Positions 1 through 57,337 of a DNA stretch of 57,337 bases are shown piece after piece (the stretch's first letter is position 1; each line of letters opens with the position of its first letter). The DNA is taken from the NCBI GenBank assembly GCA_903880005.1, contig CAIRNV010000098.1:1-57337 (forward strand), written 5' to 3'. Below the pieces are notes generated by a model, which was given only the letters and a program-made list of their open reading frames with translations, was not told the DNA's origin and ran no database searches. Source of the stretch: an uncultured Verrucomicrobiota bacterium (GTDB lineage: Bacteria; Verrucomicrobiota; Verrucomicrobiia; Limisphaerales; UBA9464). Made by a program: the position numbers and the translations under genes.

Positions 1-1
1 C

Positions 2-172
2 GCGGGCATGCTCCTGCCCGCGTTGGGCCGGGCCAAGGCCGCAGCGCTTCGCACCCGTTGCCTCAGCAACCTGCACAACGTCGGCATCGGCATGCTGATG
101 TATGCCGACGACACCAGCGGCTACATCGCCCGCGGCAACTACACGCCGTGGTTCCTCGCCTACATGCCCCAA
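2..172 (+). pseudogene. Type II pseudopilin, internal fragment
   Basis: This is part of a type IV/type II pseudopilin of the large PVC family with an N-terminal methylation helix. The visible frame enters at the window edge with the helix end (MLLPALGRAKAAALRTRCLSN) and continues into the typical VGIGMLMYADDTSGYIA segment. It then runs directly into the repeat element at 173. The C-terminal two thirds that such proteins (about 220-300 residues) need, including the H-x-DGH segment, are absent. The true start lies upstream of the window. The reading frame stays open through the element, but the sequence beyond belongs to another gene on the opposite strand, so the gene is broken rather than carrying an in-frame insertion. 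Family assignment is firm; that it is non-functional is inferred. Confidence 0.75.
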
Positions 173-337
173 ACCGGGACGATTCAATTGGATCGGTCGT
201 GCTTGCTCGACCTGCTTGTGCAAATCCTTCGTCGTTCGCTCGTTGCGGGCCTCGTGCCGGCCCGCGCCTCGCTCACTCCTCGGCTTGCGCAAGCATCTGC
301 TTCGCAATCACTCCCCTCCCAACTGAATCGTCCCGGC
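173..337. repeat. Palindromic MITE-like element, long class (165 bp)
   Basis: This full-length copy starts ACCGGGACGATTCAATTGG and ends CCAACTGAATCGTCCCGGC, so its ends are inverted repeats. It is the same length (165 bp) as the copies at 47698 and 56997. The flanking trinucleotides are CAA and TCC, so there is no target duplication here. Its left edge cuts a pseudopilin gene and its right edge cuts an Rpn-like gene on the other strand. Confidence 0.9.
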
Positions 338-510
338 TCCGGCAAGTTCGCCTGGAGCTGCCCGTCGAGGAACGCGGGTTTGCGGGACCAGTCCACCAGG
401 GCGGCGACAGGCGGGAAGAGCATCTCGAGGAAGGGCCGAAACAGGCGCTCGATGACGAGCTTCCATGCGGCGTCGTAGTGGTTGGGCGGGGCCTTCAAGT
501 GCGCAGGCAT
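338..510 (-). pseudogene. Rpn/DUF4351-like nuclease-transposase family, N-terminal fragment
   Basis: Reading leftward from an ATG at 510, about 57 residues match the start of the Rpn-type (PD-(D/E)XK) recombination-promoting nuclease or cytosolic transposase-like family. The diagnostic stretches are NHYDAAWKLVIERLF, FPPVAALVDWSR and AFLDGQLQ, which correspond to the usual YDxxWKxxL, FP-IDWSR and FLDxEL motifs. The fragment ends exactly at the repeat element. The nuclease core that follows in intact relatives (about 200-300 residues) is missing from the window. Recognition rests on memory of the motif order; loss of function is inferred. Confidence 0.7.
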
Positions 511-721
511 CGTTCCCGCGCCGGGCGAAGGCAAAACGTTGTTGGGGGCAAGTCGTGCAGGCCCGCATGAACGGGAAATCGAGGGCAGGACAGGGCTCTC
601 ACAAAACACGTGCCGGCCTGCACGACCGATCCAACTGAATCCTCCCGGACAAGTTGAAACTTGAAACTTCGACATCGTGGACAACCCTTGCGTGGTTCTT
701 CGTCACCGAGCGCAACTTCAC
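511..721. other. Intergenic stretch with a half MITE remnant
   Basis: No gene is recognised here. Positions 618-648 (cacgaccgatccaactgaat then cctcccgg) match the right end of the palindromic element family with a few changes, so this is a decayed half copy. The rest is probably the clpP promoter region, but no clear -35/-10 pair or strong Shine-Dalgarno stands out. Confidence 0.55.
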
Positions 722-1348
722 ATGTACGGCTTTTCCATTCCCTACGTCATCGAGCAAACGGGCCGCGGCGAGCGGTCCTACGACCTGTATTCGCGGTTGC
801 TGGTGGACCGCATCGTGTTCCTCGGCACCGAGGTCAACGACATGGTCGCCAACGTCATCATCGCGCAGCTCCTCTTCCTGCAGATGGCGGACCCCAAGAA
901 GGACATCCACTTCTACATCAACTCGCCGGGCGGGAGCGTCACGGCGGGCCTGGCCATCTACGACACGATGCAGTGGGTGAGCTGCGACGTGAACACCTAC
1001 TGCGTGGGTCAGGCCGCGAGCATGGGGGCCGTGCTCCTCGCGGGCGGCACCCGCGGCAAGCGTTACTCCCTCCCCAATGCCCGCATCATGATCCACCAAC
1101 CCTGGGGTGGCGTGCAGGGCCAGGCGTCCGACATCAGCATCCAGGCCCGCGAGATCCTCCGGTTGCGCGACCGCCTCAACGAGATCCTCGCCCACCATTG
1201 CCAGCGCTCGATCGACGACATCGTGCGCGACACCGACCGCGACAACTTCCTCGGGGCCGAGGAGGCCAAGACCTACGGCATCGTGGACGAGGTGGTGAAG
1301 AGCCGCCGCGAGCTGCCGGGGCCGGCCGCCGAGCCCGCCAAGGCCTAG
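722..1348 (+). CDS. clpP: ATP-dependent Clp protease proteolytic subunit
   Basis: ClpP is the cytoplasmic serine peptidase that forms two stacked heptamers and degrades proteins fed by ClpX. The 208 residues match the usual length. The catalytic triad is visible as Ser100 ([11 protein letters not shown]), His125 ([10 protein letters not shown]) and Asp174 ([12 protein letters not shown]), and the handle segment follows His125. The start at 722 gives the normal N-terminus ([18 protein letters not shown]). An upstream ATG at 677 would add 15 unrelated residues. The gene lies 45 bp before clpX on the same strand, the classic clpPX order, so co-transcription is likely. No trigger-factor gene (tig) is seen upstream. 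Confidence 0.97.
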
Positions 1349-1393
1349 CGGCGCGTCACGCAACCGAGTCGCACCCCGCGCGAACGGCCCGCC

Positions 1394-2704
1394 ATGGCAC
1401 GACCCACCCAGATCACGATGTGCAGCTTCTGCGGCAAGGCGAAGGCCGAGGTCCGCAAGCTGATCGCCGGCCCGGGCGTGTTCATCTGCGACGCTTGCGT
1501 CGCCGTGTGCAAGGGCGTGCTCGACAAGGAGGCCGCCCAGGACGCCCGCCCCGCCGTCCGCGCCCTCAACCTGCCCAAGCCCGCCGACATCAAGCGTCAC
1601 CTCGACCAGTTCGTCGTGGGCCAGGACGACGCCAAGCGCACCCTCGCGGTCGCCGTGTACAACCACTACAAGCGCGTCATGGCCCTCGCCCAGGAGGCAC
1701 CGGCCGGGGACGACACCGCGCCCGCGCCCGCGCCGCCACCCGCCGCCACCGGGTCCGACCTCGCCGAGCTGGAGAAGAGCAACATCCTGCTGCTGGGCCC
1801 GACGGGCTCCGGGAAGACGCTCCTGGCACGGACGTTGGCGCGCCTGCTCGACGTGCCGTTCGCCATCGCCGACGCCACGTCCATCACCGAGGCCGGCTAT
1901 GTGGGCGAGGACGTGGAGAACATCGTGCTCCGGCTCCTCCAAAACGCCGACTTCAACGTCAAGCGCGCGCAGGTGGGCATCATCTACATCGACGAGATCG
2001 ACAAGATCTCGCGCCGGACGGAGAACGTCTCGATCACGCGCGACGTCTCGGGCGAGGGCGTGCAGCAAGGGCTGCTCAAGCTGCTCGAAGGCACGGTCTG
2101 CAACGTGCCCCCTCAGGGCGGCCGCAAGCACCCGCAGCAGGAATACATCAAGGTCGATACCACCCACATCCTCTTCATCTGCGGCGGCGCGTTCGTGGGG
2201 CTGGAGCGCATCATCGAGCGGCGCCTGGGCCGTCAGGTGCTCGGGTTTGGCGGGCCCGCCGGCCAACGCGCCTCCCAGCTTGCGCAGCCCGAGGACATCC
2301 TCCGCCGGGTCGAGCCCGAGGACCTCATGGCCTTCGGCTTCATCCCCGAGTTCATCGGCCGCCTCCCCGTCGTGACCGTGCTGGAGCCGCTGTCGGAGGA
2401 GGACCTGATCCGAATCCTGACGGAGCCGCGCAACGCCTTGGTGAAGCAGTTCGCCCGGCTGCTGGGGCTGGATGGCGTGGAGCTCGTGTTCACGCCGGAC
2501 GCCGTGCGCGAGCTGGCTGCCCGCGCGCGAGAGAAGGGCACGGGGGCCCGGGCGCTCCGGGCCATGGTGGAACGGCTCATGCGCGACGTGATGTTCGACA
2601 TCCCGGGCTCGGAGGACATCGTGGGCGTGACGGTCAACCGGGCGGTGGTGTGCGGCGAGGCGCTGCCGGTGCTGCGTCGGCGGACGGACCAACAGGCGGC
2701 GTAG
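1394..2704 (+). CDS. clpX: ATP-dependent Clp protease ATP-binding subunit ClpX
   Basis: ClpX is the AAA+ unfoldase that recognises substrates and threads them into ClpP. The 436 residues contain an N-terminal zinc-binding domain (Cys10, Cys13, Cys32, Cys35), Walker A GPTGSGKT at 135-142, the GYVG pore loop at 168-171 and Walker B IIYIDE at 196-201. The RKH substrate loop (GRKHPQQE) and an IGF-like ClpP-docking loop (here LGFGG) are also present. An Ala/Pro-rich insert at about 106-120 ([11 protein letters not shown]) lies between the zinc domain and Walker A; it looks like a flexible linker. The gene follows clpP by 45 bp and is probably in the same operon. Confidence 0.97.
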
Positions 2705-2868
2705 CCGGGACCATACAGCGGCGAGACCAGCGACCCGTCCGAGGTTGGCCCCGCCCGTGAACCTTGGGGTCCAAATCGGGCGCGCGCAGGAAGACAGCCG
2801 AGCCAGCCAACCACCCCAAGCTCCGCCCTAACGAGCCAGCTTCTTCAGAGCCCCCTCCTTCCAAGCCC

Positions 2869-3549
2869 ATGTCCACGGCACGGCATCCATGGTGGCGACG
2901 ACCCCTGCGTTGGCTGGTGGCGCTGGCGTTGTCCCCGGTGGCGCTGGGTCTCTCGTGGGCGTTGCTGGACGTCGTGACGGCTCCCCGCAACCGATTGGAC
3001 GCGTGGGTTCCGCTGGGTTGTGGCGCGCTGATCTGGGTGGTGATCTTCCTCATGTTGCCCAAGCCCATGTGGCTGTACGTCGTGGGGCACGAGCTCACCC
3101 ACGCGCTGTGGACGTGGGCGTTTGGCGGGCGCGTCAGCGGCTTCAAGGCCACGTCGAAGGGCGGCCATGTCATCGTGTCCAAGTCCAACGCCTTCATCGT
3201 CCTCGCGCCCTACTTCTTCCCGCTGTACGCGGCGTTGTGGGCGGGGGCGTTCCTCGTGGCGAACTGGGCGATGGGCTGGCACGGCCAGGAGTTCTGGCTG
3301 CGGCTGGGCATCGGCATGGCCTACGCGTTCCATGTCACGCTCACCGGGCACGTCCTGAGGCATCGACAGCCCGACATCGACGGCGAGGGATGGGTCTTCT
3401 CGGCGGTCCTGGTGTGGCTGATGCACGCGCTCCTGATGTTGGTCGCGTTGCCCGCCATCACGGCGTCGATGGCCCCGGTGGATGCCCTCCTGCGCGCGGG
3501 GCGTCGCATCGCCCAGGTGGTGATGGGGATGGCCCGGCTGATCCTGTAG
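2869..3549 (+). CDS. M50-like membrane metalloprotease homologue
   Basis: This is an integral membrane protein of about 226 residues with five or six hydrophobic segments. The second or third segment carries GHELTHALW, an HExxH zinc-binding motif as in site-2 (M50) peptidases. Such enzymes cut substrates within the membrane. A second zinc ligand (usually an Asp in a later segment) could not be placed with confidence, so activity is not proven. The start at 2869 (MSTARHPWWRRPLRW) is preferred because it places basic residues before the first membrane helix. An upstream in-frame ATG at 2764 would add a Pro/Glu-rich tail. It follows clpPX on the same strand and converges on the DUF1501 gene, with a short repeat element between them. 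Confidence 0.7.
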   Translation: MSTARHPWWRRPLRWLVALALSPVALGLSWALLDVVTAPRNRLDAWVPLGCGALIWVVIFLMLPKPMWLYVVGHELTHALWTWAFGGRVSGFKATSKGGHVIVSKSNAFIVLAPYFFPLYAALWAGAFLVANWAMGWHGQEFWLRLGIGMAYAFHVTLTGHVLRHRQPDIDGEGWVFSAVLVWLMHALLMLVALPAITASMAPVDALLRAGRRIAQVVMGMARLIL

Positions 3550-3572
3550 CCCATCGGCCCGCCGGCGGCGTG

Positions 3573-3652
3573 GCCAGAACGATGCAGTTGGGAGGGAAGT
3601 GATTGCGAAGCAGATCCAGCAAGCACGACTGATCCAACTGAATCGTTCCGGC
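3573..3652. repeat. Palindromic MITE-like element, short class (80 bp)
   Basis: This short-class copy has diverged left end GCCAGAACGATGCAGTTGG and right end CCAACTGAATCGTTCCGGC. It occupies the gap between two convergent genes. Its right end directly abuts the TGA stop codon (TCA on the plus strand, 3653-3655) of the DUF1501 gene. A hairpin from the inverted ends could act as a bidirectional terminator, although no U-tract is present. Confidence 0.9.
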
Positions 3653-5167
3653 TCAGGCGATGATTTGCCGGATGGGCGCGGCGTCGAGCACGCCGGTCAG
3701 CTTGTGGGCGAGCCCGCCGTGGAAGTAGGTGAGGCGCTCGTGGTCCATGCCCATGAGGTGCAGGATCGTGGCGTGCAGGTCGCGCAGGTGATGCGGGTCC
3801 ACCACGGCCTCCTGGCCCAACTCGTCGGTCTCGCCGTGGCTCGTGCCCCCGCGCACGCCGCCACCCGCGAGCCAATAGGTGAAGCCCTTCGGGTTGTGGT
3901 CGCGGCCGCCCGGCTTGCCACCCGTGTTGAAGGTCTCCGAGACCGGCATGCGACCGAACTCGCCGCCCCATACCACGAGGGTCTCGTCGAGCATCCCGCG
4001 TTGCTCGAGGTCGGCCAGCAAGGCCGCGATGGGCCGGTCCACCTCCGGGCAGTGCAGTCGAAGGTTCTCCTCGATGCCGTGGTGGCCATCCCAGGTGTTC
4101 TGGCCGCCCGCGCCCCCGCCGCCGGAGTAGATTTGGACGAAGCGAACGCCGCGCTCGACGAGCCTTCGTGCCGTCAGGCATTGGCGACCGAAGGGCGCGG
4201 GGCCCAACGCGAGCGGGTGCCAGTCCGGCTTGGGCTCGTTGATCCCGTAGGCGTCGAGCGTGCGCGGGTCCTCGCCCGAGAGGTCGAGGGCCTCGGGGGC
4301 CGTCGCTTGCAGGCGGAACGCCAGCTCGTAGCTGGCGATGCGGGCCGCCAGCTCCGTCTGGCCGGGGCGCCCTTGCAAGTGCTCCGCGTTGATCGCGTTG
4401 ATGAAGTCGATCTCGCGCCGTTGCATGGACCGGCTGACGCCTGCGGGCGGGCGCAGGTTGAGGATGGGGTCGCCCACGGTGCGGAGGACGGTCCCTTGAT
4501 GCACGGCGGGCATGTAGCCGGCCGACCAATTCGGGGCGCCGGTCGTCGGGCCGCCGCGCGGGTCCAGCATGACGACGAACGCCGGCAGGTCGCGGTTCGG
4601 CGTGCCCAGCCCGTAGGAAAGCCATGCGCCCATCGACGGATGCCCTTGCAGGATGCGGCCGCTGTTCATCTGCAACACCGCGCTGCCATGGGCGAACGAG
4701 TCGCTGTAGAGGGACTTCACCACGGCAAGCTTGTCCATGTGACGCGCCAGGTGCGGGAACGCGTCCGAGCACCACAGGCCCGACTGGCCATGCTGCCGGA
4801 ACACCCGCCGGCTCGCCTGCAACACCGCCCGCGTCCGGGTCGCGCGGCGGAACTCGTTGTCGATCGTCTGGCCGTCGCGTCGTTGCAGCTCCGGCTTGTA
4901 GTCGAAGAGGTCCACCTGCGACGGCCCGCCGAACATGAACAGGAAGATGACCGACTTGGCCCGCGCGCGCCGGTGGGGCGGGCGAGGCTCGACGGGGTTG
5001 AGCGGCGGCGCGGGGACGGGCCCGGGGGTGGAAGCGCCCCCCCGCAGGCCCTGGCGCGCGAAGAACCCGTCGCCCTCCAGCAACGAGGCCAGCGCGAGCC
5101 CGGCGAAGCCGGCGCCCATGTCCCAAAGAAACTGACGGCGCGGCGTGGAATGGTCGTCGGGGTTCAT
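3653..5167 (-). CDS. Tat-exported DUF1501 (sulfatase-like) protein
   Basis: DUF1501 proteins share the alkaline-phosphatase/sulfatase fold and are abundant in Planctomycetes and Verrucomicrobia; their substrate is unknown. The 504-residue protein starts with a Tat signal (TPRRQFLWDMGAGFAGLALA). Family hallmarks are visible: VIFLFMFGGPSQVDLFDYKP near residue 70, MNSGRILQGHPSMGAWLSYG, FVQIYSGGG, WDGHHGIEEN, VVWGGEFGRMP and the GRDHNPKGFTYWLAGGG block. It lies 18 bp after the DUF1549/DUF1553 gene and is surely co-transcribed with it. The TGA stop touches the repeat element at 3573-3652. Confidence 0.92.
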   Translation of the reverse strand: MNPDDHSTPRRQFLWDMGAGFAGLALASLLEGDGFFARQGLRGGASTPGPVPAPPLNPVEPRPPHRRARAKSVIFLFMFGGPSQVDLFDYKPELQRRDGQTIDNEFRRATRTRAVLQASRRVFRQHGQSGLWCSDAFPHLARHMDKLAVVKSLYSDSFAHGSAVLQMNSGRILQGHPSMGAWLSYGLGTPNRDLPAFVVMLDPRGGPTTGAPNWSAGYMPAVHQGTVLRTVGDPILNLRPPAGVSRSMQRREIDFINAINAEHLQGRPGQTELAARIASYELAFRLQATAPEALDLSGEDPRTLDAYGINEPKPDWHPLALGPAPFGRQCLTARRLVERGVRFVQIYSGGGGAGGQNTWDGHHGIEENLRLHCPEVDRPIAALLADLEQRGMLDETLVVWGGEFGRMPVSETFNTGGKPGGRDHNPKGFTYWLAGGGVRGGTSHGETDELGQEAVVDPHHLRDLHATILHLMGMDHERLTYFHGGLAHKLTGVLDAAPIRQIIA

Positions 5168-5185
5168 GACGTGGGGACGGGGCGG

Positions 5186-7336
5186 TCAGTCCACATGGAC
5201 GACCTCGTTGAGGTTGAGCCATGCCCGGCAGAGGCTTTCCCATGCGACCAGGTCGGCGTCGCCCAGGCCGAGGTGGGCGGCCTCGCGTCGCTGGGCCTCC
5301 AGGAGGCTCCTGGCGGCGGCCTGCTCGGCGGCGCCCGGCGACCGCTGCACGGCGAGCCGGAACCCGAGCCGGATCCGCGCGTCGTCGTCACGACCCGCCT
5401 CGTGGGTCAATCGGGCGGCGAAGGCGCGGGCCTGCGCCCGGGCAAAGGGGTCGTTCAGGAGCATCAAGGCCTGGGGCGCCACGGTCGTCACGGGACGCTG
5501 GCCCAACGCCGACGTGCTGTTGGCGAAGTCGAGGCATTCGAGCAAGGGGACCTTCAACGCCCGCTTCACGACGAGGTACACGCTCCTCCGGTTCTGCTCC
5601 ACCCCGGGGCTGTCTTGCCAGCCCTTGCCCGCCGAGTCCTGGGTCGTGTGGACCTCCGGCGGGAGCGTCGGGTAAACGCTGGGGCCGCCCTGGGCCCGGT
5701 TCAGCGTCCCGCTCACCGCAAGCCAGGTGTCCCGCACCGCCTCGGCCTCGAGCCGACGCGGGTTCTGGCGCCATAGCAGGGCGTTGGCCTCGTCGATGTC
5801 CAGCGCGCGTCCCGGCGCGGCGCGGGACGACATCCGATAGGCGCGGCTGGTCATGATCAGACGGTGCATGCGCTTGAGGCTCCAACCGCCCGCCACGAAC
5901 TCGGCCGCAAGGTGATCCAGCAGCTCCGGATGCGTGGGCGGCAGGCCCGTGCGGCCCAGGTCGTCCGGCGTCGGCGCCAAGCCGCGCCCGAAGTGATGTT
6001 GCCACACCCGGTTGACCATCACGCGGGGCGTGAGGGGGTTGGACGCGCTGGCGATCCAGTCGGCGAGCACCGAGCGCAGGCCGGTCGTGGGCGCATTCCC
6101 CGGCCGGGACGGCGCAGCCGGCACGGACGCCGTGAGCACGGCGGGAAACCGGGGCCGCGCCTCGCCGCCCGGCGACCGGGCGTCGCCGCGCATCAAGACG
6201 CGGGTGGGCACGGGGACGGGGCCGTTCTCCGCGACGACGAGCGCCTGGTCGAACGGCGGTGCCATGTTGCGGGCCCCCTGGATGGCCGCCGTCAGGGCCT
6301 CGCGTTCGCCCGGGGTCCCCTTCGGCCCCTGGCCCAGGGCGACCAAGCGCGTCTCGAGCTCGCGAACGCGTGCGGCCTGGCCTTCCGCCCAATGCGCCAG
6401 CTCCCGGCGGGACGCCAGGGGCCGCGTGATCTTGCCCGTGCCGCGCCCGCCGCCTCCCCGGTGCTGGAGCCCGTATCCGTCGATGCTTCGGAGGAACGCC
6501 AGCAACGAGTAGTAGTCGCCCTGGGCGAGCGGGTCGTACTTGTGGTCATGGCATCGCGCGCACCCCACCGTCAGCCCAAGGAACGCCGTGCCCGCCGTCG
6601 AGAGCATGTCATCCAGGTCGTCGTACTCGGCCGCCATCGTGTCGTCGGGCTCGTCGTCCCAGACGTGGAGCCGGTAAAAGCCCGTGGCGATGATGGCCTG
6701 CCGGGCGGGGTCAGAAAGCTGGGCCGACGACGCCCACTCGGCCTCGGCGATCTCGTCCCCCGCCAGTTGCTCGCGCACGAACTGGTCGTAGGGCTTGTCC
6801 GCGTTGAACGAGCCGATGACGTAGTCGCGGTATCGCCACGCATGGGGCTTGGGGCCGTCCCGTTCGTAGCCGTTGCTCTCCGCATACCGGACAAGGTCCA
6901 GCCAATGCCGACCCCATCGCTCGCCGTAGTGGGGCGACGCGAGCCAGCGGTCCACCAGCGCCGCCCAGGCCGCGTCCGACGGATCCCGCTCGAACGCCTC
7001 CACGTCCGCCGGGATCGGTGGCAGGCCCAGCAGGTCAAAGGAACCTCGTCGAACCTGCTCGCGCGGCGATGCCGGCGGCGCGAGGTCGAGGCCATGCCGT
7101 CGCAGCTTGAGGGAGATGAACGCGTCCACCGGATGCCCCGCGCCGGGCGGTGCGACGCTGCGTTTCAACGGCTGGAACGACCAATGCGCCCGGTCGGCCT
7201 CCGTGATGGCGAAGGGACGCGGGCGAAGCTCGGGCGCATGGCCTTGCGCCAAGGCCGCCTCCGCCAACCACGCCGCCAGCGCGATCCAAAAAGGCCACGC
7301 CCGCCGCCAACTCCATGGGGGAAACCGCTCGTCCAT
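5186..7336 (-). CDS. Exported DUF1549/DUF1553 (PSCyt2-PSD1) protein
   Basis: This exported planctomycete-type protein pairs a DUF1549 (PSCyt2) half with a DUF1553 (PSD1) half. The 716 residues begin with a signal sequence (AWPFWIALAAWLAEAALAQG). DUF1549 covers about residues 70-290 and includes WGRHWLDLVRYAESNGYERD and CARCHDHKYDPL, with a CxxCH haem-type motif at Cys259, Cys262 and His263. DUF1553 follows with NPLTPRVMVNRVWQHHFGRG, PTHPELLDHLAAEFV and RLIMTSRAYRMSS. The N-terminal PSCyt1 cytochrome domain found in many relatives is absent. The start at 7336 was chosen because it puts the signal peptide at the N-terminus; the frame continues open upstream without homology. It is followed 18 bp later by DUF1501. 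The biochemical role is unknown. Confidence 0.9.
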   Translation of the reverse strand: MDERFPPWSWRRAWPFWIALAAWLAEAALAQGHAPELRPRPFAITEADRAHWSFQPLKRSVAPPGAGHPVDAFISLKLRRHGLDLAPPASPREQVRRGSFDLLGLPPIPADVEAFERDPSDAAWAALVDRWLASPHYGERWGRHWLDLVRYAESNGYERDGPKPHAWRYRDYVIGSFNADKPYDQFVREQLAGDEIAEAEWASSAQLSDPARQAIIATGFYRLHVWDDEPDDTMAAEYDDLDDMLSTAGTAFLGLTVGCARCHDHKYDPLAQGDYYSLLAFLRSIDGYGLQHRGGGGRGTGKITRPLASRRELAHWAEGQAARVRELETRLVALGQGPKGTPGEREALTAAIQGARNMAPPFDQALVVAENGPVPVPTRVLMRGDARSPGGEARPRFPAVLTASVPAAPSRPGNAPTTGLRSVLADWIASASNPLTPRVMVNRVWQHHFGRGLAPTPDDLGRTGLPPTHPELLDHLAAEFVAGGWSLKRMHRLIMTSRAYRMSSRAAPGRALDIDEANALLWRQNPRRLEAEAVRDTWLAVSGTLNRAQGGPSVYPTLPPEVHTTQDSAGKGWQDSPGVEQNRRSVYLVVKRALKVPLLECLDFANSTSALGQRPVTTVAPQALMLLNDPFARAQARAFAARLTHEAGRDDDARIRLGFRLAVQRSPGAAEQAAARSLLEAQRREAAHLGLGDADLVAWESLCRAWLNLNEVVHVD

Positions 7337-7370
7337 CACGCCAACAGGGGATGTGGAAACCCTGGGACCT

Positions 7371-7772
7371 TCACCGACCGAAGCCAAGCCCGACAACGCC
7401 CGAGAGGAAGGCGCGGGAGTAGGTTCCCTCGGGGAGCTCGGCGGCAAGGAAGAGGTAGGATTGAAAGCTGGAGGCATTGACGGCCGTCTTGCTGTCGAAC
7501 TGGTCCGTGTGGGGGGACAGCTCGGCGTCGGAGATCTGGGACAGCAGATGCAGTCCCTGGAGCTGGACCAGGACTTCGCGGTCGCGGCCGGACAGGACGT
7601 GGTGAAGGCCGAGGTGTGCGATGAACTCCTGCGGGGCATGAATGGGCAGGCGACGGTCGGACTTGGAGCCGAGGGCGGCGAAGAGGAGGGTCGCGGCGTC
7701 GGGAAGCAGATGGGCGCCGAATGCGGCGAGGGCGTTGGCGATGGCCGCGCGTTGGTCCATGCGGGCAGGCAT
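7371..7772 (-). CDS. Uncharacterised 133-residue protein
   Basis: I do not recognise this gene. It encodes a soluble protein of 133 residues with no signal peptide or membrane helix, rich in Leu and Ala (for example AIANALAAFGAHLLPDAATLLFAALG and LQGLHLLSQI, separated by a segment with His residues). It begins 4 bp after the end of the truncated ATP-binding regulator fragment (7776-8350), so it may once have been the second gene of that operon. It sits 34 bp before the DUF1549 gene on the same strand. Codon use is like its neighbours, and its frame, unlike the overlapping ones, makes a plausible protein. Confidence 0.5.
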   Translation of the reverse strand: MPARMDQRAAIANALAAFGAHLLPDAATLLFAALGSKSDRRLPIHAPQEFIAHLGLHHVLSGRDREVLVQLQGLHLLSQISDAELSPHTDQFDSKTAVNASSFQSYLFLAAELPEGTYSRAFLSGVVGLGFGR

Positions 7773-7775
7773 GGG

Positions 7776-8350
7776 TTAGGTCTTCTCGGATTGGTTCGCG
7801 AGCCAAGCGCGGCCCCTTGGGGCGAGGCGGTAGCGCTGCAGGCGGCTCTGGGGGACGTCTGGAATCATCATCTCCAGCCATCCGGCCTTGAGGAGGGGAT
7901 TGAGCAAGACTTCGCGGAAGTGCTTGCGGTCGGCCAATCCCACGTGCGCCTGCAATGCCTCGCGGGACTGCGGTGTTGCGGCTGCGTGGAGCAGCTTCTC
8001 GACTTGGTGGGTGACCTGGGGGGTGACCTGGGGGGTGACGATGGCCAACGCCGCAGCCAATTCTTCCAAGTGCTTGGTTTGAAGCAACTTGACCCGGGGG
8101 GTGACCTGGGGGGCGACTTCACCTGCATCCTGGGGCACCGGTCTCCGCAGGGTCTGGATGAAGCTGGCGCCGTCCTGGCGGAACTCCGGCGACCGGAGGC
8201 CGGCATCGCGGCAGCGGGCGATCATGTCGAGGGTGCCGGTGCCGGCCTGCTCGATGTAGCCAGCCAGGAACAGGGGGCCGGCAAGCAGGGGATTCCGGGG
8301 GATGGACGCGTGCGGTCGGGTGAGGCGTTCTGGGGACAGGGAGGCCGCAG
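7776..8350 (-). pseudogene. AlbA/Schlafen-type ATP-binding regulator, C-terminal fragment
   Basis: The C-terminal part of a RecG-related or Schlafen/AlbA-domain ATP-binding transcriptional regulator is recognisable. It has SIPRNPLLAGPLFLAGYIEQ followed by GTGTLDMIARCRDAGL and then the family's characteristic VTPQVTPQVT spacer repeats (8010-8110). A winged-helix end with LADRKHFREVLLNPLL and a QRYRLAPRGR terminus follows. The N-terminal AlbA_2 domain and the ATPase core are missing. Upstream of about 8350 the homology stops (after SLSPERLTRPHA), where unrelated degenerate sequence begins. The family is confident; that the remnant is inactive is inferred from the missing domains. Confidence 0.7.
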
Positions 8351-8896
8351 CGGCGCGACAACTCGGCCGTCCCCAGCCCGTGTTCACGGGTCCGGGTTGG
8401 TCGCCATGGGACGGCCTGGTCTTCATATCGTTAAGAGCGAGACGACCCATGGAAGGTCCAGCCATGGGATCCTGGGAGTCGCGCCGCCGAAGTTGTGCCC
8501 GAGGTGGGGCGTGGTTGGGAAGAGCGACGACGTGTACCTGGGCGCAGAACATGCCCGAGGCCCTCGATCTGGGTCTGATGCGTCCAGCGCCGGCCACTGG
8601 TTGCGCGCATGCACCAAGGCGTGCCCGCAACGAAGGGTACTCGTTTTCGTGGCGACGGGATGCGGGCGAAGCTCGGGGCGCATGGCCTTGCGCCAAGGCC
8701 ACCCCCGCCAACAGGCGCGGTTCGGCCTCATCGCCGCAGCCGTCGTCCACCGGGTCGTCGTGGCCAAGCCAGGACGATTCCATTGTAAGGGAAGTGATGG
8801 CGAAGCAGACCGAGCCAGCACATTCGATCCAACACCTGCCGAGCCTCGGCCGGAACCGCGAACCGCAAACGGCTGACGCGGGCCTCATGGCCCCGG
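8351..8896. other. Degenerate region with gene and repeat remnants
   Basis: No intact gene is seen. Positions 8660-8713 closely match 7210-7263, the signal-peptide region of the DUF1549/DUF1553 gene (shared ggccttgcgccaaggcc core), so a decayed second copy of that gene's 5' end lies here. A degenerate palindromic element follows at 8768-8847. The sequence near 8867 (aacggctgacgcg) recurs at 9878. Confidence 0.5.
8768..8847. repeat. Degenerate short MITE-like element
   Basis: The copy begins GCCAGGACGATTCCATTG and continues through a recognisable aagtgatggcgaagcagacc core to gatccaac at 8833. The right terminus is decayed. It is 80 bp if the end is taken at the expected distance. Confidence 0.65.
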
Positions 8897-9149
8897 CCCA
8901 AATCCCCGCGTACGGAGGGCGGATGCTCGCGATCCACAAGCAGGTGAGTTGCGGCAGGCTGCATGCCAACACGCCCTCGTAGCGAATGGGATGAACCCTT
9001 CTCGAGCACCCACGCGCCTGCCTTCTTCGTGTCTTCGTGTCCTCGTGTGAGGCATTCCCAGCTTCCTGACTTCCGGGATCGCCGAACAAGACGCTGTTTT
9101 TTTGATCACACGAAGCCACGAAGCCACGAAGAGATCCTGCTGGGTCCAC
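8897..9149. repeat. Direct repeat A, copy 1 (about 253 bp)
   Basis: This segment recurs at 9600-9852 with roughly 90 percent identity by eye. It contains an inverted pair of purine/pyrimidine-biased repeats: ttcgtgtcttcgtgtcctcg on one side and cacgaagccacgaagccacg on the other. These could form a long hairpin. Confidence 0.85.
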
Positions 9150-9150
9150 G

Positions 9151-9600
9151 CTCCTCGGTTGCCGCCCACGGCTTCGGCCGCCGTCGGAATGGGCTTGGGA
9201 GAGAATCGCCCGCTGAGACGCGGAGACGCGGAGGCATGGGCTTTAATTCTCTGCGTCTCTGCGTCTCTGCGGGCGGATCAGCCTCATGCACCGGGACACG
9301 CTCCTCGGTTGCCGCCCATGGCGTCGGCCGCCGTCGGAATGGGCTTGGGGAGAGAATCGCCCGCTGAGACGCTGAGACGCGGAGGCATGGGCTCTAATCT
9401 TCTGCGCCTCTGCGTCTCTGCGGGCGGATCAACCTCATGCACCGGGACACGCTCCTCGGTGGCTACTCAGGGCATCGGCCGCCGTCGGAATGGGCTTGGG
9501 AGAGAATCGCCCGCGGAGACGCGGAGACGCGGAGGCATGGGCTCTAATCCTCTGCGCCTCTGCGTCTCTGCGGGCGGATCAACCTCATGCACCGGGAGAC
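9151..9600. repeat. Three tandem copies of a 150-bp unit (repeat B)
   Basis: Units start at 9151, 9301 and 9452, each beginning ctcctcggt and ending near caccggga. Each unit contains the inverted pair gagacgcggagacgcggagg and ctctgcgtctctgcg, a hairpin motif also seen at 38580-38654. Divergence between units is small. There are no unique spacers, so this is not a CRISPR array. Confidence 0.9.
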
Positions 9601-9852
9601 CCCAAATCCCCGCGTAAGGAGGTGGGAGGCTCTCGATCCACAAGCGGGTGAGTTGCGACAGGCTGCATGCCAACACGCCGTCGCAGCGGATGGGATGAAC
9701 CCTTCTCGAGCACTCACGCGCCTGCCTTCTTCGTGTCTTCGTGTCCTCGTGTGAGCCATTCCCAGCTTCCTGACTCACGGGATCGCCGAACGAGACGCTG
9801 CTTCTTCATCACACGAAGCCACGAAGCCACGAAGAGATCCTGCTGGGTCCAC
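9600..9852. repeat. Direct repeat A, copy 2
   Basis: This is the second copy of the segment at 8897-9149. Together they flank the B units as A-B-B-B-A. A third small echo (aacggctgacgcg) follows at 9878, shortly before the TIR-FGE gene. Confidence 0.85.
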
Positions 9853-9966
9853 CGCGTGAGGCGAGGACCGGGCACTCAAGAACGGCTGACGCGCGGGTCA
9901 CGGCCCCGGCGTGCGACATCGACAGGCCCACCCCGTTCCGGCCATCCTGCTTCCCGCACGTTGCTC

Positions 9967-11280
9967 ATGGCCGAGGTCTTCATCTGTTACGCGCGCAAGG
10001 ACAACCCCAAGGACGCCCACGAACGGGAGCGTTGGGTGGACCGTCTCATCGTCCACCTCAAGCCCATCGCGCGCAGCCACAAGTTCACCGTGTTCCATGA
10101 CGACGATGTCCAGCGCGGCGACCAATGGCACCAGACCATCCAAGGCAAGCTCAACGCCGCCCGCGTCGTCGTCCTCGTCGTCTCCCCCCATTTCCTCAAC
10201 AGCGAATACATCACCGCGAAGGAGATGCCCGTCATCCTCCGGCGTCATCGCGAGGAGGGTCTCCACGTCATCCCCATCCATATCGAGCACTCCATCTACG
10301 ACAGTGTTCAGTACGATTTTATCACATCAGACGGTACTTCATCCCAAGCCTCGATCGGCGACTTCCAAGGCATCGGTGTCTCGGAGGGCGTCCTGAACAG
10401 CCTTGAAGCGGCCAAGCAGGAGAAACTACTCACGGTGCTCGCCAAAGACGTTCAGAAGTGTGTCGCCCAATCCAAGGGCCAGGCCAGGCCATCCCGGCCA
10501 GCCGCCGTCCCGACCCCATCCCCCTCCCCCCTGCCCGACCGCTGGACCAATTCCCTCGGCATGATCTTCGTGCCGGTGCCCCGGACGGACGTCCGCTTTG
10601 GCATCTGGCCGGTGCGCGTCCAGGACTACGCCGCCTATGCCAAGGCCAACCCCAACGTGGACCGGTCATGGGAAAATCCCCAATACCAAGGCGTCCCCGT
10701 CACGCCCGGCCCGGAACATCCCGTCGTCAACGTGAGCTGGAACGACGCCACCGCCTTCTGCCAGTGGCTCACCCAACACGAGCGCCGCACGCGTCTCCTG
10801 CCCCCCAACCTCGCCTATCGCCTCCCCACCGATCTTGAGTGGAGCGCGGCCGTGGGGCTCCCTCCCGAATCAGGGGCCACGCCCAAGGATCGCCACGGGA
10901 AAATCCCGGATGTCTTCCCATGGGGATCCCAATGGCCGCCACCGGCCGGTTCCGGCAACTTCGCCGACGAATCCTTCAAGAAGGCATTCCCGAATCTGAA
11001 CCATATCCAAGGCTACGAGGACGGCTTCCCCGCCACATCGCCCGTCGGTCGGTTCAAGCCTTCCCAACACGGCCTGTACGACCTCGCCGGCAACGTCTGG
11101 GAATGGTGCGAGGACTGGTACGACTCATCGCAGAAGTACCGTGTTGTGCGGGGCGGTTCGTGGGGCTACGTCGGTCGCGCGCTCCTGCTCTCCTCGTCTC
11201 GCTACGACGACGAGCCTTATGAACGGATCGTCACCTTCGGGTTTCGGGTGGTGTTGGGTGTTGAGGGGTCTGCTCGCTAG
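9967..11280 (+). CDS. TIR domain fused to FGE-sulfatase-like domain
   Basis: The 437-residue protein has an N-terminal TIR domain (about 1-150) and a C-terminal FGE/SUMF1-like C-type-lectin-fold domain (about 190-432), joined by a Pro-rich linker (PTPSPSPLP). TIR motifs include MAEVFICYARKD, VFHDDDVQRGDQW and VVSPHFLNSEYITAKEM; Glu86 fits the catalytic glutamate of NAD-cleaving TIR domains. FGE motifs include NVSWNDATAFCQWL, YRLPTDLEWSAA, GNVWEWCEDW and RGGSWGYVG ending FGFRVV. The cysteine pair needed by true formylglycine-generating enzymes is absent after GGSW, so this half is probably a binding module. The start at 9967 places the TIR strand at the N-terminus. A defence or signalling effector role is inferred. 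It stands alone between repeat-rich regions. Confidence 0.88.
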   Translation: MAEVFICYARKDNPKDAHERERWVDRLIVHLKPIARSHKFTVFHDDDVQRGDQWHQTIQGKLNAARVVVLVVSPHFLNSEYITAKEMPVILRRHREEGLHVIPIHIEHSIYDSVQYDFITSDGTSSQASIGDFQGIGVSEGVLNSLEAAKQEKLLTVLAKDVQKCVAQSKGQARPSRPAAVPTPSPSPLPDRWTNSLGMIFVPVPRTDVRFGIWPVRVQDYAAYAKANPNVDRSWENPQYQGVPVTPGPEHPVVNVSWNDATAFCQWLTQHERRTRLLPPNLAYRLPTDLEWSAAVGLPPESGATPKDRHGKIPDVFPWGSQWPPPAGSGNFADESFKKAFPNLNHIQGYEDGFPATSPVGRFKPSQHGLYDLAGNVWEWCEDWYDSSQKYRVVRGGSWGYVGRALLLSSSRYDDEPYERIVTFGFRVVLGVEGSAR

Positions 11281-11441
11281 GGCGCCTCGCGGGCTTGGGT
11301 TTTTGGCCCTTTCTTCTTTTTCTTTTTTGTTTCCGGCCGGAGGGGGCGGCCCCGTCTTGGGCAGGGTCCATGGTTTGGACGATGGCATGATGCCTGATGC
11401 CATCCGTCCGGCATCTCGGCGCCCCAAAGGGGCAGCCTCAA

Positions 11442-11601
11442 GCCAGCCCGGGGCAACGCCCCGGGTTCCCGAGCCCCAACGACAAAAGCCCTGAAGGGGC
11501 GCCCCACTCATGGAATGTTGGCCAGAGCCATGGTTGGGTTCGCCCTTTCAGGGCTTGGATGGATCGGGGGCGGCCAACCCGGGGCGTTGCCCCGGGCTGG
11601 C
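11442..11601. repeat. Long inverted repeat with 26-bp perfect arms
   Basis: The arms are 11442-11467 and 11576-11601. Each arm is itself near-palindromic around a cccggggcaacgccccggg core. Within the loop a second pair, agccctgaaggggcg near 11489 and cgccctttcagggct near 11541, is also inverted. The whole block could fold into a long stem. Confidence 0.85.
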
Positions 11602-11787
11602 GTGGGCCGCGCCGTTGGCGCTTCTGGTCGTGCACGGCGTCGCATGTCCGAGTCCATGGCGTGCCTCGGTGACTTGCCGAACACCCTGCCGGGGCCCACC
11701 GAGAACGTCGAAGAACCAAATCGTTTTTGTTTCCCGGCCTGGATGGGCGGTTGCGTTGATGAAAGGACCGACGCCGCTGCCACACTC

Positions 11788-11864
11788 CATGAAGGCCGAG
11801 TGAAAGTGGAAGCGGCTTCCAGCCGCTTGCCCAGCATGGTCCAGCGGCGGGACGCCGCTGCCAC
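11788..11864. repeat. 77-bp direct repeat, copy 1
   Basis: This copy is identical over 77 bp to 12026-12102. It carries two short hairpins, aagcggcttccagccgctt and agcggcgggacgccgct. Related inverted copies lie at 29808-29880 and 43182-43257. Confidence 0.9.
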
Positions 11865-12025
11865 ACTGGCCCGGGCCCACGGACACGATCCGCTCGGACG
11901 AGAACGCTCCCTTTTCGTGTGTTTCGTGTATTTCGTGGCTCCATCGCCTTCGCGGCGAAGACGTGGCAGGCCCGTCTCGGCTCTGGCTGGATCACATCCA
12001 GCGGCAGGATGCCGCTGCCGCCTTC

Positions 12026-12102
12026 CATGAAGGCCGAGTGAAAGTGGAAGCGGCTTCCAGCCGCTTGCCCAGCATGGTCCAGCGGCGGGACGCCGCTGCC
12101 AC
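12026..12102. repeat. 77-bp direct repeat, copy 2
   Basis: This copy is identical to 11788-11864. The 161 bp between the two copies end with another agcggcaggatgccgctgcc hairpin of the same type. Confidence 0.9.
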
Positions 12103-12286
12103 GCTGGCCCCGGAGAAGCTCGGAGGCGCGGCATCCTTGCCGCCGCGTGAGGGCACGCGGCCTACAGCATGGGCCAAGCCCGAAGGACGTTCCGGCCGGT
12201 CCTTGCGTCGCAGGAAAAAGCCCCGCCCTTCGTGCGCCTGGGATTGGTGGTTGCCATGGCCCTTGGGCTTGGGGGACGGTGACACC

Positions 12287-12916
12287 ATGCCGAACCGTAC
12301 ACGGGTCAAGATTTGCGGGCTGACGCGGGAGCAGGACGTGGATGACGCCGTCTCGGCGGGGGCCGACGCCATTGGGCTGGTCTTCGCGCCCGGGTCGCCT
12401 CGGCGGCTTGGGGTGGGACGCGCCGCCGAGCTGCGCCGCCGGATCCCGCCGTTCGTCACGGTCGTGGGCCTCTTCGTCAACGATTCGCTCGAGTCCATCG
12501 CCGCGTGCATCGACGCCGTTCGCCTCGACGCGGTCCAGCTTCACGGGGACGAGACGGCGGAGTTTGCGGGCGCGCTGTCGGGCCGGACCCGTGTGATCAA
12601 GGCGTTCCGGATGTCCGGCCCGGAGGTGCTGGCCCAGATGCCGCGATACGCCGACGTGACGGACGCGTGGTTGCTGGACGCGTGGGTGCCAGGGGTCGCG
12701 GGCGGGACAGGGGCGCGCTTCGACTGGGAGCTGGCCCTGCGCGCGCAGTCGCTGGGGCGTCCGGTGATCCTGGCGGGGGGGCTGAAGCCCGAGAACGCCG
12801 CCGAGGCCGTCGCCCGGGTGGATCCCTACGCGCTCGATGTCTCGAGCGGGGTGGAGGCGAGCCCGGGCATCAAGGATCCGGTGAAGGTGCTGCGCTTCGT
12901 GGCGGCCGCCTCGTGA
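12287..12916 (+). CDS. trpF: Phosphoribosylanthranilate isomerase
   Basis: TrpF converts N-(5-phosphoribosyl)anthranilate to its carboxyphenylamino-deoxyribulose isomer in tryptophan synthesis. The 209-residue TIM barrel has the signature VKICGLTREQD with the catalytic Cys near residue 9. It also has GLVFAPGSPRRL, the catalytic Asp region VQLHGDE, LLDAWV, ILAGGLKPENA and LDVSSGVEASPGIKD. The ATG at 12287 is preceded by gggggacgg, a usable Shine-Dalgarno. No other trp gene is in the window. Its 3' end overlaps the convergent FO synthase frame by 91 bp. Confidence 0.96.
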   Translation: MPNRTRVKICGLTREQDVDDAVSAGADAIGLVFAPGSPRRLGVGRAAELRRRIPPFVTVVGLFVNDSLESIAACIDAVRLDAVQLHGDETAEFAGALSGRTRVIKAFRMSGPEVLAQMPRYADVTDAWLLDAWVPGVAGGTGARFDWELALRAQSLGRPVILAGGLKPENAAEAVARVDPYALDVSSGVEASPGIKDPVKVLRFVAAAS

Positions 12917-15021
12917 GGCGGCGCGACGGCGGGGCCGTACAGGGTGTTGCGTTGCCGGGGCACCTTGCCGGCCGACTCGATGGCGCGCCGGATCTCGGCG
13001 GGCGTGAGGCATTCGCCGTGCTCGCCGCCGGAGCCGCGCGTGATGCTTTCCTCGTACAGCGTCCCCCCGAAGTCATTGCATCCGCGCCCCAGCATCCGCG
13101 CGGCCTCGGCCACGCCCAGCTTCACCCAGCTCGTCTGGAGGTTGGGGAGGTCCGCCCCAAGGAAGAGCCGGGCCAAGGGGTACAGGCGTCGCACCTTGTC
13201 CGCGCCCTCCACGGCCAGCTCTTGCGTCGAGACGCCCCGTGCGCGGGCCAGCTCGGATCCGAGGCGGTTGCGATGCGGGATGAAGGCCAGCGGGATGAAC
13301 TCGGTGAAGCCGCCGGTCTGGCGCTGGAGCCGGCGCAACCGTTCCATGTGGCCGAACACCTGCGGCCAGGTTTCCTCGTGGCCAAACATCACGGTGGCCG
13401 TGCTGCGAAGGCCCGCCTCGTGCGCCGTCCGCACGATCTCGACCCAGGCGTCCGCCCGCAGCTTGCCGGGTGAAATCCGCCCGCGGACGGCATCGTCCAG
13501 GATCTCGGCGGCGGTGCCCGGGATGGAGCCCAGGCCTGCGTCCCGAAGCTCCGCGAGGATCGCGGCGTAGGGCTTGCCGGACTTCTCGTGCAACGCGTGG
13601 ATCTCCATGGGCGAGTACCCATGCACATGCACCCCCGGCAGGGCCTCCCGCAGCGCCCGGACGAGCCCCACGTAGTAGTCGAGCCCCAGGTCCGGGTGGA
13701 TGCCGCCCTGGATGCACACCTCGGTGACCCATGGCGTCTGCATCACGCGTTCCACCACCGCCTGGATGGATCGCGTGTAGGCCTCCGGGTGGCCCGGCGG
13801 GCGGTAGAACCCGCAGAACGAGCAGTTCGTCGTGCACACGTTGGTGAAGTTCGCGTTGCGATTGACCACGAACGTCACCACGTCGCCGTGCAGCGAACGG
13901 TTCAACTCATCCGCCGCCATCGCCGCCTCCTCGCAGGCCTCGCCGCCGGCCTCCGCCAGCGCCACGGCCTCGCCCACGGACAACCCCTCGCCCCGCGCGG
14001 CCCGGGTGAGGGGGTTCGAGGCCCGACGCCGGCCCGGGCGCGCGTGGACGACGTCCGCCTCGGACTCGTGGCGCTGGATCACGTCGCGGACCCGTTGCGA
14101 CACCCAGCCCCGCCGGATGAACTCGTCGTACACCGCCCAGCGATGGCGAAGCTGGAGGCCGCGGCGGGCGCACGCGGCGGCGTACCGGGCGGGCGGTTCC
14201 CATCGATGCTCGAAGTTCACGAGGTCGCCCTCCGCCGAGATGCCGCCGAGGTCGTCCACGAGCGGCAGGAGTTCCTCCCAATGGGCCTGGATGTTGGGCG
14301 GAACCTGGATGGGCACCCCCGGGGCCACCGAGCGCCAGTGCTGGATCAAGTGGATGAGGTCGTCGAGCCCGGCGGCAGGGGGCGCGGGCCGGAGGGTGGA
14401 ACGGGCGTTGGGGACGTAGTTCTGGAGGATGATCTCCTGGAGGTGGCCGTGCCGGGCGTGGACCTCGGCGAGGGCATCGAGGGAACGGAGGCGGGAGGCG
14501 TGGGACTCGCCCAGGCCCACCAGGATGCCGGAGGTGAACGGCACCCGGGCGCGCCCGGCCGCCTCGATGGCCCGGAGCCGGCCTGCGGCGGACTTCTGGG
14601 GCGCGACGGTTCGGTTGAAGGCGTCGTCGATGTTTTCGAGCATGAGCCCCATGGAGGCGTTGACGGGGGCGAGGGTCTCGAACTGGGCCTGCGACAGGGC
14701 GCCGATGTTGGTGTGCGGGAGCATCCCGGCCTCCAGGACGATCTCGCACGCCCAGCGGGTGAAGGCGATGAACGACGCATGCCCGCGCCGGTCCAGTTCC
14801 TCGCGCAGGTGCGGCAGGGTGTCGGGCACCTCGCCCGAAAGGAACAGGACCTCCGTCACGCGCCGCTCGCGGGCCAGGGCGAGAAGGCGGTCGAACTCGG
14901 CGGGCGCGATGAGCCCGGACCGGTCGGACCGATACCCGCAGTAGGCGCAATGCCACGGGCAATCGTGGGTGAGCGGGATGGTGAGCGATGGCGAGAACGT
15001 GATGGCGCGCGCGTTGGACAC
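12826..15021 (-). CDS. fbiC: FO synthase, fused CofG-CofH (FbiC type)
   Basis: This is a two-domain radical SAM enzyme that makes 7,8-didemethyl-8-hydroxy-5-deazariboflavin (FO), the chromophore of coenzyme F420. The 731 residues contain an N-terminal CofG half with CPWHCAYC (Cys21, Cys25, Cys28), HTNIGALS, NASMGLMLEN and QVPPNIQAHW. The C-terminal CofH half has CTTNCSFC (Cys396, Cys400, Cys403), QGGIHPDLGLDYY, ISPGKLRADAW and FMFGHEETW-like segments (read as VMFGHEETWPQ). The fusion order matches FbiC. Conserved CofH sequence ends near PRQRNTLYG. The last 40 or so residues overlap trpF and look non-homologous. It is divergent from the neighbouring isomerase gene. No other F420 gene is seen; FO could alternatively serve a photolyase. 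Confidence 0.88.
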   Translation of the reverse strand: MSNARAITFSPSLTIPLTHDCPWHCAYCGYRSDRSGLIAPAEFDRLLALARERRVTEVLFLSGEVPDTLPHLREELDRRGHASFIAFTRWACEIVLEAGMLPHTNIGALSQAQFETLAPVNASMGLMLENIDDAFNRTVAPQKSAAGRLRAIEAAGRARVPFTSGILVGLGESHASRLRSLDALAEVHARHGHLQEIILQNYVPNARSTLRPAPPAAGLDDLIHLIQHWRSVAPGVPIQVPPNIQAHWEELLPLVDDLGGISAEGDLVNFEHRWEPPARYAAACARRGLQLRHRWAVYDEFIRRGWVSQRVRDVIQRHESEADVVHARPGRRRASNPLTRAARGEGLSVGEAVALAEAGGEACEEAAMAADELNRSLHGDVVTFVVNRNANFTNVCTTNCSFCGFYRPPGHPEAYTRSIQAVVERVMQTPWVTEVCIQGGIHPDLGLDYYVGLVRALREALPGVHVHGYSPMEIHALHEKSGKPYAAILAELRDAGLGSIPGTAAEILDDAVRGRISPGKLRADAWVEIVRTAHEAGLRSTATVMFGHEETWPQVFGHMERLRRLQRQTGGFTEFIPLAFIPHRNRLGSELARARGVSTQELAVEGADKVRRLYPLARLFLGADLPNLQTSWVKLGVAEAARMLGRGCNDFGGTLYEESITRGSGGEHGECLTPAEIRRAIESAGKVPRQRNTLYGPAVAPPHEAAATKRSTFTGSLMPGLASTPLETSSA

Positions 15022-15111
15022 GTGGGCGGCAGGCTATGCCTCCTTGGACAAGTCGCAACGGCCGGGAATTTGGCCTTGCACGCCGCCGGTCCGGCGGGGT
15101 TGCTTGGCGGC

Positions 15112-15993
15112 GTGATCACCGGGAAATGGACGAGGCGCGAGGCGTTGGGTGCGGCGACGGCGGCGGCGGTGGGTTCGTTGGCGGCGCGATTGCACGCGGA
15201 GGAGGCGGCGACGGGGATGAAGGGGCGGATTCGGCACAGCGTTTGCAAGTGGTGCTACCCGAACGTGCCGCTCGACGAGCTGTGCCGGCTGGCCCCGTCG
15301 ATCGGGCTGGGCTCGATCGAGTTGCTGGGGCCGTCCGAGTGGCCCGTCGTGGCGCGACACGGCATCACGTGCGCCATCACGAGCAACCCCGTCGTGGACG
15401 GGATTGGCGGGATCACGAAGGCGTTCAACCGCGTGGAGCACCATGACCGCCTGGTGAAGGGCTACGAGGAATGGATCCCGCTGGCGGCCAAGGCGGGGCT
15501 GAAGAACGTGATTTGCTTCTCGGGCAACCGGGACGGCATGGACGACGAGACCGGGCTGAAGCATTGCGCGGCCGGGCTGCAACGCGTCCTGCCCATCGCC
15601 GAGCGCCATGGCATCACCGTGGTCATGGAACTCCTCAACTCGCGGGTCGATCACAAGGACTACATGTGCGACCGCTCCGCCTGGGGCGTGGCCCTGTGCA
15701 AGAAGTTGGGGTCCGAGCGCTTCAAGCTCCTGTACGACATCTACCACATGCAGATCATGGAAGGGGATGTCATCGCCACCATCCGGCGCGACCACTCCTT
15801 CTTCGCCCATTACCACACGGGGGGCGTGCCGGGTCGCAACGAGATCGACGAGACGCAGGAACTCAACTACCCGGCGATCATGCGGGCCATCGCCGACACC
15901 GGCTACAAGGGGTTCGTCGCGCAGGAGTTCATCCCGAAGCGCGCGGACAAGGTCGCCTCCCTGCGCCAGGGCGTGCGCATTTGCGACGTGTGA
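15112..15993 (+). CDS. Tat-exported hydroxypyruvate isomerase-like protein
   Basis: This is a xylose-isomerase-like TIM barrel of the Hyi/sugar-phosphate isomerase group, 293 residues from a proposed GTG at 15112. The N-terminus has a Tat-type signal (KWTRREALGAATAAAVGSLA). The mature protein begins with GRIRHSVCKWCY, typical of the exported PVC isomerases. Metal-binding positions are suggested by ELLNSRVDH, LLYDIYHMQIMEGD, FAHYHTGGVPGR and FVAQEFIPK. GTG was chosen because no ATG lies between the stop region and the signal; a ggcgg precedes it. It is transcribed divergently from the FO synthase, with about 90 bp between them. Substrate is unknown. Confidence 0.85.
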   Translation: MITGKWTRREALGAATAAAVGSLAARLHAEEAATGMKGRIRHSVCKWCYPNVPLDELCRLAPSIGLGSIELLGPSEWPVVARHGITCAITSNPVVDGIGGITKAFNRVEHHDRLVKGYEEWIPLAAKAGLKNVICFSGNRDGMDDETGLKHCAAGLQRVLPIAERHGITVVMELLNSRVDHKDYMCDRSAWGVALCKKLGSERFKLLYDIYHMQIMEGDVIATIRRDHSFFAHYHTGGVPGRNEIDETQELNYPAIMRAIADTGYKGFVAQEFIPKRADKVASLRQGVRICDV

Positions 15994-16102
15994 CGCGGCG
16001 TGTGACGCGGCGTGGGCGCGGTGGCGGGGCCGTGGCGACCGAGATTACCGGTTGAATCGAAGGCCGGGATGCGTGGAAGCTGGGGGTCTTCTTCGGAAGC
16101 GC

Positions 16103-16570
16103 ATGAACCTTGGAGACATTCTCACGTCGGCTCAGATCGTCCCGGAACTTGCCTCGAAGGACCGCTGGGGAGCCATTGAGGAACTAGTGGACCTGCTGGT
16201 GGGCGCCGGGAAGGTGCAGTCCAAGGACCGGGACGCCGTCGTGGCCGCCGTGCGCAAGCGCGAGCAGTCCATGAGCACGGGGATTGGGTTTGGCATTGGC
16301 ATTCCCCATGCCTCGACGGACTTGGTGCCGGAGTTGACCGCCGCGTTTGGGCGTTCGCGAACCGGCGTGGAATTCGACGCCCTGGACCGTCAACCGGTGC
16401 ACTTGGTCACGCTTCTGCTGGTCCCCCAGGGACAGTTCCAGAAGCACCTCAACACGCTCGGCGGCATCGCCAAGGTCCAGCGCAAGGGGGAGTTCCTCGC
16501 CGCCCTGGACCAAGCCACCAGCGCCGACGCCATCCTCAAGGTCATCGGCGAGCATTCCATCCTCCGATAG
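16103..16570 (+). CDS. ptsN: PTS EIIA (fructose/nitrogen type) domain protein
   Basis: This single-domain EIIA protein of 155 residues accepts phosphate from HPr or NPr on histidine. The active-site signature GIGIPHASTD places the phosphorylated histidine at His69. A second conserved His lies in QFQKHLNTLGGI, and LLLVPQ precedes it. No EIIB or EIIC transporter gene is adjacent, so a regulatory role like PtsN is more likely than sugar transport. An EI gene (ptsI) is present at 33701-35476. It precedes argS by 78 bp. Confidence 0.85.
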   Translation: MNLGDILTSAQIVPELASKDRWGAIEELVDLLVGAGKVQSKDRDAVVAAVRKREQSMSTGIGFGIGIPHASTDLVPELTAAFGRSRTGVEFDALDRQPVHLVTLLLVPQGQFQKHLNTLGGIAKVQRKGEFLAALDQATSADAILKVIGEHSILR

Positions 16571-16648
16571 AACGACGCGCCCGGCGCGGTCCACCTCGGA
16601 TGCGCCCCCTGCTTCGCCCCCCGTCGCCCCGCCCCAACCGTTCCCGAC

Positions 16649-18409
16649 ATGCTTCATTCCCGCATTGAATCCCGGCTTCGCGAAGCCGTCCTCGCCGTCG
16701 TCCCCGATGCCGACCCGTCCGCCGTGCAGGTGCGGCCTGCCTCCGACGCGAAGTTGGGCGACTACCAGTCCAGCGTCGTCATGGGCCTTGCGAAGCCGCG
16801 GGGGCTGAACCCGCGCGCGTTGGCGGCGGACGTGGTCGCGCGGCTGGACGTGGGCGAGTGGTGCGAGGCGGTCGAGGTGGCGGGGCCGGGCTTCCTCAAC
16901 TTCCGGCTGTCGGCGTCGGCCATCGAGTCGGCGCTGGCGGGCGCGGTGGCGGCCCCGGTGCCCTTCGTGGAGCCCGCGCGGCCGCGGCGGACGGTGGTCA
17001 TCGACTTCAGCTCGCCCAACGTGGCCAAGCCGATGCACATCGGGCACGTGCGCTCCACGGTGCTGGGCGACGCGTTGGCGCGGACGCTGCGGTTGCTGGG
17101 GCACGAGGTGGTGACGGACAACCACATCGGCGACTGGGGCACCCAGTTCGGGATGTTGTTGCTGGGATGGAAGACGCGCCTGGACCCGGCGGCGTTGGCC
17201 CGGGACCCCATCGCCGAGCTGGAGCGCATCTACAAGGCGGTCAATGCGGCGTGCGACGCGGACCCCGCCGTGCGCGGGGCGGCCAAGGCGGAGCTGGTGC
17301 GGTTGCAGGGCGGGGACGCCGACAACCTGGGGATCTGGCGCGAGATGATCCGGCTGTCGCAGTCGCAGTTCGACGCCATCTACGGGCGGCTGGGGGTGAC
17401 GTTCGACCACACGTTGGGCGAGAGCTTCTACAACCCATGGCTGGCGCAGGTGGTGGCGGACATGGCGGCGCGGGGCATCGCACGGGACAGCGAGGGCGCG
17501 ATGGCGGTGTTCTCGCGCGGGGACGTGGCGCCCAAGGACGACCCGTTCAAGATCCAGCGTGACGGCGCATGGCATGACATGCCGTTGCTCGTGCAGAAGT
17601 CCGACGGCGGCTTCAACTACGCCACGACCGACCTCGCGACGCTCGACTACCGCATCAGGACGTGGTCGCCCACGGACATCCTGTACGTGACCGACGGGCG
17701 CCAGCAGGGGCACTTCCGCCAGGTGTTCGCGGCGTTCCAGGCGTGGAAGCCCGAGGCGGCGGCGGCGACCCGCCTGCATCACGTGTGGTTCGGGTCGATC
17801 CTTGGGGAGGATGGCAAGCCCTTCAAGACGCGCTCGGGCGACACGGTGCGGCTCGGCGAGGTCCTCGACGAGGCGGAGGAGCGCGCGTGGGCGGTGGTGC
17901 GGGAGAAGCGGCCGGACCTGCCGGAGGCCGTGCAACGCGAGATCGCGCGCGTGGTGGGCGTGGGGGCGGTCAAGTACCAGGACCTGCTGCCCAACCGCCA
18001 AAGCGACTACGTGTTCTCCTGGGACAAGATGCTGGCGTTGCAGGGGAACACGTCGCCGTACCTCCAATACCAGTACACCCGCGCCGCCAAGGTCGTGCGC
18101 GACGGCGGATGGACCCCGGCGGCCGGGGCTGGCATCCGCGTGGGGACGCCGGAGGAGCGGGCGTTGGCCCGGCATCTCCTCAACTTCGGGCTGGTGCTCG
18201 CGGCCGTCGCCGAGGAGGCCCGCCCCAACTACCTGTGCAACTACCTCTACGAGCTGGCGGGCTGGTCCTCGCGCTTCTACGAGGCCTGCCCGGTGCTGCG
18301 CTCGGAGGAGCCGCTGCGTTCCTCGCGCCTCGCGTTGTGCCACCTCACCGCCCGCGTCCTCAAGGCCGGGCTGGAATGCCTCGGCATCGGGGTCAGCGAG
18401 CAGATGTAG
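16649..18409 (+). CDS. argS: Arginyl-tRNA synthetase
   Basis: ArgS charges tRNA-Arg with arginine. The 586-residue class I enzyme has the N-terminal ArgRS additional domain. It carries SSPNVAKPMHIGHVRST with HIGH at 130-133, DNHIGDWGTQFG, and a KMSKS counterpart in degenerate form (GKPFKTRSGDTVRL), as is usual for ArgRS. VGVGAVKYQDLL, SYVFSWDKMLALQGN-like and the DALR anticodon-binding C-terminus follow. Length and motif order are normal. pyrE follows 52 bp downstream on the same strand. Confidence 0.97.
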   Translation: MLHSRIESRLREAVLAVVPDADPSAVQVRPASDAKLGDYQSSVVMGLAKPRGLNPRALAADVVARLDVGEWCEAVEVAGPGFLNFRLSASAIESALAGAVAAPVPFVEPARPRRTVVIDFSSPNVAKPMHIGHVRSTVLGDALARTLRLLGHEVVTDNHIGDWGTQFGMLLLGWKTRLDPAALARDPIAELERIYKAVNAACDADPAVRGAAKAELVRLQGGDADNLGIWREMIRLSQSQFDAIYGRLGVTFDHTLGESFYNPWLAQVVADMAARGIARDSEGAMAVFSRGDVAPKDDPFKIQRDGAWHDMPLLVQKSDGGFNYATTDLATLDYRIRTWSPTDILYVTDGRQQGHFRQVFAAFQAWKPEAAAATRLHHVWFGSILGEDGKPFKTRSGDTVRLGEVLDEAEERAWAVVREKRPDLPEAVQREIARVVGVGAVKYQDLLPNRQSDYVFSWDKMLALQGNTSPYLQYQYTRAAKVVRDGGWTPAAGAGIRVGTPEERALARHLLNFGLVLAAVAEEARPNYLCNYLYELAGWSSRFYEACPVLRSEEPLRSSRLALCHLTARVLKAGLECLGIGVSEQM

Positions 18410-18461
18410 CGGCCCCCTTCCTTGTCGCCCCGCGCCAGGGAGCCATGGCATCCTCGACGCC

Positions 18462-19028
18462 ATGACGAACGACGAGGCGTTGGCGCTCTTCCGGCAAACC
18501 GGGGCGTTGCTGGACGGACACTTCATCCTGCGCAGCGGGCTGCATTCCCGGCAGTTCTTCCAGTGCGCCCAGGCCTTGCAGGACATGCCGGTCGTGGAGC
18601 GCTTCGGCGCGGCGCTCGCCGGGCGCGTGCGCGACCTCGGCGTGCAGACCGTCATCGCGCCCGCCATGGGCGGCCTTGTCATCGGACAGGAGGTCGCCCG
18701 GCAGCTTCGATGCCGCTTCATCTTCGCGGAGAAGGAGGAGGGCAAGCTGGTGCTGAGGCGGGGATTCAAGATCGCCCGGGGTGAGCCGGTCCTCGTGGTG
18801 GAGGACGTCGTGACGAAGGGCGGCCGCGTCATGGAAACGCTTTCCATCGTGCGTGATCTCGGCGGCCATCCGCTGGCCGTGGCCGTCATGGTGGACCGGT
18901 CCGAGGCCGGCCTGGACCTGGGCGTGCCGCTCATCAGCCTCATCCGGCTGCACGTCGAGGCGTTTCCCGCGGACCAATTGCCCGCCGACCTCGCCGCGAC
19001 GCCCGCCACCAAGCCCGGCAGCAAGTAA
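18462..19028 (+). CDS. pyrE: Orotate phosphoribosyltransferase
   Basis: PyrE joins orotate and PRPP to give OMP in pyrimidine synthesis. The 188-residue protein shows FILRSGLHSRQFFQC, VIAPAMGGLVIGQEVARQL, FAEKEEGKLVLRRGF and the PRPP loop VLVVEDVVTKGGRVMET. The loop has Lys where many relatives have a second Thr (VVTTGG). The start at 18462 gives MTNDEALALFRQTGALLDGH, the usual N-terminus. It ends 22 bp from the stop of a convergent membrane-protein gene. Confidence 0.94.
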   Translation: MTNDEALALFRQTGALLDGHFILRSGLHSRQFFQCAQALQDMPVVERFGAALAGRVRDLGVQTVIAPAMGGLVIGQEVARQLRCRFIFAEKEEGKLVLRRGFKIARGEPVLVVEDVVTKGGRVMETLSIVRDLGGHPLAVAVMVDRSEAGLDLGVPLISLIRLHVEAFPADQLPADLAATPATKPGSK

Positions 19029-19049
19029 GGCCGTCCGCACCCGGCACGG

Positions 19050-20183
19050 TCAGACCGTGGTCTGCCGGGGCTGGAACAGGTACACGACGCCGCCCAACGC
19101 GCTCCACGCCAGGTTGGCCGTGTACGCGAGCAGTGCGAGCGCGAGGGCCTCGCCGTGCCGGACGCCCGGGAACTCGGGCAACGCCAGGAGCGAGACCAGA
19201 AGGTGCTCGCGCACGCCCAGGCCGCTCGGTGTCACGGGAAGCGCCGCGATGCACACCACGGCCGGCACGACGAACCACAGCACCCGCGCAGGGACCTCGA
19301 GCCCGAGCCCCGCGGCGATCGCGAGGAATGTCCCCACGATGGCGGCATTGATCACGGCCGAATAGGCGGCCGAGACGGGCAGGTACGTGCGATCACGCCC
19401 GAAGAGCCGGCACGCCGCCAAGGCCCGGGCCAGGGCCTCCCCGCGCGGCAGGCGGCCCAGCATCCGCGAGGCCCCGCGGCCCGGGGCGAGCCAGTCCGTG
19501 TGGAACGCCACCAACACCAGGCCCAGCGTGACGGCGGCCATGGCCCCCACCAGCAACGCCACCGCCGGATACGTCCGGTGAGCGAGGAAGAGTCGGGTGC
19601 CATCCGGCGACCGCCATGCCAACGGGATCATGACGACCGCGAACAGCAGCAGGGCCAGCGTTCCCACCAGGCGATCCACCAACACCGTCAGGGCCGCCTC
19701 GGCCCGCCGCTCGCGCGTCCAGCGGGAGGCGCACCATGCCTTCACCACGTCGCCGCCCGTCGAGCCCAGCAGGAAGGCGTTGAAGAAATGAGCGACGAAG
19801 GAGACACGAATGACGGCGCCCACGCCCACGTCCAGGCCTTGGACCTTGAGCGCTCGACGCCATCGCAGCCCGCCCAGGACGACCGGGACGCCACAGCAAC
19901 CCATGGCCACCGCCCAATGCCCCGCCGACAACCGCTGGACCGTGCGCCAGAGCTCGCCCGGGCCGCGCGACCAGGCGAGCTGGCGTTGATCCCACTTGTC
20001 CAGCGCGTCCCAGCTTTGGCCGGTGGCGGCGAGGTGCAGCTGGGCCTCGTTGCAAAAGATGATGTGGAAGATCAACGCAAGGAGGCCGGCCGCCACCGCC
20101 AGCCGAGCCCATCCCGCCCAGCGGGGGCCAGGCCCGCCGCCCGCGCCCTCGACGGGTCCGACACGACGAACGTCCGCCTTCAC
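19050..20183 (-). CDS. UPF0104/lysylphosphatidylglycerol synthase-type membrane protein
   Basis: The 377-residue protein has about eight membrane helices and matches the LPG-synthase transmembrane (UPF0104) flippase-like family. Recognisable segments are GGLRWRRALKVQG, the FLGSTGGD-type motif (NAFLLGSTGGDVVKAW), VLVDRLVGTLALLLF and PVTPSGLGVREHLLVSLL. Such proteins lack the soluble synthase domain and are thought to move or bind lipid or glycolipid substrates; the exact substrate cannot be told. The ATG overlaps the TGA of the upstream isomerase gene by 4 bp, so translation is probably coupled. Confidence 0.88.
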   Translation of the reverse strand: MKADVRRVGPVEGAGGGPGPRWAGWARLAVAAGLLALIFHIIFCNEAQLHLAATGQSWDALDKWDQRQLAWSRGPGELWRTVQRLSAGHWAVAMGCCGVPVVLGGLRWRRALKVQGLDVGVGAVIRVSFVAHFFNAFLLGSTGGDVVKAWCASRWTRERRAEAALTVLVDRLVGTLALLLFAVVMIPLAWRSPDGTRLFLAHRTYPAVALLVGAMAAVTLGLVLVAFHTDWLAPGRGASRMLGRLPRGEALARALAACRLFGRDRTYLPVSAAYSAVINAAIVGTFLAIAAGLGLEVPARVLWFVVPAVVCIAALPVTPSGLGVREHLLVSLLALPEFPGVRHGEALALALLAYTANLAWSALGGVVYLFQPRQTTV

Positions 20184-21112
20184 TCAGGGCCCCACGCAGC
20201 CTTGATGAACTCGACGCCTTGGAGCACGTCCGCCCTCGGCATCCCGGGCGCCAGCTCGAACACCTTGATGTGGTCAGGACGGACGAACGCCGCGAGGGCC
20301 TTGAAGTCGATGCAACCGGAGCCGGGACGGCTGTGGTCCGACGCCGGCGGCACCACGTCGTGGATGTGAAAGCCGGCGAGGTGCGGCTCCATCGTCTCGA
20401 GGTGGAGCACATGCCCGGCCATCAGCCCGAGGTTCTCCTTGATCTGGGCGTGCCCGCAGTCATGCCAGTACCGCACGTTGTCCGGGAACGGGTCGAAGAA
20501 GAACGGGAAGTCATGGTCGAAGGGGATTTCCTCGACGGCCTCGCGGTTCTCGATCCCCAGGAGCAGGCCGCGCTTGCCCGCCTCGTCGGCGATGCGCCGG
20601 ATCATCTCCGTGGCGGCCTCCATGGCGGGACCTTTCCTCGACTCGCGGCGCATCTCGATCTCCGTCAGCAGCTTCGCGTACTTGGGCGAATCCTGCCGCC
20701 CCTCCTCCACCAAGTCCTCCAGCTTGCCCATGTAGTCCGGCGTGCCGAACAACCCGCCCAGGTCCGCCTCGCCCGTGTGGAGGACGACCAGGCGGGCCTT
20801 GACCCGCTGGGCCATCTCCAGGGTCTTGAGGGTGTACTTGAAGGCGTTCTCGCGCTCGCGGCGATCCGGTGAGCTGAACTTGAAGAGGTTGGGGGCGGCG
20901 TGGTTCACGCCCACGGGCAAGGGGCAGAAGTTGTGCAGGGTGGAGATCTGGATCTCACCGGCATCCACCGCCTCCAGGATGCCTGGAACCAGGCTCAGCC
21001 GGATGCCGTGGCTGAGTTCCGCGTGGGTGAAGCCCAGGTCGCGAATCTCGCGGAGCATTTGCCGGCCGTCCGTGTGCCGGCCCGAGTTCCAGCAGGTCGA
21101 AAACGAATACAT
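20180..21112 (-). CDS. Sugar phosphate isomerase/epimerase (AP-endonuclease family 2)
   Basis: This is a cytoplasmic xylose-isomerase-like TIM barrel of 310 residues without a signal peptide. Likely metal-site segments are FTHAELSHGIR, ISTLHNFCPLPVG, RLVVLHTGEADLG, LLLGIENREAVEEIP, YWHDCGHAQI and AGFHIHDVVPP. The start at 21112 is preceded by GGAGG seven bases upstream, a strong Shine-Dalgarno. It is the first gene of a two-gene operon with the flippase-like protein and overlaps it by 4 bp. The substrate is unknown. Confidence 0.86.
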   Translation of the reverse strand: MYSFSTCWNSGRHTDGRQMLREIRDLGFTHAELSHGIRLSLVPGILEAVDAGEIQISTLHNFCPLPVGVNHAAPNLFKFSSPDRRERENAFKYTLKTLEMAQRVKARLVVLHTGEADLGGLFGTPDYMGKLEDLVEEGRQDSPKYAKLLTEIEMRRESRKGPAMEAATEMIRRIADEAGKRGLLLGIENREAVEEIPFDHDFPFFFDPFPDNVRYWHDCGHAQIKENLGLMAGHVLHLETMEPHLAGFHIHDVVPPASDHSRPGSGCIDFKALAAFVRPDHIKVFELAPGMPRADVLQGVEFIKAAWGPE

Positions 21113-21233
21113 TCAAAAACCTCCCCGAAAACCCCGCCACGTCCCCAAGGCAAGCAGTCCTGGCCCGTGGCCTTTCCTGGGTCATGCCAAGCCGACGGGG
21201 ATGGCTGCACCCCCGTCGGCCCGGTGCCGGACG

Positions 21234-21431
21234 TCAAACGTCCGCGTAGCGTGCCGCAAGCATCGCGTTGAACTTCGCCACCTTCATCCGGCGACGACGC
21301 TTCTCGCTCGGCTTCTCGAAATGCCGGTGATTGCGCACCTCCTTCAAGGTGCCCTCGCGGTCCACCTTCTTCTTGAGCCGACGCAGAGCCCGGTCCACGG
21401 GCTCGCCCTTCTTCATCTTTACTTCGCTCAC
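21234..21431 (-). CDS. rpsU: 30S ribosomal protein S21
   Basis: S21 is a small basic protein of the 30S platform. The 65 residues contain the family pattern [20 protein letters not shown], then [22 protein letters not shown] start at 21431 ([11 protein letters not shown]) is chosen because relatives have a few residues before the KGEPVD block and aaaggaag lies about 10 bases upstream. An internal ATG at 21416 would give 60 residues. It is divergent from clpB. Confidence 0.92.
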
Positions 21432-21990
21432 TTCACGTTCACTTCCTTTCCCACAACCGGTCCGGCGCCTTGGCGCCGCCTCCGGCCCGTGCCCGCCCTC
21501 CAACACCTCCCGGGCAACACGGCGTCCGCCGACCGTGGTCACGGTCCAAGCGGGACGGCGTGGATATCCTAAAACCCTCGCGAAGCAAGCCTCGATTCCC
21601 GGGCCGAAGGACGACCGGCGCAGCCCGAAGTCGTCGTTGGTCTCGAAAGCGTCGTGTGCGCTCAACCCTGGGAGCGCGGCCGGCCTCCCGCCAGTCCGTG
21701 ACGGAACCGGGCCGGGTTGTCGAGGGCTCGCGAGCCCGACTGGCCCACCCTGGCGCTGCAAGAAAGGGGCCGGGGCGGTTCCATCGTGAGGGCCGCGATG
21801 GCGAGGCTGATGCCTCCGCAAGGCCAGGAACGCGTCGTCCCCGCCTCCAGAAACGGGGATAAACGCGTGAAATACCGGGTTCTTTCGAGGGGTATCCCGG
21901 CGACACGAGGGATCCGGCGGATTCAGCCCGGATCGGCTTCGGCCAATTTCAGTGTTTCGCCCCGGCATGCCCGGTGCGACGTGTCATGGG
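21432..21990. other. rpsU-clpB divergent intergenic region
   Basis: This 559-bp region has no recognised gene. Positions 21769-21825 form a degenerate left half of the palindromic element (gccggggcggttccatcgtg and a gcgatggcgaggctgatgcc core). Promoters for rpsU and clpB must lie here, but neither a CIRCE inverted repeat nor an obvious sigma-32 site was seen before clpB. Confidence 0.5.
21769..21825. repeat. Degenerate MITE-like element, left half
   Basis: The sequence aligns with the first 57 bp of the long-class elements and shares the ttccat variation with the copy at 8768. The right end is lost. Confidence 0.5.
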
Positions 21991-24591
21991 ATGAACTTGG
22001 AAAAGTGGACGGTGAAGGCCCAGGAGGCCTTGTCGGCGGCCCAGGCCTTGGCGCGCGAGGCCTCGCACCAGCAACTCGACGCCGAGCATTTGCTCCTCGC
22101 CTTGGTCCAGCAGGCCGATGGCGTGGTGCCCCAATTGATCCAGAAGGTGGGCGCCAGCCGCGCGGCCGTGGAGGACGCCCTCCAGTCCGAGCTTGCCCGG
22201 CGCGCGAAGGTCCAGGGAGGAGGGCAGGTCTATGCCACCCAGGAACTCCAGGCCGCCCTCGATGCCGCCCCCAAGGAGGCCGGCAAGCTGAAGGACGAAT
22301 ACGTCTCCACCGAGCACGTCCTCCTGGCCCTCCTGGGCCACGGGGGCGACCGAATCCGCGAGATCGCCCGCAAGCACGGCCTGGGGCGCGACGCCCTGCT
22401 CAAGGCGCTGGTCGCCGTGCGCGGCAGCCATCGCGTCACCGACGCCAACCCCGAGGACAAGTTCCAGGCCCTGGAGAAGTACGGGCGCGACCTCACCGCG
22501 CTGGCGCGCCAGGGCAAGATCGACCCCGTGGTGGGACGGGACGACGAGATCCGGCGCGTCATGCAGGTCCTCACGCGTCGCTCCAAGAACAACCCCGTCC
22601 TCATCGGCGAGCCCGGCGTGGGCAAGACGGCCATCGTCGAGGGCATCGCCCGGCGCATCGTCGATGGCGACGTTCCCGAGAGCCTTCGCAACAAGCGCGT
22701 CATCGCGCTCGACATCGGCTCGATGATCGCCGGCGCGAAGTTCCGCGGCGAGTTCGAGGACCGGCTGAAGGCCTTCCTCAAGGAGGTCACCTCCTCGGGC
22801 GGCCAGGTGATCCTGTTCATCGACGAGCTGCACACCATCGTGGGCGCGGGCGCGGCCGAAGGGGCGGCGGATGCGGCCAACATGCTCAAGCCCCAGCTCG
22901 CCCGCGGCGAGCTCCGCTGCATCGGGGCCACCACGCTCGACGAGTACCGCAAGCACATCGAGAAGGACCCCGCCCTCGAGCGCCGCTTCCAGCCCGTGCA
23001 GGTGCTCGAGCCCTCCATCGACGGCACGGTGGCCATCCTTCGCGGCCTCAAGGAACGCTACGAGACCCACCACGGCGTGCGCATCCAGGACGCCGCGCTC
23101 GTCGCCGCCGCCACGTTGTCCGGGCGTTACATCACCGAGCGGTTCCTGCCCGACAAGGCCGTGGACCTCGTGGACGAGTCGGCGTCGCGCCTGAAGATGG
23201 AGCTGGACTCGAAGCCGACGCCCATTGACCAGCTCGACCGGCAGCTCTTGCAGCTTGAGATTGAGCGCACGGCCCTCGCCCGGGAGAAGGACGCGGGCTC
23301 CGTGGAGCGCCTCCGGCGGGTCGAGGCGGAGGTCGCCAACCTGCGGGAGCGCCAAACCCAGTTGAACGCGCAGTGGCAGAACGAGAAGGCCGCGCTCGAC
23401 GCCGCCGGCGTCGTCAACGCCCAGATCGAGCAACTCCGCCAAGAACTGGATCAAGCCCAGCGCCGCGGCGACCTCGCCCGGGCCTCGGAACTCCAGTATG
23501 GCCGCCTCCCAGAGGCCCAGCGCCGCCTCGCCGGCGCCGAGGCCGCCCTCAAGGCCATCCCCGCAGCCCAGCGCCTCCTCTCGCAGGAGGTCACCCCCGA
23601 CGACATCGCCAAGGTCGTCGCCTCATGGACCGGCATCCCCGTGGCCCGCATGCTCGAGGGCGAACGCGAGAAGCTCGTCCACGCCGAGCAACGCCTCCAG
23701 GCCCGCGTCGTCGGGCAGCAACGCGCCATTCGCGCCGTCTCCGACGCCGTGCGGCGCGCGCGTTCCGGGCTGCAGGATCCCAACCGCCCCGTGGGCTCCT
23801 TCCTGTTCCTTGGCCCCACCGGGGTCGGCAAGACCGAGCTGGCCAAGGCCCTCGCCGAGTTCCTCTTCGACGACGAGGCCTCGATGGTGCGCATCGACAT
23901 GTCCGAGTACATGGAGAAGCACTCCGTCGCCCGCCTCATCGGCGCGCCGCCCGGCTACGTGGGCTTCGAGGAGGGAGGCCAGCTCAGCGAGGCCGTCCGA
24001 CGCCGGCCCTACTCCGTGGTGTTGCTCGACGAGATCGAGAAGGCGCACCCGGACGTCTTCAACGTCCTGCTGCAAGTGCTCGACGACGGGCGCCTGACGG
24101 ACGGCCAGGGGCGCACGGTCGATTTCCGCAACACCCTCGTGATCCTCACGTCCAACATCGGGTCGTCCATCATCCAGGACTACTTCCTCGACGGGCGCGC
24201 GCAGGGGGACGAACGGGCGTCGATGGAGGCCGCCGTGCGGGCCGAGCTGCGCAAGCACTTCCGTCCGGAGTTCCTCAACCGCATCGACGAGACCATCGTC
24301 TTCGAGAGCCTGGACGAGGCCGAGCTGGCCCGGATCGTGGACTTGCAGCTCGACCGCGTGGCGCGCCGCCTCGCCGCGCAGGGGATCTCCATCGAGGTCG
24401 CCAACGACGCCCGAAAGCTGCTGGCCGACGAAGGCTACGACCCGCAGTTCGGCGCCCGGCCGCTCAAGCGCGCCATCCAGGAACTGCTCCTCAATCCGCT
24501 GGCCTCGCGCCTCCTCGCGGGCGAGTTCAAGGCGGGCGACCTGCTCCAGGCCGGCGTCAAGGACGGCATGCTGGCCTTCACGAAGGCCTGA
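21991..24591 (+). CDS. clpB: ATP-dependent disaggregase ClpB
   Basis: ClpB is the cytoplasmic Hsp100 that rescues aggregated proteins with DnaK. The 866 residues match the family length. The Clp-N repeats cover 1-145, Walker A1 GEPGVGKT is at 206-213 and Walker B1 [10 protein letters not shown] near 273. The coiled-coil M domain spans about 400-525, Walker A2 GPTGVGKT lies near 608, and [15 protein letters not shown] with a final QELLLNPLA domain follows. The start at 21991 ([14 protein letters not shown]) is standard; an ATG at 21952 would add 13 unrelated residues. It converges on recQ with 48 bp between them, containing a GC hairpin (ggcggc...gccgcc). Confidence 0.97.
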
Positions 24592-24639
24592 TGTCCCGGC
24601 GGCGGCGCGGGGCGTTCGCCACCGGCTGCCGCCATCTGG

Positions 24640-26619
24640 TCAGAAGCTCGAACGCCCGTTGGCGCGGACGTGTTCCTGGATCTCCTCCAGGAACTCGTCG
24701 CCGTACACCCGGAGCTTCGTCTCGCCCACGCCCGGCACCGCCAGCAGCTCGCGGTCCGTCGTGGGATACTCCCGCGCCATGTGCCGGAGCGAGACGTCCC
24801 CAAACACGATGTACGGCGGGACACCCTGCTCGTCCGCCAGGCGCTTCCGCAGCCGCCTCAGCTTCTCGAAGAGAACCTCGTCGCAGACGATGGAACCCGA
24901 CGCCGCCCCGGGGCGCTGCGCCGTCGCCCTGGGGGCCTCGCGGGGCTTCGTCAGGCGGACCGTCCGCCGCTCCCGAAGGGTCGCCACGCCCTCGGCCGTC
25001 AACGACACCGTCGGCATTTGACCCGGCGCCTGCTGCAACAGCCCGAGGCGCACCAACTCGCGCCCGATCGCGCCCCACTCGTTCCGGCTGAGGTCCTTGC
25101 CAATGCCAAACGTGCTCAGCGTGTGGTGCTGCCAGCGCAGCACGCCCTCGGCCTCCGATCCCGTCAGGATCGCCACCAGGTGGTTCAGCCCGACGTCGAA
25201 CCCGCTCTTCTGCCGCACGCGATACACGCAGCTCAGGAACTTCTGCGCCGGCACCGTCCCGTCGTAGTCCTGTCGCGGGCTCAGGCAATTGTCGCATGCC
25301 CCGCACCCGCCCGGCGGGAACTCCTCCCCGAAGTAGCCCAGCAACGACACGCGGCGGCAGCCCGAGGACTCGGCGTAGTGAACCATTTGCCGGAGCTGCG
25401 CCGACGCCACCGCCCGCTCGTTCTCGTCCGTCTTCTCGTCGATGAACGCGATCTGCTTCGCCACGTCGCCCGGGCTGAAGTACAGGACGCACTCGGACGG
25501 CAGGCCGTCGCGCCCGGCGCGTCCGGTCTCCTGGTAGTAGCCCTCGATGTTCTTCGGGAGGTCATGGTGCAGGACGAACCGGACGTTCGGCTTGTTGATC
25601 CCCATGCCGAACGCAATCGTCGCGCACATCACCTGCACCTCGTCGCGCAGGAATCGCTCCTGATGGGCCGCGCGCGTCTCCGGCGGCAGCCCCGCATGAT
25701 AGGGGAGCGCCTTCACGCCTTCCTTCACCAGGCGTTCCGCCAGCGCCTCCGTCGAGTTGCGGCTCGCGCAGTACACGATGCCCGCCTCGCCCCCGCGCGC
25801 ACGCGCCAGCCTCGCGATCCGATCCGCCGTCTGCCCCTTGGCCTCCACCCGGTAGGTGAGGTTCGGCCGGTTGAACGACGCCACGTACGTCGCCGGCTCC
25901 CGAAGGTGAAGCTGCCGGACGATGTCCTCCCGCACCCGTTGCGTCGCCGTCGCCGTCAACGCCATGAAGGGCACCGAAGGGAACCGCTCCCGCAACTGGC
26001 TCAACTGCCGGTACTCGGGCCGGAAATCATGCCCCCACTCGCTGATGCAATGGGCCTCGTCCACGGCCACCGCCCCGAGCTGCCAACGCCCCAGCTCCTC
26101 CAGCATCGTCCCCGCGAACAAGCGCTCCGGCGCCACGTACAGCAACCGGATCTCCCCACGGTGCAGCCGCCGCCATGCGTCGCGCCGCGCCGCGTCGTCC
26201 AGCGACGAGTTCAGGCACGCCGCGCCCACGCCATTCGACCGCAGCGCATCCACCTGGTCCTTCATCAAGGCGATCAACGGCGAGATCACCACCGTCAGGC
26301 CCGCCCGGCGCAACGCCGGCAACTGGAAGCACAACGACTTGCCCCCGCCCGTCGGCAGCAACGCAAACACATCACGCCCCGCCAACGAGTCCGAGATGAT
26401 CTCCCGCTGCAACGGCCGGAACGCATGGTACCCGAACACGCGCCGCAACGTTCCCTCCAACGGCTCCGACGCATCCACCACCGGCGATGGCGGCGGTGGG
26501 GCCGACGCCTCGCCCGACCCGGGCTCCGCGTCCGCCGCCTCGAACAACCGCTGCCACTCATCACTCACGTCCGCCCCATTCAATCGCCACTCCGGCCCGC
26601 CCGCCAGCCTGCGCCGCAA
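24640..26619 (-). CDS. recQ: ATP-dependent DNA helicase RecQ
   Basis: RecQ is a 3'-5' superfamily 2 helicase in recombination repair. The 659 residues include [17 protein letters not shown], Walker A LPTGGGKS ending at 95, DEAH at 187-190 ([16 protein letters not shown]), [13 protein letters not shown] and [13 protein letters not shown]. The RQC zinc region has GCGACDNC. A winged helix and a C-terminal HRDC domain ([16 protein letters not shown]) complete the protein. The first 55 residues are an unconserved Pro/Ala-rich extension, so the start could be the GTG of VSDEWQ. It is divergent from the hydrolase-fusion gene at 26724. Confidence 0.96.
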
Positions 26620-26723
26620 CGTCCCGCCCGGGATGTGTCCAGCGTTGCCACGGCAGGATGCCCGGGTCTATACACGCAACCGTGTCCACGGGCATTGCCG
26701 CTTCCCCGCATCGCAGATCCATC

Positions 26724-28391
26724 ATGAGATCCCACCTTGTCCCCGGCTTGGCCGGGACGACTCCATTGGCTCGGTCGTGCGGGCGGCTCAAGGGCCTCGC
26801 ACCCTCGCCCTGGATCGCCCTGCTCGTCGCGCTCGCCTCCGCCATCGCGTCGGGCACGGCGGCGGCCCGCGCGGCGGGGGCGCGATTCGAGAAGGACATC
26901 CAGGCCTTCGTCGCCGCCGACACGGCCCGGCCGCCCGTGCGCGGCGGCATCCTGTTCGTCGGGAGCAGCGTGTTCCGCGAATGGACCAACGTGGCCGCCG
27001 CCATGGCCCCGTTGCCCGCTTCGAGCCGCGCCTTCGGCGGCTCCCGGACGGGCGACCAGATCGACCGGTTCGACCAGGTGGTGCTGCCGCATGCGCCCCG
27101 GGTCGTCGTGTATTACTGCGGCAGCAACGACATCAAGGCCGGCGACGACCCCGCCGAGATCTTCGCCCGGTTCAGGGCCTTTTCCGACCGGCTCCGACGC
27201 GAGCTTCCCCGCGCGCAACTCCTCTACGTCAGCGCCACCCGCTCGCCGGACCGCATCCCCATGTGGGGCCGCGTGGACCATTACAACGCCCTCGTGCGCG
27301 CCCATTGCATCGCCACGCCCGGGCATCGCTTCATCGACATCAACCCGGCGCTCGTGGACGGCGACGGCAAGCCCCGCGGCGACTTCTATCGCGACGACAA
27401 GCTGCACTTCCATCCGCATGCCTACGATGCGTTCGCGGACGTCATCCGCCCCGTCGTCCGGGCGGCATGGGCCGAGGCGAGCCTGGACGAGGCAAGGCCG
27501 GGCACGGCCGGGAGCCCGCCTGCCATCGCCACGACGGGGACGTCCAACCCCGGCCTCCTTGAGGTCGAACGACACGTGGCCCACGGCTTCGCGACGAACA
27601 ACGGCGTGCGCATCCACTACGCCCACATGGGGTCGGGGCCCTTGGTCGTCATGATCCATGGCTTCCCCGATTGCTGGCTTTCCTGGCGTCACCAGATGCC
27701 CGCGCTCGCGAGGACGCACGAGGCCGTGGCGATCGACCAACGCGGCTACAACCTCAGCGACCAACCGCGCGGTGCCGAGGCCTACGACATGGCCCGGCTC
27801 GTCGAGGACGTGGCGGCCGTGATCCGGTCGCGGGGCCGCGAACGCGCCGTGGTCGTGGGCCACGACTGGGGCGGGGCGGTGGCATGGAGCTTCGCCATGG
27901 CGCGTCCGGCGATGACGGAACGACTCGTGGTCGTCAACCTGCCGCATCCACGCGGGTTGCGCCGCGAGTTGACCCGCAACCCGGAGCAGCAACGCCACAG
28001 CGCCTACGCCCGCCGATTCCAGGAGCCTGGTTCGCATGCCGCCCTCACGCCGGAAGGCCTCGCCGCATGGGTCAAGGAGCCCTGGGCGCGCGCCCGATAC
28101 GTCGAGGCCTTCCAACGCTCGAGCACCGAGGCGATGATGGCCTTCTACCAGCGGAACTACCCACGCGAGCCCTACACCGAGGACTCGTCCCCGCCCGTGC
28201 CGGTCCAGTGCCCGGTGCTCCAGTTCCACGGCCTCGATGACCCCTACCTCTTGGCGGCCGGGCTGGACCGCACCTGGGAGCTGGTCGCACGGCCCCTGAC
28301 CTTGGTCACCCTTCCAGGCGCCGGTCATTGGGCGCACCACGACGCCCACGACATCGTCACGCGCTCGCTCGTGGATTGGCTTCATCCATGA
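26724..28391 (+). CDS. SGNH hydrolase fused to alpha/beta (epoxide-hydrolase-like) hydrolase
   Basis: This 555-residue exported protein joins two different hydrolase folds. A hydrophobic signal ([20 protein letters not shown]) leads into an SGNH/GDSL domain at about 55-245. Its motifs are [11 protein letters not shown] (Ser82 as nucleophile), [12 protein letters not shown] and [14 protein letters not shown] (Asp225 and His228). After a linker rich in Ala, Gly and Thr, an alpha/beta hydrolase domain (about 280-555) has [28 protein letters not shown] with Asp381 as nucleophile, [11 protein letters not shown] and GAGHWAHHD. That pattern is that of epoxide hydrolases and haloalkane dehalogenases. 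The CE15 esterase starts 4 bp later, so the two are probably one operon. Substrates are unknown. Confidence 0.82.
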
Positions 28392-28395
28392 CCCC

Positions 28396-29673
28396 ATGAA
28401 GCGGAACGCCTTCCAATGCCCGTTGCCATCCGCGCTGGCCGCCGTCCTGATGCTCGCCCTCCCGGCGCGGACCGACGAACCCAAGAACCACGACCATGAC
28501 GTGGTGCGCGAGGAATCGAGGGTCGCCCCGTTTCACCTTCCGCCCTTGACGGTCACGGCCGAGGGCACGCCCGTGACCACGGCGGGGCAGTGGTTGAACC
28601 AACGGCGTCCCCAGGTCATGGGGTTGTTCGCAAACCTCCTGTACGGGTCCGTCCCCGAGCCGTCGTCGCCCATCCAGGTCACCCGCGAGGTCCTTCGCAC
28701 CGACCGCTCGTTCATGGACGGCAAGGCGACGAGGAAGGACGTGCACATCCAGTTCGAGAACGCGCGGGGCTCCGCCGAGATGGTCGTCCTCGTGTTCGTC
28801 CCGAACTCGCGTGGCAACCCGGCCAAGCCGTCGCCCATGTTCCTGTTGCACAGCTTCAGCAACACCCGCGACAACGGGCACGACGCGGACCCCGGCAAGC
28901 CTGGCCTCCTGCGCAATGGCATCCCGCTGGGCCTCCTCCTGGATCGCGGGTTCGGCTTCGTCGCGGTGCACCAAGGCGACTTGGTCCGGCACAACGAGGT
29001 CGAGTTCCTCAAGGGCATCCACCCCTTGTTCTACCGGGACGGGCAGAGCTTCCCGAAGGCCAACGAATGGGGCGTGATCGGGGCCGTCGCGTGGGGCGCG
29101 TCCCGGACGCTCGACTACCTGGCCACCGACCCCGACGTGGACGCGACGCGGGTGGTGGTCATGGGCCACTCGAAGATGGGTAAGGCGGCCCTATGGACGG
29201 CGGCGCAGGACACGCGCTTTGCACTCGCCGTGTCGGCCCAGTCGGGCTGCGCGGGCGCGGCCCTTTGGAGGCGCAACTTTGGCGAGACCCTGGAGAAGAT
29301 GGTGACCCGGTTCCCCTATTGGCTCTGCCGCAACGCCTGGCACTTCGCCCGCAACGAGGACGACCTGCCCGTGGACCAGCACATGCTCATCGCCTGCATC
29401 GCGCCGCGTCCCGTTTACGTGGCGAGCGGGTCGGAGGACCTGTGGGCCGATCCCAAGGGCGAGTACCTGGGCGCCTATCACGCCGGTCCTGTGTATCGAC
29501 TGCTTGGGAAGGAGGCCCTTCCCACCGAGGAACCGCCTCCGGTGGGCGTCGCGCTCGCCAACGGGCATGTCGGATACCACAACCGCGCCGGCGGCCATTC
29601 CGTGGAAGTGGAGGATTGGAACCACTTCGTGTCCTTCGCGGCCCGCCACCTGAAGGTCCAACCAAGCCGCTAG
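28396..29673 (+). CDS. CE15 glucuronoyl esterase-like protein
   Basis: CE15 enzymes cleave the ester between lignin and 4-O-methylglucuronoxylan. The 425-residue protein has a signal peptide (SALAAVLMLALPARTDE) and CE15 landmarks. VVVMGHSKMGKAALWTAAQD holds the nucleophile Ser259. AQSGCAGAALWRRNFGE, LPVDQHMLIACIAPRPVY, SEDLWADPKGEYLGAYHA and the final catalytic His in EDWNHFVSF follow. The position after SG that is often Glu in bacterial members is Cys here, so the acid residue must come from elsewhere. It follows the SGNH fusion gene by 4 bp and is followed by repeats rather than another gene. Confidence 0.88.
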   Translation: MKRNAFQCPLPSALAAVLMLALPARTDEPKNHDHDVVREESRVAPFHLPPLTVTAEGTPVTTAGQWLNQRRPQVMGLFANLLYGSVPEPSSPIQVTREVLRTDRSFMDGKATRKDVHIQFENARGSAEMVVLVFVPNSRGNPAKPSPMFLLHSFSNTRDNGHDADPGKPGLLRNGIPLGLLLDRGFGFVAVHQGDLVRHNEVEFLKGIHPLFYRDGQSFPKANEWGVIGAVAWGASRTLDYLATDPDVDATRVVVMGHSKMGKAALWTAAQDTRFALAVSAQSGCAGAALWRRNFGETLEKMVTRFPYWLCRNAWHFARNEDDLPVDQHMLIACIAPRPVYVASGSEDLWADPKGEYLGAYHAGPVYRLLGKEALPTEEPPPVGVALANGHVGYHNRAGGHSVEVEDWNHFVSFAARHLKVQPSR

Positions 29674-30027
29674 CCGTGTCTGCTTCCGCTGGAACCTCGC
29701 CCTTCGCTCGCCAGGGGTCCGGGACCGGCGCTTTGCCCATGCTGTAGGCCGCGTGCCCTCACGCGGCGGCACGCTTGCCGCACCTCCGAGCGTCTCTGGG
29801 GCAGAGTGGCAACGGCATCCTGCCGCGGGTCCATGCCGGGCATGCGGCTGGAAGACGCTTCCACTTTCACTGGGCCGGTGGATCAGGGCTTCTGCCGGAA
29901 AACCACGGATGACACCGATGACACGGATCGGTCCAAGCCGGGAGGTCTCATCCATGGGGAAGGCGCCCAGGGCCCACGACGCCCTTGAATCCGTGTGATC
30001 CGTGTCATCCGTGGTTCTTGGCCCTTT
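29674..30027. other. Repeat-filled intergenic region
   Basis: No gene is present. It holds in order a gccgcgtgccctcacgcggc hairpin (29748-29770), an inverted relative of the 77-bp repeat (29808-29880), and a 127-bp element with ends aaaaccacggatgac and gtcatccgtggttcttgg (29895-30021). A MITE-like element follows immediately. Confidence 0.75.
29895..30021. repeat. ATCCGTG repeat element, copy 1
   Basis: The ends are inverted: ccacggatgacaccgatgac on the left and atccgtgtcatccgtgg on the right. A second copy with the same middle (gggaggtctcatccatgg) lies at 38262-38391. Confidence 0.85.
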
Positions 30028-30107
30028 GCCGGAACGATTCAATTGGATCGGTCGTGCTTGCTCGATCTGCTTCGCAATCACTTCCCTCCCAACTGAATCG
30101 TTACGGC
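30028..30107. repeat. Palindromic MITE-like element, short class (80 bp)
   Basis: It starts GCCGGAACGATTCAATTGG and ends CCAACTGAATCGTTACGGC. Its right end abuts the TAA stop codon (TTA on the plus strand, 30108-30110) of the RlmI-like gene. The left flank is TTT. Confidence 0.9.
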
Positions 30108-31367
30108 TTAGCCAGCGCGCCGGGCCTGCAAGGCCTTCAGGTACTGGGCCTCCGGAAAACCCGCCGGGTGGTCCGGCTCGTGCCCGGCCACGCGCTCCTC
30201 CACCCAGGCCACCCCGGAGGCGCGCAGCGCGGCACGCGTCGAGGCGAGGAACTCGGCGGTGGTCACGTGGGCCGAGCACGACGCGGCCAGCAGGCGTCCG
30301 CCCGGCGCCACGCAGGCCGCCCCCAGCCGCGCCAATCGACCGTAGGCCTCGATCGCCCCGGCGCGCTCGTGCTCGCGCTTGGCCATCGAGGGCGGGTCCA
30401 GGATGACCAGGTCCCATGACGCGCGCGGCGCGCCTTCGAGCCACCGAAAGGCATCCGCCTGCACCTGCACGTGACGCGCGCCGGCCACGGCCGGGAGCCC
30501 GTGGTTCAAGGCCATGTTGCGACGCGCCGACGCCAGCGCGTGCGGGGAGATGTCCAGGTCGGTCACCTCGCGCGCGCCGCCCCGCGCGGCGTGCACGGAG
30601 AAGCCCCCGGAAAAGCTGAAGACGTTCAGCACGCGCCCGCCCTCGGAAAGCCGGCCCACCTCGCGTCGGTTGCCCCGTTGGTCGAGGAAGAAGCCGGTCT
30701 TCTGGCCGCGGACGACATCGGACTCGAACGCGAGGCCGTCCTCGTGGAAGACGACGGACGGGGCGTCGTCGTGGCCATGGAGGTTTTGCCCGTCGGCGAG
30801 CCCCAGCCCTTCGGCGGCGGCGGCGACGTTGCGGCTGAGACGCAGGACGATGCGCGCGGGCTGGAGGACGTCTTGCAGGAGCGGGATCAAGGCGAGGCCC
30901 GGGATGGACGGGCGGGTGGAAGGGCCGGGCCCGGGCTCGCCCGTGGAAGCGAGGGTGCCGAGCCACGCCGGGGTGTAGGCCTTGACCACCAGGCAGTCGG
31001 CGTACCGATCCACCACGAGGCCGGGGAAGCCGTCGGATTCACCGTTGACGGCGCGGTAGCCGGTGGTGCCCGGGGTGGCGACCGTTGAACGCCGCGCCAG
31101 GGCATCACGAAGGCGTTGGGCCCACCACGCCGCATCCAGCGTCACGGGCGAACCGCGGTGGAGGATGCGCAGGGCCAGCGGCGAGGCCGGATCGTAGAGC
31201 CCCAGCGCCAGGAAGCGGTCGTTGCGGTCATAGACGACCGCGACCTCGCCGGCCTGCCCCGGGCGGTTCTGGTCGCGGACCTTGTCCGAATACACCCACG
31301 GATGCCCGGAGCGGACGGCGGCCTCGGCGGCACCGGTGAGGCGAAGGCGAAGCCGGGGAGGTCTCAC
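30108..31367 (-). CDS. Class I SAM-dependent rRNA methyltransferase, RlmI-like
   Basis: The 419-residue protein has an N-terminal PUA RNA-binding domain ([20 protein letters not shown]). A central domain with [20 protein letters not shown] and a C-terminal Rossmann methyltransferase with [34 protein letters not shown] and [12 protein letters not shown] follow, matching the RlmI/YccW 5-methylcytosine 23S rRNA group. A GTG start at 31367 overlaps the stop of the nucleotidyltransferase gene by 4 bp (GTGA), which supports the start and suggests coupled translation. The stop codon directly touches the repeat element at 30028-30107. Confidence 0.9.
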
Positions 31368-32134
31368 GATCGGGCGCCGGACCGGGCGGCGTCGTGCTGG
31401 AGCGAGGCCAGGACCTCGGGGTCGCGGACATCGACCCAACGTCCCTCGATCCGGAGGCCCGCCATGACGTGGCCGGCGGCGACCATGGCGGTGATGGCGT
31501 CGGTCAGCTCGTACTCGCCGCGCGGGGACTTCGCGAGGCGCGAGGTGAAGTCGAAGAGGACGGGGTCGAAGACATAGATGCCGGCGTTGTACCACGCGGG
31601 CTGGCCGGGCTGAAGCCAGCCCTCGGCGCGGAGACGCTCCAACTGGGCGGGCGAGGGCTTCTCGACGAGGCGGGTCAGCTCGAAGCGTTCGTTGAAGAAG
31701 TTGAGCCCGCCCTGGGTGACGTCCTCGCCGGCCGTGACCGTGATCAATCCGCCGAACCGCCCTTCCCGCCAGCGGGACAACATCCGGCCATACGTGTCGG
31801 GCCGGACGAGGATGTCGCCGTAGGTGAGGAGGAACGGGTCGTTGCCGACGAAGTCGCGGGCGACCTCGGGGGCCTTGCCGGTGCCATCCTGGACGAGTTG
31901 GCGCCGGTATTGGATCCGTGCGCCGAGGCGCGAGCCGTCCTGGAAGTGGTCCTCGATGGCCTCGGCGTGCCACCCCGTGACGATGCAAAGGTCGCCGATG
32001 CCCTGGGAGGCCAACCCCTCGACGATGTGCTCCAGGATGGGGCGTCCCTGGACGGGGAGCATGGGCTTGGGAATCTCACGGGTCAGGTCGCGCATGCGGG
32101 TGCCCTTGCCCGCCGCGAGGAGGATGGCCTTCAT
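31364..32134 (-). CDS. Sugar-1-phosphate nucleotidyltransferase
   Basis: This NTP-transferase-fold enzyme activates a sugar phosphate to an NDP-sugar. The 256 residues start with the nucleotide-binding signature [14 protein letters not shown], followed by [35 protein letters not shown] and [10 protein letters not shown]. The C-terminus is short ([15 protein letters not shown]), without the beta-helix acyltransferase domain of GlmU. The start at 32134 is preferred; an ATG at 32155 would overlap the upstream DUF1501 stop. The exact sugar cannot be told. Confidence 0.88.
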
Positions 32135-32147
32135 TCGAGGGAGAACG

Positions 32148-33617
32148 TCATGCAATCAGGTCACGGACGACGTTGCCGTGGACGTCGGTGAGGCGGAAGT
32201 CGCGACCCGCGTGGTGGAAGGTGAAGCGTTCGTGGTCGAACCCGAGCAGCCACAGGAGCGTGGCGTGGAGGTCGTGGACATGGACGACCTTCTCGGCGGC
32301 GGCGAACCCGAACTCGTCGGTGGCCCCGTGGACGGAGCCGCCCTTCACCCCGCCGCCGGCCAGCCACATGGTGAAGCCGTGGTTGTTGTGGTCGCGCCCG
32401 TTTTGCTTCCCGGCGTTGGCCCCGGGCGTGGGCAGCTCGACGGTGGGGGTGCGCCCGAACTCGCCGCCCCAGATGACCAGCGTGTCGTCGAGCATGCCGC
32501 GCTGCTTGAGGTCGGAGAGCAGGGCGCCGATGGGCTGGTCGGCCTCCTTGGCGAGCTTGCGGTGGTTGGCCTCGATGTCGTCGTGGTTGTCCCAAGGCTG
32601 GCCGGCGCCGTGCCAGACCTGGACGAATCGAACGCCGCGCTCGAGCAGGCGGCGGGCGATGAGGAGCTGTCGGGCCTGGGTGCCCTCGCCGTACATGCGC
32701 CGGACGTGCTCGGGCTCGCGCTGGATGTCGAAGGCGTCCGTGGCGTCCATCTGCATGCGGTAGGCGAGCTCGAAGGACTGGATGCGGGCCTCGACCTGGG
32801 CGTCGGCGGCGCGGGCGCGTTGATGGCGTTGGTTGAGCTGCTGGAGCAGGTCGAGCTGGGCGCGTTGCTCGGGAAGGCCGTGGTACGGGTTGGAGATGTT
32901 CTCGATGAGGCGCTCGATCTTGGTGTGCTCCGTGTTGATGTAGGTGCCTTGATACACCCCGGGGAGGAAGGCCGACTGCCAGTTTTGGGACTCCTGGATG
33001 GGGTAGCCGCCGGGGCACATGACCACGAAGCCGGGCATGTTTTGGTTCTCGGACCCGAGGCCATAGGTGACCCACGAGCCGAAGCTGGGGCGGACGAGGC
33101 GCGCCTCGCCGCAGTTCATGAGCAGGAGGGAGGGCTCGTGGTTCGGGACGTCCGCCTTCATGGACCGGATGACGCACAGGTCGTCGGCGTGCTGGGCGAC
33201 GTGGGCGAACAGCTCGGAGACCTCGAGACCGCATTGGCCGTGCCGGCTGAACTTGAAGGGCGAGCGAAACGCGGCGCCGGTCCGGCGCTCGGTCTTGAGC
33301 TGGACGGGGATCTCCTTGCCGTGCCAACGGTCGAGGGCGGGCTTGGGATCAAACGTGTCCACGTGGGACGGGCCGCCGTTGGCGAAGATGTGGATCACGC
33401 GCTTGGCCCGCCCGGGGAATTGGGGCCCCCGGGGCATGAGGGGGTTGGTGAAGCCCGCCGACGCGCCCGGGATGGCCGCCCGTGCCCGGGGTTGCAGCTC
33501 GCCGAGGGATCCCAGCAGGGACGTGAGCCCGGCAACGCCCATGCCCATGCCGCATTGGTGAAGGAAGCCCCGTCGTGTCAGGGCGAGGTGCTCAAGGCTC
33601 GTGGTGGGGTGGCTCAT
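32148..33617 (-). CDS. Tat-exported DUF1501 (sulfatase-like) protein, second copy
   Basis: This is a 489-residue paralogue of the protein at 3653-5167. It has a Tat signal (TRRGFLHQCGMGMGVAGL) and the blocks RVIHIFANGGPSHVDTFDPK, LLMNCGEARLVRPSFGSWV, GFVVMCPGGYPIQESQNW, VQVWHGAGQPWDNHDD, VIWGGEFGRTPTVE and GRDHNNHGFTMWLAGGGVKG. Unlike the first copy, no DUF1549/DUF1553 gene lies beside it. It is followed 13 bp later by the nucleotidyltransferase, so the three genes down to 30108 may form one transcript. Confidence 0.92.
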   Translation of the reverse strand: MSHPTTSLEHLALTRRGFLHQCGMGMGVAGLTSLLGSLGELQPRARAAIPGASAGFTNPLMPRGPQFPGRAKRVIHIFANGGPSHVDTFDPKPALDRWHGKEIPVQLKTERRTGAAFRSPFKFSRHGQCGLEVSELFAHVAQHADDLCVIRSMKADVPNHEPSLLLMNCGEARLVRPSFGSWVTYGLGSENQNMPGFVVMCPGGYPIQESQNWQSAFLPGVYQGTYINTEHTKIERLIENISNPYHGLPEQRAQLDLLQQLNQRHQRARAADAQVEARIQSFELAYRMQMDATDAFDIQREPEHVRRMYGEGTQARQLLIARRLLERGVRFVQVWHGAGQPWDNHDDIEANHRKLAKEADQPIGALLSDLKQRGMLDDTLVIWGGEFGRTPTVELPTPGANAGKQNGRDHNNHGFTMWLAGGGVKGGSVHGATDEFGFAAAEKVVHVHDLHATLLWLLGFDHERFTFHHAGRDFRLTDVHGNVVRDLIA

Positions 33618-33700
33618 GATCGTGCGCGCGTCCTCGACGTGAACGCCTTCCGCTGGGTCGAGGTCATGGTCCGGATCGACGGGGCATGGGCGGGGTTCAT

Positions 33701-35476
33701 TCACGTTCCATGGAAAAGCTCGGGCGCGGCCTGCATCGCCAGGGAACGGGACACGTGCAGGGCGTCCGCCGCATCCTCGGATTCCAACGCCCGCCGCGCG
33801 GCGTCCGCCGCCTCGGCAAGCCTCAGGCGACGCAGCAGGAACTTGACGGCCGGCACGGCCGCAGGGGTGGCGCTCAGCTCGTCCACGCCCAGCCCGAGGA
33901 GGACCGGGACCATCGCCGGGTCCGCCGCCGCCTCGCCGCACACGCCAACCCAGCGCCCGTGACGGCGGGCGGCCTGGACCGTGGCGTGGATCAAGCGGAG
34001 CACGCCCGGGTGCATCGGCGAGAACAACGACGCGACCCTCTCGTTCATGCGGTCCACCGCCAGCGTGTAGCCCGTCAGGTCGTTGGTACCCACCGAGAAG
34101 AAGTCCACCTCTCGCGCCAGTTGCTCCGCCACCAACGCCGCCCCGGGCACCTCGATCATCATCCCCACCTGCATGGCGGGATCGAACGCCACGCCCGCCG
34201 ACCGCAGGTCCTCCCGGCAACGTTCCAGCAGCATGTTCGCCTCCCGCACCTCCGCCACGCCGCTGATCATCGGGTACATCAGCCGGACCTTGCCAAACGC
34301 CGAGGCGCGGAGGATCGCGCGGAGCTGGGCCTGAAACACCTCCGGCAACGCGAGGCTCACGCGGATCGCACGCCAGCCCAGGAAGGGGTTCTGCTCCCCG
34401 GCACGCGCCCAACCCGCCGGGAGCTTGTCGCCGCCAAGGTCCAGCGTCCGGATCACCGTGGCATGCGGCGACACGGCGGTCGCGGCGGCTCGGTACGCCT
34501 CGAATTGCTCGTCCTCGCCGGGGAAGTCGCGTCGGTTGAGAAACAGGAACTCGCTGCGGAACAACCCGATGCCCTCGGCGCCGGAGGCCACGACGGACGC
34601 CGCATCCGACGGGGCGTCGATGTTGGCGGCGAGGGCCACCCGATGGCCATCCAACGTGATCGCCGGCTGCAATCGCAACGAGGCGAGGCGCTCGTCGAAG
34701 GCGGCCCGCCGTTGCTTGAGCTGGCCATAGGCGAACAACGTCTGGTCCGTCGGGTTGACGGTGACCATGCCCGAGTGGCCATCGACCAACGCATGCTCGC
34801 CGCCCCGGACGCGCGCCGTGATGTCGCCGAGGCCGACGACGGCCGGGATGCCCAGCTTGCGGGCCAGGATCGCCGTGTGGCTCGTCGTGCCGCCGCCGTC
34901 GGTCGCAAACCCCAGCACCTTGCGAGGGTCCAGCGTCGCCGTCGTCGCGGGGGACAACTCCGGCGCGAGGATGACCGAGGGGTCCGCCAGCTCGCGAAGG
35001 TCCCGCTCCGTGGTGCGGCCCATCAGGTGATCCAGCACCCGGCCCGTGACGTCGCGAATGTCGGCGGCGCGCTCGCGCAGGTAGTCGTCCTCCAACGCGC
35101 CCAGGGCGGCGGCGAACTTCTCGGCCACCTCGTGGTAGGCCGACTCGCAGTTGATCCGATCCCCCTCGATGCGACGCCGAACCTCGCCCAGCAGCATCTC
35201 GTCCTCGAGCACCAGGAGGTGGGCGTCGAAAATGGACGCCTCGGACTGGCCCACCGCCCGGCCGACCTGCTCCTGGACGTCGAGGAGGTCTCGTCGCGTG
35301 TGGGCGATGGCCGCCTGCAATCGCGCCAGCTCGCCTTCCACGGCCTCGGCGGGCACCTCGCGCCTCAGGACATGACGCGCGGCATCGCCCAGGACCACCA
35401 CCCGCCCGTGGCACACGCCAGGGGACGCCGGGATGCCCCGGTAAACCCTCTCGCCACCCTGCGCGCGCTCGTCCAC
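33701..35476 (-). CDS. ptsI: Phosphoenolpyruvate-protein phosphotransferase (PTS Enzyme I)
   Basis: Enzyme I takes phosphate from PEP and passes it to HPr. The 591-residue protein has the swivelling domain with the phosphorylated His200 in DGGGTTSHTAILARKLG. The PEP-binding barrel has RTLDLGGDKLPAG, NPFLGWRAIRVSL, FFSVGTNDLTGYTLAVDR and the catalytic cysteine motif GVCGEAAADP. Length and order are standard. Neither HPr nor a sugar-specific permease is adjacent. Together with the EIIA at 16103-16570 this suggests a regulatory phosphorelay, but an HPr elsewhere would be required. Confidence 0.95.
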   Translation of the reverse strand: MDERAQGGERVYRGIPASPGVCHGRVVVLGDAARHVLRREVPAEAVEGELARLQAAIAHTRRDLLDVQEQVGRAVGQSEASIFDAHLLVLEDEMLLGEVRRRIEGDRINCESAYHEVAEKFAAALGALEDDYLRERAADIRDVTGRVLDHLMGRTTERDLRELADPSVILAPELSPATTATLDPRKVLGFATDGGGTTSHTAILARKLGIPAVVGLGDITARVRGGEHALVDGHSGMVTVNPTDQTLFAYGQLKQRRAAFDERLASLRLQPAITLDGHRVALAANIDAPSDAASVVASGAEGIGLFRSEFLFLNRRDFPGEDEQFEAYRAAATAVSPHATVIRTLDLGGDKLPAGWARAGEQNPFLGWRAIRVSLALPEVFQAQLRAILRASAFGKVRLMYPMISGVAEVREANMLLERCREDLRSAGVAFDPAMQVGMMIEVPGAALVAEQLAREVDFFSVGTNDLTGYTLAVDRMNERVASLFSPMHPGVLRLIHATVQAARRHGRWVGVCGEAAADPAMVPVLLGLGVDELSATPAAVPAVKFLLRRLRLAEAADAARRALESEDAADALHVSRSLAMQAAPELFHGT

Positions 35477-35547
35477 GACGTCAGCCTAGCCACCCTGCCC
35501 TCCCCGGGAAGCATGGATTCCGCCGACGCGGCCGCGGCCGCGGCCGA

Positions 35548-36513
35548 TCAGGGCTTCGCCGCGCGCAGGCGGCTGGGCGGCTCGAGGTAACGGAACGGGT
35601 TGCTGGGGTTGTCGTTGTCGTAGGCGAACGCATCCCGGTGCTGGAGGAAGTACTTCAGCTCGTCCGAAGGGATGGCGAAGCCCAGTCCCTCGCCAAACGT
35701 GAGCTTCATGTTGGTGACGCCCACGACCTCGCCCCGCAGGTTGAAGAGCGGGCCGCCGGAATTCCCGGGGTTGATCTGGGCCGTCGTCTGGAGGTAGAGC
35801 GACCCGCCCATTTGCCGGGTCTTGGTGCTCAGGATGCCCTCGGTGACCGTGCGCTCGAGCCCCAACGGGCTCCCGATGGCAAACACGCGCTCGCCCACGG
35901 ACAACGCCTCCGTGTCGCCCACCAACACGCGCTTGAAGCGAGGCGCGCCCGGGTCCTCCACCTTCAGCAACGCCAGGTCCGCGAACTTGTTCATGGCCAC
36001 GATGCGGACGTCCTTGTAGCTGCGTCGCTCGAGCTGCGCGTCCTTCTGGTGATAGACCTCCACCGAGATGCGCGTCTCGCCCTCGATGACGTGGAAGTTG
36101 GTGATGAGATGGCCGTCCTCGGCGATGAAGAAGCCGGAGCCGACGCCGCTGGGCGCCCGGACTTGGACGACCGACTCGCCCAGGGACTGCACCAACTCGC
36201 GGACGGGGCGCTCGACGGGCGGCGTGGTGGCGACGGCAAACAAGCCGGAGCGCGATTCCTGCACGGCCGGGGCCTTCGCGCCGCGCGGGTCGGGCGTGGC
36301 CTCCTTGGAGACCTTCACGATCTCCGCACGCGGCACGGCCAGGACGGTGAAGCCGAGGTCCAGGTAGAGGTGGTCCTTCTTTTCCGCCACGACCTTGGCG
36401 CTGATGGATCCGCCGTCGCGCAATTGAAGGGTCTCGGCCTGGACCGCGAAGCCCCAGGCCAGCGCCAGCAGGGGCCAACCCGCCCGCGTGGCCTTCGCAG
36501 TGAACTCGCTCAT
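35548..36513 (-). CDS. HtrA/DegP-like trypsin-fold serine protease
   Basis: The exported 321-residue protein starts with a signal sequence (WPLLALAWGFAVQAE) and a small region with QLRDGGSISAKVV. A trypsin-like protease domain follows with His141 (HLITNFHVIEG), Asp179 (NKFADLALLKV) and Ser252 (INPGNSGGPLFNLRG). The usual C-terminal PDZ domain of DegP is absent; the chain ends soon after GEGLGFAIPSDELKYFL. It is probably periplasmic. It is a separate transcription unit upstream of ptsI with 71 bp between them. Confidence 0.9.
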   Translation of the reverse strand: MSEFTAKATRAGWPLLALAWGFAVQAETLQLRDGGSISAKVVAEKKDHLYLDLGFTVLAVPRAEIVKVSKEATPDPRGAKAPAVQESRSGLFAVATTPPVERPVRELVQSLGESVVQVRAPSGVGSGFFIAEDGHLITNFHVIEGETRISVEVYHQKDAQLERRSYKDVRIVAMNKFADLALLKVEDPGAPRFKRVLVGDTEALSVGERVFAIGSPLGLERTVTEGILSTKTRQMGGSLYLQTTAQINPGNSGGPLFNLRGEVVGVTNMKLTFGEGLGFAIPSDELKYFLQHRDAFAYDNDNPSNPFRYLEPPSRLRAAKP

Positions 36514-36589
36514 GGGCGCACGCTACCGAGGACGTCCCCGCGTGGCAACGCGCCCGCGGCCGCCCAAAATGAAGTCCGCGGAGGTTGAA

Positions 36590-36788
36590 CAATCCCGCTT
36601 GCGAGCCGTCGATTAAGACGTTGGTTGGAATCGTGCTCGCCAAGGGTTGGCAGAGGGGCCGTGCTGGGCGGCAGAGTGCGGGCACGTAGTCTCCAGTTGG
36701 CTCTGCCGCCGATCTGAGCGCCTCGGTGAAGGCGTCCTTGGCCCCATCACCAGGGCCGGACCCGAGTGGGTCCGGCCCTTTATCTTTT
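36590..36788 (+). ncRNA. Candidate structured RNA ending in an intrinsic terminator
   Basis: The 350 bp before the TPR gene contain nested complementary segments. ggggcc (36655-36660) can pair with ggcccc (36740-36745). ggcggcagag (36667-36676) is fully complementary to ctctgccgcc (36701-36710). gcgcctcggtgaaggcgt (36718-36735) is a hairpin. A perfect 11-bp terminator stem follows. This is the layout of a small RNA or a leader attenuator/riboswitch. I could not match it to 6S, SRP, tmRNA, RNase P or a riboswitch I know. The 5' end is approximate; a TTGAAC at about 36584 could belong to a promoter. Confidence 0.5.
36753..36788 (+). terminator. Rho-independent terminator
   Basis: gggccggaccc (36753-36763), loop gagt, gggtccggccc (36768-36778), then tttatctttt. 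The stem is a perfect 11 bp of mostly GC pairs and the U-rich tail is clear. It lies upstream of the TPR gene, so it ends an RNA made before that gene rather than the gene itself. Confidence 0.85.
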
Positions 36789-36865
36789 GAAGCCGCATCC
36801 CCCGCCGGGCATCCGGCCGCAACTTGCCCGAGACGTCCCACGGCGCCCCTGCTAGCCTCTCGCAC

Positions 36866-37861
36866 ATGGGCGACCTGCTCGTCGGCGCGCTGAGCGTCCT
36901 CCTCTCCACCAACGCCCCCATGGCGTTGTCCAATCGCGTCGCCCAGGCCGCAACCTCCCTCCCCATCCCCCACGCCGGCCCCGACACGCAGGACCCCCGC
37001 TATGCCGAGCTGCGCGTCGTCATGGAAGCCGACGACGCGGCCGAGGACGAAATCGGGCGCTGGCTCGCCGAGCGCGAGGCCCTGCCGCCGGACGACCCCC
37101 TGCGGGAGACGGACGCGGCGTTCCGGCGACGCGTGGACGAACGCAACGCACGGGTCCGTTCCGCCTACGAGACGCTCATCCAGCGTCACCCGGCCTATGC
37201 GCCCGCCCGCAACGCCTTCGCGGCGTTCCTCGGCGAGACGGGCGACGAGGAGGGAGCCATCCAGCAGCTCGAGAAGGCGTCCGCGCTCGACCCCAACGAC
37301 CCCTCCATCTGGAACAACCTCGCCAACCACTACGGGCACGTGGGACCCATCGAGAAGGCCTTCCCCGCCTACGAGAAGGCCATCGCACTCCAGCCCTTCG
37401 AGCCCACCTATCGCTACAACCTCGGCACCGTCGTCTTCCTCTTCCGCAAGGACGCCATGGCCTACTACCGGTGCGACGAGGCCGCCGTGTTCCGGCGCGC
37501 CCTCGACCACTACCGCGAGGTCCGCCGCCTGCGGCCCCACAACTTCCGCTATGCGTTCGACTTCGCCCAGACCTGGTACGGCGTGAAGCCCGAGCCCGCC
37601 GACACCCCCGAGAAACGGACCGTCGCCGAACGTTCCCTCGCCGAGTCCGCGCTCGGTGCATGGCACGAGGCGCTCGCCTTGGCCGACAACGAACGGGACC
37701 GCGACGGCATCTTCCTCCACCTCGCCCGATGGCATCTGCGCCTTGGCCAATGGGACGCCGTGCGCACCAACCTCGCCCTCGTCGCCCGGCCGGAACACCT
37801 CGTGTTGAAGGCGCGGCTGCAACGGAACCTCGAGGAGAAGGAACCCAAGCCCACGCGGTAG
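36866..37861 (+). CDS. Exported TPR-repeat protein
   Basis: The 331-residue protein has a hydrophobic N-terminus (GDLLVGALSVLLSTNAP) that may be a signal peptide. Tetratricopeptide repeats are clear: YAPARNAFAAFLGETGDEEG, then QQLEKASALDPNDPSIWNNL, AFPAYEKAIALQPFEPTYRY, and further degenerate repeats around HYREVRRLRPHNFRYAFDF. It is likely a protein-interaction scaffold; no enzymatic domain is visible. The start at 36866 was preferred over an ATG at 36824 because it begins the hydrophobic stretch. It lies about 78 bp after the terminator of the candidate RNA, which could control it by attenuation. Confidence 0.75.
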   Translation: MGDLLVGALSVLLSTNAPMALSNRVAQAATSLPIPHAGPDTQDPRYAELRVVMEADDAAEDEIGRWLAEREALPPDDPLRETDAAFRRRVDERNARVRSAYETLIQRHPAYAPARNAFAAFLGETGDEEGAIQQLEKASALDPNDPSIWNNLANHYGHVGPIEKAFPAYEKAIALQPFEPTYRYNLGTVVFLFRKDAMAYYRCDEAAVFRRALDHYREVRRLRPHNFRYAFDFAQTWYGVKPEPADTPEKRTVAERSLAESALGAWHEALALADNERDRDGIFLHLARWHLRLGQWDAVRTNLALVARPEHLVLKARLQRNLEEKEPKPTR

Positions 37862-37894
37862 TGTCGGGTCTCATCGAACCAAGAACGGCACTTA

Positions 37895-37974
37895 GCCGGG
37901 ACGATTCAGTTGGGAGGGAAGTGATTGCGAAGCAGATCGAGCAAGCACGACCGCTCCAATTGAATCGTCCCGGC
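37895..37974. repeat. Palindromic MITE-like element, short class (80 bp)
   Basis: It starts GCCGGGACGATTCAGTTGG and ends CCAATTGAATCGTCCCGGC. The flanking trinucleotides are TTA (37892-37894) and TGA (37975-37977), both of the form TNA. It lies 34 bp after the TPR gene. Confidence 0.92.
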
Positions 37975-38261
37975 TGAGGGATGGGATCCCCCAAGCCCTT
38001 CGGTGGCGCTGAACGCTTCGCCCATGCTGTGGGCCGCGTGACCACAAGCGGCGGCCAGGATGCGCAACCCTGCGCGCTGGGTGAAGCCACGCGGCTATGG
38101 GCGTTCACCTCCAGTCGCTTCAACTTGTTCCAACAACCGGGCTCTGCTCCCAACCGGCTCGCCCTGCAACTCCTCGCGCGAGGAACCACGCATCACGCGG
38201 ATCTCTTCACCTCGATGTGAGGCCAGACGTGTGCCGTGGAGGGCCGGTGTGTCTGGGGTTT

Positions 38262-38391
38262 GCCGGGAAAACCACGGACGGCACGGATGGCACGGATAAA
38301 GGCCAAGCTGGGAGGTCCCATCCATGGCGCATGCGCCAAGACCCCACGACGCCCATGAATCCGTGTGATCCGTGTCATCCGTGGTTCTTGG
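38262..38391. repeat. ATCCGTG repeat element, copy 2
   Basis: This is a diverged copy of 29895-30021. The right arm is nearly identical; the left arm has changed to ccacggacggcacggatgg. Confidence 0.85.
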
Positions 38392-38708
38392 CCCTGACCT
38401 GCTTTCGGCTGGCGCCCAGGCCCACGAGCGGCCCCCTGCGGCCCACCCCAACCTCACCTACAGGGCGAAGTGTCGAGTTCACCCCCCGAAGGCCAATCTG
38501 CCTTGATGTGACGGCCCTTTCCTTGCCTTGGAATCTTCTTCGACCGCCGTTTTCAGGTTCAAGCTCGTGAGGCGGAGTCGCCCGCGGAGACGCAGAGACG
38601 CAGAGGTGGGAGGTGTTTCTGGCTCATGTCTCCGCGTCTCAGCGGCTCTGCGGGAGATTCTCCTCCAGCCCATTGGCATCGCTGTGGGCCGCGTGCCCCC
38701 ACGCGGCG

Positions 38709-38763
38709 GCTTGCAGAAGCATCTGCTTCGCAATCCCTTCCCTCCCAACTGAATCGTCCCGGC
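38709..38763. repeat. Truncated MITE-like element, right part
   Basis: This is the last 55 bp of the long class (agcatctgcttcgcaatc core, ending CCAACTGAATCGTCCCGGC). Its final C is shared with the TAG stop codon (CTA on the plus strand, 38763-38765) of the Xer recombinase gene. Confidence 0.85.
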
Positions 38764-39689
38764 TAGACCCTCGGATGGTGGCGCCGATGGACGTCGGACA
38801 AGTGCTTGCCGGACACGTGGGTGTACACCTCGGTTGTCCCGATGCTCGCATGGCCGAGCAATTCCTGGATCACCCGCAGGTCCGCCCCGTTCTCCATGAG
38901 ATGCGTCGCGAACGAATGCCGCAGCATGTGAGGCGTGAACGGCCGCTCGATCCCGGCACGCCGTGCCGCGCGTCGGATTCGCCCCCACATCGTCACGTGC
39001 CCGAACGCGGTGCCCCGGCGCGTCAGGAAGACGACGCCCGGCGACCTCGGCGACACCAGCGAGGGCCGCGCCACCTCCATGTACCGCGCCAACGCGTCGC
39101 GCGCCTTGCCGCCCATGGGCACCACGCGTTCCTTGCCGCCCTTGCCCACCACCGTGAGGTAGCCGGCCTCCGGGTGGACGTGCTCGATGCGCAGCCCCCG
39201 CAGCTCCGCCAGGCGCAGCCCGCTCGCATAGGCGACCTCCAGGATCGCGTGGTCGCACAACTCCGCCGGGGTCGCCCCAGGTGGAAGCACCAGCAGCCGC
39301 GAGACCTCGTCCATCGACAACGACTTCGGCAGCGACTTCCAGCGCTTGGGCAAGGACAGGTTCTCGGTCGGGTCGGACGTCACGAGGCCCTCGTCCGTGC
39401 AAAACCGGAAGAAGGCCCTGAGCGCGGCCACCTGCGCGTAGAGGCTGGTGGAGGCCAGGCCGCCCTTGCGGGGGCGCCCCGGGCCGCCCTGGCGCGCCGG
39501 CCGGGAACGCTCGGACGCCAGGAACTCCATCAGGTGGCCCGGGGTCGTGTCCCGGGCGGTGGCGAGCCCGCGACCCGTCGCCCACGCCACGAAGCGCCCC
39601 AGCAACGCGGCGTACGTCCGCTGCGTGTTGGCCGACTGGCCACGCTCGTGACGCACATGCACCAGGAACTCCTCCACCAACGTCTCCAT
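38763..39689 (-). CDS. Tyrosine recombinase, XerC/XerD type
   Basis: This is a 308-residue tyrosine recombinase, the size of the housekeeping Xer proteins that resolve chromosome dimers at dif. The N-terminal SAM-like DNA-binding domain ([20 protein letters not shown]) is followed by the catalytic domain with Arg159 (SGLRLAEL), Lys183, His254 and Arg257 ([13 protein letters not shown]), His280 ([13 protein letters not shown]) and nucleophile Tyr289. All catalytic residues are present. A longer start at 39788 is possible but adds unconserved residues. XerC and XerD cannot be told apart here. Its stop codon coincides with a MITE-like element end, and no integrase cargo is seen nearby. Confidence 0.9.
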
Positions 39690-39796
39690 CCCGCCCCACT
39701 TCACCACGTCGCCCCGCATGCGTCCAACGGCCCATGCCAGGCTTGCCTCGCATCGGCTCCCTTTGTTCCAGTTCAACCCATGTCCCACGGCATCGC

Positions 39797-40771
39797 ATGA
39801 AGGCTACGTCCTCAGTAGCCGGAACGATCTCATTGGATCGGACCTGCTGGCTCGATCTGCCTCGGCCCATCCGTCGTCGTTCGGTCGTCACGGGCCCCGG
39901 GGCGGCGCTCGCGATGGCCTGCGTGTTGGGGTTCATGGGCGTCGCCCGGGCCGACGGGACCACGCCGGCGCCGGGTGCATGGCCGGAGTCCAAGGTGGAC
40001 GCGTGGCGCGGGCATCGCCGGCTGCGCTTCACCGTGGAGGGTTGCACGGCGTGGGTCGTGGAACCCAAGGCCGCCGCGCCGGGCAAGCCCTGGACGTGGT
40101 GCATGGAGTTCCCGGACGCCTTCACGGAACGCACGGGTGTGCCGACGCTGCTGGAGAAGGGGTTTCACCACTTGCACCTCGAGGTGGGCAACACGTTTGG
40201 GTCGCCGCCGGCGCTCCGCCACTTCGACGCCTTCTACGCCGCCGTGACCAACGCCGGGCTCGCGGCGCGGGGCAACCTCATCGGCATCAGCCGCGGCGGG
40301 CTCTACGCCTACAACTGGGCGGCGCAAGGACCCGGCCGGGTCGCCACCCTCTACGGCGACGCGCCCGTTTGCGACTTCAAGAGCTGGCCCGGTGGACGTG
40401 GCGTCGGCAAGGGAAGTCCCGGCGACTGGCGCAAGTTGATCTCGGACTACGGCTTTCGGGACGAGGCCGAGGCCCTTCGGCACGGTGGCAACCCGGTGGA
40501 TCAACTCCGTCCCCTGGCGAAGGCGGGCATCGCGCTGCTGCACGTGGTTGGGGACACCGACGACGTCGTGCCGGTGGCGGAGAACACGGATCTCGTGGAG
40601 CAGCGATACCGGGCCTTGGGTGGCTCCATCACGGTCATCCACAAGCCGGGCGTGGGGCACCACCCGCACGGGCTCGACGACCCGCGGCCCGTGGTGGAGT
40701 TCATCGTCCGGCACGGCTCCGGCACGCCCGCCGCCGCCGGGCCCGGCCCTAGAACGACAGCCCCACCGTGA
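39797..40771 (+). CDS. Exported alpha/beta hydrolase
   Basis: The 324-residue secreted protein has an alpha/beta hydrolase fold with the nucleophile elbow GISRGG (Ser165), the acid region [12 protein letters not shown] and the His in PGVGHHPHG. The hydrophobic signal core is [20 protein letters not shown]. Starting at the ATG at 39797, the n-region ([20 protein letters not shown]) is encoded by a truncated MITE-like element. Without it the next ATG (39914) would leave only a very short signal. The frame overlaps the end of the convergent TonB-dependent receptor gene by 23 bp. Substrate unknown. Confidence 0.75.
39818..39905. repeat. Truncated, diverged MITE-like element, left part
   Basis: It begins GCCGGAACGATCTCATTGG and follows the long-class sequence in order (gctcgatctgcctcg, tcgttcggtcgtcacggg) before fading near 39905. 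It lies inside the 5' end of the hydrolase gene. Confidence 0.7.
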
Positions 40772-42980
40772 CGAGGAACGTCCTGGGGAATCGCGGGCCA
40801 TACGTGTAGGCGCCGTCACGATAGCGCCCCACGTCGAGGTCACGTTGGTAGGCGTCCGCGAGGTTGCGACAGCCCAGCATCAGCCGGGCCTCCGTCCCGC
40901 GGGCCGCCCTCCAAGTGCGTGTGATGGATGCGTCCATCACTGCGAACCATGGCGAGGACGCCATCGTGTTTCCGATCTGGCGCGGCTGACCCGGGTAGCT
41001 TCCCAGCAAGGGGCTGCCGTCCCCGGACAGGTCGTTCAAGACGTGCGGGACCAGCATCGGTCCCGTCACACGCACCCCCACGAAGGCCTCCCATGGCCCG
41101 TGCTTGAAGACGGCCTTCACCATGCCGTGCCGGTCTGGCACGCGCACAAACCTCCGCGACAGGATCGGTGGATCCGAGGGATCCAGCCCGTCGATGCCGC
41201 CGAGGTGAAGCTGCGGACGGTCAAATTGAGAGCGTTGCTCGATCCATGAGGCCTCGATGCGAAAGGCCTCCGATGGCACGAGCGCGGCGGTGAACTCGGC
41301 GCCGCCCACCCACGCGTCGTCCGCGTTGACCTTGGTGCGCCGCAGGATTCCCGGCTCGGGTTGTTCCGCGTCGATCCGATTGAAGAACGTGCCCTCGATG
41401 CGCGTGAAGAAGGCGTTGGCATCCAAAACCCATGGGCCATCGGGCCGCCATTCGGGGCCGATCAACGCCGAGTACGAGCGCTCCTCCCGCAGCGACGGAT
41501 CACGCCGAACCACCTGCAGGTCGCCTCCGACGTTCGAGATGTGCAGGTCCTCGTCGAACAACTCCGGGGCGCGAAAGCCCGTGCCCAGGGATCCGCGCCA
41601 CGTCCACTCGGGCGTTGGCTGCCACTTTCCCGCGACGCGCGGCGACACCACCGGGTCCGGCAACAACCCATGAAGGTCCGCGCGAACTCCCCCCACCCAT
41701 TCCCATCGCTCCGAGGGCCGCCACCGGTCTTCCAGCATCAGGCCCACGTTGCGGTAGTCGTCCGAGACCGTCCGCGACGAGAAAAGGTCCCCCAGCGACT
41801 CGTGTCGCTGCTGGACCGCGCCGGTCCATTGATGGTCCTCCGCCCCGTGCCACACGAGGCGTGCGTCGCCCAGCCATTGGACGTCCCGCGACCGTCCGAA
41901 TCCCAGCCCCGGCACCTGATCCACGTTGAAGGGCGGCATGGGCCGTCCGTTGGCGTCGGTTGGAGCCTGTGACGCGGGGGGCAGCGTGGGATCCCAGTCC
42001 GGATCTTCCGATCCCCCCAGCGGACCGGTGCCGCCGTAATAGGTATCGCGATCCAAGTGGGTGAATCCGCCGGCCAGCCGCCACGACCAATTGGCCCCAC
42101 CTTCCTGGTCCCACGCGAGGGTCACCCCATGTCGCCTCGACCGGATGGCCTCGGCGATTCCCGTTGTCTCGGGCGGCCGAGAGAGGGCGTCCCCGGCCAT
42201 TTCGCCGCCGCGGCGGCGTTCGTCCGTCCAGAGGTAGTCCGCCACCACCTGTCCATGATCGCCGGGCTTCCACCACGCACGGGCCCCCGGGGCAGCCAAG
42301 GATCTTCGGGCCACCTCCGAGTATCCGTCGCCGTTCACGTCCACGGCATCCGTGTGGGACTCCAGCCCGTGCAAGGTCAGCCCGGCCTTGCGTTGACGAC
42401 CCACGAGATGGAAGGCGCCGAAGAGGTCCCGGTTCGGACCGCCAAGGCGATCCTTTCCCTGCATGGCGTTGGCCGATGCCTCCAGGACGCCCCCGGTCGT
42501 CCGGGCAATGCGAGGCACGAGATCAACGGTCCCGGCGACGGCGCCCGGGCCGCTGAGGACGGAACCAGGGCCCTTCACCACGTCGATGCGCTCGAGGAGC
42601 GGCACGGGCACTTGATCGAGGCCGTAGGTGGAAGCGAGGCCGGACTGGGTGGGCAGGCCGTCTTGGAGCAGTGAAAGGTACCGCTGCGGGAGGCCGAGGA
42701 GCCGGATCTCGGAGGCGTTGCAGTTTTGGCACGTCACGTCCAGGCGCAGTCCCGGGCTGTACTCCAGCGCGTCCGACAATCGAACGGCTTGCCATGCCCG
42801 GGCATCCTCGGGCGTCACGGACTCGACACGGATGGCGCCCCCCAATTCACGGGCCTTGGACGGGGCTGCGGTGATGACCTGACGCGGGATGGGTTCACCC
42901 TCCGCGCCTGCTGCACGAGCCGCCACGGCCAACCCCATCGCCACGCCATGCCATGATCGACCGCGTCGGGTCGATGGCAT
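40749..42980 (-). CDS. TonB-dependent outer membrane receptor
   Basis: The 743-residue outer-membrane protein has a signal peptide (GVAMGLAVAARAAGAEG), a plug domain (VRLSDALEYSPGLRLDV, then GLPQRYLSLLQDGLPTQSGL, LLERIDVVKGPGSVLSGPGA) and a beta-barrel. The barrel ends in the aromatic motif [29 protein letters not shown] is the usual barrel motif. A CQNC pair sits in the plug just before the SEIRLLGLP stretch. Such receptors import siderophores, cobalamin, metals or glycans; the substrate is unknown. The start at 42980 was chosen for the signal peptide. No TonB or ABC transporter gene is adjacent. Confidence 0.92.
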   Translation of the reverse strand: MPSTRRGRSWHGVAMGLAVAARAAGAEGEPIPRQVITAAPSKARELGGAIRVESVTPEDARAWQAVRLSDALEYSPGLRLDVTCQNCNASEIRLLGLPQRYLSLLQDGLPTQSGLASTYGLDQVPVPLLERIDVVKGPGSVLSGPGAVAGTVDLVPRIARTTGGVLEASANAMQGKDRLGGPNRDLFGAFHLVGRQRKAGLTLHGLESHTDAVDVNGDGYSEVARRSLAAPGARAWWKPGDHGQVVADYLWTDERRRGGEMAGDALSRPPETTGIAEAIRSRRHGVTLAWDQEGGANWSWRLAGGFTHLDRDTYYGGTGPLGGSEDPDWDPTLPPASQAPTDANGRPMPPFNVDQVPGLGFGRSRDVQWLGDARLVWHGAEDHQWTGAVQQRHESLGDLFSSRTVSDDYRNVGLMLEDRWRPSERWEWVGGVRADLHGLLPDPVVSPRVAGKWQPTPEWTWRGSLGTGFRAPELFDEDLHISNVGGDLQVVRRDPSLREERSYSALIGPEWRPDGPWVLDANAFFTRIEGTFFNRIDAEQPEPGILRRTKVNADDAWVGGAEFTAALVPSEAFRIEASWIEQRSQFDRPQLHLGGIDGLDPSDPPILSRRFVRVPDRHGMVKAVFKHGPWEAFVGVRVTGPMLVPHVLNDLSGDGSPLLGSYPGQPRQIGNTMASSPWFAVMDASITRTWRAARGTEARLMLGCRNLADAYQRDLDVGRYRDGAYTYGPRFPRTFLVTVGLSF

Positions 42981-43438
42981 CGAGAACCGCGTTGTTCTGG
43001 AATGATTCAATGGTCGCGACGGAAGCATGCGTTCAACCGGCCGTCATGACGACTGCGCAAATCGGTCCCATCGCGATCCGCCCGCGGCCTCTAGCGACGT
43101 CGCAGGCGTTGTCCAAGCTTTCGGCCGCGTGCCCTCACGCGGCGGCCACGATGCCGCACCTCCGAGCGGCTCCGGGCCAGAGTGGCAGCGGCATCTTACC
43201 GCGGATCCACGCGGGGCAAGCGGCTGGAAGCCGCTTCCACTTTAACTCGGCCTTCATGGTGGGTGGCAGCGGCGTCCCGCCGCTGGAGATGACCCAGCCA
43301 GAGCCGAGACGGTTCTGCCACGTTTCCGCAGGGTGAGGTCTCGGATGGATCCCACACGGCCTCTTTGCCGCAATGGGATGGCCATTTCCTTGCCTTGAGG
43401 CCCTCTTGAACTGCCGTTTTTGACCAGGAGACACGACG
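42981..43438. other. Repeat-filled intergenic region
   Basis: No gene is seen. The region includes gccgcgtgccctcacgcggc (43124-43147) and an inverted relative of the 77-bp repeat (43182-43257). A ggcagcggcgtcccgccgct hairpin lies near 43265, and the ttccttgccttgagg / aactgccgtttttgacc motif at 43383-43430 is also at 38517. Confidence 0.7.
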
Positions 43439-44428
43439 CTAGATCCCGGCGGGCGTGGCCCCGCGGTCGAGCATGTCCCGGATGCAACGCTCGACGACGT
43501 CCACGGGGAGTCCCTCGAGGCCCTGCGCATGGTGCAGGCAAACAAAGCGCTCGCTCCGCGGCCGCCAGACCGCCTCGCACGTCGGGCCCCACAGCACCAA
43601 CCCACGCACGTCCATCGCCGCCGCCAAGTGCGTCACCCCCGAGTCGTGCCCCACGAACAACGACGCCCCGGACATCCGCCGCGCCAGCATCGGCAAGGGC
43701 TCCGACACCACGCATCGGACCGATCCCAGGCCTCGCGCGAGCCCCGGCAACCGCTCCGCCTCGGCCTCGCCCCCAACAAGGTCCACGTCCACGTCCCCCG
43801 CCGCCTCCAGCAATTCCAGCAGCCGTCGCCATCGCTCCTCCGGCCAGTTCTTGTGGCGTCCGCCCGAGCCCGGATGCGCCACCAAACGACGCCTGGCGCC
43901 AGCCGCCATCACCTCGCCACCCCCCAGCACGGCCAGGCGCGGCAACGGGTCGGCATCGAAGATCGCCAACCGTTCCAACGGGCGAAGCAACTGCTGCGAC
44001 GCGTGCATGGCCGACGGCTCCTCCGGCCGGTGCGGTCCCTCCAGGAATTGCGCGCGCGACACACGGCCCACGTTGTCGCGGAAATGATGGTCCGGGTCGT
44101 ACAGGTAGCTGACCACGACGTTGAACGACGCGAAGTAGTCGGACCACGCGGGGTCCAGGGCGCCCTTCCGGGCGAAGAACCCGGCAAGTCCGCGTGACTC
44201 GAGCGCGCGCGTTGCGTCCACGATCCCGGCGTCCAACGCCAACTGCGCGGGCCTGGGATAGGCCAGCACCTCGAGGTGGGTCCCCGGGAACGCGCGACGC
44301 AGCGCGGACAGGGCGGGAAGCGTGAGGATGAAGTCACCCAGCGCACCCCCTCGCACGACGAGGATGCGGCCCTTGCCACGCGGCGACGCCGAGGGCTGCT
44401 GCGTGCGGGGCGGGGCGTCCATTCGCAA
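43439..44428 (-). CDS. Glycosyltransferase family 9 (heptosyltransferase-like)
   Basis: GT9 enzymes add heptose or related sugars to lipopolysaccharide core. The 329 residues show RILVVRGGALGDFILTLPAL at the N-terminus, VVSYLYDPDHHFRDNVG, LVAHPGSGGRHKNWPEERW and a C-terminal FVGHDSGVTHLAAAMDVRG. It begins 3 bp after argB ends and is surely co-transcribed with argJ-argB, although the functional link is not obvious. The start could be the ATG at 44428 or at 44422. Confidence 0.88.
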   Translation of the reverse strand: MRMDAPPRTQQPSASPRGKGRILVVRGGALGDFILTLPALSALRRAFPGTHLEVLAYPRPAQLALDAGIVDATRALESRGLAGFFARKGALDPAWSDYFASFNVVVSYLYDPDHHFRDNVGRVSRAQFLEGPHRPEEPSAMHASQQLLRPLERLAIFDADPLPRLAVLGGGEVMAAGARRRLVAHPGSGGRHKNWPEERWRRLLELLEAAGDVDVDLVGGEAEAERLPGLARGLGSVRCVVSEPLPMLARRMSGASLFVGHDSGVTHLAAAMDVRGLVLWGPTCEAVWRPRSERFVCLHHAQGLEGLPVDVVERCIRDMLDRGATPAGI

Positions 44429-44431
44429 TGC

Positions 44432-45307
44432 CTACGGCACGATCTCCGTGCCGACGCCCTCGTCCGTGAAGAACTCCAGCAACACGGAATGCGGCACCCG
44501 TCCGTCCAGGAATTCCACCTTCTCCACCCCCGCCTTCAGCGCGGCCACCGCGCTGTCCACCTTCGGAATCATCCCCTTGTCGATGACCCCCATGCGCTTC
44601 AACCCCTCGATCTCCCCCACCGACAGATGGGAGATCAACGTGGTCGCGTCCTTGGGGTCCCGGAGCAGGCCCGGCACGTCCGACAAGAACGCCAGCCGGC
44701 GCGCGCGAAGCGCGATCGCCACCTGCGCCGCCGCGACATCCGCGTTGCAGTTGTACACCTGCCCGTCCTCGCCACGGGCCGTCGGGCTGATCACCGGCGT
44801 CAACCCCCGCGCCATGCAATCCAGCAACGGGCCGGTCCGGACGTCCACCACCTCGCCCACGTAGCCCACGTCCACGGGCGCGCCGGACGCGTCCCTCAGC
44901 CACAGCTTCCGGCACGTGAGCACGTCCGTGCCCGCAAACCCGGCCGCCTTGCCGCCCAATGACTCGATCAACCGCACCACCTCCGGGTTGATCTCCCGGG
45001 ACAACACGCGATCGACCACCTCGACCGTCGCGGCGTCCGTCACCCGCTGCCCTTGGACGAACTGGGCCGCCAGGCCGGACTTCTCCATGGCGCGGGTGAT
45101 GGCCTTGCCGCCGCCGTGGACGACCACCGGGTTGATGCCCACGGCCTCGAGGAACACCACGTCCCGGGCCACGCTGGCGCGCACCGCCGGGTCCGGGGAG
45201 TCCATGAAGCTGCCGCCGTACTTCACCACGAACGTGGCGCCGTCGAAGCGTTGGATGTACGGCAACGCCTCCATCAACGTGGCGGCCTTCGGGATCAGGT
45301 CTTGCAT
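44432..45307 (-). CDS. argB: Acetylglutamate kinase
   Basis: ArgB phosphorylates N-acetylglutamate in arginine synthesis. The 291 residues have FVVKYGGSFMDSP, NPVVVHGGGKAITRAMEKSG, GKAAGFAGTDVLTC, PVISPTARGEDGQVYNCNAD, LAFLSDVPGLL and GMIPKVDSAVAALKAGVEKV, all in family order. It follows argJ by 28 bp on the same strand and precedes the GT9 gene by 3 bp. Confidence 0.96.
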   Translation of the reverse strand: MQDLIPKAATLMEALPYIQRFDGATFVVKYGGSFMDSPDPAVRASVARDVVFLEAVGINPVVVHGGGKAITRAMEKSGLAAQFVQGQRVTDAATVEVVDRVLSREINPEVVRLIESLGGKAAGFAGTDVLTCRKLWLRDASGAPVDVGYVGEVVDVRTGPLLDCMARGLTPVISPTARGEDGQVYNCNADVAAAQVAIALRARRLAFLSDVPGLLRDPKDATTLISHLSVGEIEGLKRMGVIDKGMIPKVDSAVAALKAGVEKVEFLDGRVPHSVLLEFFTDEGVGTEIVP

Positions 45308-45335
45308 GGCGAAGGACGAATGGCGAAGGACGCGT

Positions 45336-46670
45336 TCAGCCGCCGAGGGACGTGGGGTCGGCGACGTTGCCCTTGTTGAAGTCCACGTAGGCCTCCGTCA
45401 GGTCCGCCGCGTACAGGATCGCCGCGCCCTTCCCGAGGTTCAGCCGGATGTGCAGGTCGAACTCGTCGGGCGCCACGGCGCGGCAGAGGTCCGCGAACGA
45501 CGCCTTCGTGGGCTGGCCGCGTCGAAGGCTCCACAGGACCTTGCGGGAACCCGGCGCGCTGTACCCGATGTCCACCTTGTCCTCCACGACCGTGGCGGGG
45601 CTGTAGCCGAGCGCGTCGATGATCCGCCCCCAGTTGGGGTCGCCGCCGTGCCAGCTCGTCTTCACCAACGCGGAGTTGCCCACCGCGCGCGCGGCCGCGT
45701 CCGCCTCGGCGACCGAACGCGCCCCGGACACCCGGACGGTCACGACCCGGTGCACGCCCTCGCCGTCCCGGACGATCATCTTGGCGAGCGCGAGGCAGAC
45801 GTGTTGCAGGGCGTGCTGGAAGGTCGCGAAGTCCTTGTGGCGGGCGGACCCGATCAACGGGTTGCCGGCCATTCCGTTGGCGAGGACCAGCACGGTGTCG
45901 TTGGTGCTCATGTCGCCATCGACCGTGATCCGGTTGAACGAGGAGGCGACGGCCTCGGTCAGCGCGGCCTGGAGCGCCGGCGCCTGGATCGCGGCGTCCG
46001 TCGTCACAAACGCCAGCATCGTCGCATGCAGTCCGGCGGGAAGCGACGCCGGCCGGGCGCCGTTGGGGCTCATCCCGGGCTGGATCATCCCGGCTCCCTT
46101 GCACATGCCGCCGACGCGGACCCTGCGCCCGCCCAGGGTCAGTTCGACGGCGACCTGCTTGGGACGGGTGTCGCTCGTCATGATGGCCTCGGCGGCCCGC
46201 GCCGCATGGTCCGCGTCGGACCCAAGCTGGGTCGCGCACGCCGCGATGCCGGACTCGACCTGGGGCATGGGGAGCTGGACGCCGATCCGGCCCGTGGACG
46301 CCACGAAGGCGTGGCCGCGGCGCAGCCCGAGCGCGTCCTCCGCAAGGTCTGCCATGCGCAGGGCGTCCCTCATCCCCTGGCGTCCGGTGCAGGCGTTCGC
46401 GTTGCCGGAGTTCACGACGACCGCCTGGGCCACACCCTTTGCGGCGCGCGGGATGCAAAGCTTGACGGGCGCGGCGCACACCTGGTTGGTCGTGAACAGG
46501 CCCGCGACGGCGCACGGCTGCTCGGAGGCCAGGATCGCGAGGTCACGCTTGGGTCCCTTGTCCGAGCCCTTGCCCGTGCCCAGCCGCTTGATGTCGCAAA
46601 AGACGCCTCCGGCCTTGAATCCAAGGGGGGCCACCACGGCGCCGTCCACCGGCGCGAGCTTCACTTTCAT
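45336..46670 (-). CDS. argJ: Bifunctional ornithine acetyltransferase/N-acetylglutamate synthase
   Basis: ArgJ recycles the acetyl group between ornithine and glutamate and cleaves itself into two chains. The 444 residues include GFKAGGVFCDIKR, VVVNSGNANACTG, VASTGRIGVQLP, GGMCKGAGMIQPGM and ATMLAFVTTDA with the nucleophile Thr217. SFNRITVDGDMSTNDT and WHGGDPNWGRIIDALGYSP complete it. An insertion of about 15 residues (SPNGARPASLPAGLH) separates GMIQPGM from ATMLA, whereas in typical enzymes these are joined as GMIxPNMATMLA. All other catalytic features are intact. First gene of an argJ-argB-GT9 operon. Confidence 0.95.
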   Translation of the reverse strand: MKVKLAPVDGAVVAPLGFKAGGVFCDIKRLGTGKGSDKGPKRDLAILASEQPCAVAGLFTTNQVCAAPVKLCIPRAAKGVAQAVVVNSGNANACTGRQGMRDALRMADLAEDALGLRRGHAFVASTGRIGVQLPMPQVESGIAACATQLGSDADHAARAAEAIMTSDTRPKQVAVELTLGGRRVRVGGMCKGAGMIQPGMSPNGARPASLPAGLHATMLAFVTTDAAIQAPALQAALTEAVASSFNRITVDGDMSTNDTVLVLANGMAGNPLIGSARHKDFATFQHALQHVCLALAKMIVRDGEGVHRVVTVRVSGARSVAEADAAARAVGNSALVKTSWHGGDPNWGRIIDALGYSPATVVEDKVDIGYSAPGSRKVLWSLRRGQPTKASFADLCRAVAPDEFDLHIRLNLGKGAAILYAADLTEAYVDFNKGNVADPTSLGG

Positions 46671-46746
46671 GCGCGGCCCGAAGGAAGCCGGTAGCAGGCG
46701 TCGCGCTCAAGCCGATTATCGCGCGATCCCGCGTTCGCGGCGTCCG

Positions 46747-47531
46747 TCATGGCTCGTCGTCCGCCGTCTCGAACACCGACAGGATCCGGTCGAACGATTC
46801 CCGCACGTCGGCCGAGGCCGCGATCACCACCCCATAGCGGGCGTTGCGGTTCAGGCGATTCACCACGTGGCCGTCGGCGTGCAACACGTTGCTGGAGCGC
46901 CTTTGGTGGTGCGTCTTCGGCACCACGTTGAAGACGGCGAGGTCCGGCGGGCATTCGTACTGCGTGTCGAGCGCGAGCGCGGACACCGGTCGTCCCCGGC
47001 GGTTGAGGCCCAACGCCTCCAACCGCAGCGGCGCGGGCGGCCACGGCGACGCCGGGTCGTCGAAGAGGTTCGTCGCGCCACCATGTCGATAGTAGTAGCT
47101 GCCCTGCGCCTGATACCGCCCCACCTTGGCCAGCTCGGCTTGCGCATCCAGGCGCTGGTCCGCCCCCGGGCAAAACAAGGCCCTGGGTTGCGACGCGAGG
47201 CTGCCCGCCAACATCAAACCCAACCCCACGGGCTCCCCGCGTTGCAGGGACAACAGGCTCGTCGGGGCGCCGGACGACGGATAGAAGCTCGCGGGACTGG
47301 TGAAGGGCGGTGCCTTGGGTCCGAACGGCACCCGGCCGTCATGGTCGCCCGCGTAGGTGGAGATCCCAATCCCGACCTGCCGGAGGTTGGAGAGGCAGGC
47401 CGTCCTCTTGGCCGCCTGCTGGGCCTGCCCCAAGGCGGGCAGCAACAGCCCCGCCAACACCGCAATGATCGCCACCACCACCAGCAACTCGATCAGCGTG
47501 AAGCCTCCCCTGCTCCGTGGCTCCCGCCTTC
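46747..47531 (-). CDS. Type II pseudopilin with displaced 5' end
   Basis: The protein has the prepilin methylation site in [20 protein letters not shown] with basic residues before it. [21 protein letters not shown] helix end and the H-x-DGH signature ([13 protein letters not shown]) follow. It is about 250 residues long and belongs to the PVC-type pseudopilin family. No ATG, GTG or TTG lies between the cleavage site and the repeat element at 47532. The reading frame stays open through two tandem elements up to an ATG at 47916. Translation must therefore start in repeat sequence (GTG near 47668 or a TTG), or the gene is silenced. Confidence 0.75.
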
Positions 47532-47694
47532 GCCGGGACGATTCAGTTGGTGGGGACGCGATGGCGAAGCAGATGCCGCCGCAAGCCGAGGAGTGAGCGA
47601 GGCGTCCCGCAGACACAGGACCACGAGCGAAGGACGACGCTCTTGCGGAAGAAGTTGCAGCAAGCACGACGGACCCAACGGGATGACTCCAACC
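47532..47694. repeat. Palindromic MITE-like element, long class, copy A of a tandem pair
   Basis: This 163-bp copy has a good left end (GCCGGGACGATTCAGTTGG) and a diverged right end (gggatgactccaacc). It replaces the 5' end of the pseudopilin gene. Left flank TTC, right flank TAA. Confidence 0.88.
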
Positions 47695-47697
47695 TAA

Positions 47698-47862
47698 GCC
47701 GGGACGATTCAGTTGGGAGGGAAGTGATTGCGAAGCAGATGCTTCCGCAAGCCGAGGGGTGAGCGAGGCGCGGGCCGGTACGAGGCCCGTAACGAGCGAA
47801 GGACGAAGGATTTGCGGAAGCAGATCGAGCAAGCACGACCGATCCAACTGAATCGTCCCGGC
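47698..47862. repeat. Palindromic MITE-like element, long class, copy B of a tandem pair
   Basis: This complete 165-bp copy runs from GCCGGGACGATTCAGTTGG to CCAACTGAATCGTCCCGGC. TAA borders it on both sides (47695-47697 and 47863-47865), consistent with a three-base target duplication. The left TAA is the only spacer to copy A. Confidence 0.95.
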
Positions 47863-47878
47863 TAAGGGTTGGACCCGT

Positions 47879-48766
47879 TCACTCACCCGTCGCCACTTCC
47901 ACCCTGAAGAAGCCATGGCCCTCGTCCCCTCCCGAGACCGGCACGCGTTCGACGTCGCCGGAACCGTCCACCAGACCAGGCAAGGGGCTCCACGCCTTCA
48001 GGTCGCCCGAACGCCATGCCCGGTACTTCCAACCGCGGGTCGTCCCCCACGCAAGATTCAAACCTTGGGGCCCCGACTCGATGGTCACCTGGGGCGCGGG
48101 CGCGGCCGTGACGCGGAAGTTGTCGATGTCCCAGTACCCGCCCTCGGCTTCACGCGACACGGTCGAGACGGCCATGATGGCCACGGGTCGCCCGGCCCAC
48201 GGGTCGCCGGGCATGACCACGGGCGTCGTGACGCGGAAGGTCGTCATCGACGTCCGGACCGGGAACAAGCCGGGCGTGTTGACCACGGTGCGCGCAGCCA
48301 CCACGGCGCGGGTCCCGTCTGGCTGGACGTGGCAAAAGCCCACCTCCAAGGACGCCTCGGGCAGCATGGCCCCGCCGTTTCCCAGCACGTCCACGGATAG
48401 CTGATAGGCCTTGCCCACCTCGTAACGCACCGGGTTGGCCGTGCCTTCCGGCCCGATTTCCTGCCAGACCCCGGCGCCCGAAACGACGAACAACCACGCG
48501 GCTTGCTTGCCGTCGAGGTTCGCGAGGTGGTCGGGCTTTCCCGGGGCCGTGTTGGCAAACGTCCCGATCAACTGCCCCCACAGGAACCCGCCGCCCTCAT
48601 CAAACCACGAGGGCTTTTCGGTCCGTTGCCAGGGGTCGATGCGAAGGTCCACGAACGCCGTGGCGGGTTCCTCGAACGAGCCATTGGGAACGGGGATCGC
48701 CTGGCCCAGCCCTTGCGGAAGGGCCAGCACCACCCCGGCGATCAACACCCACCCTTGGCGATTCAT
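47879..48766 (-). CDS. Secreted PEP-CTERM-type paralogue lacking the sorting signal
   Basis: The 295-residue secreted protein has a signal peptide ([19 protein letters not shown]) and a carbohydrate-binding-like beta domain: [46 protein letters not shown] and [15 protein letters not shown]. The C-terminus ([20 protein letters not shown]) resembles the short repeat seen at the ends of many verrucomicrobial secreted proteins. It is a clear paralogue of the next gene upstream but lacks that protein's PEP-CTERM tail. The start at 48766 gives the better signal peptide. Function unknown. Confidence 0.75.
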
Positions 48767-48793
48767 GCGTCCGCGAACTTCCAAGCCACGATC

Positions 48794-49543
48794 TCAGCGC
48801 CGACGCCGCGCCAGCATCCATGCGCCGCCCGCCAACCCGCCCAGGGCCATCAATCCGCCCATCCCCGGCTCGGGCACGACCGTTGCCGTCACGCGCACGT
48901 TGTCCAAGTCCCAGTAGCCCTCGCCCGTGCCGCCCACCGACACGATGCCGACCCCGATGTTTCGACCGGCCGCGGGACTTCCCTCGCTGATCGCGCCCGT
49001 GGCCGCCGACACATCCGTCAGGGACGGCCATGCCGCGCCGAGGGTCGCGTTGTACGCCACCGTCACCGACCCCACGGACGTGGGTTGAAAGGAGGAGTCG
49101 AGGTAGAACAAGGACACCATCAGCGGCGTGCCATCCACGATGTTGCCACCGCCCCTCACGCCCACGGTCACCTCGTAGGAGACGCCGACCTCGAACGTCG
49201 CGGGCAGCACCTGCGAAAACCCGGCCAACGGCAACGCGAACAGATAGGCCGCCTGCTGCCCATCCGCGTTCGGGATCCTCCCCGGCTGACCAGAGGGCGG
49301 GTTGGGGAAGATCCCCGAGAGCTGATCCCACGACTGCAAGGGGCCCTGGGGGACGAACCACGACGGCGCGGGCGACTTGGTCCAGCCATCGAGCCGGATG
49401 TCCACGGGCAACGGCCCGGTCCAGACCGGGCTTTCAAACGAGCCATTGGCGACGGGCACCGACGTGGACTGGGCCAGCGCCGACGCGCCACCCAAGACGG
49501 CAAGGATCGAGCGTCGGGAGAACGACATCATGGGACGAAGCAT
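48794..49543 (-). CDS. PEP-CTERM sorting-domain protein
   Basis: The 249-residue secreted protein has a signal sequence (RRSILAVLGGASALAQS), then VPVANGSFESPVWTGPLPVD and GQQAAYLFALPLAGFSQVL. GEGYWDLDNVRVTATV follows, and a textbook PEP-CTERM tail VPEPGMGGLMALGG, a hydrophobic helix and the basic end ARRRR. PEP-CTERM proteins are handled by an exosortase and are linked to exopolysaccharide. The NGSFE start and YWD-DN end align with the downstream paralogue. The start is either 49543 or the ATG at 49531. Confidence 0.85.
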   Translation of the reverse strand: MLRPMMSFSRRSILAVLGGASALAQSTSVPVANGSFESPVWTGPLPVDIRLDGWTKSPAPSWFVPQGPLQSWDQLSGIFPNPPSGQPGRIPNADGQQAAYLFALPLAGFSQVLPATFEVGVSYEVTVGVRGGGNIVDGTPLMVSLFYLDSSFQPTSVGSVTVAYNATLGAAWPSLTDVSAATGAISEGSPAAGRNIGVGIVSVGGTGEGYWDLDNVRVTATVVPEPGMGGLMALGGLAGGAWMLARRRR

Positions 49544-49697
49544 GGGGCAAAGCGTTGCGAATCACGCGAGAGGATGGCAAGCGCGCATCCCGAGGTTGTG
49601 GGTCGCCCAACACCAAGGGCGACCCCGTTTGCCGAAACCTGTCGTTCACGCGAAGCCCGGCCTTGTCGCGGGACGCGAACCGGGGCAAAAGAGGCCC

Positions 49698-52229
49698 ATG
49701 AATCCCCCGGATCGGCGAACCGAGCGCGCCCACCGAGCGAGCGATGGAGGCCAAGGCCGACGCCACGCCCGCGCGGCGTGGTTGTTCACGGCCGTGGCCG
49801 CGTGCTTGGCGAGCCTCCAGGCCCACGCGGCCGCCGGCCTGTCCCTGGGGTTCCGGGACCGCGCGCCGAAGGTCGTGCTGAAGGGGCCCGACGCCGCCCA
49901 GCAACTGATCCTCAGCCACCCGGATGGATCCGACGCCACCCATGTCGCCCGCTGGAGCGTGGAGCCGGCAGGATGCGCGACGGTCGAGCCGGGCGGGCGC
50001 CTGCGCCCCCTTGCCGACGGGTCCGGCAAGGTGACGGCACGCCTCGCGGACGGATCGGAGGCATCGATCCCGTTCGAGGTCGTCGCGTACCACGAGTCCC
50101 AGCCCGTCCATTTCGCGAACCGTGTTGTCCCCATCTTCACCAAGTACGGCTGCAACGGCGGCGGCTGCCATGGCAAGGCGGCCGGGCAGAACGGCTTCCG
50201 TCTTTCCCTGCTCGGGTTCGAGCCGGAGGAGGATTACGAGCATCTCGTGAAGGAGGCCCGGGGCCGCCGGCTGTTTCCCGCCGCGCCGGAACGTTCGCTG
50301 CTCCTGACCAAGGCGGTCGCCCAGGTGCCCCACGGCGGCGGGAAGCGCATGGAGCCGGGCTCGGACGACTATCAGTTGCTCGTGCGCTGGATCCGACAGG
50401 GCATGCCCGTGGGCAAGGCGGACGCGCCCACCGTGGCCCGCCTGGAGGTCTTCCCTCCCATCCGAACCCTGCGGGCCGACGCCTCCCAGCAACTCGCCGT
50501 CACCGCCATCTACACCGACGGGTCGTCCGAGGACGTCACGCGGGGTTGCCTCTTCGAGGTCAACGACCGCGACCTCGCGCGCTCCGATGAAAAAGGCCTC
50601 GTGAAGGCCTTCAACCTCCCGGGCGAGTTCGCGGTCATGGTGCGTTATCAAGGCAAGGTCGGGACCTTCCGCGGCACCATCCCGCTCGGCGCGCCGGTCG
50701 CCTCCACCCCGCCCGTCCGCAACCTCGTCGATGAGTTGGTCTTCAAGCGGCTCCGAGAGGTCGGCATCCCGCCCAGCGGCATGGCCGACGACGCCACCTT
50801 CCTGCGCCGCGTGTCCATCGACATCGCCGGGCGCCTGCCGACCCCGGCGGAGGTGTCGGCGTTCCTTGCGGACCGGTCGGAGACCCGTCGTGACGCCGCG
50901 ATCGACCGGTTGCTGGACAGCACGGACTACGCGGACTGGTTTGCGAACAAGTGGGCCGCGCTGCTTCGCAACAAGCGCAGCGAGGCCCGGCAGGCCCGGG
51001 GCACGCTCGCCTTCCATGGATGGATTCGCGACGCCTTGGCCCGCAACGTCCCCTACGACCGCTTCGTGCGGGACATCCTGACGGCGTCGGGTGACATGGG
51101 AGAGAACCCGCCGGTGGCGTGGTTCCGCCAGGTGACGACCATGCAGTCCCAGCTCGAGGACACCGCCCAGCTCTTCCTCGGCCAGCGCCTCCAGTGCGCC
51201 CAGTGCCATCACCACCCCTACGAACGTTGGAGCCAGCAGGACTACTGGAGCTTCGGCGCGTTCTTCGCGCAGGTCGGCCGCCGCTCCGGCAGCCAGCCCG
51301 GCGAGGACGCCATCGTCCACAAGCGGGGCATCGCCCAGGCCACCAACAAGAAGAACGGCAAGTCCGTCCGCCCCTCCGCCCTCGGCTCAGGCATGGGCGA
51401 GATGAGCCCCGACGACGACCCACGCGAGGCCCTGGCCGAGTGGATGACGTCGCCGCGCAACCCGTGGTTCGCACGCTCGTTGGTCAACCGGTATTGGAAG
51501 CACTTCATGGGACGCGGCCTCGTCGAGCCCGAGGACGACATGCGCGACACCAACCCCCCGACGCATCCGGAGCTGCTGGATGCGCTGACCGCCGAGTTCG
51601 TCCGCAGCGGCCACGACCTCAAGGCGCTGGTGCGGCTCCTCACGCGCAGCTCCACCTACCAGCTCTCCGCCGAGCCCAACGCGCACAACGCCCGCGACCG
51701 TCACCACTTCTCCCGCTTCTACCCGCGTCGCCTCGCCGCCGAGGTCCTGCTCGATGGCGTCCATGCGGTCGTCGGCGCGGAGTTGAAGTTCGACGGCCTT
51801 CCGGCTGGCACGCGGGCCGTTTGCCTGCCGGACAACAGCTTCAACGCCGGCTCGTACTTCCTGACGGTGTTTGGCCGTCCGGACGCCAGTTCGTCCTGCG
51901 AGTGCGAACGTTCCAACGACGCGTCCCTGAGCCAGGCGCTGCACTTGCTCAACTCCAAGGATCTCCAGGCCAAGCTCGGCGCCGATGCCGGCACCGCCGC
52001 CCGCCTCGCGTCCGACCCTCGCCCCGAGGAGCAACGCATCCGTGACCTCTACCTGCTGGCCCTGGGCCGTCCCCCGAAGCCGGAGGAAATCGAGCTCGGC
52101 CGCGAGCATGTCTCCAGGAAGGTGGCCAAGGCCGCCGACGACCCCGGCAGGGCGAAGGCCCGCCGCGAGGCCTTCGAGGACCTCGTCTGGGCCGTCGTGA
52201 ACACCAAGGAGTTCCTCTTCAACCACTGA
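49698..52229 (+). CDS. Exported cytochrome-type DUF1549/DUF1553 protein
   Basis: The 843-residue exported protein starts with a hydrophobic signal (AWLFTAVAACLASLQAHA). A Big-2-like beta domain (ARWSVEPAGCATVEPGGRL) and a cytochrome-type motif GCNGGGCHGK (Cys152, Cys157, His158) follow. DUF1549 has ATFLRRVSIDIAGRLPTPAE and CAQCHHHPYERW. DUF1553 has NPWFARSLVNRYWKHFMGRG and NPPTHPELLDALTAEFVRSG. agagg lies six bases before the ATG at 49698. It is the first gene of a three-gene operon with the PPC protein and the WD40 cytochrome. Longer than the copy at 5186-7336 because it keeps the N-terminal cytochrome-like part. Confidence 0.92.
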   Translation: MNPPDRRTERAHRASDGGQGRRHARAAWLFTAVAACLASLQAHAAAGLSLGFRDRAPKVVLKGPDAAQQLILSHPDGSDATHVARWSVEPAGCATVEPGGRLRPLADGSGKVTARLADGSEASIPFEVVAYHESQPVHFANRVVPIFTKYGCNGGGCHGKAAGQNGFRLSLLGFEPEEDYEHLVKEARGRRLFPAAPERSLLLTKAVAQVPHGGGKRMEPGSDDYQLLVRWIRQGMPVGKADAPTVARLEVFPPIRTLRADASQQLAVTAIYTDGSSEDVTRGCLFEVNDRDLARSDEKGLVKAFNLPGEFAVMVRYQGKVGTFRGTIPLGAPVASTPPVRNLVDELVFKRLREVGIPPSGMADDATFLRRVSIDIAGRLPTPAEVSAFLADRSETRRDAAIDRLLDSTDYADWFANKWAALLRNKRSEARQARGTLAFHGWIRDALARNVPYDRFVRDILTASGDMGENPPVAWFRQVTTMQSQLEDTAQLFLGQRLQCAQCHHHPYERWSQQDYWSFGAFFAQVGRRSGSQPGEDAIVHKRGIAQATNKKNGKSVRPSALGSGMGEMSPDDDPREALAEWMTSPRNPWFARSLVNRYWKHFMGRGLVEPEDDMRDTNPPTHPELLDALTAEFVRSGHDLKALVRLLTRSSTYQLSAEPNAHNARDRHHFSRFYPRRLAAEVLLDGVHAVVGAELKFDGLPAGTRAVCLPDNSFNAGSYFLTVFGRPDASSSCECERSNDASLSQALHLLNSKDLQAKLGADAGTAARLASDPRPEEQRIRDLYLLALGRPPKPEEIELGREHVSRKVAKAADDPGRAKARREAFEDLVWAVVNTKEFLFNH

Positions 52230-52242
52230 CGCTCCCCGGCCA

Positions 52243-54630
52243 ATGCCCGACGCATGGTCTCCGGCCCCGCCCCTCGCCCGTCCGCGAACGAGCCGCCGCC
52301 GCCTCCAACGATGGGTCGGCACGCCCGTCGCCGCGTGGCTCATGGGCTCGGCGATGGCCTCGGCGCAGTTGCCCCAGCCCGTCCTCAACACCGTCTTCCC
52401 ACCCGCAGCCGCGCCGGGCACCACCCACGTCGTCTCCGTCCAGGGATCGGACCTCGACGAGCCCGTCGCCCTGCTCTTCGCTGACCCGCGCATTACGGGC
52501 CGTCCACGCCCCGGCGCGCCCAACGCCTTCGACGTGGTCGTGCCCGCAGAGCTGACGGCCGGCTTTGTGGACGTCCGGTTCGCCGGACGATTTGGCGTCT
52601 CCAACCCGCGCGTCTTCTGGGTCCACCACGCCCCCTCGGGCGCGCTCGCCACGACCAACACCACCGCCGCATCGGCCCTCCGCCTGGCCCCGGGAGCCTC
52701 CGCATGGGGCCGCGTGGCGACGGCGGGCTCGGCTTGGTTCTCGCTCGACGCCACGAAGGGCTCCCGCGTGATCGTGCGCGTCACGGCCCCCGAGATCGAC
52801 TCGCGCCTCTCCCCCATGATCGTCGCCTCGGGCCCGGATGGCCGCGAATGGGCTCGCGTCAGGCGCTCCGGCATCCTCGACTTCGTCCCGTTGGCCGACG
52901 GCCCGGCCCGGATCCAGGTGCTCGACGCGCAGTTCCGAGGCGGCGACGACTCCTTCTTTCGCATCGAGCACGTCGTGGGCCCGCACGTGGACCTGGCGTT
53001 GCCCTGCGTGGTCCAGGCCGGCCAGACCAACCGCGTGACGCTCCTTGGCCGCCGACTTCCCGGAGGAATCCCCTCCTCGATGCAAGGCGGCGATGGCATC
53101 CGGCTGGAACACGTCCTCGTGGACGTCGTCGTCCCGGCTACGGCCGCTTCATCCCAGCCCTGGCCGGTGGATCAACTCCGCAGGGCGGCGTCGGCCTCGT
53201 GGACTCCCTGGGCATGGTCGTGGTCCACCACAAACGGCCCTTCCAATCCCGTCTTGCTGGCCGTCACCACGCTGCCTGTCGCCGCCCAACCCCTCCCCGA
53301 AGCCCATCCTTCCGCCTCGCGCGCGCCCTTCGTCGTGCCGGTCACGCTGCCCGTGGACGTGGGCGGTTGGTTCACGTCGCCGTCCTCGGGCGTGTCCTTC
53401 GAGGCCAAGAAGGGCGACACGTGGTGGATCGACGTCTCAGCCGATCGCCTCGGCCATGTCGTGGACCCGTTGGTCATCGTTCAGCGCGAGGAGTCAACCC
53501 GGGACCAACCCTCCCGCTGGACCGACGTCACGGAACTTCCCGAACTCGACGCCAACCCGGCCGCCGCCGAACTGAACGCCTCGTCACGCGACGCCGCCGG
53601 GCGATTCGAGGCGCCGCAGGACGGGCGTTACCGCGTCCTCGTGCGCGACGCGTTCAACCCGGGCCCCGCGTCCGCCCGGCGCCCGTTCCGCCTGACGATC
53701 CGCAAGCCATCGCCCGACCTGCGGGCATGGGCATGGGCGCAGCCGCCTCCGAAGTCGAACAACGACGACCGCCGCGCCCACGTCACCACACCCACCCTGC
53801 GCCGGGGTGGAACCGTGCCCGTGCGCGTGGGGATCGCACGGCTGGAGGGCTTGGATGGCCCGGTGGAGGTCGTCGCCTCGGGCCTGCCAAAGGGCGTGGC
53901 CGCATCCCGCGCGCTCATCCCCGCCGGGCAGTCTTCCGGGACGATCCTCCTCACCACGGCCGAGGACGCCCCCGCGACGTCGTTCATGCTGTCCTTGAAG
54001 GCGACCGCCACCCACGGCGATCGCCGCATCGAGCGCCCCGTGGCGTCCGGCGGCGTCCAATGGGCCGTGGCCGACTTCAACCAGGAACCCATCGCCTCGC
54101 GCCTGCACCAGGCCCTGTGGGTCGGCATCGCGCCCGAGCACGAGCCCGTGTCCGTCGTGGCGACGGGCGCGGAGGTGTTGGAGGCGAAGGCGGGCAGCAA
54201 GCTCACGGTCCCGGTCCGCATCCAACGTCGTTACGAGTTCACCGGGGCCTTCAACCTCAAGCCCGCCGGCCACCCTGCCCTCGACAAAGCCAAGGACGTC
54301 GCCGTCCCCGAGAAGGCCACCAACGCCGTCGTCGAGATCGCGCTCGCAGAGGCCGCGTTGCCGGAGGGCGAGCACGTGCTGTGGCTCCAGGGCCAGGTCG
54401 CCGGCAAGTACCGCAACCAACCCGAGGCCGTCGTCGCCGCGCAAGCAGCCCTCAAGACCGCCAAGGACGCCGTCGCCGCCGCCACCGCCACCGACAAGCC
54501 CAAGGCCGAGCAACGCGCCAAGGACGCCGAGGCCGCCCTCAAGTCGGCCGAGGAACGCGCCAAGCCACGGGACGCCACCGTGGGCGTCTGGTCGGCCCCG
54601 TTCCGCGTCCGGATTCTTCCCGCCAAATGA
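52243..54630 (+). CDS. Exported PPC/IPT-domain protein
   Basis: This 795-residue exported protein is of the type usually found beside DUF1549 genes in PVC bacteria. After a signal (VGTPVAAWLMGSAMASAQ) there is an IPT/TIG-like start (LNTVFPPAAAPGTTHVVSVQ). Pre-peptidase C-terminal (PPC) beta domains follow (SLDATKGSRVIVRVTAPEID, FEAKKGDTWWIDVSADRLG). An Ala/Lys-rich coiled-coil segment near residues 735-785 (QAALKTAKDAVAAATATDKP) ends the protein. No catalytic motif is visible; a binding or structural role is likely. Its TGA overlaps the next gene's ATG. Confidence 0.82.
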   Translation: MPDAWSPAPPLARPRTSRRRLQRWVGTPVAAWLMGSAMASAQLPQPVLNTVFPPAAAPGTTHVVSVQGSDLDEPVALLFADPRITGRPRPGAPNAFDVVVPAELTAGFVDVRFAGRFGVSNPRVFWVHHAPSGALATTNTTAASALRLAPGASAWGRVATAGSAWFSLDATKGSRVIVRVTAPEIDSRLSPMIVASGPDGREWARVRRSGILDFVPLADGPARIQVLDAQFRGGDDSFFRIEHVVGPHVDLALPCVVQAGQTNRVTLLGRRLPGGIPSSMQGGDGIRLEHVLVDVVVPATAASSQPWPVDQLRRAASASWTPWAWSWSTTNGPSNPVLLAVTTLPVAAQPLPEAHPSASRAPFVVPVTLPVDVGGWFTSPSSGVSFEAKKGDTWWIDVSADRLGHVVDPLVIVQREESTRDQPSRWTDVTELPELDANPAAAELNASSRDAAGRFEAPQDGRYRVLVRDAFNPGPASARRPFRLTIRKPSPDLRAWAWAQPPPKSNNDDRRAHVTTPTLRRGGTVPVRVGIARLEGLDGPVEVVASGLPKGVAASRALIPAGQSSGTILLTTAEDAPATSFMLSLKATATHGDRRIERPVASGGVQWAVADFNQEPIASRLHQALWVGIAPEHEPVSVVATGAEVLEAKAGSKLTVPVRIQRRYEFTGAFNLKPAGHPALDKAKDVAVPEKATNAVVEIALAEAALPEGEHVLWLQGQVAGKYRNQPEAVVAAQAALKTAKDAVAAATATDKPKAEQRAKDAEAALKSAEERAKPRDATVGVWSAPFRVRILPAK

Positions 54631-56981
54631 ACGCCATCATGCTCCAAGCGATTCCCGGGCTTTCATGGGGTGCCCGCATGCTGGTCGCCCTCGGGTTTGC
54701 CATCGCGGCCGTCCACGCCGCCGACCCGCCCGCCGCCAACGCCGTGCTGCGCGTCGTCCGCCCCGCCAAGGCCGACCCCGTGGACTTCGCACGAGACGTC
54801 CTTCCCTTGCTACAAGGCAACTGCCTGCCTTGCCACAACCGGACCACCAGCAAGGCGGACCTGCTCCTCGAAACCCCCGCCGACATGCTCCGCGGCGGCG
54901 AGTCCGGGCCCGCGCTGGTCCCAGGCAAGGCGTCCGAGTCGTTGCTGTTCCGCATGTCCACCCATGAAGCGCGCCCGCGCATGCCGCCCAAGGACAACAA
55001 GGTCAACGCCGTGGACCTGACCCCCGAGCAACTCGGCTTGCTGGCCTCATGGATCGACCAAGGAGCCAAGGATTCCCAGCACCGCTCCGTGGCCATCGCC
55101 TGGGAAGCCACCGCCGACCGCATCCGCTCCATCTATGGGCTGGCGACGACGCCCGACGGCGCGTGGGTGGCCGTGGGCAACGGCCAACGCCTCCGCGTGC
55201 TGGACGCCGACGCCGGGACGGTCTTGCAGGAATTGTCCGACCCCGCCCTCGGCTCGCCCGCCGCCGCGCATCGCGACCTCGTCAACGCCGTCGCCTTCAG
55301 CCCCGATGGCTCGTGGGTGGCGTCGGGCGGCTATCGTGAAGTCAAGCTGTGGCGCCGAAGGCTTCCCACGGTGCAATGGACGCCCGGCTCGATGCCCGTC
55401 GCGAGCGCATTTCCCAAGGAGCCCTTGCCCGCTCCCGCCGGACCTGCGCGGGCGCTTCGGCTCCAATCCAACGGTGTCCCCGCCATCCTCGGGACCCAGG
55501 CACCCCAGCCCGAGGTCTGGGCCGCGCTTCCCATGGGACCGCGGCTTCCCTCCCACGACCCGGCCCGGTCGCGAGCCTTGGCCAAGGCGGAGCTGGACGC
55601 CGCCAAGTCGGCGCTCGAGTCCGCCGAGAAGGAAGCCAAGGCGCAGGACGAACGCTGGACCAAGGCCGTCGAGGCCCTCGCCACCGCCGAGCGCGGTCGC
55701 AACACCAAGGCCGAGGCCCTCGCCAAGCTCAAGGGAGCCGCGTCCATCGCCGAGGCCATTGTGTCGCGGGCACGATTCAACCACGCGTCCACCAACGAGC
55801 TGAAGACGCTCCAGGAAAAGGCCGCCGCCGCCGCCAAGGCCATCGAGCCCGGCGAGAAGGAATGGACGACCGCCCAGAACAAGCTCGACGCAGCCGGTGA
55901 GGAGCATCGACTCGCCGGGATCGGCAAAAGCCGCGCGCATTTCAACCTGGCCATCGCCAAGGAACGCATGACGGGAGCCCGCGCGGAATGGGACCGGGGG
56001 CTTCCCCCCCCTGCCGCATGGCCTGCAACGCAGGCCGCCGCCTGGTCCACCAACGGCTCTCGTTTGGCCATCGCCGCCGGGAACCAGGTCCACGTGTGGG
56101 CTACGGACGACGCCTCCCGGCGTCCAAGCTCCATCGCCTCCGGCAAGGATGGGGCCACCGTGCCCGCCGCACGCTGGATCGCCTCGATCGAAACCGAGGT
56201 TCCCGCAGATCGCCTGGCCTTCGAGAAGGACGGCCTCCGCATCGGGCGCAGTGCCCGGGGCGACTCGGCCTGGGTCGAGTTCGAGCCCCGTTGGGCCCTG
56301 GAGCGCACCCTGGGGACCGGCGGCGACGACTCGCCCATCACCGACCGCGTCAACGCGCTGGCGTTTCGACCGGACGGGCTCCGCCTTGCCAGCGGCTCCG
56401 GCGAGCCCACGCGCGGGGGGGAGATTCGCGTTTGGGATCCATCGTCCGGCAAGCATGTCTTCGGCCTCACCAATTGCCACAGCGACGCCGTCCTCGCCCT
56501 CGCGTGGTCCCCGGACGGGCTGCGCATCGCGTCCGGTGGAGCCGACCGCATGGCGAGGGTGTTCGACGTCTCGGACGGCCGGCAAACGGCGACGTTGGAG
56601 GGGCACACGGGCCATGTCCTGGCGGTTTCGTGGCGCGCCAACGGCCGGGTCATCGCCACCGGCGGCGCCGATGCAGCCGTGAAGTTCTGGACCCTGGGTT
56701 CCGCCGACAAGGCCAAGACCGCGTCGGGCCTGGGCAAGGAGGTGGTCGGGCTATGCCATCTCGGGACCGACGGGGACGTCGTGGCCTTCGCCGGCGACCG
56801 CGAGCCGGTGCGCGTGACGGAGGCGGGCGAGAAACCCGCCACGCTGGCCCCCGCCAAGGACTTCCTCCATGCGGCCGCCGCCACAGCCGACGGCCTGCGC
56901 GTCCTGGCCGGCGGCCAGGACGGCGTGACACGCATCTGGGACGTGAAGGAAAAGAAGATCGTCCGCGAACTCGCGCCCTAG
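54627..56981 (+). CDS. PSCyt1 cytochrome c / WD40 repeat protein
   Basis: The 784-residue exported protein has a signal peptide (MLVALGFAIAAVHAAD) and a planctomycete cytochrome C (PSCyt1) domain with the haem motif CLPCH (Cys66, Cys69, His70), LVPGKASESLLFRMS and MPPKDN. WD40 blades follow, interrupted by a coiled coil of about 100 residues (around 310-440, rich in Ala, Lys and Glu). They resume with VNALAFRPDGLRLASGSGEP, AVLALAWSPDGLRIASGGAD, GHVLAVSWRANGRVIATGGA and RVLAGGQDGVTRIWDVKEKK. The ATG overlaps the preceding stop (ATGA). A long MITE-like element follows 15 bp after the stop. Confidence 0.92.
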   Translation: MNAIMLQAIPGLSWGARMLVALGFAIAAVHAADPPAANAVLRVVRPAKADPVDFARDVLPLLQGNCLPCHNRTTSKADLLLETPADMLRGGESGPALVPGKASESLLFRMSTHEARPRMPPKDNKVNAVDLTPEQLGLLASWIDQGAKDSQHRSVAIAWEATADRIRSIYGLATTPDGAWVAVGNGQRLRVLDADAGTVLQELSDPALGSPAAAHRDLVNAVAFSPDGSWVASGGYREVKLWRRRLPTVQWTPGSMPVASAFPKEPLPAPAGPARALRLQSNGVPAILGTQAPQPEVWAALPMGPRLPSHDPARSRALAKAELDAAKSALESAEKEAKAQDERWTKAVEALATAERGRNTKAEALAKLKGAASIAEAIVSRARFNHASTNELKTLQEKAAAAAKAIEPGEKEWTTAQNKLDAAGEEHRLAGIGKSRAHFNLAIAKERMTGARAEWDRGLPPPAAWPATQAAAWSTNGSRLAIAAGNQVHVWATDDASRRPSSIASGKDGATVPAARWIASIETEVPADRLAFEKDGLRIGRSARGDSAWVEFEPRWALERTLGTGGDDSPITDRVNALAFRPDGLRLASGSGEPTRGGEIRVWDPSSGKHVFGLTNCHSDAVLALAWSPDGLRIASGGADRMARVFDVSDGRQTATLEGHTGHVLAVSWRANGRVIATGGADAAVKFWTLGSADKAKTASGLGKEVVGLCHLGTDGDVVAFAGDREPVRVTEAGEKPATLAPAKDFLHAAAATADGLRVLAGGQDGVTRIWDVKEKKIVRELAP

Positions 56982-57337
56982 TGGCCCATGATCTAAGCCG
57001 GAACGATTCAGTTGGGAGGGAAGTGATTGCGAAGCAGATGCTTGCGCAAGCCGAGGAGTGAGCGAGGCGCGGGCCGGCACGAGGCCCGTAACGAGCGAAG
57101 GACGAAGGATTTGCGCGAGCAGATCGAGCCAGCACGACCGACCCAACTGAATCGTCCTGGCTTAGGCGGGGCGTGGAATGGCTGCGAAGGGATAGACACC
57201 GGGCCGACATCAACCCCTCCTTCCGGAATACGAATAGCCCCAGCAAGCCAGCTCTCTCGTTGGCGCCGCTTTCACGCCGGACGCCCCGAATGAATCACGT
57301 GGATGCCCGAGTTCAAATCGGGGACGTCCGGACAAAA
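56982..57337. other. Terminal non-coding stretch
   Basis: No gene is seen. After the long element, an inverted repeat pairs 57277-57289 with 57318-57331 (ccggacgccccga and tcggggacgtccgg, one bulged A). The loop contains gttcaaat, but the arrangement is too short for a tRNA. Confidence 0.5.
56997..57161. repeat. Palindromic MITE-like element, long class (165 bp)
   Basis: This complete copy begins GCCGGAACGATTCAGTTGG and ends CCAACTGAATCGTCCTGGC. Flanks are TAA (56994-56996) and TTA (57162-57164). It contains the 85-bp segment absent from short copies. Confidence 0.95.

Follow-up and report, generated by a model that had tools for sequence, protein, structure and literature searches.

A candidate free-standing, double-pseudoknotted RNA family in an order of Verrucomicrobiota

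Relation to described RNAs

H-type pseudoknot riboswitches, such as SAM-II and preQ1-II, are built around a compact pseudoknot whose loops contain conserved segments, while HDV-like double-pseudoknot ribozymes accommodate nested crossing helices within a small RNA. The RNA described here is encoded in a 57,337-nucleotide (nt) stretch of DNA from an uncultured Verrucomicrobiota bacterium, referred to here as the window. Like the SAM-II and preQ1-II types, it forms a compact pseudoknot of the H type whose loop segments are conserved, but it is larger, carries its own promoter element and terminator, shows no tie to a downstream gene and has no Rfam match. Its helices nest and cross within a small RNA, as in the HDV-like ribozymes; however, the order of the strands differs, the 3′ strand of helix A lying within the loop of helix C, and again no Rfam family matches. 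6S RNA (RF00013) is comparable as a free-standing transcript of approximately 160 to 190 nt that is mostly present in a single copy per genome, yet its sequence and fold are different, the RNA studied here having two pseudoknots and the true 6S RNA being encoded elsewhere. Finally, the clade-specific orphan structured RNAs in Rfam are similar in being restricted to a single clade, in resting on comparative covariation and in having no assigned function, but our RNA matches none of the 4227 models of Rfam 15.

At the gathering threshold, no Rfam 15 family was found in the window or at 14 other loci carrying the RNA, in keeping with the initial annotation, which had left the element unassigned. 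Permissive Rfam scans returned weak matches only, mostly to terminator stems, and those to the terminator hairpin were discarded as generic GC stems with scores far under the cut-offs. A divergent tmRNA, RNase P RNA or SRP RNA was also rejected, all three having been located elsewhere in the same genome. One survey counted 8 of 549 sRNA families in the PVC group, to which the Verrucomicrobia belong (PMC9029176). In the literature on Verrucomicrobia, which was covered in part, we found no description of such an RNA. Partial coverage and absence from Rfam do not prove that the RNA was previously unseen, and we refer to the family as apparently new in the sense that we found no description of it.

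The initial annotation had also entertained a 6S-like shape, and an RNA of this kind would bind RNA polymerase. The size is indeed similar, as is the outline of a closing stem, an internal region and an apical stem. Nevertheless, the 6S-type match of this genome lies on another contig (G000:C448:19076-19254), where its 43.4 bits fall slightly short of the 46.4 set as the Rfam gathering cut-off, no RF00013 match was found within 36500-36900 at E values of up to 10, and the fold is pseudoknotted, all of which renders a 6S-like RNA extremely improbable. The 6S RNAs of several relatives likewise score just below 46.4 bits, and Rfam-based annotation would miss them.

Boundaries and fold of the RNA

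We are nearly certain that positions 36620-36785 on the plus strand of the window represent one copy of a family of free structured RNAs, with a predicted transcript of approximately 166 nt. An HtrA-like protease gene lies on one side of the RNA in the window and a TPR gene on the other, the RNA standing by itself between them, and the features of the region are as follows.

35548-36513, minus strand: HtrA/trypsin-like protease gene (Pfam Trypsin_2; HtrA-type NCBIfam domains match the protein below their cut-offs), divergent, upstream of and outside the RNA
36585-36613, plus strand: putative promoter, TTGAAC (36585-36590), 17-nt spacer, GTCGAT (36608-36613)
36620-36785, plus strand: predicted RNA transcript, limits from the promoter element, alignments and terminator
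36632-36640, plus strand: helix A, 5′ strand (pseudoknot), covarying, pairs with 36678-36686
36641-36654, plus strand: conserved unpaired segment CAAGGGUUGGCAGA (consensus in the order UUUAGGGUUGGCAKA), near-invariant columns in 89 members
36655-36660, plus strand: helix B, 5′ strand, 6 bp, pairs with 36740-36745
36667-36676, plus strand: helix C, 5′ strand, 10 bp, pairs with 36701-36710
36678-36686, plus strand: helix A, 3′ strand, inside the loop of helix C, supported by covariation
36694-36700, plus strand: conserved segment CAGUUGG, directly 5′ of the helix C 3′ strand
36701-36710, plus strand: helix C, 3′ strand, covariation with 36667-36676
36718-36735, plus strand: hairpin D, CG pairs of the stem nearly invariant, upper stem covarying
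36725-36729, plus strand: helix E, 5′ strand (pseudoknot), GGUGA, in the loop of hairpin D
36740-36745, plus strand: helix B, 3′ strand, covariation with 36655-36660
36747-36751, plus strand: helix E, 3′ strand, UCACC, in the 3′ tail
36752-36779, plus strand: intrinsic terminator stem-loop (terminator scan), 12 bp, followed by T-rich TTATCTTTT at 36780-36788
36866-37861, plus strand: TPR-repeat protein gene (Pfam TPR), downstream of and outside the RNA, not the conserved neighbor in relatives

Homologs were compared in stages. Thirty oriented sequences aligned well across approximately 165 nt, and 28 of them were used to build a covariance model, R1, whose match defines the RNA core as 36620-36751; a second model, R2, was built on 89 members. 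At a similar distance upstream of the core, the hexamer TTGAAC is present in 68 of the 89 members, compared with 1.3 expected from shuffling, and the members carrying it have a variable −10-like stretch approximately 17 nt further 3′. A generic sigma-70 scan of the window did not call the putative promoter at 36585-36613, and its assignment is therefore comparative and not based on consensus. We infer that transcription would start approximately 7 nt past the −10 sequence. At the other end, a terminator stem begins 0 to 4 nt past the core in every one of the 89 members. Promoter and terminator signals of its own are a hallmark of a free-standing structured noncoding RNA gene, and their presence in 68/89 and 89/89 members, respectively, leads us to regard the locus as a free RNA gene. 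A small coding gene was rejected: each frame of the core contains a stop codon in most members (70 to 77 of 89), and across the 89 sequences no reading frame was found to stay open along the core.

The folding energy of the single sequence was moderately better than that of shuffled sequences only (z of −3.0 for 36584-36866 and −2.5 for 36620-36785), and single-sequence folding misses the true structure because pseudoknots cannot form there. Comparative evidence was decisive for the pairing. Over the five helices and 89 homologs, standard pairs occupy 93.9% of the pair cells, while the shuffle mean is 82.3%, and two-sided changes occur at 34 of 37 pairs; not one of 500 shuffles reached any of these measures, and sliding the partner strand by 1 to 3 columns as a control lowered the pairing to 34 to 52%. 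RNAalifold recovered helices B, C and D and the terminator unprompted. All 6 pairs of helix B (99.2% paired) and all 10 pairs of helix C (92.5% paired) carry two-sided changes in the 89 members. Since only B, C and D were used in fitting this alignment, helices A and E constitute independent tests, and taken alone these two show two-sided changes at 15 of 15 pairs. Helix A contributes two-sided changes at 10 of 10 pairs in an alignment (A3) that was not fitted to it, and helix E is 100% paired in the 89 members, where substitutions on the two strands compensate each other, as in GCUGA/UCAGC and GGUGG/CCACC. These patterns support a double pseudoknot: helix A (9 to 10 bp) crosses both B and C, an arrangement of the H type, and helix E crosses hairpin D. 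A covariation-supported structure, the second hallmark of a free-standing structured noncoding RNA gene, was thus found as well. Near-invariant unpaired segments across the 89 members are UUUAGGGUUGGCAKAG, UUGCU, AGUUGG and CUUCUGA, and the GUUGG of the segment at 36694-36700 is kept in nearly all of them.

The compensatory changes in homologs that the initial annotation had named as a check are therefore present. It had placed the paired segments 36655/36740 (6 bp) and 36667/36701 (10 bp) and the hairpin at 36718-36735 exactly where covariation now supports them. Its terminator exists and has the T-rich tail, but the stem measures 12 bp and not 11 bp. The list of structures was correct yet incomplete, since pseudoknots A and E and the upstream promoter element had been missed.

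Distribution and gene neighborhood

The RNA is single-copy in the genome from which the window derives, as had been proposed for the window itself. With 36584-36790 as the query, a BLAST search gave a single clear location in each genome for most members of the window's family and also reached a small number of further families in the order. Model R1 detected 41 carriers of the RNA among 58 relatives; within the order it matched 170 of 320 genomes and 65 of 118 genera, usually as one copy per genome. R2 again identified 170 genomes of the order, which by our count fall into 33 family-level groups, and gave no match across 386 other genomes sampled from the phylum. Across 257 Gb of contigs from bacteria and archaea, a degenerate pattern matched 40 loci, every one labeled Verrucomicrobiota, and on the strength of such labels we place the order near Limisphaerales/Pedosphaerales. 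Strict filters were applied in the large genome scans. Because about half of the genomes of the order have no match, the RNA is not universally essential; most of these genomes are fragmented metagenome-assembled genomes, in which a single absence may reflect an assembly gap, yet presence is sharply bimodal. No match to the RNA was found in viral contigs searched with one exact pattern or in plasmids searched with one member sequence, and a phage or plasmid element was dismissed on these grounds.

Extra copies, two to five per genome, occur in unrelated contexts in one genus (L149, L150, L151, L153, L154, L158 and L120). They mostly do not have the canonical TTGAAC, and some of them may be decaying or differently transcribed. 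The copies in L150 and L151 are close to genes of mobile appearance, and that in L153 lies approximately 120 nt from a tRNA-Cys.

In most families other than that of the window, the RNA occupies a site between zwf-pgl and accA-manA. Among the 58 loci from outside the window's family, 30 are flanked by zwf and/or pgl on the upstream side and by accA on the downstream side; the remainder comprise 7 with the upstream part only, 6 with accA only and 15 with neither, the last including extra copies. The names zwf, pgl, accA and manA were assigned by NCBIfam on one locus, all above cut-off. In the window's family, the RNA is usually found 3′ of pgl, and accA-manA occupies another site: none of the 18 accA loci of this family carries the RNA, which 16 of those genomes encode elsewhere. 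Moreover, the next gene is convergent, unrelated and Pfam-supported in at least 10 loci (PAP2, response regulators, two tRNA synthetases, cytochrome c, menaquinone biosynthesis, an oxidoreductase and DUF1003). The comparison of loci supports zwf-pgl-RNA-accA-manA as the ancestral order, and the RNA moves independently of all four genes. Since its neighbors change, accA-manA has parted from it and convergent genes follow it, the RNA behaves as an independent gene.

These arrangements bear on the alternative of a cis-acting leader, that is, a riboswitch or attenuator whose terminator would control the next gene, ancestrally accA, and whose pseudoknotted core would sense a metabolite. In support of this, accA lies downstream on the same strand in 36 of the 58 loci outside the window's family, and the RNA resembles riboswitch expression platforms in that a terminator comes after a compact fold whose joining segments are invariant. 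However, with convergent genes 3′ of the RNA, a codirectional gene does not follow in all members, and the RNA persists in genomes of the window's family whose accA has lost its company. In addition, core and terminator are compatible within one fold. The arms of the terminator show complementarities of 4.4 and 4.8 nt to their own core, against 4.7 and 4.7 nt to the cores of other members, and no antiterminator pairing beyond chance was detected in the 89 members; this lack of preference for the own core argues against attenuation. As the general role, a leader controlling either the TPR gene or accA was therefore rejected, and a cis-acting leader is on the whole an unlikely account, although the RNA may have a local role at accA outside the window's family. 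Of the two options offered by the initial annotation, the attenuator leader of the TPR gene fails on the varying neighbors, the convergent loci and the chance-level pairing of terminator and core, while the free small RNA is borne out by the promoter element, the terminator, the independent relocation and the convergent downstream genes.

Several further elements were observed around the RNA. Some members of the window's family have, 3′ of the RNA and on the same strand, a gene for a small, cysteine-rich, zinc-ribbon-like protein of approximately 100 amino acids (L077, L081, L085, L087, L089, L093, L095, L100, L108 and L109), and in one relative a cobalamin riboswitch is located approximately 1.2 kb from the RNA (L012:2829-3021). 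The window itself contains an inverted repeat with 38-nt arms (GCCGGGACGATTCARTTGG ... CCAATTGAATCGTCCCGGC) at 37891-37978. Its core, GGACGATTCAATTGG, has 15 matches in the window at two or fewer mismatches, compared with 0.08 expected, and hence represents a dispersed palindromic repeat. A second dispersed inverted repeat, with the core CCACGGATGACACGGAT (9 matches versus 0.2 expected), occurs at 38270-38386 and 29903-30014.

Proposed mode of action and significance

Taking all the evidence together, we consider the locus to be probably a free-standing, double-pseudoknotted RNA that acts in trans, with a protein as its most likely partner. According to this model, a predicted transcript of approximately 166 nt, running from the TTGAAC element to the intrinsic terminator, would fold as a compact double pseudoknot, and the pseudoknots would present the near-invariant unpaired segments UUAGGGUUGGCA, AGUUGG, UUGCU and CUUCUGA. 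Through these segments the folded RNA would most likely bind a protein, in a manner similar to that of 6S or CsrB-type RNAs and unlike that of Hfq-dependent antisense RNAs. In the model, the conserved unpaired nucleotides sit inside the compact fold, an arrangement more typical of RNAs recognized by proteins or ligands than of antisense RNAs, whose seed is open. Protein binding as such is put forward tentatively, as a plausible mode of action.

An antisense sRNA that depends on Hfq was rejected, as an Hfq homolog was found in none of the 58 relatives, while the same search found Hfq in 5 control genomes. Base pairing independent of Hfq would use the unpaired GUUGG segments against CCAAC sites of mRNA targets. 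The model leaves the conserved GGGUUGGCA and AGUUGG unpaired, and members of the window's family carry an additional GUUGGUUGG near the 5′ end. Yet the conserved segments lie within a constrained pseudoknot and not in an open region, and Hfq is absent from the 58 relatives, so that such pairing seems rather unlikely. Given the compact fold and the failure to find Hfq, protein binding was ranked first and Hfq-independent pairing second, ahead of catalysis or free ligand sensing and of a cis role at accA, which were rated equally low.

A fold that interlocks two pseudoknots and leaves many near-invariant nucleotides unpaired could also suit a catalytic RNA, such as a self-cleaving ribozyme, or a stand-alone ligand-binding RNA. 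However, no ribozyme or riboswitch family of Rfam matches, the strand order is unlike that of the HDV-type double pseudoknot, and the terminator follows directly 3′ of the fold, which makes this reading improbable. A specific version, in which the RNA might sense a metabolite or act as a catalyst in trans and link NADPH supply (zwf-pgl) with fatty-acid synthesis (accA), we regard as doubtful; if true, such a metabolite-sensing or catalytic RNA acting in trans would constitute a new functional class of RNA.

Collectively, the RNA is clearly neither a product of chance nor a regulator of the adjacent TPR gene. The unmined intergenic regions of uncultured phyla still contain large, well-supported RNA families. 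That a strongly constrained RNA is present in 33 family-level groups, usually in a single copy and with no counterpart in Rfam, suggests a function on which the order depends.
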